Assembly: GCA_943787445.1 (NCBI GenBank)
Contig: CALSML010000003.1
Coordinates: forward strand, 40,256 to 104,255
DNA: 64,000 bases
Source: an uncultured Alphaproteobacteria bacterium
GTDB taxonomy: Bacteria; Pseudomonadota; Alphaproteobacteria; UBA6615
Reading direction: 5' to 3'
The position numbers were made by a program, and so were the translations under genes. This document shows, piece after piece, positions 1 to 64,000 of this stretch. The notes below the pieces were generated by a model, which saw nothing but the letters and a program-made list of their open reading frames with translations, ran no database searches and was not told where the DNA came from. How positions within the stretch are numbered: position 1 is the first letter of the stretch; each line of letters opens with the position of its first letter.

Positions 1-658
1 CCTGCCCCACAACCTCAACAAAATCGGCAATCGCCGTGTTGAGATCACCCTGCGCAGTCGTTTCCGCCGCCACCGCCGCAGCCAGTCGGCTATCGGCCTG
101 GGCGGTATCGGTGCGCGTGAGTTCGCCCACTTCGAAACGATCCTTCGTCGCGCTTTGCTGCTGCTCAAGAACCCGCACGTTGTTGCGGCGCAGTTCCAGA
201 ATCGCGCGCTCGCGCTTCACGTTCATATAGGCTGTCACGGCCTGGAGCAGAACATCCTGCTCGCGCGTGACTAGATTGGCACGGTCGGCAGCCACCAGAT
301 TACGGGCCTGATCGGTTTCCGCGATGGTGCGGAAGCCGCGGAACAGATTTTGGGAAATTCCGAGAGAAATCGAATGGGGCTGATCCGTGTTATCGATCTC
401 CGCACCCGTGGACAGGTCCCGGTCACGCTTGCGCACGCCATAAGCGCCGTTGATCTTCACTTCCGGACGCCAGTTCGAGAGCGCCTGCGGCACTCCTTCA
501 TCGGTGCCCCGCAATGCCGCCCGCGCGGCCGCAATATCCGGATTGCTCTCATAGGTCAGCGCGAGAATCTCCGCGAGAGTCTCGGCTTTGACGTCCGTTG
601 CAGAGACGCCAAAGACAGCAAGCAATGCCATGGCGCTAATACCAGTTCTGAATTTCAT
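1..658 (-). CDS. tolC: TolC family outer membrane efflux/type I secretion protein, N-terminal part
   Basis: This gene is not in the ORF track because it runs off the left edge. Translating the minus strand from the ATG at 658 gives about 219 residues starting MKFRTGISAMALLAVFGVSA, a clear signal peptide. After it come ETLAEILALTYESNPDIAAARA and a long amphipathic helical region with SLGISQNLFRGFRT, the typical first repeat of TolC-like outer membrane factors. TolC trimers form the outer membrane channel of type I secretion and RND efflux systems. The gene lies about 100 bp downstream of pcm on the same strand, an arrangement common in alphaproteobacteria. The C-terminal half is outside the window, so completeness cannot be judged. 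Confidence 0.9.
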   Translation of the reverse strand, partial: MKFRTGISAMALLAVFGVSATDVKAETLAEILALTYESNPDIAAARAALRGTDEGVPQALSNWRPEVKINGAYGVRKRDRDLSTGAEIDNTDQPHSISLGISQNLFRGFRTIAETDQARNLVAADRANLVTREQDVLLQAVTAYMNVKRERAILELRRNNVRVLEQQQSATKDRFEVGELTRTDTAQADSRLAAAVAAETTAQGDLNTAIADFVEVVGQ

Positions 659-760
659 CGGGATTGCTCTTTTTCGACCAATTAACATATTGAGATACTT
701 GCATTTCCGCCAAACTCACGATCTGGCACGAGCGTGCCCGGCGCTCTGTGGAATTGCAAT

Positions 761-1423
761 TCAGAATACAAAAGCCACTTCCCTCGCAAAACAGGGTAAG
801 GCGCGCGTTCCGGCATCGAACAAGGCCCGTTTCGAGAGGCTTTCGCCACTGCGGGTCATCAGGTAGGCGCGACCGAGCACACCGATCTCTGTCCCACCTT
901 CAACCGCGACCATCCGACCATTTGGCGCAAGCTGCCGCAAAATGTCGGCGGGAACATCGTCGATCGCACCACAGAAAAAGATCACGTCATAAGGCGCCTG
1001 TTCCGCATAACCGCGTTCCAACGCCCCGACAACGACGGCCACATTGTCGATGCCGAGATGGTTGATCACCATGGAGGCCTGATCTGCCAGCTCCGCACTG
1101 CTTTCAACGGCCACGACCGGCCCGGCTATACGTCCGATCAATGCACTGTCATATCCGGTCGCAGCACCAATCACGAGAACCGAATCCGCAGCTTTCAGGT
1201 CCAAAGCCTGCACCATTCGCGCCAACACGACCGGTTCCATCAGATAACGACCGGGCGCTACCTCGATATCTTCATCCACATAGGCGATGCCCTGCCGGCT
1301 TTTTTCCACGAACATTTCGCGCGGCAACGCGCCCATGACGTCGAGCACACGGCTGTCCGTGACCTTGGTGGGCCGTAACTGCCCATCCACCATATTCTGG
1401 CGTGCTGTTTCGAATTCGCTCAT
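761..1423 (-). CDS. pcm: Protein-L-isoaspartate O-methyltransferase family protein
   Basis: A 220-aa protein of the PCMT family, SAM-dependent methyltransferases that repair isoaspartyl residues in aged proteins. The N-terminal helix (ARQNMVDGQLRPTKV) is the usual alphaproteobacterial start. The SAM-binding glycine motif appears as VLVIGAATGYDSALIGR near residues 83-99, followed by an acidic residue in VAVES. The length fits the shorter alphaproteobacterial form. The ATG follows a purine-rich stretch. It is probably cotranscribed with tolC downstream. Many members of this subfamily lack the full substrate motif of E. coli Pcm, so the exact activity is inferred. Confidence 0.85.
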   Translation of the reverse strand: MSEFETARQNMVDGQLRPTKVTDSRVLDVMGALPREMFVEKSRQGIAYVDEDIEVAPGRYLMEPVVLARMVQALDLKAADSVLVIGAATGYDSALIGRIAGPVVAVESSAELADQASMVINHLGIDNVAVVVGALERGYAEQAPYDVIFFCGAIDDVPADILRQLAPNGRMVAVEGGTEIGVLGRAYLMTRSGESLSKRALFDAGTRALPCFAREVAFVF

Positions 1424-1576
1424 CGATCAACCGTCCTGCGGGTTCGCTTCGTAACGTCAGACTTATAGGCCAGCGCCCGTGATGATGACAATCGCATCAG
1501 AAACCTTTCCAAGGGGTTTCAATCCGCAGCGAATTCTGGGATATGAGGCGCTGAATGTGCCTGCCAGCACATGGAT

Positions 1577-1650
1577 GGCCCGGTGGCAGAGTGGTGATGC
1601 AGAGGACTGCAAATCCTTGTATGCCGGTTCGATTCCGGCCCGGGCCTCCA
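1577..1650 (+). tRNA. tRNA-Cys (anticodon GCA)
   Basis: The sequence folds as a cloverleaf. The 7-bp acceptor stem GGCCCGG/CCGGGCC is perfect, the T arm is GCCGG-TTCGATT-CCGGC, and the anticodon GCA lies at 1609-1611. CCA is encoded at 1648-1650. The minus-strand ORF at 1463..1651 is the familiar false protein produced by reading a tRNA-Cys gene backwards. Confidence 0.96.
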
Positions 1651-2029
1651 ATTTCTAAGAATAATTACAGTTATTTAGTAGCGTTTTGTAAAACGTGCGC
1701 TGACGCGCGTTCTATTCTGGGACGTTAGTGGGACGTTTAATAAGCGAAATCGTTACCCGTTTCGACCGCTGCACCATAATAGGGGCACCCTCGGCCGCGC
1801 CGCATCAACGAAAACACCGCTTGTCTTCGGAATCAGGCGGAGAATTTTCTCTGCCCCCGAAACATCACCCACATTCGCGCGTGCCTGTGCCTCGGCGAGG
1901 AAATTTTCAGACGACGGGGGCATGCCGGGCAAACGTGCCATGAGAATCCATGCGCGGTGACAGACGCCACACAATACCGGGTTTCACACCGACTTGCGAA
2001 GACATGACACGTTTGAACGCGCCCGGGGA
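1651..2029. other. Intergenic stretch without a recognisable gene
   Basis: These 379 bp separate tRNA-Cys from the sulfhydrylase gene. The only ORFs are short and overlap on both strands (about 71-73 aa). None has a convincing ribosome binding site or a familiar motif. Just after the tRNA there is a short direct repeat, GGGACGTTAGTGGGACGTTT. The 3' side of a tRNA is a common integration site, but no integrase or second att-like copy is seen here. Confidence 0.5.
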
Positions 2030-3317
2030 CTAGACCTTGGACAGGGCCTGATCGATATCCGCGATAATGTCGTCGGCGTGCTCGATGCCAATCGGACAGG
2101 CGCACATAGCCCGGGGTGACGCCGGCCTGAAGAAGCTCTTCTGCATCCAGCTGGCTATGGGTGGTCGAAGCCGGATGAATGGCCAGCGAACGTGCATCCC
2201 CAATATTGGCAACATGGTAGAGAAGCTCGAGGGAATCGATGAACTTCTTGCCCGCTTCGAGGCCGCCCTTCACCTCCATACCCACCAGGCCACTGTAGCC
2301 ACCACTGAGATGTGCATCAGCACGCTTGCGCGCTTCGCCGTCCATCAGGCCCGGATATATCACCCGTTCAACTTTGTCATGACCATTGAGAAACTCAGAA
2401 ACTTTGGTCGCATTTTCGCAATGTCGCTCCATGCGCAACGGCAATGTCTCCAGCCCCTGAATAAACTGGAAGGCATTCTGGGGTGACATGGCGGCGCCGA
2501 TGTCACGCAACAGGGTGACACGTGCCTTGATGATATAGGCAATAGGCCCAAGGGGTTTGACCGCCTCGGTCCAGACCGCGCCGTGATAGCTCGGGTCTGG
2601 TTCATTGAGCATCGGGAACCGGTCGGCGTGAGCTTCCCAGTCAAAGTTGCCGCCATCGATCAGCATGCCGCCGATCGAAGTGCCGTGCCCGCCGATATAT
2701 TTGGTGGTCGAGTACATGACAATGGCGGCACCATGATCGAACGGACGGCACAGCAGCGGCGCTGCCGTGTTGTCCATGATCAGTGGAACGCCCAGTTCAC
2801 GACCGATCGCCGCGACTTCGGCGATCGGGAACACCTGCAGCTTCGGGTTCGGCAGCGTCTCGGCATAGTAAGCGCGCGTCTTGTCATCTGTGGCCGTACG
2901 AAAGCCCTCCGGATCGGCCGGGTCCACGAAACGTGCCTCGATGCCCATGTCACGCATGGTGTTCTTGAACAGGTTCCAGGTACCACCATAAATATCGGTT
3001 GAGCAGACGAAGTTGTCACCGGCCCGCGCGATATTCAAGATCGAGAACATGGAGGCCGACTGCCCCGAGGACAGACCCAGTGCGGCAACGCCGCCTTCGA
3101 TCGCCGCGAGACGTTGTTCGAGAACATCCACTGTGGGGTTCATGATCCGGGTGTAGATATTGCCGAGTTCCGCCAGCGCAAAAAGGTTGCCCGCATGTTC
3201 GGTGTCGCGGAACTGATAGCTGGTGGTCTGATGGATCGGCACCGCCACGGACCCGGTTGTGGGGTCGGCGCGGTGTCCAGCGTGGAGCGCAAGCGTCTCG
3301 GGGTGCGTGGTTGGCAT
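2030..3317 (-). CDS. metY: O-acetylhomoserine aminocarboxypropyltransferase (sulfhydrylase), one frameshift
   Basis: A PLP enzyme of the Cys/Met metabolism family that makes homocysteine or methionine from O-acetylhomoserine and sulfide or methanethiol. The start at 3317 (MPTTHPETLALHAGHRADPT) is preceded by AGGAGT, so the longer ORF start is not used. The PLP lysine lies in YSTTKYIGGHGTSIGG. The ORF reads normally to TPGYVRLS and then goes out of frame. The proper ending, IGIEHADDIIADIDQALSKV, continues in the next frame to a stop at 2030. The locus is 1288 nt, 429 codons plus one extra base near 2093. Restored length is 428 aa, normal for the family. I see no SAM riboswitch signature upstream. 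Confidence 0.88.
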
Positions 3318-3466
3318 TTGAGGACTCCTGATTGTCGTGCAGGTGAAACGGCATGGCAAACACCGACACCTATTTCACATATTATTGTGTGTAAATACGT
3401 TATATCCCGCAGAATATTTGTATTTGGGGGAAAGTCCAGCCCGTAAAGCTTCCGACCGGCCCTGTC

Positions 3467-3631
3467 CTACCAATCAAATCCGGGGCCCGACCGGGCCATT
3501 CCGTCATAAAGATCCAGACACCGGTTCATCCAGTCATGCACCGGGTCGCCGGCTTCGACCAACGCAAAGGGGCTCACCTTGCGGGCCCAGATAAACGTGC
3601 CCATCACCATAAGCACCATCTCGGGCCTTAA
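3467..3631 (-). pseudogene. Remnant of a glutathione S-transferase, C-terminal end only
   Basis: Reading the minus strand from the ATG at 3619 gives about 50 residues, including FIWARKVSPFALVEAG and CLDLYDGMARSGPGFDW, before a stop at 3467. This matches the C-terminal helices of bacterial glutathione S-transferases (DPVxxWxxRCLDLYDGxAR type). An in-frame TGA lies just upstream of LRPEMVLM and no N-terminal thioredoxin-fold domain follows. The gene has therefore lost its first three quarters, and the break is near 3632. The fragment was too short for the ORF track. It borders the AT-rich orphan gene at 3784, suggesting the two belong to one rearranged spot. Confidence 0.7.
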
Positions 3632-3783
3632 TCAATCGGGCATTACATCCAGATTGCGTTGTCTCCCGTACGGTCGCTGGGAGGAAATTAAGCTGGGCAA
3701 ATGGTCTGCTTGGTCTGGGCGTTAGCTAACAGCAGCAGATGTCTCACCTTTTCAGGTGACCGATTATCTGTCAGGATTCCCGT

Positions 3784-6759
3784 ATGAAAAATCTATTCGC
3801 CACAATTTTCCTGACCCTCGCTATGTTGCCCGTCAATACATGGGCGCTAGCAGATGCAGCATTAATTAAAGACTCTCCATCATATAAATTACACAACAAC
3901 ATTCCCATAAATATCGAAGATTTCGCAAATAGAACATTTGTAGCGGTAACAATAAAAAATGGCCGCATCAATTGGAGGTTTATTATTAGGTTTGATAATG
4001 AACTAAATCCAGAAGTTTATATGTGCTGTTCAAATAACGCTCGTGAGTTAGTTGATAAAAAATCAATAAAATTCGACAAAATTAAGATGCAGATTAAAGG
4101 ACGTTACTTCAACTATAACGGTGCTTATTGGTTCAAAATATACCTAAATGAAATGCTTGCGAAATGGCCAAGTAAAGAAAATCAAGGGGTTTTCATAGAT
4201 GCCTCAACGATGTGTGAGTATAACGATATTGATTTAAAGAGGGTGTTTGGAAAACACAAAGAACTTCTAAATTATGACTGTAATTTAGTGAAGTCGGGGT
4301 TTGACAAACAATTTTTTTCGAGCGGTGGGGTGCCTGAGAGTTTCTATTCAGTAGGCAAACAATCCGCTAAAAAAGGTTTGACAAGTTGGTCTGAAAATTA
4401 CCAAAAACCTGTTCTTATCTCATATAAAAAATTCCTCGATGAGAAGAGATTGCGCGAAGTTGCTGCTGAGCAAATAGCAAAGCAAGAAGAAGATCGACAG
4501 GAGCGTGCTGCAGCAGACAAGGCTCAGCTTGAGGCGGTCGCTTTAGCTAAAGCGGAGAAGGCGCGCCTTCAAGCAGAACTGCGGGCATTGAAAGAATCGC
4601 AGCGTGACAGGCTTGGAGAAGCTTTCTCTGCGCTTGGTCAGTCGGAACGCGAGGCAATACAGCAGCGCTTGTTTGAGCGCGGGCTATACCAGAGTACGGT
4701 TGATGGTGCTTTTGGAACGGGCACGCGAGCAGCGATTGAGGAGTATGCCCGCCCTAACAATAAGATCGATCTCAAAACAGATGAGGGCGCAAAAGCGATA
4801 ATTGATGAGCTAGTTTCATTGCAGCCGTCGACGACGGGGGTGGTGATTGTCGCAGCCAAAGGGCGTGCGCCGCTTGACCTATCCAAGCAACCAAATGCCA
4901 AGCTCTATCTCGATGATGTGCGGGAGTTTGTTGCGCTAAACTCAAAAGAATTAGATCCATTGTTCTTAGCTAGCTCGTTCTCTCCTGCACTCCAAGAAAT
5001 CCAGAATCGGACATTCAACAAGGCAGGATCGAACTTCCTGAAGCTTGTAGCGTATACGCGCAGTTCGGCACCCTTCCGGGAATACCATGAAGCGCAAAGC
5101 GTAAAGCGGTTTGAGGCAGAGGAAGGCAAACGCACGGCCATTGCCGAATCAATCATCGGGCATATCGAAAAGCTGAAGGCGCGCGTTGCAGCTAACCCCT
5201 TAGCACCAGATACCTTTCAAATATCGCAAGTCATCCAGAAGTTCCAGAATGTCCCCAAGGACGCGGACGCGGCGTCTCTCGAGGAGATACGTGTAAGCCT
5301 TGAGAATGATCTCAAAACGCTAGGCATTTCTGTTGCAGCAGCAGCGGTACCGTCATCGAGCAGCGGTAATTCGGCATCGTTCAAAGCATCGGCTATTGAT
5401 CTGAAAGTTTTATCAGACATCGATGCGAAGGATATCGTCGTACTGACGAATCTGAATCGAGACGCCCCTCATGCGTTCCGTGATCTGAAGGGCGAGATCG
5501 TTTTTGAGGGTAAGACTGTGAACGCCTGTGCCCCTAGTCTGGCGACCCTAGAGCCACAATATGAAGCGTTCTACGAGGCAGCTATCAGCAAAACGCTCGC
5601 AGATCATCAGTTCGACATAGACACAGACTGCCGGGATGGCTTGAAGGGGTTCGATGTTCTGATCGTGTCGGGCACTGATCTAGCCAAGTCACAGGGCATC
5701 CCGCCCACCGACATATTGGTAGATGGCTTGAAAAAGAAAAATCTCGCACGCCTTGTGACCATTAAGCATAGCGACTTTACGCGCGAGCTTGCAAAGCGCG
5801 TCATCCTATCCGATCAGTATGAAAGCGATATCAGAGAGGGAGCGCGTGTTGGCTTTGGCGCTCTAGCATTCAGTTCCGACAAAGCCGTTGGCTGTACGGT
5901 CATTGACGATAGCATTGAAGGACATGACACCTCGATTGAGGCAGCGGTTTCGGCACTGCAGTTCCTGAATGGCGCGGTGGTAAAGGAAACTACAAACGTG
6001 TCTGCGACAGTGGCATTCCGTCAGGCTCAGAAAGGTCAATGCGCTTTTATCTACGCCTCTTCAGCGTCGTTGAAGACCATCCTTGATGCATCAAAAGCAG
6101 CTGGTATAGCCCCAACGGTTCTTCCGGTGTGGACAACAGCATCAGCGATTACCAAACGCTCTCAAGAGCTAGCCAGCCAGCAGGCAAACAAGAGTCTGTC
6201 TGAAGCGGAGCGCCGTGGGGAACTAGAGAAGCTTCAGGCAGAAGCGGTAGCTAAAAAGCAAGCTGAAGAGGCACAGCTGGAGGAACGTCAGCGGCGTTAT
6301 CGCGCTCAGCATGGTGCGAAGGTTGCGTCGCTTGTGTCGTCGATCGATGGTCAGTTGCAGGAGGTGCGCGATGAGATCGATGGCGCCTTGAGTGCACGCA
6401 AAAATGTTAACTCAACGTTATCTTCTGCCAGCTTCTGGGGCGAGTATCCCCGCTGGTATGCAGATAAGCGGATGAAAGGCTGGGACTTTGATAGCACGGT
6501 TCCAGAACCAAAAGACTATGGCGTCGCGAAGTGGCGTGGGCGCGAGGTTGAGGCGGTAACCGCTGAGATTCGCGTGCTGATGAAGAACCGCAAACTCGGA
6601 GAGTACAGCGACGATTGCTGGAACGTCGGATATATTATAGATACCGAGTTTTCAATGAACCGAGAACCGTTCGTGGCTGCGTGTAAGGATGTTAATGCGC
6701 TGAAAGCTTGGCAGGCTAACAATGGTTTTGAGACGCGTTGGGACCTTGGAGTGAGGTAG
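3784..6759 (+). CDS. Large secreted orphan protein with peptidoglycan-binding-like module and coiled coils
   Basis: A 991-aa protein I do not recognise as a named family. It begins with a good signal peptide (MKNLFATIFLTLAMLPVNTWALA). Residues about 25-215 form a cysteine-containing region with no match I know. A charged coiled coil follows at about 217-283 (QIAKQEEDRQERAAADKAQ). A peptidoglycan_binding_1-like helical repeat lies at about 284-322 (LYQSTVDGAFGTGTRAAIEE). Around residues 550-780 the alternating strand and helix pattern (DIVVLTNLNRDAPHAFRDLK, later GFDVLIVSGTDLAKSQG) resembles a two-lobed solute-binding fold, but this is only a guess. A second coiled coil covers about 785-845. 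The first 650 bp are strikingly AT-rich compared with all neighbours. Envelope location is inferred from the signal peptide and peptidoglycan module. Confidence 0.75.
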   Translation: MKNLFATIFLTLAMLPVNTWALADAALIKDSPSYKLHNNIPINIEDFANRTFVAVTIKNGRINWRFIIRFDNELNPEVYMCCSNNARELVDKKSIKFDKIKMQIKGRYFNYNGAYWFKIYLNEMLAKWPSKENQGVFIDASTMCEYNDIDLKRVFGKHKELLNYDCNLVKSGFDKQFFSSGGVPESFYSVGKQSAKKGLTSWSENYQKPVLISYKKFLDEKRLREVAAEQIAKQEEDRQERAAADKAQLEAVALAKAEKARLQAELRALKESQRDRLGEAFSALGQSEREAIQQRLFERGLYQSTVDGAFGTGTRAAIEEYARPNNKIDLKTDEGAKAIIDELVSLQPSTTGVVIVAAKGRAPLDLSKQPNAKLYLDDVREFVALNSKELDPLFLASSFSPALQEIQNRTFNKAGSNFLKLVAYTRSSAPFREYHEAQSVKRFEAEEGKRTAIAESIIGHIEKLKARVAANPLAPDTFQISQVIQKFQNVPKDADAASLEEIRVSLENDLKTLGISVAAAAVPSSSSGNSASFKASAIDLKVLSDIDAKDIVVLTNLNRDAPHAFRDLKGEIVFEGKTVNACAPSLATLEPQYEAFYEAAISKTLADHQFDIDTDCRDGLKGFDVLIVSGTDLAKSQGIPPTDILVDGLKKKNLARLVTIKHSDFTRELAKRVILSDQYESDIREGARVGFGALAFSSDKAVGCTVIDDSIEGHDTSIEAAVSALQFLNGAVVKETTNVSATVAFRQAQKGQCAFIYASSASLKTILDASKAAGIAPTVLPVWTTASAITKRSQELASQQANKSLSEAERRGELEKLQAEAVAKKQAEEAQLEERQRRYRAQHGAKVASLVSSIDGQLQEVRDEIDGALSARKNVNSTLSSASFWGEYPRWYADKRMKGWDFDSTVPEPKDYGVAKWRGREVEAVTAEIRVLMKNRKLGEYSDDCWNVGYIIDTEFSMNREPFVAACKDVNALKAWQANNGFETRWDLGVR

Positions 6760-6900
6760 TTCTACCGGAACAAACTGGCTGAATCTTCAAATCAGCCTAT
6801 CACGCATGGTTCTCGGCAGGGTGGAAACAAAAAGCGCTACTTAACCAATGGCGTTACGTTGGTCATCTTCACGCCGCTCTCTCACCCCTTCGCCAGTAAT

Positions 6901-7659
6901 TTAACTGTGCCAGCCGCCGTCGGCCATCAGGACAGCACCCGTAGTGAAGCTGCTTTGATCTGACGCAAGGAACAGAACGGCACGGGATATTTCCTCTGCC
7001 GTACCGTGGCGGCCCAGCGGAATCATGTTGTTGAGCATCTCGGTGGCGTTGACGCCCATGGCTGCGCTGACCCGATCTTCGATAGTTTGCTGAAACTCGT
7101 TCTCGAGCGGTCCGGGCGCGATGATGTTGGCGCGGATGTTCCGGCCCGCCAATTCGCGCGCCACGCAGCGAACCATGCCGATCAGCGCGTGTTTTGAAGT
7201 GATATAGCCGACCGTACCGGGGCGTGTGCGGACTCCCATGATGCTCGATGTCACTACGATTGAGCCACCATCCCGTATATGCGGGATCGCGTGCTTCAAA
7301 GTGAGGAAGGTACCCCGCACATTAACGTCCAGCACATCGTCAAAAATGTCTTCCGGAAAATCTGCAACAGATGCGTTAGTGCCGCTTATACCCGCATTGG
7401 CAAAGACCACGTCGATCTTTCCCCAGCTCTCCGCCGCCTGTTTCACGAAAGCCTGTACTTCCGATGTTTTTGAAATATCTGCGGCTACGACGAGGGTGTT
7501 ATTTGCTCCGATACTGTCGGCAGCTTTCTCTAAAGCGGCTATATCGCGATCAACAAGCATGATTGTCGCGCCCGCTTCGGCGAGCGCTTTGGCGCTCGCG
7601 AAACCTACGCTGCCAGCGCCACCGGTGATGACGCAGTGTTTGCCATCCATGATACCCAT
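6901..7659 (-). CDS. SDR family NAD(P)-dependent oxidoreductase
   Basis: A classical short-chain dehydrogenase of about 252 aa when started at MGIMDGKHCVITGG (7659). This fits the family length better than the 284-aa ORF, and a GGGAA-like site lies upstream. The cofactor motif TGGAGSVG, the NAG motif (VFANAGISG) and the catalytic Ser...Tyr-x-x-x-Lys (SSIMGVRT, then YITSK) are all present. The C-terminal PGPLENEF and TTGAVLMADGGWHS are typical of 3-oxoacyl reductase-like SDRs. The substrate cannot be predicted. It is a single gene facing the orphan protein gene. Confidence 0.85.
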   Translation of the reverse strand: MGIMDGKHCVITGGAGSVGFASAKALAEAGATIMLVDRDIAALEKAADSIGANNTLVVAADISKTSEVQAFVKQAAESWGKIDVVFANAGISGTNASVADFPEDIFDDVLDVNVRGTFLTLKHAIPHIRDGGSIVVTSSIMGVRTRPGTVGYITSKHALIGMVRCVARELAGRNIRANIIAPGPLENEFQQTIEDRVSAAMGVNATEMLNNMIPLGRHGTAEEISRAVLFLASDQSSFTTGAVLMADGGWHS

Positions 7660-7843
7660 AATAAAATTCCCATTTTTTGGCTGAATCAGTTTTGAATCTA
7701 AGATTGTAGCGGAAGATACCGTATTTATTCGGTGAAGTGCGGCACTCGAATGCAAGATAGCTTTTAAGACTGCTCGAATAAGTTACTCAGAACGCTGGAT
7801 CGCATTTTCCATCTTCATCAGTATCGGCCGCGCGTCGTGGGCG

Positions 7844-8071
7844 CTAAACCAACCCCTTCACGTTAGCCCGCTCAAGATCAAGCACGCGCACTTGCGCTAG
7901 ACCCTTCATAGTGCCTGCCCTGCGCTGGATGACGTCCTCAACAGCCGCCAACACTTCGTCTTGCAGTGATGGTAATTCCTCTGCGCCCTGCAGTTGTGCG
8001 GTGAGGTCCGTATAGGGTTCAAGCACTCCGACTTTCAAAGTAAAGCTCCAGCGAAGCATTTCATTCTGCAT
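7844..8071 (-). CDS. Small hypothetical protein (75 aa)
   Basis: MQNEMLRWSFTLKVGVLEPY begins at 8071 after a GGAGA site. The ATG overlaps the stop region of the truncated reading frame upstream (GACGATGCAGAATGA), as in a coupled gene pair. The product is about 75 aa with no signal peptide, membrane segment or motif I recognise. It may be the last gene of an operon whose other members were lost in the rearrangement at about 8.2 kb. Real expression is uncertain. Confidence 0.4.
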   Translation of the reverse strand: MQNEMLRWSFTLKVGVLEPYTDLTAQLQGAEELPSLQDEVLAAVEDVIQRRAGTMKGLAQVRVLDLERANVKGLV

Positions 8072-8230
8072 CGTCTGTCTCCGCTTCAATATGCGAAGGC
8101 TCTGGCCGTGTCGGGTCGGGCGCACCGAGTGCGCGATCCACTTCTAGCGACAACCGCACGGCTCTCGTCGTCGAGATGCGCATAATCTTCCGGCTCGGTC
8201 GGCGCGATGGCGTCGAGATCGCTCGCCAAG
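8061..8230 (-). pseudogene. C-terminal fragment of an unidentified protein
   Basis: Just upstream of the 75-aa ORF the minus strand reads SDLDAIAPTEPEDYAHLDDE. After a one-base shift it reads LEVDRALGAPDPTRPEPSHI and ends at a TGA at 8061. Composition and the coupled downstream start suggest the end of a real protein. Its 5' part is missing because the sequence changes at about 8.22 kb into an unrelated gene on the other strand. I cannot name the family. Confidence 0.4.
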
Positions 8231-8884
8231 GCGGTAAAAGCGAAGATCGGTGACGTGCCCCTCGCGATTCACAGCCATGATGACTTCGATCTTGCCACGG
8301 CCGCCCAACTATCTGCGCTGCAAGGAGGCGCTGAAATCCTGGAAGGATGCGTCAACGGATTGGGTGAACGCGCCGGTGTCCCGAACATCGCCGTTCTCGC
8401 CGCGATTTGCGAGATTTTCTACGGATACGACATGGGCATCCGGCTCGATGGATTTCAGGAGCTCTCTGAATTCGTGGCGCAGGTCTGGAACCAGCCCATC
8501 CCGGAACATCTGCCTGGAAACGGTCGCACCGCTTTTTCCCATGCAGCCGAGGTCCATTACGTCCTGCCGAGCGATGACCAGTGGTCGTTCAATGCCTGGG
8601 CGCCCTCGGTACTGGGAAATACCGACATGGTTGCGCTGTGCCATTATTCGGGACCCATGGCGATCAAGCGTCGGGCCAGCGACATGTCCCTCGGTGAACT
8701 CGACACCGCGACAGCCAATCTGGTGCTTGAACAGGTCCGCAAAGAGCTCAAGCTCCGCAAAGGCCCGCTAACCGATAAGTTGTTTACCGAACTGGTCGAG
8801 GTCGCAGCTCAGGCATCAGCATCTGGCGGCACAGATACCGAACGCCTCGAGGCCTGGAATCGACTTCTCAAATCCGAAGAGTGA
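8207..8884 (+). pseudogene. 5'-truncated homocitrate/2-isopropylmalate synthase-like (HMGL-type) gene
   Basis: The 225-aa ORF starts abruptly in the second half of a pyruvate carboxyltransferase-like TIM barrel. VPLAIHSHDDFDLATA carries the conserved HxH metal ligands, and CVNGLGERAGVPNIAVLAA is the signature 2 region. A C-terminal segment with LPGNGRTAFSHAAEVHY follows. The N-terminal barrel with the first metal-binding aspartate is absent and there is no ribosome binding site at the ATG at 8207. Homology appears to begin near 8221, exactly where the minus-strand fragment ends. It is best read as a remnant. A chimeric assembly join is the other explanation. Confidence 0.7.
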
Positions 8885-8897
8885 GCAGCCAGCAGCC

Positions 8898-9891
8898 TTA
8901 GCCTCCGTTGACCGTGAGCATGATCCGACCAAAATGCTTATTCGCGGCTGAACGTTCCAAAGCCGCAGATGCTTCAGAGAGATCAAAAGTACTGTCGATT
9001 GGCATCTTGAACACGCCGGCCTCCATGGCATCCCACAAATCGGCTTTTGCGCTGCGGAACACCTCTGCATGTTCCTCAAGTGAGCGGGTGCGACCGGTGG
9101 TACCGATATAGGTCAGCCGCCGTTCAGCATGCATATTGAAATCGAATTCCGCGACCTCACCGCCCAGACGACCGACATTGATAATTCGCCCATGGACTTT
9201 CGTGGCGGCCATATTCTGGTTGGCGGCATAGCCCGAAATCTGATCGACAATCAGATCGACACCTTTCCCGTCCGTTGCTTCGAGAACCTGATCTACCCAG
9301 CCCGGATCCGACGAATCCAACGCCAGGTCTGCACCGAACTCTGCCAGACGTGCGCGCCGTTCAGCATTTGTCGAAGTGCCAATTACAAGGCTCGCGCCCA
9401 GATGTTTACCCATCTGCATACCCATGATGCCGACGCCTGTGCTCGCCCCCTGGATCAGGATGGACTGACCGGCTGCGAAGCGACCATTCGTGACAATCGC
9501 ATCATGCATGGTCAGAAAGGCAGACGAGAAGGTGCCGCCCTGGATCAGGTCCATTCCATCGGGAACCGGCAAAGTGCGTCGATAATCGGCGACAGCGTAT
9601 TCGGCCCAACCTGCCGCACCGACTGCCATGACACGGTCTCCAACCGCGATGCCGCTTGTCTCAGCGCCAATTTCCGCAACTTCACCACAAAACGCCGCCC
9701 CCCATGACCTTTGCGGCGCCACCAACATGCCCGTAATTCTTTCCCTTGGTTGTCAGCAAATCCGACCGGTTCACACTACAGCTTGCAACCTTGACCAGGA
9801 CCTGCGTCGGCTTGACCTCCGGCACGCTGACCTCCGCCAACCGGATACCGTCTTCGGCCAGTATAATCGCCTGCATTTTGCTCTCTGTCAT
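8898..9891 (-). CDS. NADPH:quinone oxidoreductase-type MDR protein, one frameshift
   Basis: A zinc-independent medium-chain reductase (QOR-like) of 330 aa if one base is removed. The N-terminal ORF (MTESKMQAIILAEDGIRLAE, start at 9891 after GGAAGG) runs into GGAAKVMG, then breaks at a run of six C on the plus strand (9698-9703). Removing one base joins it to FCGEVAEIGAETSG in the other ORF. The nucleotide-binding motif is IQGASTGVGIMGMQMGKHLG. 994 nt equals 331 codons plus one. It probably reduces quinones or enones with NADPH; the substrate is unknown. It is divergent from a LysR gene that may regulate it. Confidence 0.85.
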
Positions 9892-10050
9892 GATGTGCCT
9901 TCCTGATTCACTTGGAAATTGTGTCTACTCTGTAAAGAAATTCTTGATAAAAAAGGTTCAGTGTTTTCTTCAGAACTTTTTTTTAGCAGCGGCATTCAGG
10001 TCATAACAAACGAGATTTATTGAAAGTTGACACAAAAAAAACTAATTTAA

Positions 10051-10992
10051 ATGGCAATGTACAACTTGCCACCTCTCAACGGTTTGCGCGCATTTGAAGC
10101 AGCTGCCAGAAATCTAAGTTTTGCAAAGGCCGCTGCAGAACTGAATGTCACGCCAGCTGCGGTAAGCCATCAAATCAGATCACTCGAGCGCACTGTGGGC
10201 GTCAGGTTGTTTCGCAGGCTCAATCGGTCCATCGTTCTGACCGATGCTGGTGCACGGACATATCCCGGAATCAAAGCCAGCTTTGAAGAGTTGCATCGCG
10301 CGGTCGGGCGTATTGGTGCGCCCGATCGTGCAGACAGGGTCGTGATCGCCACAATCTCTCCACACTTCGCCGCCAAGTGGCTTGTTCCTCGGCTGTCACG
10401 TTTCATCGAACGCCACCCGGAAATTGATTTACGCATTGCTGCCAGCAACGCGGTTATCGATCTGACGACCGACAAGGCAGATGTCGCCATCCGTTACAAT
10501 CTGGGGAATAACAATGGGCTCGTTGCAGATAAGCTCATGGACGAAGCTGTTACACCGATGGTCAGTCCCAAGCTGTTGAGTGGACCATCACCCATTCACT
10601 CTCCCGCAGACCTGCAAAATCATGCCCTGATCCATGACGACACGCTGCTTCGACACTGGCCGGACAGCCCGGCCTGGTCAAAATGGCTGGACCTGGCCGG
10701 TTATCCTGAACTCGATGTGAACACTGGCTTGCATTTCGATCACTCGGACCATTGCATCGACGCGGCAATTCAGGGGGCCGGCGTTGTTCTCGGCCGTCGG
10801 GCCATGTCGAGCCGGGATATCGAACTGGGCCACCTGGTCGCGCCGTTCGATCTCGATCTCCCATTTCAGGGTGGTATTTACAGTGTCACTACTGAGCGGA
10901 AATCGGAAAACCCGGATATCCGCGCCTTTCGCGACTGGTTGCGTGAAGAAGCATCTCAGACCCCCATGGGCACGCAGATGCCCATCCGGTGA
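10051..10992 (+). CDS. LysR family transcriptional regulator (GcvA-like)
   Basis: A 313-aa regulator. The winged helix-turn-helix is at residues about 9-66 (LPPLNGLRAFEAAARNLSFA, AAVSHQIRSLE). The substrate-binding domain begins near DRVVIATISPHFAAKWLVPR, and IERHPEIDLRI is typical of the GcvA subgroup. A second possible start is two codons in (MYNLPP); neither has a clear ribosome binding site. The gene is divergent from the quinone reductase across 159 AT-rich bases, the usual place for a LysR operator, so control of that neighbour is plausible but unproven. The effector cannot be predicted. Confidence 0.9.
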   Translation: MAMYNLPPLNGLRAFEAAARNLSFAKAAAELNVTPAAVSHQIRSLERTVGVRLFRRLNRSIVLTDAGARTYPGIKASFEELHRAVGRIGAPDRADRVVIATISPHFAAKWLVPRLSRFIERHPEIDLRIAASNAVIDLTTDKADVAIRYNLGNNNGLVADKLMDEAVTPMVSPKLLSGPSPIHSPADLQNHALIHDDTLLRHWPDSPAWSKWLDLAGYPELDVNTGLHFDHSDHCIDAAIQGAGVVLGRRAMSSRDIELGHLVAPFDLDLPFQGGIYSVTTERKSENPDIRAFRDWLREEASQTPMGTQMPIR

Positions 10993-11095
10993 CACTGGTT
11001 GCAGCAAGGCAGTAACTCGCGCATGCTCCCTCACCTGCGGACACAACCTGTTGTCTGATTTCTGTCTGCAAACTTCCACGCACCTTTAGAGAGCC

Positions 11096-11962
11096 ATGAC
11101 ACAAACCTTTGACCGTGCCGCCGACGATCTGGGCAATATTGTCAGTCTCGAACATGTTAATGTCTGCGTGCCTGACCAGTCCCTCGCGACCTCATTTTAC
11201 ATATCGGCCCTCGGCCTCACCCGTGACCCCTACATGATGACCGGGGTGGATAATATGTGGGCCAATATCGGCGCCAGTCAGTTTCACCTTCCCTCACGCG
11301 GAACGCAGGTTTTACGAGGATTTACCGGACTGGTCTTGCCGTGGTTTGACACTCTTACCACACGTCTTGAACAGGCTGCAGGCCTGCTAGAAGGCACACA
11401 ATTTTCGTTCGAAGTGCACAATGCCTTCATCGATGTGACCTGCCCGTGGGGCAACCGCATCCGCTGTCACCCGGCGGGTCCCGAATTCGGAACCATGACT
11501 GTGGGCATGCCCTATGTCGTAGTTGATGTGTCCGTCGGTGCGGCTGCTGCAATAGCCACATTCTATGAAACGATTTTGGCAGCCCCCACCACCATCACCA
11601 CATTCGATAAGTCAGTGGCTGCAAAAGTGACTGTCGGCGCCGAACAGAACCTCTATTTCCGGGAAACCGATGGCCCGTTGCCGGAGTTCGATGGGCACCA
11701 CATCCAGATCTACATTTCGGACTTTTCAGGCCCCCACAATCGCCTGCTCGAATTCGACCTGATCACGGAAGAATCCGATGCCCATCAATATCGCTTCGAG
11801 GATATTCTGGACTTGGAAACCGGTCAGAAGGTTTTCACGCTGGAACACGAAGTTCGCAGTCTGAAACATCCGCTTTATGCACGCCCGCTGATCAATCGGA
11901 ATCCGGCCCAGATGATCATGAACTACATTCCCGGTCAGGACGCGCTCTACCCAAACCGCTAA
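11096..11962 (+). CDS. VOC/glyoxalase-fold protein, two tandem domains
   Basis: A 288-aa protein with two vicinal-oxygen-chelate modules. The first starts at VSLEHVNVCVPDQSLATSFY and the second near MPYVVVDVSVGAAAAIATFY. HHIQIYISDF and RLLEFDLITEE lie near the second metal site. The family contains dioxygenases, glyoxalases and resistance proteins. Metal ligands cannot be assigned with confidence here, so no reaction is named. It follows the LysR gene by about 100 bp on the same strand and could be part of its regulon. Confidence 0.75.
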   Translation: MTQTFDRAADDLGNIVSLEHVNVCVPDQSLATSFYISALGLTRDPYMMTGVDNMWANIGASQFHLPSRGTQVLRGFTGLVLPWFDTLTTRLEQAAGLLEGTQFSFEVHNAFIDVTCPWGNRIRCHPAGPEFGTMTVGMPYVVVDVSVGAAAAIATFYETILAAPTTITTFDKSVAAKVTVGAEQNLYFRETDGPLPEFDGHHIQIYISDFSGPHNRLLEFDLITEESDAHQYRFEDILDLETGQKVFTLEHEVRSLKHPLYARPLINRNPAQMIMNYIPGQDALYPNR

Positions 11963-11983
11963 ACATAGGGGCCACCGGTGCGC

Positions 11984-12400
11984 CTAATTCTGCCCCGGAA
12001 AGGTGACAAGCAATCCGTCGCCGTCAAGCTGTTGCCCGGTGATCAGTCTGTAGAACACGAACATCGTGTGGATCCCATCCACAATGATGAGAACAAATCC
12101 CAGAAGAAACAATCCCGGACCTGCTGCCGACGCCCCCAGCACAAAACAGGCGATCGCTCCGATCACGAGGCCCAGGTCGAACAGTCCATGCAGAACGTTC
12201 CCCAGATAGAAATGGTGAATGCCCAGAGTCCCGAATATGCCGCACAGGACAACGGCGACGCCGAAACTTTTCGGACTGGCGGCAATCGGCGTGTGGTCTT
12301 GCCCCGGCTCGGTAGCCCCGCAATCCGAACAGCGTCCGTCACGCGTTTTGATTGCCGTCCCGCATCGGTAGCAAAAGGCGAATACGGTCCGATCAATCAA
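11984..12400 (-). CDS. Zinc-ribbon TM2 domain membrane protein
   Basis: About 138 aa. The N-terminal zinc ribbon has two CxxC knuckles (FCYRCG and RCSDCGA). Two hydrophobic helices then enclose the TM2 signature (FGTLGIHHFYLGNVLHGLFD). TM2 proteins sit in the inner membrane and their role is mostly unknown. The start appears to be TTG at 12400, supported by GGAG seven bases upstream. It is adjacent to a second TM2 gene on the same strand (32-bp gap), so the two probably arose by tandem duplication and are cotranscribed. Confidence 0.8.
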   Translation of the reverse strand: MIDRTVFAFCYRCGTAIKTRDGRCSDCGATEPGQDHTPIAASPKSFGVAVVLCGIFGTLGIHHFYLGNVLHGLFDLGLVIGAIACFVLGASAAGPGLFLLGFVLIIVDGIHTMFVFYRLITGQQLDGDGLLVTFPGQN

Positions 12401-12432
12401 GACTGCACTCCATCATCAAACTTCAACCGGTG

Positions 12433-12831
12433 CTATCGGCGAAGAGGGAGCCCCTGTTTGTCCCGGAACGATCCAATGAGAATCATCACGAAATCAATCA
12501 GCGTCCAGATACCCAGCCCACCAAATGTGAGAATCATCAGGATGCCGGTTCCGATCTTTCCGACGTAGAAACGATGAATTCCAAACCCGCCTAGAAAGAA
12601 ACAAAGCAAGGCTGCGGGCACCATACTCTTGGTCGAGATGCCTTCCTGAGCCAGGGCATTTGGCGCGCCGCATTTCACGCAGGTTGCTGCATTTGCAGCG
12701 ATCTGTTCGCCGCATGTCGTGCAATGGATCATGCCGGCGCTGCTGTGCGGTGCTGATTCACTCGAAGGCAGAGCATCAGACGTTGCGGCAACTTCCTTCG
12801 ACTCTCCGTCAGGTTGATTCGCGTCGGTCAT
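12433..12831 (-). CDS. Zinc-ribbon TM2 domain membrane protein
   Basis: 132 aa, starting MTDANQPDGESKEVAATS at 12831 behind GAGGGGGA rather than at the longer ORF start. A low-complexity, Ser/Glu-rich N-terminus precedes a zinc ribbon (CTTCGEQIAANAATCVKCG). The TM2 core LLCFFLGGFGIHRFYVGKIG and a second hydrophobic helix ending in a short Arg/Lys tail follow. It is the upstream member of the pair with 11984..12400 and is divergent from the cyclase gene. No function can be assigned beyond membrane location. Confidence 0.85.
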   Translation of the reverse strand: MTDANQPDGESKEVAATSDALPSSESAPHSSAGMIHCTTCGEQIAANAATCVKCGAPNALAQEGISTKSMVPAALLCFFLGGFGIHRFYVGKIGTGILMILTFGGLGIWTLIDFVMILIGSFRDKQGLPLRR

Positions 12832-12997
12832 GATTTCCCCCTCTTCGATGTTGCATTTTCGCTGGATCAATCAGCATGATGATTTGCAAGCGATACAAAG
12901 GCAATATGCAAACTCGGCTTCAGAATGCCGTATGCTAGGTAAGCAGAGCCGACCCAGACACCAAAAAAACAACAAAGACCACCTAGGGGACACAAAA

Positions 12998-13690
12998 ATG
13001 CACATCATCGATCTCAGCCGCGAGCTTCACCACCGAGCACCGGCACATCCGTCACATCCCCCTGTGGTTATCACTGTGTGGAATGACCACCAAGAGATCA
13101 AACGGGCCGGCAACACCGAATTCACATCCAAATCTCTTTCGATTTCCATGAGCGATCATTCCGGCACCCATGTGGATGCGCCGGTTCATTTCAATCCAAG
13201 CCCGGACGCGCCTTCGATTGACGAAATACCGCTGGAAAATTTCTATACAGAAGCCATTTGCCTCGACCTGAGCCCAGCACCGCGCAAACACGAAGCCACG
13301 GTTGCAGAGATGGAAGCGGCTCTAAAAGCCTCTGGCGAAACCATTAAAAAGGGCGACACGGTCATGATCCACATGGGCATCCACAACGAGCTTTTTGGTT
13401 CACCGGCCTATGTACATGACTTCCCGGGCCTGTCCGTAGAGGCGGTACACTGGCTTGCCGATCATGAGATCACCATGTTTGGAGTCGAAGCCGTCAGCCC
13501 CGCGCCAGAAGGCGAACCCAACTATCTGGCCCATCTGGCCTGTGCAGAGCGCGGCATCACCCACATGGAGTGCCTGATGAATCTCGACAAGCTTGTCGGC
13601 AAGGGCCGGTTTCGGTTTGCCGGTTTTCCGCTGAAAATCAAGGGCGGAACGGCCAGCCCAATCCGTGCCGTTGCCATCTTCGAGGACTAG
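12998..13690 (+). CDS. Cyclase family protein (kynurenine formamidase-like)
   Basis: 230 aa starting MHIIDLSRELHHRAPAHPSH at 12998 after AGGGGA; the longer ORF start is not used. The metal-binding motif HSGTHVDAPVHF of the cyclase/KynB family is intact, and HMGIHNELFG and FGVEAVSPAPEGEPNY follow in the usual order. Members hydrolyse N-formylkynurenine or related amides with a metal ion. No tryptophan catabolism genes are nearby, so the substrate is open. The tRNA-Asn gene follows about 75 bp downstream. Confidence 0.85.
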   Translation: MHIIDLSRELHHRAPAHPSHPPVVITVWNDHQEIKRAGNTEFTSKSLSISMSDHSGTHVDAPVHFNPSPDAPSIDEIPLENFYTEAICLDLSPAPRKHEATVAEMEAALKASGETIKKGDTVMIHMGIHNELFGSPAYVHDFPGLSVEAVHWLADHEITMFGVEAVSPAPEGEPNYLAHLACAERGITHMECLMNLDKLVGKGRFRFAGFPLKIKGGTASPIRAVAIFED

Positions 13691-13764
13691 AAGAGAGATT
13701 CCGCAAACATAGTGAAAGACATATGTTGCGAATTGAGCGGGGTTTGTTATAACCCGCGCGCAAT

Positions 13765-13840
13765 TCCGGTGTAGCTCAGTTGGTAGAGCAGCTGACTGTT
13801 AATCAGCGGGTCACAGGTTCGAGTCCTGTCGCCGGAGCCA
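13765..13840 (+). tRNA. tRNA-Asn (anticodon GTT)
   Basis: A cloverleaf with acceptor TCCGGTG/CGCCGGA, D arm GTAGCTCAGTTGGTAGAGC, anticodon GTT at 13798-13800, T arm ACAGG-TTCGAGT-CCTGT and encoded CCA at 13838-13840. The minus-strand ORF 13747..13929 (RTRTCDPLINSQLLYQLSY) is the usual false protein antisense to this tRNA. Confidence 0.97.
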
Positions 13841-13846
13841 GTTTCT

Positions 13847-13884
13847 GAAAGGCCGATCTCAACCGAGGTCGGCCTTTCTTCGTT
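13847..13884 (+). terminator. Rho-independent terminator after tRNA-Asn
   Basis: GAAAGGCCGATCTC and GAGGTCGGCCTTTC form a 14-bp stem (one G-T wobble) around an AACC loop, followed by a short T-rich tail (TTCGTT). It lies six bases after the tRNA. Confidence 0.85.
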
Positions 13885-14017
13885 CCATCTGTGCGTTTTC
13901 GTCACAAAGATTTTCACTCTCGACAGCACAAAACGACTCGAATCGAAGACCCCTTGTGGGACAATTACATTCGAAATTAGATGCCGGTTAGCGGCACAAG
14001 GATAATCGGGGACTACA

Positions 14018-14512
14018 ATGCACCAGCAGACTGCCGCTCGAAGACTATCTGGCGCATTCCGCGCCGATGTTGCGTCGGATATACGCGGCCATGTGATTGA
14101 ACTGGGTCTGGCGTATTGGACGTCGAAAATGACCGAGGGCCGCCTCCCGGCGCGCCGTGATATCGAACCGCTCGATATTCCCGAATTGCTGCCGCAGATT
14201 CTGCTGCTCTATGTTTCACGAGATCCATGGGATTTCCGGTTCCGCCTCATCGGCACCAATGTCGTCTACCACCTCTCTCAGGACTGGACCGGGTCGTCGT
14301 TCAGCGAAATCGAGCATATGGCAGCACCCAGCCGCATATTCAGTGCCTATGTGGAAGTTTCCAACAGCGGTGAACCGTTGCGGAGCCAGACCCTCTATGT
14401 CGGACCGCATGTGAATTATGTGACGGCTGAAAATATTATTCTTCCTCTGGCGGACGATGGCGAAACTGTCGACAAGTTGCTGGTCTTCGTCGAGCACTTC
14501 GCAAAAAGCTGA
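14018..14512 (+). CDS. PAS domain-containing protein (PAS_5 type)
   Basis: A 164-aa soluble protein consisting of one PAS-like domain of the alphaproteobacterial PAS_5 family. Recognisable pieces are GLAYWTSKMTEGRLPARRDI, then LLPQILLLYVSRDP and RFRLIGTNVV near residues 60-90. ILPLADDGETVDKLLVFVEH lies at the end. No output domain is attached. Family members are common singletons in Rhodospirillales and Rhizobiales, and their ligand and partner are unknown. It is an isolated gene, convergent with the DMT transporter downstream. Confidence 0.75.
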   Translation: MHQQTAARRLSGAFRADVASDIRGHVIELGLAYWTSKMTEGRLPARRDIEPLDIPELLPQILLLYVSRDPWDFRFRLIGTNVVYHLSQDWTGSSFSEIEHMAAPSRIFSAYVEVSNSGEPLRSQTLYVGPHVNYVTAENIILPLADDGETVDKLLVFVEHFAKS

Positions 14513-14591
14513 GCCTCCCCTCGCCGGAGGTCCCCGCATGCTTGCCCAAACCTGTTCCGAACAGGATTTTAGAGATCATCGGAGAGAACCG

Positions 14592-15494
14592 TCAGCTCTC
14601 CACCAACTCGCGGGCGCTCCGGCGAACCCGCTCACGGTGCAGAATATAAATCCCGCTGGCAGCGATGATTGCCGCACCTATAAACGTCCACAAATCCGGG
14701 AAGTCGCCGAAGAAGGTGAGTCCCAAGATCGTCGCCCAGACCAGCTCGGTATAGGCAAATGGTGCAACCAGCGGCGCCTCGGCGCGCTGGTAGGCAAGAA
14801 TGATAGCCCAATGCCCAAGACCACCCAGAAGACCAGCCCCGGCCAACATTCCCCACTCCTGGAGGGTTGGCGTTTGCCAGAAAAATGGCACGATGGCTGA
14901 CATCACCACACCGCCGACGATCGCGGTGTAGAACACGGAATTGATCGGATCCGTGCGATGACTGATCAGTCTCGTGATGATCTGATACACGGCGTAGAAG
15001 ACTGTGACTGCGATCGGCAGAAATGCCGCCAGTTGGAAAATCCCACTGCCCGGTCGAATGATGACCAGCATGCCCAGAAACCCGACGAACACAGCAATCC
15101 AGCGTCTCACGCCAACCCTTTCACCCAAAAACGGGACAGACAGTGCCGTGATCAGCAGCGGCGCAATGAAGGTGATGGCAACCGCATCTGCCAGCGGCAT
15201 AAATCCAACAGCTGTGAACATGCAGGCTGTTGCCAACAGGACCAGAATTGAACGCGCGATCTGCAGGCCTTTATCCGAGCCCGACAACAATGTGGGAATT
15301 CGCTTCGGGAAGAGACACAGCACGATGATGGTATGGAAAAAATAGCGACCCCAGATGATTTCCGCGAGCGGCAGTTCGGCAATCCTGAGTTCCTTGACGA
15401 AGGTATTCATCGCCGCGAAGCAGGCGACGGCAAAACACATCATCAGAACCCCGCGGATGGGGGCATCGGTGGGACGTGATTTTTTCACCGTCAT
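14592..15494 (-). CDS. DMT superfamily (EamA) permease
   Basis: An inner membrane transporter with about ten hydrophobic helices in two EamA repeats. The start MTVKKSRPTDAPIRG at 15494 puts the first helix (GVLMMCFAVACFAAMNTFVK) directly after a short cationic tail, giving 300 aa, the family norm. The longer ORF would add a 37-residue non-homologous extension. FLGERVGVRRWIAVFVGFLG ends repeat one, and GLTFFGDFPDLWTFIGAAII ends repeat two. The substrate is unknown. It is divergent from the carboxymuconolactone decarboxylase-type gene. Confidence 0.85.
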   Translation of the reverse strand: MTVKKSRPTDAPIRGVLMMCFAVACFAAMNTFVKELRIAELPLAEIIWGRYFFHTIIVLCLFPKRIPTLLSGSDKGLQIARSILVLLATACMFTAVGFMPLADAVAITFIAPLLITALSVPFLGERVGVRRWIAVFVGFLGMLVIIRPGSGIFQLAAFLPIAVTVFYAVYQIITRLISHRTDPINSVFYTAIVGGVVMSAIVPFFWQTPTLQEWGMLAGAGLLGGLGHWAIILAYQRAEAPLVAPFAYTELVWATILGLTFFGDFPDLWTFIGAAIIAASGIYILHRERVRRSARELVES

Positions 15495-15597
15495 TTTAAT
15501 AGCTGACCTGATCGGAGATCGATTGTCGGAACAGGGCTGTTCACTCCACCCCATTTCACGACAAACTAGGCGCAACACGCACCCGAAAGGAAGAACG

Positions 15598-15939
15598 ATG
15601 AGCAAAGATTATCCAGCAATTTCAGATGCGCAGGACAAACGCGCGGCTGAACTCTTCCGGGCCGCACCGGACATCATGCGCGGACATCGCACCGTCACGC
15701 AGGCCGCGCAAACCCCCAAAGCCCTCGACGTCAAAACAACGGAATTGATGGCTCTGGCGGTCGCCATTGTTCAACGATGTGAAGGCTGTGTGGTGTTTCA
15801 TACGAAACAGGCTCTCTCTCACGGGGCGACACGCGAAGAGCTTTGCGATGCGATAGCTGTTGCGATCGAAATGGGTGGAGGACCAGCAACGGTCTACGGC
15901 GCAGATGCCCTGGCAGCTTATGACAGTTTTTCTGGTTAG
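15598..15939 (+). CDS. Carboxymuconolactone decarboxylase family (AhpD-like) protein
   Basis: 113 aa, starting MSKDYPAISDAQDKRAA at 15598 after AAAGGAAG. The core ELMALAVAIVQRCEGCVVFH shows the redox CxxC-x-x-x-H motif of AhpD-like members. HTKQALSHGATREELCDAIA and a Gly-rich GGGPATVYGADAL follow. This motif favours a peroxidase-reductant role over ring-cleavage chemistry. No peroxiredoxin gene is adjacent. Confidence 0.85.
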   Translation: MSKDYPAISDAQDKRAAELFRAAPDIMRGHRTVTQAAQTPKALDVKTTELMALAVAIVQRCEGCVVFHTKQALSHGATREELCDAIAVAIEMGGGPATVYGADALAAYDSFSG

Positions 15940-15998
15940 CCGCTTACCATCAAACCTTGGAATTGTGACGACTCAATGCGGGTTGATACGCCTAGGCC

Positions 15999-16490
15999 AT
16001 GGCTCACATTAAAATCCGTCGTCCTGTCCTCTGGTTGTCGCTTTCGGCGGCACTGGTTCTGACGGCCTGTACGCAAGGTGCGAAACTGCAACCCACCTCG
16101 ACGGCAGACCAGACACAGATCGAGAAAAGCTTCGCGCTGCTCACTGACATTCCCATACCGCCGAATGCCACGCTCGATGTGGAACGATCACTGATTCTCG
16201 GCGATCTGGATCGCTGGACCGGTCGCATCATTCTCAATGTCGGGCAAGCTGCCCCCCAGACATTCGCGCTCTATCAGAACCAGATGAGCAATTTCGGATG
16301 GGAACCCATCATGAGCGTGCAAGCGGAGGTCAGTGTCCTGTCCTTCACCCGCGCCGAACGTGCGGCCACCGTCCAGATCGAAAAACGCACCCTTGGTGGC
16401 AGCACCGTTTCCGTCACGGTCGCCCCGCGTCATTCAGGTGGTTCCGTGACCCCGCCTCCCGTTCAGTCAGCCCCGGCACCCGCGCGCTAG
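15999..16490 (+). CDS. Putative lipoprotein of unknown function
   Basis: 163 aa. A cationic N-terminus and hydrophobic stretch end in a lipobox (LVLTAC, Cys near residue 24), so export and lipidation are likely. The body (IPIPPNATLDVERSLILGDL, then TFALYQNQMSNFGWEPIMSV) resembles small alphaproteobacterial lipoproteins with an alpha/beta domain. A Pro/Ala-rich tail ends the protein. The last bases overlap the convergent PqiA-like gene. No function is assigned. Confidence 0.65.
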   Translation: MAHIKIRRPVLWLSLSAALVLTACTQGAKLQPTSTADQTQIEKSFALLTDIPIPPNATLDVERSLILGDLDRWTGRIILNVGQAAPQTFALYQNQMSNFGWEPIMSVQAEVSVLSFTRAERAATVQIEKRTLGGSTVSVTVAPRHSGGSVTPPPVQSAPAPAR

Positions 16491-16987
16491 TTGCCAGCAA
16501 GTGTGCTCAGTCGTTTCGTGGCCCAGGTTGAAGCCAGAACGGCGCCGGAGAACACGATCGCGCCCACCTGAATATCCGCGCTTGTCAGCAAACGCCCATC
16601 AGCGACAAGTACAATCAATGCAATGATGAAGACGTCGAGCATCGACCATTTCGATAAAAATGCCAGCCAGCCAATTACCGGGCGCGCATAAGCATCGGTC
16701 GCGTCCAAGATAAACCAGAGGGCCAGTCCCGTGATGATCTTCACCACCGGAAACGCGACCGAGAACAGGAATGTGATGACGAACAGAAACCAGTCGCCAT
16801 CATCGAGAAAAGCGAGAACACTCTCGATCAGCGACAGATCCCGGGAAAAGAAAAGCGAGCGAACCGTGATAGCGGGCAGCAGCAGCCCCACGACAAGCGC
16901 CACGAGGGACGCAGCCAGAACAAACCCCACGGACCGGTCTATTCCCGTGGCACGTCGCGACAATGGGCCGGACAAGTTCGATCTCAT
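16487..16987 (-). CDS. PqiA-like (paraquat-inducible protein A domain) membrane protein
   Basis: 166 aa when started at MRSNLSGPLSRRATGIDR (16987), which removes a 28-residue upstream stretch lacking similarity. Four hydrophobic helices with LLLPAITVRSLFFSRDLSLI and WLAFLSKWSMLDVFIIALIV match the PqiA transmembrane domain. Canonical PqiA works with PqiB and PqiC in intermembrane lipid transport. No pqiB-like MCE gene is next to it, so this is a stand-alone single-domain member. It converges with the lipoprotein gene with a 4-nt overlap. Confidence 0.8.
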   Translation of the reverse strand: MRSNLSGPLSRRATGIDRSVGFVLAASLVALVVGLLLPAITVRSLFFSRDLSLIESVLAFLDDGDWFLFVITFLFSVAFPVVKIITGLALWFILDATDAYARPVIGWLAFLSKWSMLDVFIIALIVLVADGRLLTSADIQVGAIVFSGAVLASTWATKRLSTLAGN

Positions 16988-17140
16988 GGCGTGAAAACTC
17001 CGGTCAACTTCGCTTAGCGCGATGTTTTGCCCGGTTTTGATTGCCCATAGCAAGACAAGACACGCATACATCGACCGAAACTAGGCCGCCGGGTCACAGT
17101 GGCCGTCCACACACTTAAATCTTCACGAGGGAACATTCAC

Positions 17141-18169
17141 ATGGCTCAACATCAAAATCGCCGCGTCATCTTGAAGGAGCGCGCCACCGGTTTGCCAAAG
17201 CCGGAGTTGTTCGAGACTGTCGAAGATGATGCGCCCTCTCCCGGTCCCGGAGAGGTACTGATCAACAATGTCTACGTATCGGCCGACCCCGGCATGAAGG
17301 GCTGGATTAGTGTCGCCCGCAACTACGCCAGTGTGGAAACAGGAACGACCATGAAAGCTTTCAGCGTGGGCGTGGTTGTGGAATCCAACCATCCTGATGT
17401 GCGGGAAGGTCAGGTTGTTGCCGCCAATACCGGATGGGCGGAATATGTTGTCGCGGATCCCGAGAGCCCCACATTTCGCACGGTGAATCCTGACGATGCC
17501 CCGATCTCGACGGCGCTTGGCATTCTGGGCATCAACGGCTTCACCGCCTATTGCGGTCTTCTGGAAGTGGGCCAGCCAAAGCCCGGCGACACCGTTGTCG
17601 TTTCCACTGCGGCCGGTGCCGTGGGCAGCGCCGTTGGCCAGATTGCAAAGATCAAGGGTTGTCGCACGGTCGGCATTGCAGGCGGACCGGAGAAGACTGC
17701 CTTGTGCACCGAGGTTTTCGGATTTGACGCCGCGATCGACTACAAGGCGACCGATGACATGGATGCGGCCCTACGCGCGTCCTGCCCGGACGGGGTGGAT
17801 GTCTATTACGACAATGTTGGCGGTACGACCCTCGATATACTGCTCGGACAGATCAATCTGCACGGCCGGGTCGTGATCTGCGGGACTGCGGCAACCGAAT
17901 CCTGGATTCCTCAGCCCGCCGGCCTGCGCCCGGAACGCAATCTGCTGGTGAACCGTATCCGGATGGAGGGCTTCCTGACCTTTGATTTTGTCAAACAGTA
18001 TCCTCAGGCCCACACCGACCTCCTGCAGTGGCTCAAGGATGGCAAACTAGCCTATCGCGAGGATATCGCTGAAGGTCTGGAAACCGCGCCAGCCGGGCTT
18101 GCTGGTCTCTACGCTGGCACGAACAAGGGCCGGCAGCTCATCCGCGTGCGGCCCGATCCGTTCGTCTAG
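17141..18169 (+). CDS. NADP-dependent oxidoreductase (CurA/leukotriene B4 reductase-like MDR)
   Basis: 342 aa, starting MAQHQNRRVILKERATG at 17141 (AGGGA upstream). Recognisable parts are YVSADPGMKGWISVARNYAS, the cofactor loop STAAGAVGSAVGQIAKIKGC and VYYDNVGGTTLDILLGQINL, all typical of the PTGR/CurA group, which reduce enone double bonds with NADPH. No zinc ligands are present. It converges on the PKS operon with a 4-nt overlap at the stop codons. Confidence 0.88.
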   Translation: MAQHQNRRVILKERATGLPKPELFETVEDDAPSPGPGEVLINNVYVSADPGMKGWISVARNYASVETGTTMKAFSVGVVVESNHPDVREGQVVAANTGWAEYVVADPESPTFRTVNPDDAPISTALGILGINGFTAYCGLLEVGQPKPGDTVVVSTAAGAVGSAVGQIAKIKGCRTVGIAGGPEKTALCTEVFGFDAAIDYKATDDMDAALRASCPDGVDVYYDNVGGTTLDILLGQINLHGRVVICGTAATESWIPQPAGLRPERNLLVNRIRMEGFLTFDFVKQYPQAHTDLLQWLKDGKLAYREDIAEGLETAPAGLAGLYAGTNKGRQLIRVRPDPFV

Positions 18170-18663
18170 CTGCGGCGCGGTGCGATAGCCTGTTCTTCGA
18201 CGCGAATGCGCCAGACCAGCACAAGCGCATTGGCAATCCCGAACACAACGGACAGCTCCCAGACACCTGCAATCAATGGCACCACGATCAGTTCCGCTTC
18301 CACGATCAGATAGTTAGGGTGACGGACCAGACGAAACGGCCCACGTTTGACAAGGGGTTGCCCCGGTACCGTGATCACGCGGGTCGTCCAGTAACGGCCA
18401 AGCGATGTCAGCACCCAGACCCGGCCCAGTTGCAGCGCAATGAAGATCACCAGCAACACCGGATTGATGGTTGCTTCAGCAGGCACGAAGACAATCAGGC
18501 TGACCAGCCAGGCTGCATGAAGCGCTACGATCAAGGGGTAGTGGTTCGCCCCGTGTTCGACACCGCCATTGGCCAGAAGCCGTTTCGTGTTCACCCGGGC
18601 GATCATCAGTTCGATGAGCCGCTGCACCACAATGAGTGCGACAAGCAGATACCAGATGCTCAT
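18166..18663 (-). CDS. Isoprenylcysteine carboxyl methyltransferase (ICMT)-like membrane enzyme
   Basis: 165 aa with four or five hydrophobic helices. The ICMT/PEMT-type core RVWVLTSLGRYWTTRVITVP and RGPFRLVRHPNYLIVEAELI contains the conserved RHPNY cofactor motif. Its ATG overlaps the stop of the type III polyketide synthase (ATGA), so translation is coupled. In Bacillus subtilis the pair BpsA/BpsB has the same composition, with BpsB methylating the alkylpyrone made by BpsA. By analogy this enzyme probably O-methylates the PKS product, not a prenylated protein. Confidence 0.85.
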   Translation of the reverse strand: MSIWYLLVALIVVQRLIELMIARVNTKRLLANGGVEHGANHYPLIVALHAAWLVSLIVFVPAEATINPVLLVIFIALQLGRVWVLTSLGRYWTTRVITVPGQPLVKRGPFRLVRHPNYLIVEAELIVVPLIAGVWELSVVFGIANALVLVWRIRVEEQAIAPRRS

Positions 18664-19706
18664 GACGCCTCCAGCAGTGCGAAAGTCGCCGTAAAACCGG
18701 GCCCAAGTGCCGACATCAACCAGTGCCCCGGTGTCCCGTCCTTCATGGTCTCCGCGAGCACGAACATGGCCGTCGCCGCGGACATATTACCGTTCTGGCG
18801 TAACACCTCACGGGCGGTCGTCAGCTCGCCTGGCGGCAATTCGTAGAGTTCCTCGAGGGCATCGAGGACTTTGGCGCCGCCCGGATGGCAGGCATGTCGC
18901 GCGATATCTCCCACGGTCAGGCCCTGATTAGACAGAAACGCCTTGGCGGGTGCCCCCAGCTGAGAGCGGACCAGATGCGGGATGTCCCGCGAAAACAGAA
19001 CCCTCAGCCCGTCATCACCGATCTCCCAACCCATCACATCAAGGGAATCGTTCCAGGTGTGCTCCCCCCAGGCCTTAACCGCCGGCCCTTCGAACCCGCA
19101 GCCCAGCAAAGCGCCCGCGGCCCCATCCCCGAACAGAGCGGTGGCAATGATGTTGCTCTTGGAAATGTCATTTACCCGGAACGTCAATCCGCAAAGCTCA
19201 ACAACCAGAAACAGCACACAACTGTCCGGGCGCGTCATCGCGAGCTGTGCCGCGCGGGCCAGCCCCGTTACGCCGCCGCCGCAACCCAGTCCGAATATCG
19301 GCAGACGTTGCACATCCCGGCGGAACGGCAGGCGCTCGAGCAACAGAGCATCGAGGCTGGGCGTTGCCACCCCGGTCGTGGACACGACCACAAGTCCGTC
19401 CACATCTTTTGCCGTGATGCCGCACTCGGCGAAGAGCTTTTCCGTAACTTCCGCCAGCAGATCGACTGCATTCTCGATGAACAGGTCATTGCGTTCGGAA
19501 AACGGATGGGACTGCGCGTACCAGTCAATCGGCACGCAGGAATGACGCGTTTCGATCGCAGCATTGCGATAGGCGTCGGTGAAGCGATCAAAACCCGGAA
19601 TATCGGGCGCGAATATTTCCCGCGATCGCTCGATCACCTCCGACTGTTCGAGAACATGCGGGGGACAGGCTGTGGCCACTGCGGCGATACGAGCTTGAGG
19701 CAACAT
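18660..19706 (-). CDS. Type III polyketide synthase (chalcone synthase-like)
   Basis: 348 aa, a complete thiolase-fold enzyme. The catalytic cysteine is in IFGLGCGGGVTGLARA (near residue 150), the histidine in ARHACHPGGAKVLDALEELY, and the asparagine in REVLRQNGNMSAATAMFVLA. Bacterial members condense a fatty acyl starter with malonyl units to alkylpyrones or alkylresorcinols. The order on the minus strand is DMT transporter, PKS, ICMT-like methyltransferase, with gaps of 8 bp and an overlap. The chain length of the product cannot be predicted from sequence reading alone. Confidence 0.92.
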   Translation of the reverse strand: MLPQARIAAVATACPPHVLEQSEVIERSREIFAPDIPGFDRFTDAYRNAAIETRHSCVPIDWYAQSHPFSERNDLFIENAVDLLAEVTEKLFAECGITAKDVDGLVVVSTTGVATPSLDALLLERLPFRRDVQRLPIFGLGCGGGVTGLARAAQLAMTRPDSCVLFLVVELCGLTFRVNDISKSNIIATALFGDGAAGALLGCGFEGPAVKAWGEHTWNDSLDVMGWEIGDDGLRVLFSRDIPHLVRSQLGAPAKAFLSNQGLTVGDIARHACHPGGAKVLDALEELYELPPGELTTAREVLRQNGNMSAATAMFVLAETMKDGTPGHWLMSALGPGFTATFALLEAS

Positions 19707-19714
19707 AAATCTTC

Positions 19715-20632
19715 CTAACTTGTAGCAGCGGCGGCGGTTGCCCGCGCAAGCTTACGCTCGCGCAAGGCAACATAAGTCGCGCTGGCAAAAATCATGAAAC
19801 CACCCACCCACGTAAATAGATCGGGAAACTCGCCAAACAACAAAAAACCGAACCCGGCAGCCCAGATCAGCTTAAAGAAATCCATTGGCATCACCACACC
19901 GGCATCCCCCACCCGCAAGGCCTGAGTCAGGGTCAGATGCCCCGTGGTTCCCATCACGCCCATCACCAGCAAGATCGCGTATTGTTCGGGCGTCGGCCAG
20001 GTCCACACGAACAAGGCCGGGATCAGCGACAGCGGTGTCATGAACAGAACCATGTAGACGACAATGGTCGGTGTGGCATCCCGGCGTCCCAGCGTCTTTA
20101 TCACGATCAGGATTACTCCCCAGATCGCAGAAGAAGCGAGAACGAGAAGCGGGCCAGTTCCGACCTCGATAATTCCCGGGCGGATGATAACCAGAGCGCC
20201 GGCAAACCCTACGAACAAGGCCGCCCAGCGACGCCAACGGACTGTCTCACCCAGCACCAGAATGGCCAGCACCGTGGCAAAGAGAGGTGCTGTGAAGGCC
20301 AGCGAATTCGCGACCGCGAGCTGGGTTGTCGTAAGACCGAGAAAGAACATCATCATCGCGGTCACATGGCCGAAGGAACGTATGACATGCCCCTTGATCT
20401 GACCGGTACTTAGAATGCCGCGACCGTATTTCAGAAACAGAATCGCCACGACCGGCGCTCCAAAGGCTGTCCGAAAGAACCCGATTTCGAAGGCATGCAG
20501 CCCCTGTGCAGCCAGATGCTTGATCATCGTGTGCATGCTCACGATGAAGACCGTGGTGACCAGCATCCACGCCATACCTTCGAGGTTCGGGGTCAACCAT
20601 ACTGGCCGGCGAATACCAATTGTGCTCAACAC
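19715..20632 (-). CDS. DMT superfamily (EamA) permease, first gene of the PKS operon
   Basis: 305 aa with about ten hydrophobic segments in two EamA repeats (for example WMLVTTVFIVSMHTMIKHLA and FGFLLFGEFPDLFTWVGGFM). The ORF track extends it to 478 aa, but similarity starts near LSTIGIRRPVWL. A GTG at 20632 with GGAG five bases upstream is the likely start, and the extension overlaps the divergent gene at 20723. Only 8 bp separate its stop from the PKS start. Export of the PKS product is a reasonable but untested guess. Confidence 0.8.
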   Translation of the reverse strand: MLSTIGIRRPVWLTPNLEGMAWMLVTTVFIVSMHTMIKHLAAQGLHAFEIGFFRTAFGAPVVAILFLKYGRGILSTGQIKGHVIRSFGHVTAMMMFFLGLTTTQLAVANSLAFTAPLFATVLAILVLGETVRWRRWAALFVGFAGALVIIRPGIIEVGTGPLLVLASSAIWGVILIVIKTLGRRDATPTIVVYMVLFMTPLSLIPALFVWTWPTPEQYAILLVMGVMGTTGHLTLTQALRVGDAGVVMPMDFFKLIWAAGFGFLLFGEFPDLFTWVGGFMIFASATYVALRERKLARATAAAATS

Positions 20633-20722
20633 GTGAACTCCGGCCGGGCATCGGTTGTGCGACCACTTTGAATGCCGCAGAATGCCTGCAAGATTGATGA
20701 CAATTCTCAGGAGAGATGAACG

Positions 20723-21043
20723 ATGATTACGGCACTTGTACAGTTCAAAGTCAAAGTCGGCACCACCCGCGAGGAAGTCTTCACCAACATGCAGAATGTT
20801 GCACCGAAGTTCGAGGGCATGCCGGGCCTGATCCGGAAGAATTTCGTCTTCGACCGCGACCGTGGTGTCGGCGGTGGTGTCTACACCTGGGAAAATCGTG
20901 AGGCCGCCGAAAAGGTCTATGTCGAAGGTGGCCCCTGGCGCACGGCCATCAACACCCTCTACGGCGTTGACCCGGATATCACGATCTTCGAAACACCGGT
21001 GATCGTTGACAACGAACAGGGTGAAATCAAGAAAGCCAGTTAA
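20723..21043 (+). CDS. YdhR-like putative monooxygenase
   Basis: 106 aa of the dimeric alpha+beta barrel fold (ydhR family). Features are MITALVQFKVKVGTTREEVF, GLIRKNFVFDRDRGVGGGVY and WENREAAEKVYVEGGPWRTA. The ATG follows GGAGAGATG-type spacing. Related proteins are cofactor-free oxygenases or aromatic-binding proteins; the substrate is unknown. It is divergent from the PKS operon and 30 bp upstream of an MDR reductase on the same strand, so the two likely form an operon. Confidence 0.8.
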   Translation: MITALVQFKVKVGTTREEVFTNMQNVAPKFEGMPGLIRKNFVFDRDRGVGGGVYTWENREAAEKVYVEGGPWRTAINTLYGVDPDITIFETPVIVDNEQGEIKKAS

Positions 21044-21073
21044 TCGGCCCAGACCCAGACAAAGCGCACCGAC

Positions 21074-22072
21074 ATGAAAAAAGCAGTTCAGTTCTCCCGC
21101 ACCGGAGTCCCGTCCGAGGTCGTCGAACTCATCGACATGGAAACCGCCCACGTTGGCGATGACGACGCATTGATCGATATCGAAGCGGCGGCCATCAATC
21201 CCTCACATCTGCTGACTCTGTCGGGTGTCTACGGTGTCCAGCCGGAACTGCCCGCGGTCCCGGGCGCCGAGGGCATCGGCATCATCGGGGCGGTCGGCAA
21301 GAATGTGACCAACGTCAAGGTCGGGGATCGAGTGATGATCCCGCCCTATACCGGGACGTGGCGGCAACAGGCCGTGGTCAAAGCCTCCGACATTGCTGTG
21401 ATGTTCCCCAGTGACGGTGATCCGATCCAGATGGCCATGATCATGGCCAATCCGCCAACCGCCTGGCTGCTGCTCAGGACGGTTGTCAATCTGCAGCCCG
21501 GTGACTGGGTTATCCAGAACGCCGGCAATTCGGCTGTCGGCCAGTACGTCATGCAACTGGCCGGGATTTATGGCTTCAAGACTGTAAATGTGGTGCGCCG
21601 CGAGGGTCTGGACGACTTCATCACCAAGGCCGGGGGCGATATCTGTGCCGTGGATGGCCCCGATCTGGGTGAACGGGTCAAAGCCGCCACGGGCGGGGCA
21701 GACATCAAGCTTGCGATTGATGCCGTTGCAGGCGAATCGACCCAGCATCTCGCCGATTGTCTTGCCGATGGCGGGACCATTGCTAATTACGGGCTGCTGT
21801 CGAAGAAACCGGCCCAGCTATGGCCCGACGACATCATCTTCCGGGAAATCACCCTAACCGGCGTCTGGCTGACCCTCTGGCTACGCAAATATTCAACGCC
21901 CGAAGAACGCCTCACGGTCTACAACGAACTCGCCGGCTATATTGCCGAAGGCCGGATGCATGCCGAGGTCGAAGCCACCTACCCGCTTTCGAAAATCAAG
22001 GACGCCGTTGCCCATGCCATGCAGGGTGAGCGCAGTGGCAAGATCGTACTCCTGCCCAATTCCGAAAGCTGA
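21074..22072 (+). CDS. MDR family 2-enoyl thioester reductase-like (MECR/ETR) oxidoreductase
   Basis: 332 aa, starting MKKAVQFSRTGVPSEVVE. INPSHLLTLSGVYGVQPELP and the long insertion WVIQNAGNSAVGQYVMQLAG followed by VNVVRREG are typical of mitochondrial-type enoyl thioester reductases and related NADPH:quinone reductases. Zinc ligands are absent. It is cotranscribed with the YdhR-like gene. The actual acceptor (enoyl thioester, quinone or other enone) is open. A truncated DM13 fragment begins immediately after its stop. Confidence 0.85.
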   Translation: MKKAVQFSRTGVPSEVVELIDMETAHVGDDDALIDIEAAAINPSHLLTLSGVYGVQPELPAVPGAEGIGIIGAVGKNVTNVKVGDRVMIPPYTGTWRQQAVVKASDIAVMFPSDGDPIQMAMIMANPPTAWLLLRTVVNLQPGDWVIQNAGNSAVGQYVMQLAGIYGFKTVNVVRREGLDDFITKAGGDICAVDGPDLGERVKAATGGADIKLAIDAVAGESTQHLADCLADGGTIANYGLLSKKPAQLWPDDIIFREITLTGVWLTLWLRKYSTPEERLTVYNELAGYIAEGRMHAEVEATYPLSKIKDAVAHAMQGERSGKIVLLPNSES

Positions 22073-22074
22073 GA

Positions 22075-22407
22075 TGCGGCACCTTTTGGGAAGGAGACCC
22101 GGCCCATCCTGCTTCTGGAGAGGTTGAAATTCTCCAGACGGCTAATGATCAATACATCCTTCGATTGGCCAATTTATCGACCCGGCCCAGCCCGGATCTA
22201 TTCGTGTACCTCGTCGCAGACCCGGATCCGCTCTTCCCGGAAGATGTGACCGGAAACTTCAGGTCGATCGGAAAGCTCAAAGGAAATCTTGGCGATCAGA
22301 ACTACATCCTCCCGCAGGATGTCGACCTGTCCCAATGGGGAAGCGTCGTTGTCTGGTATCTGCTCTACAGCGTGCAGTTCGCTGTCTCGACAATCGAGAG
22401 CCCCTAA
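22075..22407 (+). pseudogene. 5'-truncated DM13 domain gene
   Basis: The frame ending at 22407 can be read back to the stop of the preceding gene: CGTFWEGDPAHPASGEVEIL, then SPDLFVYLVADPD, SIGKLKGNLGDQNYILPQDV and SVVVWYLLYSVQFAVSTIES. This is an almost complete DM13 domain, a secreted putative electron-transfer module. There is no start codon, ribosome binding site or signal peptide for it. The ORF track starts it at an internal TTG at 22165. The missing leader indicates truncation, so this is a remnant unless translation is coupled in some unusual way. Confidence 0.7.
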
Positions 22408-22688
22408 CCTTCCATGGCGCGGTCAATGGGCGCGATCAGTCGGTTGAACACGACAGCGATCCAGCCCATGGGGCGTGACCAGTTCAGCTTCGTGAATAGC
22501 AGCAGAAACGGCAGCATCGTTAGCGCTGCACAGACGAGTTTCAGCGTGTTGCTCAGTTCAAGTTGGGCAGGCCACCAGAGACCGAACTGCAACACGGCGT
22601 AGACGCTCAATCCTACAAAAGCGGCCACAAGCAGCGCGAAGACGGTCATCACGACCGCCCGCGCCGCCCGCAGCATGGCTATGCGCAT
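22404..22688 (-). CDS. Small hypothetical membrane protein
   Basis: 94 aa from the ATG at 22688 (MRIAMLRAARAVVMTVFALL); the track's extra two codons begin with TTG. Two hydrophobic helices are visible: VVMTVFALLVAAFVGLSVYA and LVCAALTMLPFLLLFTKLN. An amphipathic end (IAVVFNRLIAPIDRAMEG) follows. It starts 13 nt after the stop of the SDR gene and AGGG lies upstream, so the two are likely cotranscribed. I do not recognise the family. Confidence 0.6.
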   Translation of the reverse strand: MRIAMLRAARAVVMTVFALLVAAFVGLSVYAVLQFGLWWPAQLELSNTLKLVCAALTMLPFLLLFTKLNWSRPMGWIAVVFNRLIAPIDRAMEG

Positions 22689-22700
22689 GAGCAAAGGGCC

Positions 22701-23402
22701 CTAGAATTTCTCAACCCAGGGGCGCAGTTCGATTTCCCAGCTCCAGGCACTGCGGTGCTGACCATGCACGTGAAGGTAGGATTCCGCGATCGCATCGGCA
22801 TCCAGCATGCCATCATCGCCGCGTGAGGCAGCACGCTCATCGCCCGATTTCTTTTGTATTCCGCCATCAATCACGAAATGGCCGATATGAATGTTCTGCG
22901 GATGCAGTTCGCGCGCCATGGACTGGGCAAGGCCACGCAGACCGAATTTGCCGATCGCGAAGGAGGACGAGTTGGGATAACCCTTCACGCTGGCCGAAGC
23001 TCCGGTAAACAAGATCGACCCGCTGCCCCGTTCAAGCATCAGTTCGGCCGCCTTCTGCGCCACTACAAATCCGCCATAACAGGTGATCAGGACCGCATTC
23101 TTGACTGCTTTCCGGTCCAGTTCGGTGATCGGGCCGCGCGCACGGGCGCTGGGGTTGTACACAACAAGGTTGGGAACACCCTTTTCGGAAAAGACAGCGT
23201 CATACATGGCATCGACAGAGTCCTCATCAATGACATCACAGGCATAGGCACTCGCACCCGTTTCCGCGCAAAGGTCGCCAAGCTTATCGGGATCTCGGGC
23301 GGCAAGAGCGACATCCATACCCTGCTTGGCACAAAGCCGCGCCAAAGACGCGCTGAGACCCTCACCCGCACCTACAATCAGTGCCACTTCCTTGTCAGCC
23401 AT
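22701..23402 (-). CDS. SDR family protein with Phe in place of the catalytic Tyr
   Basis: 233 aa Rossmann-fold protein. The cofactor loop is VGAGEGLSASLARLCAKQGM, a shifted NAG-like position is VVYNPSARARGP, and LFTGASASVKGYPNSSSFAI carries the Ser region. The residue expected to be the catalytic Tyr is Phe (SSFAIGK), while the Lys is kept. This FAxxKF pattern is, to my knowledge, a trait of a widespread SDR subgroup rather than a local mutation. Redox activity is therefore doubtful or uses another mechanism. A small membrane protein gene follows closely. Confidence 0.8.
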   Translation of the reverse strand: MADKEVALIVGAGEGLSASLARLCAKQGMDVALAARDPDKLGDLCAETGASAYACDVIDEDSVDAMYDAVFSEKGVPNLVVYNPSARARGPITELDRKAVKNAVLITCYGGFVVAQKAAELMLERGSGSILFTGASASVKGYPNSSSFAIGKFGLRGLAQSMARELHPQNIHIGHFVIDGGIQKKSGDERAASRGDDGMLDADAIAESYLHVHGQHRSAWSWEIELRPWVEKF

Positions 23403-23556
23403 TCATTTGCTCCCTATCTTCAGTCTATCAGCGGATTATCGTTCATCATCACGAACATAGTCTCATTGCCTGACGATTGATCACGCTCGCTGTCACAAGA
23501 GTTTCGCCAATCTGTCGCTTGCCAACTGTTCAGACCCCTTCGCCAAAGTTGCACTC

Positions 23557-24990
23557 ATGTCCGATACCACAGTTTCCACCAGTTTTCTTAGTCGCACCCG
23601 GGGTTTGCTGCGGCGCGCGCTGCGCGATGTCGTCGACGGCGCCGCAAGCCTGACCTCCCGCGGGAGTCTGGATATCAGCCCGGACTTACCCGATGATGAT
23701 CTGGCGCGCCTACAACAGCAGATCGATGCAAGCCTGTCGGGCCGTGGCGGTGAAGCCTCCGCCCGCTCGAATGCTTCGGATCTCGCGCGCTGCTACCTTG
23801 ATCTGAATGCCGAAGGTCGCTTGCGGTTCATGCAGCTTCTAAACGATGAATACGGCATCGAACCCGCCCATTTGAATACGACCATGGATGCTGTTCGGGA
23901 GACGTCGGATGATCCCGCAGCCTATGCCAAAGCGATCACGGCACTACGGGGACAGCTCGAATCTCCAAGAATGAAATTATTTCGTCAGTTCAATGGTTTG
24001 GAGCATGGTATTAAGTTTCTTGTTGATCTTCGGGCGGACCTCATCGGACTGCTGCGGGACAACCCGGAACTGCGCCCGCTCGATGCCGATTTGAAGTATC
24101 TGCTGTCCACATGGTTCGACGCTGGTTTCCTGGTCCTGCACCGCATCACCTGGGCGGCCCCGGCAGATTTGCTGGAAAAACTGATCGCCTACGAGGCCGT
24201 GCACGAAATCCGATCCTGGAACGATATGAAGAACCGGCTTGAATCCGACCGCCGATTTTTTGCCTTCTTCCATCCCTCCATGCCCGATGAACCCCTGATT
24301 TTCGTTGAAGTCGCACTTGTGAACGGGATTGCGCGGAATGTTCAGACCCTTCTGGATGAAAGTGCCCCCATCAAGGACCCGGAAGAGGCCGACACCGCGA
24401 TTTTCTACTCGATTTCCAACGCCCAGCGTGGCCTGTCCGGTGTGAGTTTCGGAGACTTCCTGATCAAACAGGTTGTCGAACGCCTCTCCGCACGTCTGCC
24501 TAACGTCAAGACCTTTGCAACCCTATCACCGATACCGGGGTTTCGGCGGTGGCTGGATGGCCGCATCGCTGAAGGTGCAGACCTGCTCAATCACGAGCAG
24601 GAAGATGCGTTGCGGGCCGTTGCCGGAGACATTCCCGAAGACGCTTTGGTTCTGCAATCCATTCTGGATCGGACCAACTGGCATCTGGATCCGGCCATTG
24701 CCGACACCATGGAGCCGATCATGACCCATCTGGTTGCGGGCTATCTGCTCTATCAGCGTCGTGAACCCACGGGAACGGCGCTGGATTCAGTCGCACATTT
24801 CCATCTCAGCAATGGCGCACGGGTCGAAAGCATCAACTGGCTAGGTGATATGTCGCCCAAGGGATTTGCCCAGTCAGCAGGGATGATGGTCAACTATCTC
24901 TATGACAAGACACTGATCGAGCAGAACCACGAGGCTTATGTCAGCGGCAGCGAGATTCCCGCATCCAGCGCCGTGCGCAACCTGCTCTAG
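23557..24990 (+). CDS. Malonyl-CoA decarboxylase
   Basis: 477 aa, full length. The N-terminal helical domain (LRFMQLLNDEYGIEPAHLNT) is followed by the GNAT-like catalytic domain with FYSISNAQRGLSGVSFGDFL and, near the end, SVAHFHLSNGARVESINWLG, which hold the catalytic serine and histidine. The enzyme converts malonyl-CoA to acetyl-CoA and CO2 and is cytosolic. No malonyl-CoA synthetase or malonate transporter gene is next to it, so a role in lowering malonyl-CoA is as likely as malonate use. A dienelactone hydrolase gene follows 26 bp later. Confidence 0.93.
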   Translation: MSDTTVSTSFLSRTRGLLRRALRDVVDGAASLTSRGSLDISPDLPDDDLARLQQQIDASLSGRGGEASARSNASDLARCYLDLNAEGRLRFMQLLNDEYGIEPAHLNTTMDAVRETSDDPAAYAKAITALRGQLESPRMKLFRQFNGLEHGIKFLVDLRADLIGLLRDNPELRPLDADLKYLLSTWFDAGFLVLHRITWAAPADLLEKLIAYEAVHEIRSWNDMKNRLESDRRFFAFFHPSMPDEPLIFVEVALVNGIARNVQTLLDESAPIKDPEEADTAIFYSISNAQRGLSGVSFGDFLIKQVVERLSARLPNVKTFATLSPIPGFRRWLDGRIAEGADLLNHEQEDALRAVAGDIPEDALVLQSILDRTNWHLDPAIADTMEPIMTHLVAGYLLYQRREPTGTALDSVAHFHLSNGARVESINWLGDMSPKGFAQSAGMMVNYLYDKTLIEQNHEAYVSGSEIPASSAVRNLL

Positions 24991-25016
24991 GCGTCCGCAA
25001 ACAGGACTACGAATCG

Positions 25017-25760
25017 ATGATTGAGGAAACAATAGACATCGCCACTAATGACGGGGCGATGGAAACCTTCATTTCTCGGCCCGAACGCGGTGATCCCTGC
25101 CCTCCGGTGCTGTTCCTGATGGATGCACCAGGCATCCGTGAAGAAATCCACGATATGGCGCGTCGCGTTGCGACCGCCGGATATTGCGTACTGGTCCCCA
25201 ATCTCTATTACCGGGCGGGTACCGATACGAAATTCGGGCCGGATGTCCTGGTCAAGGAGAGCGATGACTGGACCCGCATGCGCGCAATCCGTACGAAGAT
25301 GACCATTCCACCAGTGATGGACGACGTCGCCGCCATGATCGCGTTCCTTGACGCCCATCCGGAGATGGCGCGTCCGGGATCTGTGGGCGTACACGGCTAT
25401 TGCATGAGCGGACCCTATGCGCTGGCTGCCGCCGCACGGTTTCCCGACCGGGTTGCCGCCGCTGCGTCCTTCTACGGCACCTGGATTGTCTCGGATGCGG
25501 AAGAGAGCCCGCATCTCAATCTCGTGAAAATCAGGAGCGAAGCCTATATCAGCTGCGCAGAAATCGATGACCTGGCGCCGCTTCCCATGGTCGCAGAACT
25601 TCAGAAACTCTTCGATGAAGCCGGTACACGCGGGGAAATCGAGATTCACCCTGGTGTGCATCACGGCTTTGCCTTTCCGCAACGCGCGATCTATGACAAG
25701 CCAGCAGCCGAACGGCATTGGGAGCGGCTGTTTGCACTCTATCGACGGAACCTGACCTGA
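25017..25760 (+). CDS. Dienelactone hydrolase family protein
   Basis: 247 aa alpha/beta hydrolase. The nucleophile is the Cys in VGVHGYCMSGPYALAAAARF (G-x-C-x-G type). The acidic residue lies near ISCAEIDDLAPL, and the histidine is in IHPGVHHGFAFPQRAIYDK. DLH enzymes open dienelactones in chloroaromatic degradation, but the wider family acts on many small esters and lactones. It follows the malonyl-CoA decarboxylase gene closely and converges with the TauD gene. Confidence 0.88.
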   Translation: MIEETIDIATNDGAMETFISRPERGDPCPPVLFLMDAPGIREEIHDMARRVATAGYCVLVPNLYYRAGTDTKFGPDVLVKESDDWTRMRAIRTKMTIPPVMDDVAAMIAFLDAHPEMARPGSVGVHGYCMSGPYALAAAARFPDRVAAAASFYGTWIVSDAEESPHLNLVKIRSEAYISCAEIDDLAPLPMVAELQKLFDEAGTRGEIEIHPGVHHGFAFPQRAIYDKPAAERHWERLFALYRRNLT

Positions 25761-25763
25761 CGG

Positions 25764-26675
25764 TCAGCTCGGGCGATCACCCTTGATGGTAACGCGGTTG
25801 CCCTTGCGTTCGGCAGGCCAGTAATCCCAGAGCGCACGATGCATGGCACAACGATTGTCCCAGAAAGCCATGTCGTTCTGTTCCCAACGAAACCGAATCT
25901 GAAACTCAATCTTCTCTGCGTGCTCCAGCAACATCGCGAGCACGGCTGAACTCTCATCCGGTTCCAGTTCGGCAATCCCGGTTGTGAATGCACGATTGAC
26001 GTACAGCGCCTTTCGCCTGGTTTCTGGGTGCACCCGTGCGATGGGGTGGGTTGCGCTCGGATAAACTTTCCCCTCGTCTTCCATGCCACGGTCGGAGTAA
26101 CGACCACGATAGATATGCTCGCTCTCATGCTCGCCGTGCAAACCATCCAGCATTTCGCGCAGAGGCTCTGAAAGGGACTCCCAGGCCGCATAACTGTCGG
26201 CGAACATCGTATCCCCCCCACAGTCGGGCAGAATATGAATCTGCAGCATGGTGCCCAGAGGCGGTATCTCATCGCAGGACACATCCGAATGCCAGAATTC
26301 GCCATTTGCGATCTTTGATCCGGCATGGGCGTGAATTTCGAAAATTTCCGGAAACCCGTCTTTACCCGGCGCGGCGGGGTGGAAATGCAGTTCGCCGAAC
26401 ATCTTCGCGATCTCGATATGGGTACCCGGCGGAATGGGTGATTGTTCCTTGAAAAACAGCACCTGATTATCGAGGAATGCGTGATGGACCTCCTCGAACT
26501 GTGCCTCGCTCAATCCTTCAGCGAGGTCCAGCCCGCGAATCTCGGCACCGAGATTGGGCGCATAGGGTCGCACTTCGATATGCCGGTAGTTGCGCCTGGC
26601 GCGTTCGCGCACACGTTTGGTTCCGACATTCCCGTCGGGCGGCATTCCGGAACTTTTCGCATAAACATCCGCCAT
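25764..26675 (-). CDS. TauD/TfdA family Fe(II)/2-oxoglutarate dioxygenase
   Basis: 303 aa from the ATG at 26675, six bases after GAGGGG (the track start one codon earlier is TTG). The metal triad is visible as FWHSDVSCDEIPPLGTMLQI (His-x-Asp) and AMHRALWDYWPAERKGNRVT, which also holds the 2-oxoglutarate-binding Arg. ALYVNRAFTTGIAELEPDES matches the TauD substrate lid region. Members hydroxylate taurine, 2,4-D and other acids. No sulfonate transporter is nearby, so the substrate is open. The gene faces the molybdopterin oxidase in the same direction. Confidence 0.9.
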   Translation of the reverse strand: MADVYAKSSGMPPDGNVGTKRVRERARRNYRHIEVRPYAPNLGAEIRGLDLAEGLSEAQFEEVHHAFLDNQVLFFKEQSPIPPGTHIEIAKMFGELHFHPAAPGKDGFPEIFEIHAHAGSKIANGEFWHSDVSCDEIPPLGTMLQIHILPDCGGDTMFADSYAAWESLSEPLREMLDGLHGEHESEHIYRGRYSDRGMEDEGKVYPSATHPIARVHPETRRKALYVNRAFTTGIAELEPDESSAVLAMLLEHAEKIEFQIRFRWEQNDMAFWDNRCAMHRALWDYWPAERKGNRVTIKGDRPS

Positions 26676-26729
26676 CAAAGGCCCCTCATCTCCGATTGTA
26701 TGCCAGCCTATGTCGCATATCCGCAGGGC

Positions 26730-29058
26730 TCAACGGTTGAGTGCACGCCACACCTTTTCCGCTGTCGCTGGCATCTGAAAATCGACAACCGCACCGCGCG
26801 TGGCGAGTGCGTCTGCCAAGGCGTTGAATATCGCCGGCAAGGCCCCCACGATTCCAGCCTCTCCCACACCCTTCACACCTAGGGGATTGGTCGGCGACGG
26901 CACTTCGTGAAAATCCACCTGCATCCGCGGCTGATCAACGGCACGGGGCATTCTGTAGTCCATGAAGGACCCTGTGAGGAGTTGGCCGGTCTCCCGGTCA
27001 TAAATAATCTCTTCCATCAGAGCCTGCCCGATGCCCTGCACCACACCGCCATGCACCTGTCCGTGAACGATCGGCGGGTTGATGACAACGCCGCAATCGT
27101 CAACGGCGGTGTATCGATCCAGCATAACCACCCCGGTATCGGGATCGATTTCGAGCTCACAGACATGACAGCCATTGGGAAAGTACTGCTCGGGCGCTTC
27201 AAACTCTTCGGCTGAATTCAGGCTTGTCGGAACATCCTCCACACGAATGGTTCTGACCTGTGTCGCCAGCTCAAGAAGTGGGATGTGTCGATCTGTTCCT
27301 TTCACCTGAAACGCCCCTTCGGAAAACTCGATATCGGCGACCGAAGCCTCAAACAGATGGGCAGCCGCCACACGACCTTTCTCGATCACCGCGTCACAGG
27401 TCAGCGCGATCGCCGACCCCGCCATTGTCATCGAACGGGACGCGATCGTGGCAATGCCGCGTGGCGCGAAATCACTGTCGCCTTGACGCAGATAGACAGA
27501 CTCGAACGGCACGCCAAGACGTTCAGCGATGACCTGGACAAAGCTGGTTTCATGGCCTTGCCCCTGACTTTGAGTGGCCACCACCAGATCGACAGTCCCG
27601 TCTTTTCTGAATTCGACTTTGGCACCTTCGTGGGGTGAACCACCTATGCACTCCAGATAAGAAGCGAGTCCGCGTCCCCGCAATTTCCCATCCTGTTCAC
27701 TTCTGGCACGGCGTTCGAAAAAACCGTCCCAATCCGCCAGTGCCACGGTCTTGTCGAGAACGGCCTCGAATTCACCGGAATCATAGATGCGATCCACGGG
27801 TGTGGCGTAAGGCATCTGATCGGGAGAAATCATGTTTCGTCGGCGCAACTCGACGGGGTCGTGCCCTGTTTCTCGTGCCGCCTGATCGACAAGGCGTTCG
27901 ACGATGTAGGATGCCTGCTCACGTCCAGCCCCACGATAGGGACCAACAGAATTGGTGTGAGTCAGGACAAGACGCACGTCGATATCGATCACCGGCGTGC
28001 GATACACCAGCGCCAGCCCGTTGGGCATGTTGCGCAACGGCATCCCGGTTCCGTTGCAGGCGTAGTAGGAGCCCATGGCATCATCGACAGCAACACGCAG
28101 CGCCAGAAAATTCCCCGATTCATCGAGAGCAAGCGAAGCCTCGATCACGGCATCGCGTGCATGAGAATCCCCCAGAAAATGTTCTGAGCGAGTACCGGTC
28201 CATTTGACCGGCTGCTTCAGGGCACGCGCTGCAAACAGGATCGCGATATCTTCAGGGCAAGGCTGTTCCTTGACCCCGAAGCCGCCACCGACATCTCCGG
28301 TCAGAACGCGCATCTCCGTACGCGGAATGTCGAAGACCTGTTCACATACAAATCTCCATGAAGTACTGAACGCCCTGGCTGGATGCGACCAGGGTGAAGC
28401 GTCCCTTTTCCTCATTCCAATCAGCAATGCTCGTCCGAGGCTCCAGCGGTGCTGCGACAATTCGGTTGTTCACAAGGGACAGTCGAGATACGTGGGCGGC
28501 TTCTGCAAACGCTAGGTCGGCAGCGTCCTTGTCCCCTCGATGCCAAACTTGGCCGATATTTCCCGGCGCATCCTCCCAAACAAGAGGCGCATCTGGAGCT
28601 ACGGCGTCGGCAATCGTGATTGCAGCAGGTAATTCAGCGATATCTAGTATTACGAGATCTGCGGCATCCCGCGCCTGAGCCTGGGTTTGCGCCAGAACGA
28701 GGACGACTACCTCTCCGACATGGCGAACCTTTCCCTGCGCCAGCCCTGGGCGCGGCGTGTGCAACGGTCGCGCTGACTGAATTTGCGCCGATTGATATTT
28801 TGGCCAGCGTGCCACGATATGCCCAACACCAGCCGCAGCCAGATCATCGCCGGTAAACACCGCCACAACGCCAGGCGCGGCGATGGCAGAGGTCGCATCA
28901 ATATTCAGGATCGTCCCGTGCGCGACTGATGAACGCACAAACGCAGCATGGACCTGGCCGTCACGGCCGACATCATCAGCGAACCGTCCCTGCCCGGTCA
29001 GAAAACGAACATCCTCGCGCCGTCGGACTGGCTGTGCGATTCCGTGCTTTTCCGTCAT
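26730..29058 (-). CDS. Xanthine dehydrogenase family molybdopterin-binding (CoxL-like) subunit, one frameshift
   Basis: The N-terminal ORF (MTEKHGIAQPVRRREDVRFL) carries the a/b hammerhead domain and breaks after VASSQGVQYF near 28345. The other ORF resumes at CEQVFDIPRTEMRVLTGDVG and contains GGGFGVKEQ, the MPT-binding regions RGAGREQASYIVERLVDQAA and GVGEAGIVGALPAIFNALAD. 2329 nt equals 776 codons plus one extra base, giving 775 aa, normal for the family. The enzyme hydroxylates aldehydes, purines or CO-like substrates with a Mo cofactor. The usual FAD and 2Fe-2S subunit genes are missing from the neighbourhood. Confidence 0.88.
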
Positions 29059-29061
29059 GCT

Positions 29062-29343
29062 CTAAGCCGTCCCGGCTGTGCGCACAAAACGGCGTATGAT
29101 TTTGCTTTCGAACAACCCCACCTGTTCATAAGGATCCTGCGCCGTGATCGCTTCGGCATCGGCGCGGTCCTTTGCGTCAATGATCCACACACTGGCGATC
29201 ATATTCTCATCATCGTCCATGGCCGGGCCGGCAAAATAAAGCGTGTCGCCAAGTATTCCTGCAAATTCCATATGTGCCGGGCGCGTTTTCATGCGCAGAT
29301 CATGCATACCCGGTTTATCCACGCGATAAACAAAATAAAGCAT
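29062..29343 (-). CDS. YciI-like protein
   Basis: 93 aa when started at MLYFVYRVDKPGMHDLRMKT (29343). The conserved YciI core appears as FAGILGDTLYFAGPAMDDDE and IIDAKDRADAEAITAQDPYE, with the fold's dimeric ferredoxin-like pattern. Three nucleotides separate its stop from the start of the molybdopterin oxidase, so the genes form an operon. YciI proteins are small enzymes or binding proteins of unsettled role. Confidence 0.85.
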   Translation of the reverse strand: MLYFVYRVDKPGMHDLRMKTRPAHMEFAGILGDTLYFAGPAMDDDENMIASVWIIDAKDRADAEAITAQDPYEQVGLFESKIIRRFVRTAGTA

Positions 29344-29469
29344 ATGAAAACTCCCAAATTGCATACCGTATCGGATATCTTCCATGCTCCGGCGAACGTT
29401 GCACAATCCCATAAACTGCGATGACGAGCGCCAGAATTTGGGCCTCAGGTCTCAAAGGATGGGATAGAA

Positions 29470-30274
29470 ATGACCACGCGAAATATCGACCGTCTTCTCG
29501 ACGTCATGGCGCGCCTTCGTGACCCGGTTGACGGCTGTCCCTGGGATGTCGAGCAGACATTCAAATCCATTGCACGGTATACGGTTGAGGAAGCCTATGA
29601 GGTTGCAAATGCGATCGACCGCGATGATCGCGCCGCGATACGCGAAGAACTCGGCGACCTGTTGCTTCAGGTGGTATTTCACGCGCGCATGGCCGAAGAA
29701 GAAGAAATCATTCGATTTCGAGGATGTTGCCGGCGGGATTGCAGATAAACTGGTACGCCGCCACCCTCATATATTCGACAAGGACAATCACAATACGGAT
29801 GTCGGCCTGCGGGAGTCCTGGGAAGCCCAGAAAGCCGATGAACGAGCCGAGAAAGCAGCAGCCATTGGAGCGGAAGCCAGCGTTCTGGATGATGTTCCCG
29901 TCGGCTTCCCCGCCCTGACCCGCGCCGAAAAACTGCAAAAGCGTGCAGCACGGGTGGGTTTCGACTGGCCCACCATCAGTCCTGTGATCGCGAAGATCGA
30001 AGAAGAACTCGAAGAACTCAAAAGCGAAATTCGCGAAAATGCCACACCCGATCGACTAGCGGACGAATTGGGAGATGTCCTGTTTTCCTGCGTCAATCTC
30101 GCCCGGCATTTGAAAATCGATCCGGAATTCGCATTGCGCGGCACCAATACCAAATTTGAAACCCGTTTCCGCCACGTAGAATCTTCCCTTCGTGACGATG
30201 ACCGGGAACTGAACACAGTCTCGATCGATGAATACGAAACTCGTTGGCAGGCCGCGAAGATCGATAAAGTTTAA
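29470..30274 (+). CDS. mazG: Nucleoside triphosphate pyrophosphohydrolase MazG, one frameshift
   Basis: MazG hydrolyses NTPs to NMP and PPi and limits damaged nucleotides and ppGpp. The N-terminal ORF gives LRDPVDGCPWDVEQTFKSIA and VEEAYEVANAIDRDD with the first EExxE motif (REELGDLLLQVVFHARMAEE). The frame then slips at GAAGAAATC (29701-29709), and FDFEDVAGGIADKLVRRHPH continues in the next frame. 805 nt equals 268 codons plus one extra base, probably one A of AAA. The second MazG domain (IEEELEELKSEIRE, ADELGDVLFSCVNLARH) is intact. Restored length is 267 aa, as expected. Confidence 0.9.
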
Positions 30275-30362
30275 ATCTAATAATTCCAACCAAGTACTTA
30301 AAATCATGCGCGAAATTCGGCGCCAAGTCGCCTCCCTGCACTACGATATTTCCCAGATACAT

Positions 30363-30380
30363 CACCCGATAAATCGGGTG
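30363..30380. repeat. Perfect 18-bp palindrome
   Basis: CACCCGAT-AA-ATCGGGTG forms a perfect 8-bp inverted repeat between mazG and the TPR-sulfotransferase gene, 25 bp upstream of the latter's ATG. A run of five T follows seven bases later (GTAGACTTTTT). It could be a weak terminator for mazG or a repressor operator; the sequence alone does not decide. Confidence 0.6.
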
Positions 30381-30405
30381 TGTAGACTTTTTCGGGAGAT
30401 ATTGG

Positions 30406-32495
30406 ATGGAAACGATTGCTGTCGATACCACGCACCAAACCCTCAGTGAATTACTCACGCAGGCACGTGAAGCCATGCGGGGCGGTCGGTATGGAGAGGT
30501 CGAACAAACCTGCGAAACCATTGTCGAGGATCATCCCGGGCAACCCGATGCCTGATTCCTTCTGGGTGTTGCCGCGCTGCGAAACGGCAAAATAGACATC
30601 GCCGCTCCCCATTTGCAGCGCGCCGTTGATATGCGGCGCGGATACGCCCCCTATCGCCTGGCACTCGGACAGGCGTTGCTGCAAACGGGCGAACCCGCGA
30701 CAGCGCTCATCCATTTCGAGGATGCACAGATACTCAACCCCCTGTCACATGAGGCCGCCTTCGGACGTGTGCGGGCGCTTCAGCAACTCGAACAAGGAGT
30801 GGACGCGCTCGCAACTCAGAAACATGCACTGGCCCTGTTGCGGCGACATATCGCAGAACGTGCCTGCCAATGGATCGTTGAACGGTCCATGCGTTTTTCA
30901 ATTTTCATCACAGCTCTGCCCGGCAGTTACCAGAAACGTGAACTCAAAATCGCGATGCAACTGGCACATCGCTTCGAGACACGGGGCGACACCGCTCGCG
31001 CCTACGAAGGCTATATGCGGGCTCACAAAAGTCAGCCTGATGCATCTGCCCCCTGCACGCGTTGGGACGGATCGCCTTTGAATCCGAAAACTATCTGCTG
31101 TCATGCGAACATCTGGAAGCAGCGCGCCTGCAATCGCCGGAAGATAGGGATATTCAGCGTGATCTGGTACGCACACTCAGTCGCATGGCACGACATGACG
31201 AAGCGTTGGACTTTCTTGAGGAATGCCACCATCAGATGCCCGATGCCGTTGCCCCCCTGCTTACACTTGGCTGGGCGCGCTACCGCGCGGGTCAGAGCCA
31301 GCGAGCCATTGCAGATTTTGATACTGTTCTGGAACAAATTCCGGCATCAGTCGAAGCCCACTACGGTCGTGCCCGAGCCCTTGTTGACGCGGGCCAGGCT
31401 AGCGAAGCCAAACTCTGGTTCCGACGCACCCTTTCGCTGCTTCCCGATCATGCCGGTGCCTTGCGGGAACTGGCCAACCTGAAGGAACTGACCCCGGCTG
31501 ATCCCGCATTCGCTCCACTTCAGAATACGCTTGCAGACAAGACCGTTCCTGCCGCACGGCGCAGCGTCCTGCACATGTCTGCCAGCGCCGCACACAACAA
31601 CTGCAAATCCCATATTGAAGGCTTCGAGTACTTCCGGCGCGGCAACCTCCTGAAAGACGTGGTCTTCGACATTCACGCCTATACCGCGTTTGTGGATTCA
31701 CTCTCCGAAACCTTCAACACGGCCTATTTCGAGAACACACACGACTGGGGCTCGGCCTCGGACACTCCGATCTTTGTCCTCGGCATGCCACGATCAGGAA
31801 CCTCGCTGGTCGAACAGATTTTGGCCAGTCACAGTCGGGTCCACGGATCGGGCGAACGTGAAGACATGATGCAACTCGCAGACCAACTGCCCGAAGAGTT
31901 GAATGATGTGCGTGCCTTCCCATCCTGCATGACCAGCATGACGGCTGACGTAACCGCGAAGATCGCCGCTGTCTACCTGCGAAAACTGAGTTGGGCGAAC
32001 CCAAAGGCCAGTCGCATCGTCGACAAGATGCCCGGTAATTTTAACCATATCGGCCTGATCACAACACTCTTCCCCAAAGCACGGATCATCCATTGCGTAC
32101 GTGACCCGCGTGACCCCTGTCTTTCCATTTATTTCGGTGATTTTGCCGGCAGCCATCACTATTCCTATGATCTCAACAAACTTGGTCGCTATCATCGCGA
32201 ATACGCGCGGATGATGACCCACTGGCACGGCGTCCTGCCCGGGCGAATTCTGAATATTTACTATGAAGACATGGTCGAGGACCACGAAACCCTGTCGCGA
32301 ACTATGATCGAATTCTGCGGCCTGAACTGGGAACCGGCCTACCTTGAGTTTCACAAGACCCGGCGCAATGTGCGAACCCGAAGCAATGCGCAGGTTCGTC
32401 AGCCCATCTATCGGTCATCACTGGGGCGCTGGAAGTCCTATGAAGAACAACTCCAGCCGTTATTTCACGGACTGGACGGTCGTCCGCCGGCCTGA
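30406..32495 (+). CDS. TPR repeat sulfotransferase, with one in-frame TGA and one frameshift
   Basis: Translation from 30406 (METIAVDTTHQTLSELLTQ) gives TPR-like helices and stops at TGA 30553 within PDA-stop-FLLGVAALRNG, where the family continues without a break. After YMRAHKSQPDASAP a base is missing in a C run at 31049-31053, and LHALGRIAFESENYLLSCEH continues in the next frame. The C-terminal half is a sulfotransferase_3-type domain with the PAPS-binding FVLGMPRSGTSLVEQILASH and IHCVRDPRDPCLSIYFGDF. 2090 nt equals 697 codons minus one base. The likely role is PAPS-dependent sulfation; the acceptor is unknown. Whether the TGA is real or an error is unclear. Confidence 0.8.
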
Positions 32496-32497
32496 GA

Positions 32498-33376
32498 TCA
32501 ATCGTTTGCGAGCAAGTGAATGAGGCTGGACGTGTCCCAGCGTGTCCCGCCACGCGCCTGCACCTGTGCATAGAACTGATCGATCAGAGCTGTTGTCGGG
32601 AGGCGCGCCTTGTTGCCCTCGGCTTCCGCAAGGCAAATACCCAGATCCTTACGCATCCAGTCGACGGCGAACCCGAAGTCGAATTTTCCTACAACCATGG
32701 TTTGCCAGCGGTTTTCCATTTGCCAGCTCTGGGCTGCGCCCTTGGAAATGGTTCCGATGACCTTTTCCATGTCCAGGCCGGCTTTCATGCCGAAATTCAC
32801 GGCTTCCGAAAGACCCTGTACAACACCGGCGATACAAATCTGATTAACCATTTTCGCCAGTTGACCGGATCCTGCCGGCCCGATCAGCGTGCAGGCCTGT
32901 GAATAGGCATCAATTACAGGTGCAGCACGCATGAAGATCTCGTCCTCCCCCCCGACCATGACCGTCAGAACGCCATTCTCGGCACCGGCCTGACCACCGG
33001 AAACCGGCGCATCGAGGAAACCGATCCCGGCATCCGTGCAAATCCGGGAGAGTTCACGCGCCAGGTCAGCAGACGCAGTGGTGTGATCAACCAGAATGGA
33101 GCCCTTCGACATCCCCGCAAGAACACCGTTGTCACCCATGACAACACTGCGCACATCGTCATCATTGCCTACACAGACAAAGACCACATCACAGCCTTCG
33201 GCCGCCTCGCGCGGACTCGCACAAGATGTGCCCCCGTGTTTGCCAGCCCATTTTTCTGCCTTGGCGGATGTTCGGTTGAACACAGAGACCTCGTGTCCCG
33301 CCTTACGCAGATATCCGGCCATCGGATAGCCCATGACGCCCAGACCAATGAATGCTGTTTTGAGTGTGTCAGCCAT
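32498..33376 (-). CDS. NAD(P)-dependent beta-hydroxyacid dehydrogenase (HIBADH/GarR-like)
   Basis: 292 aa from MADTLKTAFIGLGVMGYPMA at 33376, preceded by AGGAG; the 21 codons upstream in the ORF are not needed. The Rossmann motif GLGVMGYPMAGYLRKAG, the substrate loop DAPVSGGQAGAENGVLTVMV and the catalytic Lys region GSGQLAKMVNQICIAGVVQG are intact. The family oxidises 3-hydroxyisobutyrate, tartronate semialdehyde and related acids. The specific substrate is unknown. It follows the inositol-phosphatase-like gene by 20 bp. Confidence 0.9.
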   Translation of the reverse strand: MADTLKTAFIGLGVMGYPMAGYLRKAGHEVSVFNRTSAKAEKWAGKHGGTSCASPREAAEGCDVVFVCVGNDDDVRSVVMGDNGVLAGMSKGSILVDHTTASADLARELSRICTDAGIGFLDAPVSGGQAGAENGVLTVMVGGEDEIFMRAAPVIDAYSQACTLIGPAGSGQLAKMVNQICIAGVVQGLSEAVNFGMKAGLDMEKVIGTISKGAAQSWQMENRWQTMVVGKFDFGFAVDWMRKDLGICLAEAEGNKARLPTTALIDQFYAQVQARGGTRWDTSSLIHLLAND

Positions 33377-33396
33377 GAACTCTACTCCTGATATTC

Positions 33397-34197
33397 CTAC
33401 GCACCCTCGTGATCGATGATCGCGCATATATTGTGCCACATCTCGGAACTTTCGGCCGTCAGCAGATTTCCGTCCGGATTGGCAAAATCATATTGTCCGC
33501 CATCGAGCAGAGCGCTGTGCCCCCCGGCCTCGGTCACCAGAAAACTGCCGGCGACGTGATCCCAGGGCAGAAGTTTCGTATAGGCCGAAAAGGCCCGCTC
33601 ACCCGACAGAATCAGGACATATTCATGACCGGCGCAGTTCGGCCGATAGACATCTGCGATCACATCGGGGCGTTGTTCAGCGCGCGCAAACAGATGTCGC
33701 GCAGCGGTTCCGGCAATGTCACCCTGATGATCGCCCTCACTCAGGCGTACGGGTGCCCCATCAAACAGAACGCCATCCCCACGTGATCCCATGACCGTCG
33801 TGCCGTTCACCGGTTCATAGATCCAGCCGCCAACAACCTCTCCCCGCGAGACGAGTGAGACCATGACGGCAAAGGTCGGGCGGCCATTGGCAAAATTCCA
33901 GGTTCCGTCGATCGGATCAATGATCCAGACCGGATCATCCCCAGCCAGTCGCGCAAATACGCTCTTGTCCGCAAAAACCGCCTCCTCCCCAACCACAATG
34001 CTTCCGGGAAGCAAGTCGGGAAGACGCGCGGTCAGCCATTTCTCTGTTTCGATATCCGCAATGGTGACAAGTTCACCGCCATCCTTCTCGTTGACCTCAC
34101 CCTCCTGCAGCGACTGGAATCGTGGCAGCACGATCTCGGCGGCTGCGGTCTTCATCAACGACATGACCCGGTCCGGATCGACTACCACACGGCTCAT
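33397..34197 (-). CDS. Inositol monophosphatase family phosphatase
   Basis: 266 aa. The Mg-binding motifs are clear: GEEAVFADKSV (motif with Glu), WIIDPIDGTWNFANGRPTFA (DPIDGT) and LLPWDHVAGSFLVTEAGGHS (WDxxAG). Bacterial members act on inositol phosphate, histidinol phosphate or PAP. The ATG overlaps the hflX stop codon (ATGA), so it is translationally coupled to hflX. That position next to hflX-hfq is frequent in alphaproteobacteria, but the physiological substrate is not settled by it. Confidence 0.9.
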   Translation of the reverse strand: MSRVVVDPDRVMSLMKTAAAEIVLPRFQSLQEGEVNEKDGGELVTIADIETEKWLTARLPDLLPGSIVVGEEAVFADKSVFARLAGDDPVWIIDPIDGTWNFANGRPTFAVMVSLVSRGEVVGGWIYEPVNGTTVMGSRGDGVLFDGAPVRLSEGDHQGDIAGTAARHLFARAEQRPDVIADVYRPNCAGHEYVLILSGERAFSAYTKLLPWDHVAGSFLVTEAGGHSALLDGGQYDFANPDGNLLTAESSEMWHNICAIIDHEGA

Positions 34198-35549
34198 CCG
34201 ACATTTTCCTCGGCGGCCTGTTGTTTGCGAAAACGCGCTATATCCCGGGGTGTAAGACGGACTTTCAGTCGGCTCTTCATGCCATCATCATTCCGATCAA
34301 GAACGTCGCCCTTCTCATAAAGCCAGGCCATGGTCGCACCATCACTCAGGGCAACCTCCACATCTGCCACCGTGTCTGTTTCGGCCAGTTTCGCGTCGAT
34401 CATGTCCAGCAACATATCGCAACCGCTCCCATCCAGTGCTGAGACGGAAATGAGGTCCGCGGTTCGATCCGCCCGTGCGTCCAGCGCTGCTTGCTCGTCC
34501 GGAGCCAGAAGATCGGTCTTGTTCAGAATTTCGATCCGGGCCGGCATTTTGCGATCATCATCTTCATCACCGGCTTCGCGTTCCCGCAGCAGGTTTTTCA
34601 GAATGGTTTCAACATCCTGACGCTGGGCTTCGGTGTCCGGATCCGCACAATCGCGCACATGCAACACGATATCCGCGGCCACCACCTCTTCCAGGGTCGC
34701 CCGGAATGCCGCGACCAGATCGTGGGGCAATTCGGAAATGAACCCGACCGTGTCGGAGAAAATGACCTTGCGGCCAGACGGAAGTTCCAGGCTCCGCATT
34801 GTGGGATCGAGTGTGGCAAACAGCATGTCTTCGGCGAAGACGTCAGCCCGTGTAAGCCGGTTGAAAAGTGTCGACTTGCCCGCATTGGTGTAACCGACCA
34901 GCGCAATCAGCGGATACGGCACCCGCTCGCGTGCCTTGCGATGCAGGCCACGTGTCCGGCGCACCTGATTGAGGTCCTTCTTCAGCCGGATAATCCGGTC
35001 GTCGATCATGCGACGGTCGAGTTCGATCTGGCTTTCACCCGGACCGCCAACGAAACCGAAACCGCCGCGCTGGCGTTCGAGATGGGTCCAGGACCGCACG
35101 AGCCGGCTTCGTTGGTAAGTCAACGCGGCCAGTTCCACCTGTAGTTGCCCCTCGCGGGTCCGGGCGCGTTCTCCGAAGATCTCCAGAATCAGACCAGTGC
35201 GATCAATGACCTTGCAGGACCACGCACGTTCGAGGTTTCGTTGCTGGACCGGAGATAAGGGGCCGCCGACGATCACGAGATCGGCCTCTTCGGCCTCGAT
35301 ACGATCATGCACCTCCGACACCACGCCCTCACCGAACAGGGTCGCGGGTCGCGGCCGGTTCAGTGATATGGCCCGGCTGCTGACGATATCGAGGGAAATG
35401 GCACGTGCCAGCCCCTCGGTTTCTTTGAGCAGAACTGCCGGGTCGCGGTCAGCGCTTCCCGTGCCCCGATCCCGAAGGACAGGCTGCAACACAATTGTCC
35501 GCGTCGGATCGTCCCCAACTCGCGTGGAATGATGTTTATCCTGACCCAA
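34194..35549 (-). CDS. hflX: GTPase HflX
   Basis: About 451 aa. The N-terminal HflX domain has ISLNRPRPATLFGEGVVSEV, the linker has the glycine-rich RQRGGFGFVGGPGESQIELD, and the G domain has LIALVGYTNAGKSTLFNRLT (P loop), FSDTVGFISELPHDLV (G3) and LNKTDLL (G4). HflX is a ribosome-binding GTPase that splits stalled 70S ribosomes under stress. The listed start is a TTG with a weak ribosome binding site, so the true start may be slightly different. It lies directly downstream of hfq, the standard order. Confidence 0.95.
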   Translation of the reverse strand: MGQDKHHSTRVGDDPTRTIVLQPVLRDRGTGSADRDPAVLLKETEGLARAISLDIVSSRAISLNRPRPATLFGEGVVSEVHDRIEAEEADLVIVGGPLSPVQQRNLERAWSCKVIDRTGLILEIFGERARTREGQLQVELAALTYQRSRLVRSWTHLERQRGGFGFVGGPGESQIELDRRMIDDRIIRLKKDLNQVRRTRGLHRKARERVPYPLIALVGYTNAGKSTLFNRLTRADVFAEDMLFATLDPTMRSLELPSGRKVIFSDTVGFISELPHDLVAAFRATLEEVVAADIVLHVRDCADPDTEAQRQDVETILKNLLREREAGDEDDDRKMPARIEILNKTDLLAPDEQAALDARADRTADLISVSALDGSGCDMLLDMIDAKLAETDTVADVEVALSDGATMAWLYEKGDVLDRNDDGMKSRLKVRLTPRDIARFRKQQAAEENVG

Positions 35550-35558
35550 GACGAAGCG

Positions 35559-35831
35559 TTACTCAGCTGCTTCGGTCTCTGCGTCGTCATCGTCATCCAT
35601 TTCCGGTTCGAACAACTGAACTGGCATCGATGGCATGACTGTCGAGATTGCGTGTTTGTAAACCAGCTGCGAATGGGCATCGCGGCGCAGCAGGACGCAG
35701 AAGCTGTCAAACCACGTCACCACACCTTGCAGCTTCACACCGTTGACGAGGAAAACCGTTACCGGAGTTTTGTTCTTGCGAATGTTGTTCAGGAAGACAT
35801 CCTGGACATTCTGTGACCGTTCTGCAGCCAT
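35559..35831 (-). CDS. hfq: RNA chaperone Hfq
   Basis: 90 aa. Sm1 ([20 protein letters not shown], then [20 protein letters not shown]) and the Sm2 YKHAIST motif are conserved. The C-terminal tail is short and acidic ([13 protein letters not shown]), as in many alphaproteobacteria. Hfq hexamers pair small RNAs with mRNAs. It is the first gene of the hfq-hflX-phosphatase series, with a 172-bp space to dat upstream that probably holds its promoter. Confidence 0.97.
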
Positions 35832-36003
35832 CTTATTACCTCAGCTTTGTTCTTGTGTTGGTTGTAATATGCGCTGTTCAGGTTAAATGACCACCTGCCA
35901 TTAAACATGGCCGACATGACGATCATTCTCATCATACATAGGTTAGGACTGAACGGCGGAATTTCCAGTCCAATCGCTTGAAATTGTTTGTTAATTTCGC
36001 GCG

Positions 36004-36867
36004 TCAGCCGATTTTTGAAAAATCCGACATGTATTGCACATACCGGCTATGCAGCGCGGTGCTCAAGGAGCCCGGTTTGCCATTGGCAATGACCCGATCG
36101 TCGATCCGGGTAACCGGTGTCACGAAATGGGAGGAATTGCTCATGAAGGCTTCACACGCGTTGCAGGCCTCCTCCACCGAGAAACTCCGTTCCTCGAAGG
36201 GAATTCCCAGCTCCTGGGCCAGTTCCACAATGGCCTGCCGGGTTATGCCCCGCAGGATATCGTGATCAGCCGCACGGGTGATCAGCACCCCGTCCCCGGA
36301 AATGATCCAGGCATTCGATGATGTACCTTCGGTGATCAGGCCAGCGCCGTCCACCAACCACGCTTCGTAGACATTGGCCTCGGCAGCGGCCTGTTTGCCG
36401 AGCACATTGGGCAGAAGCGCGACGGACTTGATGTCACGGCGCGCCCAGCGAATATCCTCAAGCGTGATCACCCCGACACCCTGCTCGCGCATGTCATCGG
36501 GAAATTCCGGGACAGACCGGAGGGTCATCACCAGGGATGAGCACACATCGGCAGGGAACTTGTGGTCCCGCGGTGCCACACCCCGGGTCACCTGAATGTA
36601 CAAAAGCCCAGTCGCAAACCGGTTGCGTCGCACGATTTCATGCATCGCGACCTTCAGGGCGGACCGGTGCATGGGCCACGCCATTTGCAGTTCGACAAGC
36701 GAGTGGCCCAATCGGTCAAGATGGGGATCGGCATCGATCAGTCTGTTACGAAACAGATGCACGACCTCATAGACGCCATCAGCGAACTGATAGCCCCGGT
36801 CCTCCACATGGACAGCCGCATCGCGGTGATCGACATAGCGTCCGTTAACGTAAGCAATGCGCGGCAC
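36004..36867 (-). CDS. dat: D-amino acid aminotransferase
   Basis: 287 aa class IV PLP aminotransferase. The start is GTG behind GGAGG (MPRIAYVNGRYVDHRDAAVH). VEDRGYQFADGVYEVVHLF, DIKSVALLPNVLGKQAAAEA (PLP Lys region) and TEGTSSNAWIISGDGVLITR match D-alanine transaminases better than branched-chain enzymes. It makes D-Glu or D-Ala for cell wall precursors or degrades D-amino acids. It lies 33 bp downstream of trkA on the same strand. Confidence 0.88.
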   Translation of the reverse strand: MPRIAYVNGRYVDHRDAAVHVEDRGYQFADGVYEVVHLFRNRLIDADPHLDRLGHSLVELQMAWPMHRSALKVAMHEIVRRNRFATGLLYIQVTRGVAPRDHKFPADVCSSLVMTLRSVPEFPDDMREQGVGVITLEDIRWARRDIKSVALLPNVLGKQAAAEANVYEAWLVDGAGLITEGTSSNAWIISGDGVLITRAADHDILRGITRQAIVELAQELGIPFEERSFSVEEACNACEAFMSNSSHFVTPVTRIDDRVIANGKPGSLSTALHSRYVQYMSDFSKIG

Positions 36868-36900
36868 GACGACCTCCGAAACTGCCCGGGCAGTTCACCT

Positions 36901-38277
36901 CTAGAAAAACTCGAGCCGCACGGCGAACATCCGTTCGACCTTGCGCACCGCTTCCTTGGTGGCAAACAAAATCACGGTGTCACCCACATTGATCACCGAA
37001 TCCTTGTCCACCATCAGGACCTTATCGTCGCGAACAATCGAAGCTACGATGACCCCGGCGGGAAGCTTTGCGTCCTTGATCGGCTTGCCAACCAGATTTG
37101 AGGTTTCCAGCGCCTCGGCCTCGATCACCTCACCGAAATTCTCGCCAATCGAATGCACCGAGCGAATTTTGCCACGGCGGATCACCTGCAGGATGGTGGA
37201 CACCGTGATCACCCGTGGATTCACCACCACATCGATACCCAAAGGTGCCAGCAACGGGTTGTAGGTGTTGCTGTTAACTAGAGTCACCGCGCGTTCCGCT
37301 CCATAACGCTTGGCGAGCAGCGACGCCAGAATGTTGACCTCATCGTCATTGGTCACGGCGACGACGGTGCTGGTCTTGCTGATATTGGCTTCTTCAAGAA
37401 TATCGGGATCGAGCGCATCGCCGTTGATGACTGTCGTTTTCGACAGCACCTGCGCCACTTCAAGGGCGCGGGTCTTGTCCAGCTCGATCAGCCGGGCCGA
37501 CACACCCGAGAAATGCTCTTCGATGTCCTTGGCCAGGCTTTCCCCGATATTGCCGCCACCTATGATCACCACCCGACGGGCTTCGGGTTCATCATGACCG
37601 AACGCCGCCATGGCTCGCGGCACATGCTCTCCGTCGATGACGATATAGACTTCATCATTGACCTCGAGATGATCATCCCCGGTCGGCACGATGGGCTTGC
37701 CGCCACGGATGATCCCGATGATCGAAAGACGCAAGTCGGGAAACAGCGTGGTGAGCTGACGCAGCGGCGTGTCGAGAATGGGGCAGTTTTCCTCGCACCG
37801 CACGCCGATCAGCCGCAGCCGGTTTTCGGCCAGCGGGATCATCTCGAAAGATCCCGGTACCGTGAAACGCCGCCCGATGGCGCGCGCGACCTCGATTTCA
37901 GGTGAAATGATCACATCGATGGGCAGATGGTCACGCGAGAACAGATCCGCCCAGATAGGATTTCGATAACTCTGATCGCGCACCCGGGCAATCTTCATTG
38001 GCACATCGAAAAGCGAATGGGCAACCTGACAGGCCACCATATTCACTTCATCAGCAAAGGTGACGGCCACGATCATGTCGGCGTCACGGGCGCCCGCAGC
38101 TTCCAGAACATCAGGATGTGAGGCAAAGCCCACCATGGTTGTGACATCCAGCGTGTCCCGTATCCGACGAATCAGATCCGGGCTCTGGTCGATCACCGTT
38201 ACATCGACGCGTTCGGCTGCAAGCTCGCGCGCAATACTTGAGCCAACCTGGCCACCGCCACAAATTATCGCCTTCAT
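36901..38277 (-). CDS. trkA: Trk potassium uptake system regulatory protein TrkA
   Basis: 458 aa from MKAIICGGGQVGSSIARELA at 38277; the eight upstream residues in the ORF are dropped. Two RCK units, each an NAD-binding N-domain (second: VVIIGGGNIGESLAKDIEEH) followed by a C-domain, are present in full. TrkA is the cytosolic NAD-sensing subunit that gates the TrkH/TrkG potassium channel. Its location directly after ntrYX is conserved in Rhodospirillales and Rhizobiales. No trkH gene is in the window. Confidence 0.95.
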   Translation of the reverse strand: MKAIICGGGQVGSSIARELAAERVDVTVIDQSPDLIRRIRDTLDVTTMVGFASHPDVLEAAGARDADMIVAVTFADEVNMVACQVAHSLFDVPMKIARVRDQSYRNPIWADLFSRDHLPIDVIISPEIEVARAIGRRFTVPGSFEMIPLAENRLRLIGVRCEENCPILDTPLRQLTTLFPDLRLSIIGIIRGGKPIVPTGDDHLEVNDEVYIVIDGEHVPRAMAAFGHDEPEARRVVIIGGGNIGESLAKDIEEHFSGVSARLIELDKTRALEVAQVLSKTTVINGDALDPDILEEANISKTSTVVAVTNDDEVNILASLLAKRYGAERAVTLVNSNTYNPLLAPLGIDVVVNPRVITVSTILQVIRRGKIRSVHSIGENFGEVIEAEALETSNLVGKPIKDAKLPAGVIVASIVRDDKVLMVDKDSVINVGDTVILFATKEAVRKVERMFAVRLEFF

Positions 38278-38341
38278 GAGAAAATCCCGGGTTGCGAACA
38301 AGCGCTCGAATTATTGTCGGACAGGCACATGAACGTCTGAA

Positions 38342-39742
38342 CTATTCCGAATTCCGAATGGTCGGCCCCTGCACCCCAAGCGACTTAAGTTTGCGGTGTA
38401 AGGCCGAACGTTCCATACCAACAAAAGTGGCGGTTTTGGAGATATTACCACTGAACCGGTTGACCTGCGCTTCGAGATATTGCCGCTCGAATTCTTCCCG
38501 TGCATCCCGCAGGGACAGGGTCAGAAACTCCGTCTGTTCCGCCCCGAGCAAGGCCCGCGGCGCTTTCCCGATCAATTCCGGGGGCAGCATATCCGCACGG
38601 ATCGGCTGGCTGGGGTCCGCCGGCGCCATAATCAGCAACCATTCGATGACATTACGCAGCTGCCGGACATTTCCCGGCCAGTCGTGGGATTGCAGGGCCG
38701 TCATGGCATCAGGCCCGATACGGCGTATCGGCATGCCGCCGGTTTCGGCCGCACGACGCATGAAATGTTCCGCCAGTTTCGGGATGTCATCACGCCGGTC
38801 TGCCAAATCGGGAACCTCCAGCGGCACCACATTCAGACGGTAGAACAGATCCTCCCGGAACCGTCCGGCGACAATCTCATCCTTCAGATCACGCGTGCTT
38901 GTTGCGACGACGCGCACATCGACCTCGATCTTGCGGTTGCCGCCCACCTGCTCAAAGGTCTGTTCCTGCAGGACCCGCACGATCTTGCCCTGGGTCTCGA
39001 TCGGCATATCGCCGATTTCGTCGAACACCAGGGTGCCATTATGGGCCTGCTCGAACAGACCGATCTTGCGGCCCTCCTGATCGGATGCACGTGCTGCCTC
39101 AACTCCGAACAGCTCGGATTCCATCCGCTCGGGCGCCATCGCCGCACAATTGACGATGACAAACGGCTGATCGGCCCGGCGCGACTGTGCATGAAGCATG
39201 CGCGCGGCCACTTCCTTCCCGGAGCCCGCCGCACCATGGATCAGAACCCGGCTGCCCGTCGGCGCCACCTTGTCGACCGTCTGACGCAACTGACTGATCG
39301 TCGCCCCGTCACCGACCAGCTCGGTCTCCGGTCCGGCACGGAGGCGTAATTCCCTGTTTTCGCGCCGTAGTCGCGAAGCTTCGATCGCTCGACTGACGAT
39401 CAGGATCAGCCGATCGGTCTTGAAGGGCTTTTCAATATAGTCATAGGCACCGACCTTGATCGCCTGCACTGCCGTCTCGATGGACCCGTGCCCGCTGATC
39501 ATCACCACCGGTACTTCCGGGTGCTCACGCTGGATAATGTGCAGAAGCTCCATACCGTCGAGACGGCTGCCTTCCAGCCAGATATCCAGGATGATCAGGC
39601 TCGGGCGCCGCGCCGCAATCGCGTCGATAGCATCTTCGGCACTGCCCGCCTGGCGGGTTTCATAGCCTTCGTCTTCGAGAATACCGGCTATCAGGGTCCG
39701 GATATCGTCTTCATCGTCGACAATGATAATATCTTCAGCCAT
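38342..39742 (-). CDS. ntrX: Nitrogen regulation response regulator NtrX
   Basis: 466 aa. The receiver domain has phospho-Asp in LIILDIWLEGSRLDGMELLH, followed by an AAA+ domain with Walker A LIHGAAGSGKEVAARML and Walker B TLVFDEIGD, and a Fis-type HTH (GNISKTATFVGMERSALHRK). The sigma-54 contacting loop GAFTGA is not present; the site reads LFGVEAARASDQEGRKIGLF. This lack is known for NtrX in many alphaproteobacteria and suggests it does not activate sigma-54 in the usual way. It lies 4 bp after its sensor kinase ntrY. Confidence 0.95.
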   Translation of the reverse strand: MAEDIIIVDDEDDIRTLIAGILEDEGYETRQAGSAEDAIDAIAARRPSLIILDIWLEGSRLDGMELLHIIQREHPEVPVVMISGHGSIETAVQAIKVGAYDYIEKPFKTDRLILIVSRAIEASRLRRENRELRLRAGPETELVGDGATISQLRQTVDKVAPTGSRVLIHGAAGSGKEVAARMLHAQSRRADQPFVIVNCAAMAPERMESELFGVEAARASDQEGRKIGLFEQAHNGTLVFDEIGDMPIETQGKIVRVLQEQTFEQVGGNRKIEVDVRVVATSTRDLKDEIVAGRFREDLFYRLNVVPLEVPDLADRRDDIPKLAEHFMRRAAETGGMPIRRIGPDAMTALQSHDWPGNVRQLRNVIEWLLIMAPADPSQPIRADMLPPELIGKAPRALLGAEQTEFLTLSLRDAREEFERQYLEAQVNRFSGNISKTATFVGMERSALHRKLKSLGVQGPTIRNSE

Positions 39743-39746
39743 GTCT

Positions 39747-42068
39747 CTAGTGGTCTCGCATTTCCGTCGATGAGGCCGTTTCCGTGCTCGAATTATCCCG
39801 CGGCAGAGTGATCGTGATCCGCGCGCCTGTTTCTCCGTCCCGATCGCTCAAACGCAGTGTGCCCCCATGCTGCTCGACAATCCGAGCCACAATGGCCAGA
39901 CCGAGCCCTGTCCCCTTCGATCGCGTGGTGACATAGGGTTCCGTCAACCGGTCCCGTTCCTTCACGGGCAGACCGCGCCCGTTATCTTCGATGACAATCG
40001 ACGCGTTGTTATCTGATTCGATCAAATGCAGGGAAATCTTGCCCGCGAGGTTCCCCTCACCCTCCCGACCGTCAATCGCGTCCACGGCGTTCTGAAGCAG
40101 GTTCGTAAACGCCTGGCTCAACAGGCCGGCATCAAGATTGAAGACAACATCCTTTTCCGGGAATCCGGTTTCAAAGAGGATGTCCCGATGGGCCTGCTGC
40201 TGCAAAAACACCGCTTCATGGCACAGTTTGGCCAGATTTTCAGGTTTCATCACCGGGTTCGGCATTCGGGCAAAGGACGAAAATTCGTCGACCATGCGGC
40301 CGATATCACCCACCTGTCGCACAATCGTATCGGTGCATTGCTCGAAAATTTCAGGGTCGGTCACGATTTCCTTCAGATATTTTCGTTTCAGGCGTTCGGC
40401 CGACAACTGGATCGGAGTCAGAGGGTTCTTGATCTCATGTGCGATACGTCTCGCCACGTCTGCCCAGGCTGCTGTGCGCTGCGCCGATTGCAACTCGGTT
40501 ACATCATCGAAGGTGACCACAAAACCGATGACATCCTGTTTGGCGTCGCGCTCCGCCGCAATGCGGACATGGAGCGTGCGCACGCCATCGCCTGTTTCAA
40601 CACTGATCTCGTCTTCGACCAATCGGCTCGGGTCCGCCACGGCGCGTTCGACAAGCCCGGCGAATTCCGGCACTGAAACCGTCAGCGGTCGCCCCATGAT
40701 CTCTTCCAGTCGAACCCCCAGCAATTCGATCGCGGGCGGATTGGGCAAATTTACGCGCCCGGACCTGTCCAGACCTATCACCCCGGCCGAGACACCGGCC
40801 AGCACGGCTTCGGTAAACCTTCGACGATCCTCAAGCTGACGATTGGCTTCTGTCAGTTCACCGCGCTGTCCGTCGAGTTGCCGCGTCATCCGGTTGAACG
40901 CCCGGGTCAGCATCCCGATTTCATCATCCGACCGTGATGCCTCGTCCAACCGCACACTGAGATTTCCCGAACGCACCATTTCCGTGGCATGTACGAGATT
41001 CGCGATATGCCGAGACAGACGGTTGGCAAAGCCCAGCCCCACACCAACTGCGGTCAACAGCAACAGGAGCGTCACAATGACGAAAATTGCCGCAAGTTCG
41101 AGTTCCAGCCGCGACCGCCTGGTTTCCGCCTGAGCATATTCATTGGCTGCGCGTTTCGTGGTCTCTCGATAGCGCAACACATTCGGGTCGATGAACCGCC
41201 CCACATAGAGAAACACCTGCGGCCGGACATTCAGTCCCACCAGCGCCCGCACACGATCCTCGTTCTCGCTGGTCAGGATGACCGGCTGGCCATTTGCCGC
41301 ATCAGCAACCGCGAGCGGGGGTGGAATGTCGAACAGCAGCGAGGATGTGAACCCCGCGCTCGCGATCACCCGCCCATTCTGATCAAACAGGACGGCCCCG
41401 GGAATCGATCGCTTCGAGGCTTCATCCTCAATGATCTGTCTGGCCCGCTGGCTGTCGACTCCAAAACCCGGCCAGACACGGTTGAGTTCGTCGGCCATGG
41501 CCAAAGCATCGGAGCGAATGGATTCCCGGTGTTCATTCAGATAGGCCTCGGAGACAAGAACCGAACTTTCCACCGCTTCGCGAACACGTTCACTGAACCA
41601 GTTCTCGATCACAAGATTGAAGAACAGGGACGCCAGAATCGCGACCAGGATGGCGGGCGATATCGCAACGACTGAGAACAGGCCAACCAGCCGGACATGC
41701 AGACGCGCACCGGCCAGGCCCGCGCGCCGTTGCGCCCACATACGGACTAGCCCCAGACTGACGGCAACCCCCAATGCCAGGACCAGAGCCAGATCGACAA
41801 TCAAAAACACGAACAGGGCGTCTTCGCCCATGCCAAAGGTCGTATTGCCAGTCAGCGCAAAAAACGTTCCCAGCCCGAAGGCTACAGCGCAAACCATCAG
41901 GACAATGGCAACCCGGCGTCCCAGACCAGCCCGCTGGCCCCGCGACACGATATTGCGCAACAGACCGGGCTTTCGCACCACCGACCCGCCGGCAAATTCA
42001 GTGGGAGAGTCGGAGGTCACAAAGAGCCCACGGCGTTCTGTTTTATTGGGGGTTATCTCGTCGCTCAT
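39747..42068 (-). CDS. ntrY: Nitrogen regulation sensor histidine kinase NtrY
   Basis: 773 aa membrane kinase. Three N-terminal hydrophobic helices (for example RVAIVLMVCAVAFGLGTFFA) precede a periplasmic segment and a further transmembrane helix. HAMP, PAS and kinase domains follow. The H box is ARRIAHEIKNPLTPIQLSAE and the ATP lid has VIEDNGRGLPVKERDRLTEP and TRSKGTGLGLAIVARIVEQH. NtrY phosphorylates NtrX and has been linked to nitrogen and redox sensing. It is encoded directly after ntrC with a gap of about 70 bp. Confidence 0.96.
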   Translation of the reverse strand: MSDEITPNKTERRGLFVTSDSPTEFAGGSVVRKPGLLRNIVSRGQRAGLGRRVAIVLMVCAVAFGLGTFFALTGNTTFGMGEDALFVFLIVDLALVLALGVAVSLGLVRMWAQRRAGLAGARLHVRLVGLFSVVAISPAILVAILASLFFNLVIENWFSERVREAVESSVLVSEAYLNEHRESIRSDALAMADELNRVWPGFGVDSQRARQIIEDEASKRSIPGAVLFDQNGRVIASAGFTSSLLFDIPPPLAVADAANGQPVILTSENEDRVRALVGLNVRPQVFLYVGRFIDPNVLRYRETTKRAANEYAQAETRRSRLELELAAIFVIVTLLLLLTAVGVGLGFANRLSRHIANLVHATEMVRSGNLSVRLDEASRSDDEIGMLTRAFNRMTRQLDGQRGELTEANRQLEDRRRFTEAVLAGVSAGVIGLDRSGRVNLPNPPAIELLGVRLEEIMGRPLTVSVPEFAGLVERAVADPSRLVEDEISVETGDGVRTLHVRIAAERDAKQDVIGFVVTFDDVTELQSAQRTAAWADVARRIAHEIKNPLTPIQLSAERLKRKYLKEIVTDPEIFEQCTDTIVRQVGDIGRMVDEFSSFARMPNPVMKPENLAKLCHEAVFLQQQAHRDILFETGFPEKDVVFNLDAGLLSQAFTNLLQNAVDAIDGREGEGNLAGKISLHLIESDNNASIVIEDNGRGLPVKERDRLTEPYVTTRSKGTGLGLAIVARIVEQHGGTLRLSDRDGETGARITITLPRDNSSTETASSTEMRDH

Positions 42069-42138
42069 AAGATGCTCGATAACACGTGTGCGATTCCCGC
42101 TTCGATGCCAGGCAAGACGTCGATCGGCGCACCGGGCC

Positions 42139-43587
42139 TTATTTTACGCCGCGCACAACATCAATGTCTAACTCGCGGATTTTCTTGCGTAATGTATTGC
42201 GGTTGAGGCCCAATAAGCTGGCCGCCTGCAACTGATTTCCCCGCGTTGCCTCGAGAGCGAGAGTAATCAGGGGACGTTCCATCTCGTGCAGAATACGGCC
42301 ATAGAGACCGGCAGCCGGCAGACCATCGCGATGCGCCGAGAAATAGTTCCGCAGATGACGTTCAATCGAGTCCGAAAGGGATTCCTCGTCCGCCCGTTCC
42401 TCTGCCGCTGTTCCCGGGGACGCATGCGCCAGTTCAGCTTCGATCAGATCAACATTGATCGCATCCTGACTGTAGAGGGCCGACAGGCGCTGGATCAGAT
42501 TTTCCAGCTCACGCACATTGCCGGGCCAGCGGTAATCCTGCAGACGGCTCATGGCCTCGGGAACGAAGGTCTTGATCGGCATACCCTCAGCTTCCGCCTG
42601 GGAGAGAAAATGCGCGACCAGTTCCGGTATATCCTCGGCGCGCTCGCGCAGCGGCGGGATACGCACCGGCACAACATTCAACCTGTAGTACAGATCCTCG
42701 CGAAACAATCCCTGCCGGACCGCTGAACGAAGGTCACGATGGGTTGCGGCAATAATACGAACATTTGTTGAAATCGGAATTCGCCCGCCAACCGTGGTGT
42801 ACTCCCCCTCCTGCAACACCCGAAGCAGCCGGGTCTGCGCCTCGATCGGCATGTCACCAATTTCATCGAGAAAGAGCGTGCCACCCTCGGCCTGTTCGAA
42901 ACGCCCCGCATACCGGTTTGTGGCTCCGGTAAACGCGCCCTTCTCATGACCGAAGAGCTCACTCTCAATCAATTCACGTGGAATCGCGGCCATGTTGATC
43001 GCGACAAACGGGCCAAAACGCCGTTTTCCGTAATCATGCAATGCTCGTGCAACCAGTTCCTTACCCGTGCCCGATTCCCCGGTGACCATCACGGTCAGGT
43101 CTGTGTTCATCAGCCGGGCGAGAATCCGGTAGATATCCTGCATGGCCGCAGAGCGCCCGATCAGCGGAAGTTCTTCCTCTTCGGCTGCACGGAGTGCGCT
43201 GTCAGCCGTTCGTGGTGCTTCCTTTTCGGCAAGGGCGCGCTGCACCACCTCAACGACCTCTTTCAGGTCAAAGGGCTTTGGCAGATATTCAAAAGCGCCG
43301 CGCTCTGTGGCCCGAACAGCCGTCAGCAACGTGTTCTGGGCACTCATCACGATGATGCGCAAATCAGGCCGAATTTTCCGGATGCGCGGAATCAGGTCGA
43401 GACCATTTTCATCCGGCATCACGACATCGGTGATGACCAGATCACCATCCCCGTCGCTTATCCAGCGCCAGAGATTGACCGCTGTTCCCGTTGTCCGCAC
43501 TTCATGTCCCGCACGTCCGAGCGCCTGACTGAGCACCGTGCGGATACTGCGATCATCATCCGCGATGAGAATTGTCGACGGGCTCAT
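42139..43587 (-). CDS. ntrC: Nitrogen regulation response regulator NtrC
   Basis: 482 aa. Receiver ([20 protein letters not shown]), AAA+ sigma-54 activation domain with [20 protein letters not shown] and an intact GAFTGA loop ([20 protein letters not shown]), and a Fis-like HTH at the end ([20 protein letters not shown]). Phosphorylated NtrC turns on nitrogen assimilation genes through sigma-54. Its start overlaps the ntrB stop by 4 nt. The contrast with NtrX, 2 kb downstream, which lacks the loop, is clear in this window. Confidence 0.97.
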
Positions 43588-44705
43588 TGTTCCTGACCTT
43601 CCGAACTCAGATCGACAGGCAGCATGACCTTGAAGGCAGCGCCCCTATCATCACTTTCCAGATCGACTACGCCCCCATGATCTCCAACCAGTTTGGCAAC
43701 CAGCGCGAGCCCCAGTCCGGTTCCATTGGTCTTTGTCGTCACAAAGGGATCGAACAGATAGGGCTGAACATCGAACGGCACCCCACTTCCATTGTCGCGG
43801 ACGGTGATTTCGATGGGCAGGTCAACACGCTCCCCGCTTCCCGGAATGGCCAGTCGAAGACCATGACGAAATCGTGTTTCTAGCGAAATAACCCCATGCG
43901 CCTCGTCAACAGCTTCGCAGGCATTCTTGATCAAATTCAGAAACACCTGAATCAAATGATCACTGTTCCCGAGAACCATTGGAAGAGATGGGTCGAAAGA
44001 CACATCAAAGGTTACGTGACGTCCGAAACCGTTCTCGGCGATCTTCTTCACGCGATCGAGCACTTCATGGATGTTGACTGCCGAGCGTTCGAGATGCCGT
44101 TCATCGGAAAAGGCTTCCATGCGATTGACCAGTGCAACGATGCGATCTGCTTCATCACAAATAAGCTGTGTGAGTTCGCGGCCCCCCTCATCCGTTCCAT
44201 CTTCAAGCAGCTGTGCTGCACCGCGAATACCCGAAAGTGGGTTCTTCACTTCATGGGCCAGCATCGAAGCCATGGCGGTCACCGAGCGCGCAGCACCCCG
44301 ATGCACCAGCTGCCTGTCGATATGCTGCGCCAGGGTCTGTTCATGCAGACTGAGAACCAGAACCCCGGATCCGTCAAAGCCCGGCTGCGCCTGAACGGAC
44401 ACCTCGCGCTCCTCGAATCTCGCGCCGCCGAGCCGTATGCTTCGCTCCGCATAGCTGGCACCGGCCATCCGGGCCTTCTCGATGATGAAAAACAGCGGAT
44501 TGTCCGGGGACACCAATTCCTGCAGCGGAGACCCGACCAGAATATGCGCGCCCATCCCGAACATGTGCTCGGCGGCGTAGTTCACATATTGAATCATGTT
44601 GTCTTCCCCGATTGCGATAACCGCATCACCAAGGAGATTGAGCACGGACCAGGGATCAACCGACAACGTGTCCTGCAATGCCAGCGCGTCGTCAGCTGTG
44701 CTCAT
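43584..44705 (-). CDS. ntrB: Nitrogen regulation sensor histidine kinase NtrB
   Basis: 373 aa soluble kinase. A PAS domain ([20 protein letters not shown]) is followed by the H box [20 protein letters not shown] and the ATPase domain with [20 protein letters not shown] and [23 protein letters not shown] proteins normally control its kinase and phosphatase balance according to glutamine levels. It overlaps dusB upstream and ntrC downstream by 4 nt each, so all three are coupled. Confidence 0.96.
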
Positions 44706-45706
44706 TTGCTGACTACCAATGCCGTCATCTCGCGAAAACGAACCAGCTCCTGCGCGATTACGGCAGGATCAAGCGTGTTGTTCACCACATCGCGAAATTC
44801 CGCGGCACCGGGCACGCCGGTCAGGTACCAGCCAATATGCTTGCGTGCATTGCGGATGCCCACATTCGCACCGTAGAGGGTCATCATGTCCTCAAGGTGC
44901 TCCCGCATGATCGACCAGCGCTGCAGCAGATCTGGCTCTTCGCGTTTCTCGCCTGTTGCAAGATAGTGCGCGACATCGCCGGGAAGCCAGGGTCGACCCT
45001 GTGCAGCGCGCCCGATCATGATGGCATCCGCGCCGGTCGTGCGCAGACAGGATACGGCATCTTCCGGGCTGCGAATGTCGCCATTGGCGATCAGCGGCAC
45101 CGAAACGGCATCTTTCACTCCCGCAATGAAATTCCAGTCGGCCGTGCCCGTATAAAAATCGCAGCGCGTACGTCCGTGCACGGTCAGCATCCGGACACCG
45201 ACATCTTCAGCAATCCGTGCCAGCTCGACCGCATTTCGGCTGTATTCATCCCATCCGGTCCGCATTTTGACGGTCACTGGTACTTCAACAGCGCCAACAA
45301 CGGCCTGCATGATCGCTTTGGCCAGTGGCACATCGCGCATAAGAGCCGAACCGGTTGCCTTGCGTACAACCTTCTTGGCCGGACAGCCGAAATTGATATC
45401 GATCAGTTCGGCACCGCGGTCGACGGCCAGTTTGGCAGCCTCGCCCATGATATCCGGCTCGGTCCCTGCCAATTGTATGGAAACCGGGCGCGACCCTGCA
45501 TCAAACAGCATACGGCGCGCAGATTGCCGGGATTCCCGCAGCATTTCCTTGCTGGCCACCATTTCCGAGACGACCAGCCCAACCCCGTATCGCGCAGCAA
45601 GCTTGCGAAACGGAAGGTCACTCACGCCTGACATTGGCGCCAACACGACTCGGTTCGGAATCGTAACCGGACCAACTTCCAATGGCTGATAAATGATCGC
45701 AGACAT
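44702..45706 (-). CDS. dusB: tRNA-dihydrouridine synthase DusB
   Basis: 334 aa FMN enzyme. The TIM barrel motifs PIFNRVV-like VTIPNRVVLAPMSGVSDLPF, the catalytic Cys in DINFGCPAKKVVRKATGSAL, and GDIRSPEDAVSCLRTTGADA are conserved. It reduces uridine to dihydrouridine in tRNA. The dusB-ntrB-ntrC order is the classic nifR3-ntrBC arrangement of alphaproteobacteria. The ypjD-like gene ends 89 bp upstream on the same strand. Confidence 0.96.
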   Translation of the reverse strand: MSAIIYQPLEVGPVTIPNRVVLAPMSGVSDLPFRKLAARYGVGLVVSEMVASKEMLRESRQSARRMLFDAGSRPVSIQLAGTEPDIMGEAAKLAVDRGAELIDINFGCPAKKVVRKATGSALMRDVPLAKAIMQAVVGAVEVPVTVKMRTGWDEYSRNAVELARIAEDVGVRMLTVHGRTRCDFYTGTADWNFIAGVKDAVSVPLIANGDIRSPEDAVSCLRTTGADAIMIGRAAQGRPWLPGDVAHYLATGEKREEPDLLQRWSIMREHLEDMMTLYGANVGIRNARKHIGWYLTGVPGAAEFRDVVNNTLDPAVIAQELVRFREMTALVVSK

Positions 45707-45795
45707 AATGACTAAATATTGCGCAACAAATCTGGCTGTCTAACTAATGAGCAGTATAGGCTGAATTGTGCACCGCAACAAGCCCTTGGAGCAAA

Positions 45796-46608
45796 CTAGG
45801 ACAGCACAACATCCGTAACGAATTTGACGCCCGGAAATGCCAGCGTCATCAAAAGATAGATCATCAACACCAGACGCGTGGCGGTACGCCCTCGCAGGCC
45901 GCTGCTCCTCTGCATCACAAGCAAACCGCCAAGAACCACGAAGGCCGTGATGGACAGGGTCGTTTTGTGATCCAGGGCCATCAATGATCCAGCGATATAG
46001 AATTGTGTCGCCATTCCAGACAGAAGCCCGAGACCGAGGACAATCTCGGCAGCGGTCAGCAGGCCAAATTGCGCAGCCTCACCATCCGAAACGGCCGGAA
46101 GACCGGCGACAAGATGTGACGTTTTGCGGGATCGCAATGCCCGTTCCTTCAGCCAAACGCCTAATGCAGCAGTCGCAGCAACGGTAATCAGCGCATAGGT
46201 CACCACCGAAACGCCAATATGCAACTGCAACCAGACAGTCATCGACTCCCCGGCGACAGCCCGATCCGGGACCGACGACCACAACAGCGCGATCACCGAC
46301 AAAATGACCAGATAGGGCAGAAGGAGCGGACGCAGCTTTCGTATGGAACCGGAAATCAGACACAGGACGAAGTAGACGAGCATGGTCGAAGCCACGATGG
46401 TCCACAAAGTTGCACTGAACCCGGATTGCCAAAGCCCTCTGCCGGCCGAAATCTGCAATGCAATGGGACCAACCGTTGCCACGCCCAGCAACAGCCAAAA
46501 CAATCGCCCCTCCCCCTGACCGGTCTCATCCTGTCGCGGGGCCGGCCAGAACGCGGCCGGCAGGAGAGTCAGCAGAGCTGCAATTCCGAATATGATTGAA
46601 CCGTTCAT
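45796..46608 (-). CDS. Cytochrome c assembly (CcsA/YpjD-like) inner membrane protein
   Basis: 270 aa, starting MNGSIIFGIAALLTLLPAAF at 46608. Eight or so hydrophobic helices include LQLHIGVSVVTYALITVAAT, which carries the conserved histidine region of the CcsA/HemX group, and LDHKTTLSITAFVVLGGLLV with a second histidine. YpjD and HemX relatives are linked to haem handling. In proteobacteria the gene often neighbours ffh, not dusB, so the location is slightly unusual. It is divergent from ispDF. Confidence 0.8.
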   Translation of the reverse strand: MNGSIIFGIAALLTLLPAAFWPAPRQDETGQGEGRLFWLLLGVATVGPIALQISAGRGLWQSGFSATLWTIVASTMLVYFVLCLISGSIRKLRPLLLPYLVILSVIALLWSSVPDRAVAGESMTVWLQLHIGVSVVTYALITVAATAALGVWLKERALRSRKTSHLVAGLPAVSDGEAAQFGLLTAAEIVLGLGLLSGMATQFYIAGSLMALDHKTTLSITAFVVLGGLLVMQRSSGLRGRTATRLVLMIYLLMTLAFPGVKFVTDVVLS

Positions 46609-46735
46609 GCCCGCATCATAGTCGCGCTTGTGCGGCGGGTCACTTTCCAAGACAGGTTGTGCCCTTCTCTGCCTTGGCAAGGTGGAAGCAGGCGGCTAAC
46701 GTGCCGCCGAACTCAGATTTCCGTGAGGATCGCGC

Positions 46736-47894
46736 GTGACGGAAACCGTAGCCCTTGTGGTCGCAGCTGGACGCGGAACCCGCATGTCCGGCAACGTCCC
46801 CAAACAGTACCGCCAGCTTGCCGGTCAGGCCGTCCTGCGTCGGACGCTCAGCGCGTTCGTATCCCACCCGGCCATATCCCGGGTCTGTCCCGTCATTCAT
46901 CGCGACGACAACGAAAGCTTCACCGCAGCCAGTCTTGGTCTTGATCTTGATGCCCCCATCCATGGCGGTGAAACCCGACAGGATTCTGTGCGGTTGGGCC
47001 TGGAGCATCTTGCGCATTCTGGCGCACCGGACAGAGTGCTGATCCATGACGGCGCACGGCCTTTCGTGCCCGCAAGCCTGATTGATCAGGTGATCGGGTC
47101 TCTCGACCGGGCCGAAGCGACGATCCCGGCACTCGATGTACACGACACCCTCAAACGCATGGACGGTTCCCAAATTGGCGAAACCGTTGAACGGGCGGGC
47201 CTTGTCCGTGCCCAGACCCCGCAGGGGTTTCATTTCAAATCCATCCTCGAAGCCCATCGCGCCTTTGCGGAGCTTTCGCTCACCGATGACGCTGCCGTCG
47301 CGGAAAAATTTGGGATCAACGTCATGACCGTTCCCGGTGTGGAAGAGAACATCAAGATTACCCGCGATGAAGACCTCGAACGCGCTGCGTTCTGGCTGCA
47401 GGCCAAGCGAGAAACCCGTGTGGGTTCGGGTTTCGATGTGCACAAATTTGACACCGGAAAAAATGTGCGTCTTGGAGGCATTGATATTCCCCACGACCAA
47501 AGTCTCGCCGGGCATTCCGACGCTGACGTGGCCTTGCACGCGCTCACCGACGCGCTTCTCGGCGCCCTGGGTGACGGTGACATCGGCGCGCATTTCCCGC
47601 CCAGTGATGCCCCAATGGCAGGGCGCGGATTCATCCCAGTTTCTCAAACATGCCCATGACCTGCTGCTCGAACGCGGCGGGCAACTGACCCATGCCGATC
47701 TGACGATCATTTGTGAACGCCCCAAAATCGGGCCACATCGGGGCGCCATGCGGACACGTATTGCCGAAATCATGGGCGTTGCCGAAGGACGGATTTCGGT
47801 CAAGGCCACCACAACCGAAGGCCTGGGCTTTACCGGACGCGCCGAGGGCATCGCCGCCCAGGCCACTGTCACCGTGAGCGTAAACAGATCATGA
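46736..47894 (+). CDS. ispDF: Bifunctional IspD/IspF, one frameshift
   Basis: The MEP pathway fusion typical of alphaproteobacteria: IspD makes CDP-methylerythritol and IspF makes the cyclodiphosphate. The GTG start at 46736 follows GAGGA. IspD motifs are [20 protein letters not shown] and [12 protein letters not shown]. IspF starts at [20 protein letters not shown] with the metal His in [19 protein letters not shown]. The frame breaks in a run of four C at 47610-47613 after FPPSDA, and [20 protein letters not shown] continues in the next frame. 1159 nt equals 386 codons plus one. Restored length is 385 aa. Confidence 0.95.
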
Positions 47895-48394
47895 CCGAAC
47901 CCGCTACAGAAGAACCACGTCTGGCCCGTTTGCTGGCAACCTGGTTTGGTGCCGGCGATCTGCCAGGTGCACCCGGCACCTGGGGTTCCCTCGCCGCCAT
48001 TCCTTTCGCGGTCATCATTGTTCTGCTCGGCGGTCAGTATCTCCTGGCCGTCTTTGTTTTGATCGCGTTCATCGCGGGCGTCTGGGCATCCGGAAAACTC
48101 GCTGCGTTCCATCGCATGGAAGACCCCCAGCGGGTGGTGATCGACGAAGTTGCTGGGCAGTGGCTGGCAATACTGCCGGTGGCCTTCGACTGGCGCTATT
48201 ATGTCATCGCTTTTGTGCTGTTCCGCTTCCTCGACATCACCAAGCCCTGGCCGCTGAAAAATTTCGAACGCATGCCCGGCGGTCTCGGAATCATGGCCGA
48301 TGATATCGGGGCCGGCGTCTATGCAGGCATACTGACCTGGCTGATCGCCCTTTGGCTGGGCACAGCGGGCAATATACCGACTTTGTTTGGATAG
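47891..48394 (+). CDS. pgpA: Phosphatidylglycerophosphatase A
   Basis: 167 aa membrane enzyme that removes phosphate from phosphatidylglycerophosphate. The family core [40 protein letters not shown] and [36 protein letters not shown] is conserved. It overlaps ispDF by 4 nt (ATGA). Whether the coupling is functional is unknown, though both feed membrane-related products. Confidence 0.94.
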
Positions 48395-48398
48395 ACTG

Positions 48399-48893
48399 AT
48401 GTTTGACACCCAACTGCTCACTGATGCCACCGAACTTCTCGAACTGTGCCGCCGCGCCGGCCTCAAGATTGCCACGGCAGAATCCTGTACCGGCGGTCTG
48501 ATCGCCGGGTGCCTGACAGAGATCGCCGGCTCCTCCGACATCGTGGAGCGCGGCTTCGTCACCTATTCCAACGAGGCCAAGCAGGAAATGCTCGGGGTTC
48601 CCCGAATGCTGATCAATCTGAATGGCGCTGTCAGCGAGAAGGTCGCTGTGGCCATGGCCGAAGGTGCACTCAAACACTCACTCGCCGATATTTCCGTTGC
48701 CGTAACCGGTGTCGCCGGCCCCGGTGGCGGCAGCAAGGAAAAACCCGTTGGACTGGTCCATCTGGCCTGCGCCGGACGCGGTCGCAAGACGGTGGCCATT
48801 CATCATATTTTTCCGGGTGATCGTGCGGATATCCGTGATGCCACGGTACAGACCGCTTTCTCCATGCTGCGCCGCGCCGCGACCGAGGGATAA
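48399..48893 (+). CDS. CinA family protein (nicotinamide-nucleotide amidohydrolase PncC-like)
   Basis: 164 aa from the ATG at 48399. Only the C-terminal CinA domain is present, as in E. coli PncC: KIATAESCTGGLIAGCLTEI, GFVTYSNEAKQEMLGVPRML and VAVTGVAGPGGGSKEKPVGL. The enzyme deamidates NMN to NaMN and salvages pyridine nucleotides. It lies 4 bp after pgpA in the same operon. Confidence 0.92.
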   Translation: MFDTQLLTDATELLELCRRAGLKIATAESCTGGLIAGCLTEIAGSSDIVERGFVTYSNEAKQEMLGVPRMLINLNGAVSEKVAVAMAEGALKHSLADISVAVTGVAGPGGGSKEKPVGLVHLACAGRGRKTVAIHHIFPGDRADIRDATVQTAFSMLRRAATEG

Positions 48894-48908
48894 CTTCAAG
48901 AGGCCCCC

Positions 48909-49350
48909 ATGTCCGAAAAAAACACCACCGCTTTCGAAAGCCGGGACTTCTCGGCGATCTTCGATCACATTTCCATCGGTGTGCGCGACATCAAAACCGC
49001 GATGGCGTTCTACCGGCCCTGCCTGGAGGCACTCGGACTGGAAGTTGTCATGGACAAGGGGTTCGCCGTCGCCTTTGGCAATGGCACCGGACGCCAGTGG
49101 GCTCTGGGTCAGCGAACCGATCGATAAGAATCAGGCCGTCACGGCAAACAACGGTGCCCATTGCGCATTGATTGCGCCCGACCGGGCCACGGTGCGCGCC
49201 TTCTATGATGCCGCGATGGCCCATGGTGGCCGGGATGCCGGTGCCCCCGGACTGCGTCCGGAATACATTCCCACCTATTACGGGGCCTTCGTCTTCGATC
49301 CTGATGGCAACAAGGTGGAAGCAGTCTGCCGGAACGCCGAAGACGACTAG
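48909..49350 (+). CDS. VOC family protein, one frameshift
   Basis: A single glyoxalase-fold domain of 146 aa after correction. The first ORF reads FDHISIGVRDIKTAMAFYRP and LEVVMDKGFAVAFGNGTGRQ, then breaks in GGG at 49099-49101. LWVSEPIDKNQAVTANNGAH and YYGAFVFDPDGNKVEAVCRN continue in the next frame. 442 nt equals 147 codons plus one extra base. YYGAFVFDPDGNKVEAV is a standard C-terminal motif of the group. Likely cotranscribed with ispDF-pgpA-cinA. Substrate unknown. Confidence 0.82.
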
Positions 49351-49816
49351 CTAGTCGTTGCCATAGAGCGCATCCGCGCGCTTCTCGAATGCGCCCACCA
49401 TGCGGGTCACGGCCTCGTGGAACAGCACGCCGATCATCTTCTCCAGGATCTTGCTGCGGAACTCGAATTCCACGAAAAAATCGACCTTACAGCCGCCGTC
49501 ATCCATCGGCAGGAAAACCCAGTGATTGCGCAGGAACTTCAGCGGCCCGTCCACATATTCCACATCGATGCGCGGCGGCGCGTCACCATTTGCAGGAACG
49601 AGGTTCACCTTTGAGGTGAAACGCTCACGAACGAGCTTGAACCCGACCACCAGATCGGACCAGACGATCTCACCGTTTTCGACGGTCTCGTCGTTTGCGG
49701 TTTCGCGCTGCGATGCACCAGGGCAGGAAGTCGGGATAGCTTTCGATATCCGCCACCAGATCGAAGATCTGGTCAGGCCGATAGGGCAGGATGCGAATTT
49801 CTTTATGTTCGGGCAC
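49351..49816 (-). CDS. COQ10/RatA-type START domain protein, one frameshift
   Basis: A ubiquinone-binding type SRPBCC protein. A GTG at 49816 starts VPEHKEIRILPYRPDQIFDL, VADIESYPDFLPWCIAAR. One extra base in TTT (plus strand 49701-49703) then shifts the frame. TANDETVENGEIVWSDLVVG and FKLVRERFTSKVNL continue in the other ORF to the stop. 466 nt equals 155 codons plus one. Family members bind lipids such as ubiquinone (Coq10) or act as RatA-like factors. The gene follows lipA by 18 bp on the same strand. Confidence 0.85.
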
Positions 49817-49834
49817 GTGCTCTCGAAAACAATT

Positions 49835-50802
49835 CTATTGGGCAGCGGCCAGTTTCGCCTCGCGCGCCGCGCGCAGTTTGGCAAAGTCCTCACCCGCGTG
49901 ATAGCTCGACCGGGTCAGCGGGGTCGCAGACACCAGCAGAAACCCCTTCCCGCGCGCCATGGTGGCGTAGCCTTCGAACTCGTCCGGCGTGACGAAGCGG
50001 TCGATCCGGGCGTGTTTGGGGGTCGGCTGCAGATACTGCCCGATGGTCAGGAAATCGACATTGGCTGAGCGCAGATCGTCCATCACCTGCCCGACCTCTT
50101 CGCGGGTCTCACCCAGTCCGACCATGATACCCGATTTGGTGAAGATGGACGGGACCTGTTCCTTGATTTCGTGCAGCAGGTTCAGGCTCGTGAAGTAGCG
50201 CGAGCCCGGGCGGATCGTCGGATAGAGCCGCGGGACGGTTTCCAGATTGTGGTTGAACACATCCGACGGGCTGCCGGCCATGATCTCGATGGCACCGACC
50301 TTGTCCTTGAAATCGGGCGTCAGGATTTCGACCGTGGTCTGCGGCGCGGCATTGCGGATCGCGCGCACCACTTCGGCGAAATGCGCCGCCCCGCCATCGG
50401 CCAGATCATCCCGATCGACCGAGGTGATCACCACATGCTCAAGCCCCATTCCGCCTAGGCCAGCGCCACATTAGCGGGCTCCATGGGATCGAGTGGCTTG
50501 GGCATGCCCGTGGCCACATTGCAGAATGCACAGGCGCGCGTGCAGGTATCCCCCATGATCATGATCGTGGCGTGTTTCTTCGCCCAGCACTCGCCGATAT
50601 TCGGACAGGCCGCTTCCTCGCAGACCGTGGCGAGGTTTAGCTCACGCATCATCTTGCGGGTCTCGTGATACTCCGGGCTCGTCGGCGCTTTCACACGGAT
50701 CCAGTCTGGCTTGCGCTGAATCGGGTTGTCGGGCCGTTTCTGCTTCTCCGGATGCCGTAGTGCCGGATCGGTCTTCTTGTCGCGGATGGGTGCTGAGGTC
50801 AT
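49835..50802 (-). CDS. lipA: Lipoyl synthase LipA, one frameshift
   Basis: A radical SAM enzyme that inserts two sulfurs into octanoyl groups. The N-terminal ORF has the auxiliary cluster motif [20 protein letters not shown] and the radical [13 protein letters not shown]. It ends prematurely after NVALA near 50455. [20 protein letters not shown] and [20 protein letters not shown] continue in the next frame to AKLAAAQ. 968 nt equals 323 codons minus one, so a single base is missing. The restored 322 aa is normal. It stands next to the PDH genes, whose products need lipoate. Confidence 0.95.
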
Positions 50803-50805
50803 AGG

Positions 50806-52218
50806 CTAGAAGTGGATCGTGCGCCCGTAAGCGTCAAGTACGGATTCATGCATCATCTCGCTCAGGGTAGGATGCGGGAACACGGTGTGCATCAGTTCCT
50901 GCTCCGTCGTCTCCAGGGTCTTGGCCACGCTGTAGCCCTGAATCAGTTCCGTCACCTCGGCGCCGATCATATGCGCACCGAGCAATTCGCCGGTCTCGGT
51001 GTCGAAGATCGTCTTGATCATGCCCTCGGGTTCGCCCAGCGCAATCGCCTTGCCGTTGCCCTGAAAAGGAAACCGCCCGACCTTGATCTTGCGTCCAGAC
51101 TCCTTGGCCCTAGCCTCGGTCATGCCGATCGAGGCGACCTGCGGATGGCAATAGGTACAGCCGGGAATGCGGCTCTTGTCCATCGGGTGGATGTCTTTCT
51201 CACCCGCGATCTTCTCGACCACGATGATGCCTTCATGGGAGGCCTTGTGCGCCAGCCACGGGCGCGCCGGCCACATCGCCGATCGCCCAGATCCCCTTTT
51301 CACCGGTCGCGCCCCATTCATCGGTTTCGATATGGGCGCGGTCCACCTTCACCTTGGTGCCTTCGAGACCGAGATTTTCCACATTACCGACGATCCCGAC
51401 GGCCATGATCACCCGTTCAGCGGTGATCTTCTCGCTCTTGCCGCCTTTCTCGATGGTGGCGGTGACACCGGACTTCTTCTTGTCCAGCGATTTCACCGTC
51501 GCGCCGGTCAGCAGCTTCATGCCCTGCTTCTCAAAGGCCTTGGCGGCCATGCCGAGATTTCCTCGTCTTCGACGGGCAACACCCGGTCGAGAACCTCGAC
51601 CACCGTCACCGCTGCGCCCAGCGTGCGATAGAAAGACGCAAACTCGATACCGATGGCCCCTGAACCGACAACCAGCAGTGACTTGGGGAAACTCTCCGGC
51701 GTCATCGCTTCCTTGTAGGTCCAGACCTGTTTTCCATCCGCTTCCAGACCCGGAATGTCGCGCGCCCGCGCGCCCGTCGCCAGAATGACGTTCTTGGCAA
51801 TCACATCAGCGACCGTCTTGCCGTCTTTCTCGACCGTCAGCTTGCGTGCGCCCTCTTTGCCGCCGGCCAGTTTCGCCCAGCCGTCGATCACCTCGACCTT
51901 GTTCTTCTTGAGCAGATATCCGACGCCCTGATTGAGCTGCTTGGCGACACCACGGGAGCGTTCCACCACCTTCTTCACATCAAACGAGACGTTGTCGGCC
52001 TTCAGGCCGTAATCGGCCGCATGGGTCATGTAGTGGTAGATTTCCGAAGTGCGCAGCAGCGCCTTGGTCGGAATGCAGCCCCAGTTCAGGCAAATCCCGC
52101 CCAGATGATTGGCTTCAATGACGACGGTTTTCAGACCCAGCTGGGATGCGCGGATCGCCGCGACATAGCCACCAGGCCCACCACCAACGATCGCCAGATC
52201 GAATTTCTTTTCGGCCAT
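50806..52218 (-). CDS. lpdA: Dihydrolipoyl dehydrogenase (E3), two compensating frameshifts
   Basis: E3 of the pyruvate dehydrogenase complex. The first ORF carries the FAD motif IVGGGPGGYVAAIRASQLGL, the redox CLNWGCIPTKALLRTSEI disulphide and the NAD domain up to VLDRVLPVEDEEIS. A base is missing near 51552, and MAAKAFEKQGMKLLTGATVK continues. An extra base in GGG at 51260-51262 follows AIGDVAGAP. The last part has HPMDKSRIPGCTYCHPQVAS and the His-Glu active-site pair FPHPTLSEMMHESVLDAYG. The two errors cancel: 1413 nt is exactly 471 codons, so 470 aa. Confidence 0.95.
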
Positions 52219-52253
52219 GAAATTTCCCTTCGGAATTTGGCAGTCGGAAGAGT

Positions 52254-53480
52254 CTAGAGAAGCATGCCCATCGGGTTTTCGATCAACCCTTTGAGGACCG
52301 AGAGGAACTGTGCACCAATCGCGCCATCAAGCGCTCGGTGATCGACAGACAAGGTCAGCGACATCACAGTGGCCACAGCAAGTTCACCGTCCCGGACGAC
52401 CGGACGCTGTTCACCGGCGCCGACGGCCAGAATGGCTCCCTGGGGCTGATTGATCACAGCCTCGAAATGCTTCACCCCGAACATGCCGAGATTGGAGATG
52501 GTGAAGGTGCCGCCCTGATATTCCTCAGGCATCAGCTTTCCCTCCCGTGCCCGCGCGGCCAGATCACCCATCTCTTCGGAGATGCATCGCATGCCCTTGC
52601 TTTCGGCACGACGGACAATCGGCGTGACCAGACCATCATCGATCGCCACGGCGACGGAAATATCGGCCTGTTTGTAGAGCCGGATACCCTCATCAGACCA
52701 GCCGGCATTGGCACGCGGCACTTCCATCAGAGCCGCTGCCGAGGCCTTGATCACCATGTCATTGACGGAAATCTTGAACTCCCCGTCCTTGGCACGGGCG
52801 TTGAGCTCCTTGCGGGCTTCCAGCAGCTTGTCGATTTCGCAATCCACCGTCAGGTAGAAATGCGGCACCTGCTGCTTGGATTTGGTCATCCGCGTGGCAA
52901 TCACCTTGCGCATGTTGGACGGTTTGATGAGTTCGTATTCGGCTTCGCCCTCTGCACCGGCGATGATCTGGGCACCCGACGTCCCCTGCGCGGCTGCGGT
53001 CGAGCGGGCGCCGCCAGCGGCATAGGCCTCGATATCTGCCTTCACAATCCGGCCATGGGGGCCCGAGCCTACGACAGAAGTAATATCAATTACCTGCTGA
53101 TCCGCCATGCGCCGGGCGAGCGGCGTGGCGAACACGCGATCTCCCTTCTCGGGCGCTGCTTCCGGTTCCGATGAAGCCGCCTCAGCACCACCGAATGCCC
53201 CGACCGTATCAAACCCGTCGAGCGCGCTGGTATCTTCGCCGTCTTCCAGAAGCACCGCGATGGGTGTGTTCACCGGGACTTCCTCCGCGCCCTCAGCAAC
53301 GAGAATCTTGCCCAACGTCCCCTCATCAACCGCCTCGACCTCCATGGTCGCCTTGTCGGTTTCGATCTCCGCAATGACATCGCCGGGTGCAACACTGTCA
53401 CCCTCCTGCTTGAGCCAGCGCGCGAGGTTGCCTTCGGTCATCGTCGGCGACAATGCAGGCATGAGAATTGAAATAGGCAT
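52254..53480 (-). CDS. pdhC: Pyruvate dehydrogenase E2 (dihydrolipoyllysine acetyltransferase)
   Basis: 408 aa. One N-terminal lipoyl domain with the modified lysine in [16 protein letters not shown], a linker, a peripheral subunit-binding domain (ATPLARRMADQQVIDITSVV), and the catalytic domain ending in the active-site SVDHRALDGAIGAQFLSVLK. Its lipoyl domain is nearly identical in sequence to that of PdhB, suggesting recent duplication or gene conversion. It is 35 bp upstream of lpd and 165 bp downstream of pdhB; that gap shows nothing recognisable. Confidence 0.97.
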   Translation of the reverse strand: MPISILMPALSPTMTEGNLARWLKQEGDSVAPGDVIAEIETDKATMEVEAVDEGTLGKILVAEGAEEVPVNTPIAVLLEDGEDTSALDGFDTVGAFGGAEAASSEPEAAPEKGDRVFATPLARRMADQQVIDITSVVGSGPHGRIVKADIEAYAAGGARSTAAAQGTSGAQIIAGAEGEAEYELIKPSNMRKVIATRMTKSKQQVPHFYLTVDCEIDKLLEARKELNARAKDGEFKISVNDMVIKASAAALMEVPRANAGWSDEGIRLYKQADISVAVAIDDGLVTPIVRRAESKGMRCISEEMGDLAARAREGKLMPEEYQGGTFTISNLGMFGVKHFEAVINQPQGAILAVGAGEQRPVVRDGELAVATVMSLTLSVDHRALDGAIGAQFLSVLKGLIENPMGMLL

Positions 53481-53645
53481 CAGATGTCCCCCTGAGACAA
53501 TAACGCCGGCAGAATAACGCCGTTTGCGCTGAAGGAAGTTGCAAACATGGTCGCCTGAACCCCTCTTGGCGCAAGAATTCGATTGTTATGACGATGAAGA
53601 CAGCAGCTTCTGCCAAAACGGTCGAATGGGTTGGATTGCAATGGA

Positions 53646-55034
53646 CTAACCTCGATAACAGACTTGCTTGGCCGCTTCGGCGATCCGGTCGGACTGGGGC
53701 AAGGCCAGTTTCTCCAGATTGGCCGCATAGGGCATGGGCACATCCTCACCCGTGACCCGCATCACCGGTGCGTCCAAATAATCGAACGCCTCCTCCATGA
53801 TGCACATCCCGATTTCCGATCCGATCCCGGCAAACGGCCACCCTTCCTCGACCGAGACGATCCGGTTGGTCCGTTTCACGGACTCCACAATGGTCTGCCG
53901 GTCCAGCGGGCGAATGGTACGCAAATCGATGACCTCGGCCTCGATACCTTCTGCCGAAAGCATCTCGGCGGCTTCCAGTGCCTTGCCCACCATCAGCGAG
54001 AACGCGGTGATTGTGACATCATCGCCCTCGCGCAGAACCTTCGCGCGACCAATGGGAATGATGTGGTCCGCATCCGTGGGAACATCGAAACTCTGGCCAT
54101 AGAGCATCTCGTTCTCGAGGAAGATGATCGGGTTCGGATCGCGGATCGCCGATTTCAGCAACCCTTTGGCGTCAGCACCGGAATACGGCGCAATCACCTT
54201 CAGTCCCGGCACATGTCCGTACCAACTGGCATAGCACTGTGAATGCTGGGCACCCACGCGCGAAGCAGCACCATTGGGACCACGAAACACGATCGGCACT
54301 TCCATCTGGCCGCCGGACATATAATGGGTCTTGGCAGCCGAGTTGATGATCTGATCGATGGCCTGCATGGCAAAGTTGAACGTCATGAACTCGATGATCG
54401 GTCGCAAACCATTGAAGGCCGCGCCAACACCCAGCCCGGCAAAACCCTGCTCGGTGATCGGGGTGTCGATCACCCGCTTCTCGCCGAATTCCTCGAGCAG
54501 CCCCTGGCTGACCTTGTAGGCGCCCTGATACTGCGCAACCTCTTCTCCCATCAGGAAGATGTTCTTATCGGTGCGCATTTCCTCGGCCATGGCGTCACGC
54601 AAGGCTTCGCGCACGGTCAGGGTGGCCGTCTCTCCGTCATATTCGCTCTCGGCGGGCGGTGCCTTTGCCTGCGGTGCAACCGGCGCGTCTGCCTTGCCGT
54701 CCTGCGGTCCTGATGCGTCGGATTCTGACGCGTCTGCAGAATCTTCCGCTTCAGATGCCGCAGCCGGCATGCCAATGTCATCAGCGCTTTCGCCATCCTC
54801 CAGGATCACGGCAATAGGTGTGTTGACGGCCACATCTTCGGCCCCTTCAGGCACCAAAATCTTGCCCAGCACGCCCTCATCAACAGCTTCGACCTCCATC
54901 GTGGCCTTGTCCGTCTCGATTTCCGCAATGACATCACCCGGCGAAACACTGTCGCCCTCGGATTTGAGCCAACGCGCGAGGTTTCCTTCGGTCATGGTCG
55001 GCGACAGCGCCGGCATAAGAATTTCAATCGACAT
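53646..55034 (-). CDS. pdhB: Pyruvate dehydrogenase E1 beta with N-terminal lipoyl domain
   Basis: 462 aa. A lipoyl domain (residues about 1-78, lysine in [16 protein letters not shown]) and an acidic Ala-rich linker precede the E1-beta core. The core contains [40 protein letters not shown] and the C-terminal transketolase domain with [20 protein letters not shown]. The fusion of a lipoyl domain to E1-beta is a known alphaproteobacterial feature. It is encoded between pdhA and pdhC with a 28-bp gap to pdhA. Confidence 0.97.
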
Positions 55035-55062
55035 AACTTCGTTCCTCTCCGCCCTTATCGGG

Positions 55063-56124
55063 TCAGGCTTCGACCAGAATGTCCGAATAGAGCTCGGCAG
55101 GATCGGGCTCCGGACTTTCCTGTGCGAAATCGGCCGCCGAGTTGATGCGTTCGCGAACTTCCTTGTCCAGCGCCTTCAGAGTGCCCTCATCGGCCTGTCC
55201 CAGAGAGATCAGCGTTTCTTTTAGTGACTCGATCGGATCCTTCTCGGTCCGCATTTTCTGAACTTCGTCCTTGGTCCGGTATTTCGCCGGGTCCGACATG
55301 GAATGGCCGCGATAGCGATAGGTCTGCATTTCCAGCACGTAAGGGCCCTTGCCAGCGCGCACATATTCAAGCGCCGTGACCGCGGCTTCGTTGACCTTCA
55401 CCACATCCATCCCGTCAACCTGAATGCCCTTGATGCCAAAGGCCTCGCCGCGCACGACAAAGTTTTCTGACGACGAGGCACGCTCGATCGAGGTGCCCAT
55501 GCCGTAGCGGTTGTTCTCAATGATGTAGATGACGGGCAGATCCCAGAGCGCTGCCATGTTGAAGGATTCGTAGACCTGGCCCTGATTGGCCGCGCCATCC
55601 CCGAAATAGGTCAGGCAAACGCCGCCATCGCCTTTGTACTTGTGTGCAAATGCGATCCCGGTGCCCAGTGGCAGGTTGGCGCCGACAATGCCGTGGCCAC
55701 CATAGAAGTTCTTCTCCTTGGAGAACATGTGCATCGACCCGCCCTTGCCGCGGGAGTAACCACCCTCGCGGCCGGTCAGTTCGGCCATGACCCCGTCCGG
55801 GTTCATCCCGCAGGCCAGCATATGTCCATGATCACGATATGTGGTGATCACCGAATCCTGCTCATTCAGCTCGGCCTGCATGCCGACAACCACGGCTTCC
55901 TGGCCGATATAGAGGTGGCAGAAACCGCCAATCAGACCCATGCCATACATCTGGCCAGCCTTCTCCTCAAAGCGACGGATTTCCAGCATGTCGCGATAGA
56001 ACTCGCTCAGCTGGTCCGCATCATAATTGCTGTAGTCGGGTTTTGCGTCTGCGGAACTCTTACGACGCTTGGCGGTGCTTTTCGAACTCGTACGAGACGA
56101 CTTGGTGGCCGGCTTGCGTGCCAT
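55063..56124 (-). CDS. pdhA: Pyruvate dehydrogenase E1 alpha
   Basis: 353 aa. The N-terminus is Lys/Ser-rich, then [20 protein letters not shown] and the ThDP motif [40 protein letters not shown]. The phosphorylation loop region [20 protein letters not shown] is present, as in PDH E1-alpha generally. With PdhB it decarboxylates pyruvate and transfers the acetyl group to the lipoyl domains. The 174-bp space to ftsB holds a small inverted repeat (ATAAC-GACA-GTTAT) that could be a promoter or operator site. Confidence 0.97.
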
Positions 56125-56298
56125 TTCGATCCCCCTTCGACCTGATTCTGCATGAACACTATAACGACAGTTATGTGAAAAGCATTAAACAGACAATCGG
56201 AAAGGCACAGAATTCCGGGAAAAATCGAAGCTTTACTAATATTCAGTTAATTCACGATTTCTCACACGAAATTTTCAGTCGGCCGGTGAATTGAATTC

Positions 56299-56631
56299 TT
56301 AGCGGATATTGCGCGCGGGTTTCGAATCCAGAATGACAATTTCGTTGGGATGAGCAAAGTTGAGCATCACCCGGGCACGTTCTTCAATCATGTCAGGGTC
56401 CAGATTGTCCGGACGCAGCAGGGCCACCCGGGCTTCCAGTTCGCGCCGTTCATCGCTGAGCGAAGCGTACAATGTCTCCGCCTTTTCGACCTTGGTCTGC
56501 AGTTGCAACAAGGACAGCACGCCCTGCTGCCCCTGCACCATGTGGTAGGAGAAATAGGCCAGCAGCAGCGCCCCGATGATCGGCCATAATGCGGATCGGG
56601 CGCGGTAGCGGATTTCATCAATAACTGCCAT
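56299..56631 (-). CDS. ftsB: Cell division protein FtsB/DivIC-like
   Basis: 110 aa bitopic membrane protein. One transmembrane helix (PIIGALLLAYFSYHMVQGQQ) is followed by a coiled coil (VEKAETLYASLSDERRELEA) and the conserved end MIEERARVMLNFAHPNEIVI. FtsB links FtsL and FtsQ in the divisome. Its position between eno and pdhA is the standard alphaproteobacterial order. Confidence 0.9.
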   Translation of the reverse strand: MAVIDEIRYRARSALWPIIGALLLAYFSYHMVQGQQGVLSLLQLQTKVEKAETLYASLSDERRELEARVALLRPDNLDPDMIEERARVMLNFAHPNEIVILDSKPARNIR

Positions 56632-56720
56632 GACCTCAACGAATCACAGGCTGAGTCGTCGGGTCAAGCCAGTCTTATCTATTGTTTTCCGTTCTTTGCC
56701 AGAAACGCGCAAACTGTTGC

Positions 56721-56757
56721 AAAAGTGAGTCAGAGTTCTCGTTTTGGACTCACTTTT
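56721..56757 (-). terminator. Rho-independent terminator downstream of eno
   Basis: AAAAGTGAGTC and GACTCACTTTT form a perfect 11-bp inverted repeat around a 15-nt loop, 12 bp after the eno stop. Read on the minus strand the stem ends in TTTTGC, as expected for termination of eno transcription before ftsB. Confidence 0.75.
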
Positions 56758-56769
56758 AACCGTCAGCGC

Positions 56770-60570
<3,801 letters not shown>

Positions 60571-60644
60571 TCAATTTGATGCGCTTGCGCCAAACCGGAT
60601 TCGTCCACAGCCCGCAAGCCGTTGAGTTACCGATACTTGGCGTG

Positions 60645-60671
60645 AAAAAGGCGACCCGAAAGGTCGCCTTT
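60645..60671 (-). terminator. Rho-independent terminator downstream of secG
   Basis: On the minus strand AAAGGCGACC-TTTCG-GGTCGCCTTT is a perfect 10-bp stem followed by more T (TTTTTC overall). It starts about 28 bp after the secG stop and ends the tpiA-secG transcript before pyrG. Confidence 0.8.
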
Positions 60672-60698
60672 GAATTTCGACTCGGAGGCCATTGCGGC

Positions 60699-61058
60699 CT
60701 ATTCCGATGTTGGAACGGATGGGTGTCGCCGGCAAGGTTGGCACCGGTGTCATGGTGTCACTATGAGGCGCACCCGGTGTTTCGTTGACGATTGATCCAT
60801 CCACCGGTGCTGCCAGCCAGAATGGCCAGCGAAATGCTTGTGGTCATGAAAAGTGCCGCGCAGCACCGCTGTGGCACGGGTCAGCAGATTTGCCGTCGTG
60901 CGATTGCCTAGCAGTCCGCCCATGCCGCCGCTGGCGCCGCCACCGCCACCACCGCCGCCGCCGAGGCCGCCAAGGCCGCCTTCAGAGCGCTGCATAAGCA
61001 CCACGCCGACGAGCGCAAGCCCGATAAGCAGGTGAATGACCAGAATAATGGTTTCCAT
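60699..61058 (-). CDS. secG: Preprotein translocase subunit SecG, three frameshifts
   Basis: SecG assists SecYE in protein export. The N-terminal helix is METIILVIHLLIGLALVGVV. A glycine-rich stretch (GGLGGLGGGGGGGGGASGGM) precedes the second helix. That helix appears only after removing one base of TTTT (60849-60852 on plus): FMTTSISLAILAGSTGG. A further extra base near 60799 restores GSIVNETPGAPHSDTMTPVP, and another in GGG at 60721-60723 gives PATPSVPTSE and a stop at 60699. 360 nt minus three extra bases equals 119 codons, so 118 aa. Confidence 0.9.
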
Positions 61059-61187
61059 TTTGAGATCGTCTTTCAGAAATGGAGCAGCGCTTCACGAATA
61101 CAGCGCCCTCGTTCAGCCGGTATTTAGTCCGTTGCGGCGTGCAATTCCACCCCAAATGAAGACATCGGCATTTTGTGATGCAGCAAC

Positions 61188-61958
61188 TCAGGCCGGCGCT
61201 GCGGCAGCTATCGCCAGAAAACTATCCGCAGAAAGGCTTGCGCCACCGATCAATCCGCCATCGACATTCTCGATGGCAAGCAAATCCGCGGCGTTTTCCG
61301 GCTTCATGGAACCGCCGTAGAGGATACGGATATCCTCGGCCTCGTTCACCCAGGCTGGCTGTCAGATGTGCACGAATATGGCCTGTGCGCCGCCTGCACC
61401 TCATCCACAGTCGGGGTCCGGCCCGTGCCGATCGCCCAAACCGGCTCATAGGCGATGACTGTGTCCTTCCCATTCACTGCAAAGCCGTTATCTCCAGTCG
61501 GCAGCGAACCATCAAGCTGGCTTGAAAGTACATCCAGGGTCTCGCCCGCATCACGCTGTTCTTCGGTTTCGCCAATGCAAACAATCGCCACCAGCCCGGC
61601 GCCATGGGCTGCTTCGGTTTTGGCACGGACGCGTTCATCGGTCTCGCCCAGTCCGTGCCGTCGCTCCGAATGCCCAAGAATAACGTGACTGGCTCCGGCA
61701 TCGCGCACCATCGTGGCCGAGACATCACCGGTATAATGCGCCGCTGTCTGCCTCGTGGCAGTCCTGTCCGCCGACGGCAACAACGCTGCCGCTTGCCGTC
61801 TCCGCAACCCAGGAAATCAGCGTCGAGGGCGGGCACAACAGCAGATCGCATGGTGCCGCTATCCGCGCCGCGACCACTTCACGCGCCAACGCCGCCGCAT
61901 CCATATGCAGCATGTTCATTTTCCAGTTCCCGGCGATCAGCTTCTTCTGCACGGCCAT
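61188..61958 (-). CDS. tpiA: Triosephosphate isomerase, three frameshifts
   Basis: TpiA interconverts glyceraldehyde-3-phosphate and dihydroxyacetone phosphate. [20 protein letters not shown] starts at 61958. One extra base near 61736 follows HEADSGA, and [20 protein letters not shown] (with the catalytic His in LGHSERR) continues. The catalytic Glu is in [20 protein letters not shown]. Extra bases near 61384 and in CCC at 61349-61351 then split the end, which reads [11 protein letters not shown] and [20 protein letters not shown] to a stop at 61188. 771 nt minus three equals 256 codons, 255 aa. Confidence 0.95.
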
Positions 61959-62157
61959 CTCTTCACCAAAATGTTGCTTTTTTCTGGAATTGCATGTCGT
62001 TACATCACACTTATCGTGATCTAACACACGCGTCCGGCTTGCGCCAATATCGCCATTGAGGGACAACCTCCCCGGTGCTTGAGGCACTCGAACACGATCA
62101 CTATCATGCGCCGCCTGCGGTGCCCCTAATCACACGAACGAAAATGGTGAAAACATA

Positions 62158-64000
62158 ATGTTGGAAGCGCTAAGAAATGCCTCCAAAAGCTGGGTGATGA
62201 AGATCATTCTTGGTGCCCTGGCTCTCACGTTCGTGTTGTTCTTCGGAACAGATTTCGGCGGTGGCGGCGGCCATGGCGGCGGAGGCGGCAGCCCGAACTC
62301 CGTGCTGGAAGTTGGTGAACAGAACTTTACGGTCCATCAGGTCGGACGTGAATTCAATCAGGAAGTGCAGCAGGTCAGCCAACGAACTGGCCAGCGCCTC
62401 GACACCCAGACGGCCATCAATATCGGCCTGCTGGATCGCACAATCGCGCGTCTGGCCTCGCAATCTTTATTTGATCAGGCTGCACAGAATTTTGGTGTGG
62501 CAGCCTCAACCAGTGCAGCTGCCGATGCGATCCGCAGTTTGCCGCAATTCCAGGACGCAGCCGGCCGCTTTAGCCGCGCGCAGTTTGAAGCCACCCTGCA
62601 GCACCAGGGTCTCAGCGAAGCCGATTTTGTCAATCAGGTTCAGCTCGATCTCCTGCGCAGCCAGTATATCGGGACCATCCAGAACGCCATCACAGCGCCG
62701 GTTATCCTCCGGGATGCCATCCATGGGCGCCGTGCAGAGCGCCGCATCGCCGATATCGTGACGATCCCGGCCGGTGCAATTTCATCAGCCCCAGACCCCG
62801 ATGAAGCACAGCTCGGCGCGTTTTATCAGAATATCGAGACAGCTTTGAGACTCCCGAGTTCCGGAGTGCCACCGTTGCCAGTCTGGATGCGGAAACTCTG
62901 GCCAAATCCATCGTCATTCCGAGCGAAGATATCGAGGACGCGTATCAGTCCCGGATTAATGACTTTCAGGTTCCCGAAACCCGGGATGTGATGCAGGCAA
63001 GTCTGCTGTCGCGTGAAGATGCAGAGCGTGCTCTTGCTTTGATCCGTGCCGGAAAGTCACTCGCAGAGGCCTGCGGAAGAGGTCTCCGGGCTTCCCCCCG
63101 TTGATATGGGTACTGTTGGACGGGGTGATATAGCACTTTCCGAACTTGCCGATGCCGCTTTTGCATTGTCTACTGGCCAGATCAGCGACCCCGTTGAAAG
63201 CTCTTTGGGCTGGCACCTGATCGAAGTTTCAAACATCACCCGGGACGCACCATTCCGTTTACCGAAGCGCGGGATGGCATTCGTGAAGAACTGGCCCGTG
63301 AAGAATCCATCGACCGGATATTCGATGTCCTGAACGATGTTGAAGACGGTCTTGCGGCTGGCAGCACCATTGATGCCGTGGCCCGCGACAGCAATATGAC
63401 GACGTTGCGGCTGGACGGTATCGCACGCAATGGCCAGCTAGAGGGCAGCGCTGCGGATTCCGAACCGGCCCTACCCACTGAATTGGTGTCTCGATTGTTC
63501 GAAATGCAGAAAACCGACGCGACCGAGGTTATCGAAAGTCAGGCGGGCGGCTTTTCTATCCTCCGCCTTGATCGCATCGATGCCCCTCGAATTCCAGAGA
63601 TGAGTGAAGTTCGCAATATCGCTGTTGATGCCTGGAAAGATGATCAGCTGCGCAGCATCGCTGATGACACGGCAGGTAAAATTGCAGAACGCGCGAAGAC
63701 CGGCGAGAGCCTGGAAGCCCTGGCGAGTGAATTTGGCGGTCGGTTTGAGCGCTCCCCTGCCTTTGATCGAACCGGGGAAGGCGCAACTGTGCCGCTGGAC
63801 CTGATCAATCCGTTGTTCGAGGCCGCAGAAGGCGACGTCATCTCGCTTCCTGTCGCAGCCGGTGCTGCGGTCGGCAAGCTGATTGGCATCGAAGCCGCCG
63901 ATCCGAACGATCCCCAGCGTGAAGAACTCGCCCGTGCGATTTCGGGTCAGATTGCCAATGATCTGGTGACCCAGCTGTCCGATGCACTGCAGGACGACAT
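62158..64000 (+). CDS. ppiD: PpiD/SurA-like periplasmic peptidyl-prolyl isomerase, three frameshifts, 3' end outside window
   Basis: A membrane-anchored parvulin chaperone. One N-terminal helix (VMKIILGALALTFVLFFGTD) and a glycine-rich tract (GGGGGHGGGGGS) precede the SurA-like N domain, starting at VLEVGEQNFTVHQVGREFNQ. The frame breaks at 62844-62846 (one base missing), 63072 (one extra) and 63239-63241 (one missing). The parvulin domain reads GLPPVDMGTVGRGDIALSEL and SDPVESSLGWHLIEVSNIT across these. It helps fold outer membrane proteins near the SecYEG exit. It is divergent from tpiA across about 200 bp. The protein continues past the right edge. Confidence 0.88.

Follow-up and report, generated by a model that had tools for sequence, protein, structure and literature searches.

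A conserved type III polyketide synthase-methyltransferase pair lies behind a permease gene that is probably not its dedicated exporter in an uncultured alphaproteobacterium

The window analysed here is a stretch of 64,000 nucleotides from an uncultured alphaproteobacterium. Within it, genes for an EamA/DMT permease, a type III polyketide synthase (PKS) and an ICMT-like methyltransferase lie consecutively on the minus strand (Table 1); the first two are 8 bp apart and the last two share an ATGA. This confirms the arrangement described in an earlier note on this DNA. The gap separates the permease stop codon (19715-19717) from the PKS ATG at 19706, and AGGAAG, a ribosome-binding-like motif 5′ of the PKS, overlaps that stop codon. 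The ATGA at 18660-18663 joins the PKS stop to the ICMT ATG, whilst the permease begins with GTG at 20632, preceded by GGAG five bases upstream. At the opposite end the ICMT stop is overlapped by the stop of a convergent dehydrogenase gene, and this stop-stop overlap marks the far edge of the PKS-ICMT pair. The tight gap between permease and PKS is not conserved, with spacing at this junction varying from ~5 to 125 bp in relatives. No sigma-70-like site was found in a promoter scan of 17900-21100, nor did a terminator scan of the same interval return a signal above shuffles. NG86 dN/dS values of 0.03-0.17 against relatives, many with saturated dS, are low and therefore indicate purifying selection on permease, PKS and ICMT. 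All Pfam matches at the locus exceed their curated cut-offs.

Table 1. Genes at and around the PKS-ICMT pair, in window positions.
Feature	Position	Strand	Remarks
EamA/DMT permease, 305 aa	19715..20632	minus	Pfam PF00892, two copies; GTG start; co-directional with the pair, judged outside its function
Type III polyketide synthase (PKS), 348 aa	18660..19706	minus	PF00195/PF02797; Cys142-His274-Asn307 triad
ICMT-like integral-membrane methyltransferase, 165 aa	18166..18663	minus	Pfam PF04140
YdhR-like small protein	20723..21043	plus, divergent	Pfam PF08803; belongs to permease-side block
Curcumin/enone-reductase-like dehydrogenase	17144..18169	plus, convergent	Directly next to permease in PKS-less locus L040

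The PKS matches Chal_sti_synt_N with 77.6 bits and Chal_sti_synt_C with 48.1 bits (Pfam cut-off 27), and C142, H274 and N307 are invariant in an alignment of 52 alphaproteobacterial PKS sequences. Its nearest solved chain is Pks11 of Mycobacterium tuberculosis (4jao, E 3e-59). Moreover, the AlphaFold model (pLDDT 94.8) has Pks11 as its best Foldseek match, at 34% identity and a TM of ~0.9 and with the same Cys-His-Asn triad, in a list headed by Pks11, CylI, THNS and Pks18 (TM 0.86-0.93). By domains, triad and fold, the gene product is a type III PKS. Pks11, its nearest relative on both measures, is an alkylpyrone synthase, which supports the parallel with alkylpyrone formation drawn in the earlier note. 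Pks11 converts long-chain acyl-CoA into methyl-branched alkylpyrones (PMC6274091). A genome search found one type III PKS in the source genome, which also carries a methylmalonyl-CoA mutase gene; therefore, both common extender units are plausible. A second methylmalonyl-CoA mutase match (G000:C9:75983-77510) is split over several frames, like a frameshifted or broken gene.

The methyltransferase matches the ICMT family with 88.7 bits (E 4e-25, cut-off 24). Its invariant columns comprise an RHPNY core (His115, Pro116, Asn117, Tyr118) together with Arg152/Glu156. The predicted model is helical (pLDDT 95.1) and its top fold match is the eukaryotic ICMT 5v7p, with a probability of 1.00 and a weak E of 0.06.

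To place this pair in context we searched for PKS genes in 40 relatives, 24 genomes of the source family and 289 genomes of the class, and took neighbourhood DNA around 64 PKS genes, including the one under study. A same-strand ICMT-like gene follows the PKS in 63/64 of these alphaproteobacterial loci, nearly always within 70 bp. The lone locus without such a partner (L094) holds a distant PKS of 30% identity. Pairs are also plasmid-borne in Azospirillum oryzae, Rhizobium sp. BG4 and Sphingomonas parapaucimobilis. We note that the PKS of Rhizobium etli 8C-3 (L112:5001-6053) has no adjacent annotated ICMT, an apparent exception in an incomplete gene table. PKS and ICMT-like methyltransferase thus form a real and widespread conserved two-gene unit in Alphaproteobacteria, and the parallel drawn earlier with bpsA-bpsB of Bacillus holds at this level. 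In Bacillus subtilis, a type III PKS and a methyltransferase are encoded together by the bpsA-bpsB operon, whose main products are alkylpyrones, which affect biofilm and sporulation (PMC5686519). The likeness lies in the two-gene operon and is one of description; Bacillus belongs to another phylum, and in one family the alphaproteobacterial pair follows a permease gene. Likewise by description, RpsA of Rhodospirillum centenum is a characterised type III PKS of the same class, acting on acyl-CoA with malonyl-/methylmalonyl-CoA (PMC6274091). Type III PKSs are also tied to a methyltransferase in HidABC and in planctomycete methyltransferase-oxidoreductase-PKS operons (PMC10896814). However, these have the PKS last and include an FAD oxidoreductase, a gene that the unit described here does not contain.

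In contrast to the methyltransferase, the permease has a restricted association with the PKS. It matches EamA over two stretches with 98.7 bits, as a two-domain EamA/DMT protein. A homologue immediately precedes the PKS in 12/14 PKS-bearing genomes of the source family, and wherever a family genome has the pair at this site, the permease is there too (12/12). Outside the family, none of the 49 PKS loci has a permease homologue near the pair. The 12 permease-linked PKSs form one clade of the PKS tree (12 rows, one change) with moderate support (SH-aLRT 89), and therefore point to one relocation. As to the origin of the pair, 22/49 non-family loci (L046-L082) have a DUF502 gene no more than ~2 kb upstream of it, and these DUF502-linked loci often also carry recG, sdhE and a second helicase gene. 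In the source genome, recG, sdhE and DUF502 are clustered on another contig (G000:C21), without the pair. It is likely that the pair relocated within this lineage. The move would have been away from the DUF502 site, a direction that the PKS tree, given its weak resolution, does not prove.

We then considered relatives that have the site without the pair. No PKS match was obtained in G022 (100% complete) or in three genomes of genus g2 (95-100% complete), yet all four carry the permease at 58-71% identity. Their loci (L040-L043) keep the permease, the YdhR-like gene, both dehydrogenases and malonyl-CoA decarboxylase (MCD) in order. The G022 locus, L040, runs as in the window through DMT2, AhpD-like, lipoprotein, PqiA, dehydrogenase, permease, two YdhR-like genes, dehydrogenase, SDR and MCD, the place of the pair being taken by ~120 bp; L041-L043 resemble L040 but carry other genes in this gap. 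In a tree built from four flanking genes (MCD, dehydrogenase, permease and SDR) the four pair-less genomes fall at two points among the PKS-bearing genomes, the starred branches forcing two changes, which implies that PKS and methyltransferase were jointly lost twice. Moreover, the branching among the 12 permease-linked PKSs follows that of the flanking genes. The simplest history is one arrival of the pair and two joint losses, with the permease staying each time. PKS absence in the same-genus genomes G001, G002 and G005 was rejected as loss and left out of this count, as it looks like incomplete assembly: the syntenic contig of G005 breaks off inside the adjacent gene, and most or all of the region is missing from G001 and G002.

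Several other genes of the block deserve comment. The YdhR-like protein (ydhR, 32.6 bits) had been suggested to act on the PKS product. In the loci that lack the PKS, its gene still adjoins the permease. It therefore goes with the permease side and not with the PKS, and the suggestion is unsupported. Tandem duplicates of this gene occur both with the pair present (L032:5766-6433) and with the pair absent (L040:5511-6178). We set aside MCD (23557-24990) as a gene serving the PKS, since it is equally conserved in PKS-less relatives. A second EamA/DMT permease at 14592-15494 of the window, 32% identical to the first, is also conserved in the block. At 26730-28460 lies a molybdopterin-binding (aldehyde/xanthine oxidase-like) protein that may be shortened, its match beginning at MoCoBD_1 position 70.

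Taken together, these data favour, with a probability of about 0.72, a BpsA/BpsB-like pair that makes and methylates an alkylpyrone (or resorcylate) and that moved behind a pre-existing permease gene. By analogy with Pks11, RpsA and BpsA/BpsB (PMC6274091, PMC5686519), from which we take substrates, product and methylation site, the PKS would be primed at Cys142 with a long-chain fatty acyl-CoA (or acyl-ACP), carry out two or three extensions using malonyl-CoA, perhaps also methylmalonyl-CoA, and close the ring to release an alkylpyrone (or alkylresorcylic acid). A ring oxygen would then be methylated by the membrane-embedded methyltransferase, giving a neutral lipid that presumably remains in the membrane or close to it. 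A single move, in an ancestor of the source family, would have brought the pair to this site, where it may now be co-transcribed with the permease. Permease and divergent YdhR-like gene would represent an older block, independent of the PKS product.

Two alternatives concern the chemistry of the pair. The methyltransferase could be a genuine protein-S-isoprenylcysteine methyltransferase unconnected with the PKS product, as its Pfam family and ICMT-like predicted fold might imply. However, it scores 22.5 bits on the protein-S-isoprenylcysteine O-methyltransferase equivalog model NF040696, against a cut-off of 160, and its gene succeeds a type III PKS almost without exception in the survey above, such that we consider this extremely unlikely. 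Less easily dismissed, though still unlikely, is a methylated alkylresorcinol or other phenolic lipid, made in the manner of SrsA/SrsB, as the product in place of an alkylpyrone. RpsA of Rhodospirillum centenum yields both dimethylated pyrones and resorcylic acids (PMC6274091), and SrsB methylates alkylresorcylic acid, according to the title of a reference in PMC5916927. Against this, the top match in both sequence and fold is a pyrone synthase, Pks11, and no SrsC-type flavoprotein hydroxylase is found among the neighbour families listed, the downstream list being partial.

The remaining alternative is that proposed in the earlier note, a make-cap-export operon in which a recruited permease exports the methylated pyrone and has another job in PKS-less relatives. 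The shared strand, the 8-bp gap and the PKS ribosome site overlapping the permease stop all speak for it, as does the retention of the permease beside the pair in every family genome with the pair at this site. Other transporter types also adjoin the pair in single lineages. A Pfam scan of neighbours outside the permease-linked clade, covering 41 ORFs immediately downstream of the pair and 38 immediately upstream (the downstream family list being partial), gave single EamA, MFS and AI-2E-type cases among the matches listed, the MFS and AI-2E-type genes being downstream ORFs. The EamA permease (L078:3564-4493, genome G094, an unrelated family) starts ~30 bp past the ICMT gene but is of another subfamily, with no similarity to the permease under study by phmmer. 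DHA2-type efflux genes adjoin the pair on the plasmids of Rhizobium sp. BG4 and Sphingomonas parapaucimobilis (L109:6546-8114 and L110:3301-4857). These neighbours are a scatter of unrelated types and not a conserved partner, and three transporters per ~40 neighbours is probably close to what chance would yield in bacterial genomes. The presence of the permease is not tied to that of the pair: four pair-less family genomes keep it, and therefore its maintenance is independent of the PKS product, whilst the 49 non-family loci have pairs and no homologue nearby. Adjacency itself carries little weight because all of the flanking block is conserved whether or not the pair is present. The earlier note had called for a survey of three-gene co-occurrence in other alphaproteobacteria, and had named a lack of conserved association elsewhere as grounds for refutation; we find the association confined to the source family. 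The permease is therefore not part of the PKS-ICMT unit and is probably no dedicated exporter, and we regard the export operon as improbable. We prefer the reading of a two-gene unit that moved behind an existing gene.

Permease and pair may nevertheless have become functionally linked later in the source family, given that none of the 12 genomes that have the pair here has separated the two. In its specific form, that after the pair moved in the EamA permease was co-opted there as a methylated-alkylpyrone translocase, we consider this a long shot. If true, such co-option would add a lipid-like molecule to the substrates of a permease superfamily that is mostly associated with drugs and small polar metabolites.

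In summary, this locus is a clear case in which tight, operon-like spacing misleads, as relatives that lost the pair keep the permease. The pair itself is an ordinary member of an already known kind of PKS and methyltransferase combination. Across Alphaproteobacteria the type III PKS-ICMT pair, often found beside recG and DUF502, has been inherited, moved and lost as one, and therefore it is the pair, and not the trio, that is worth studying.
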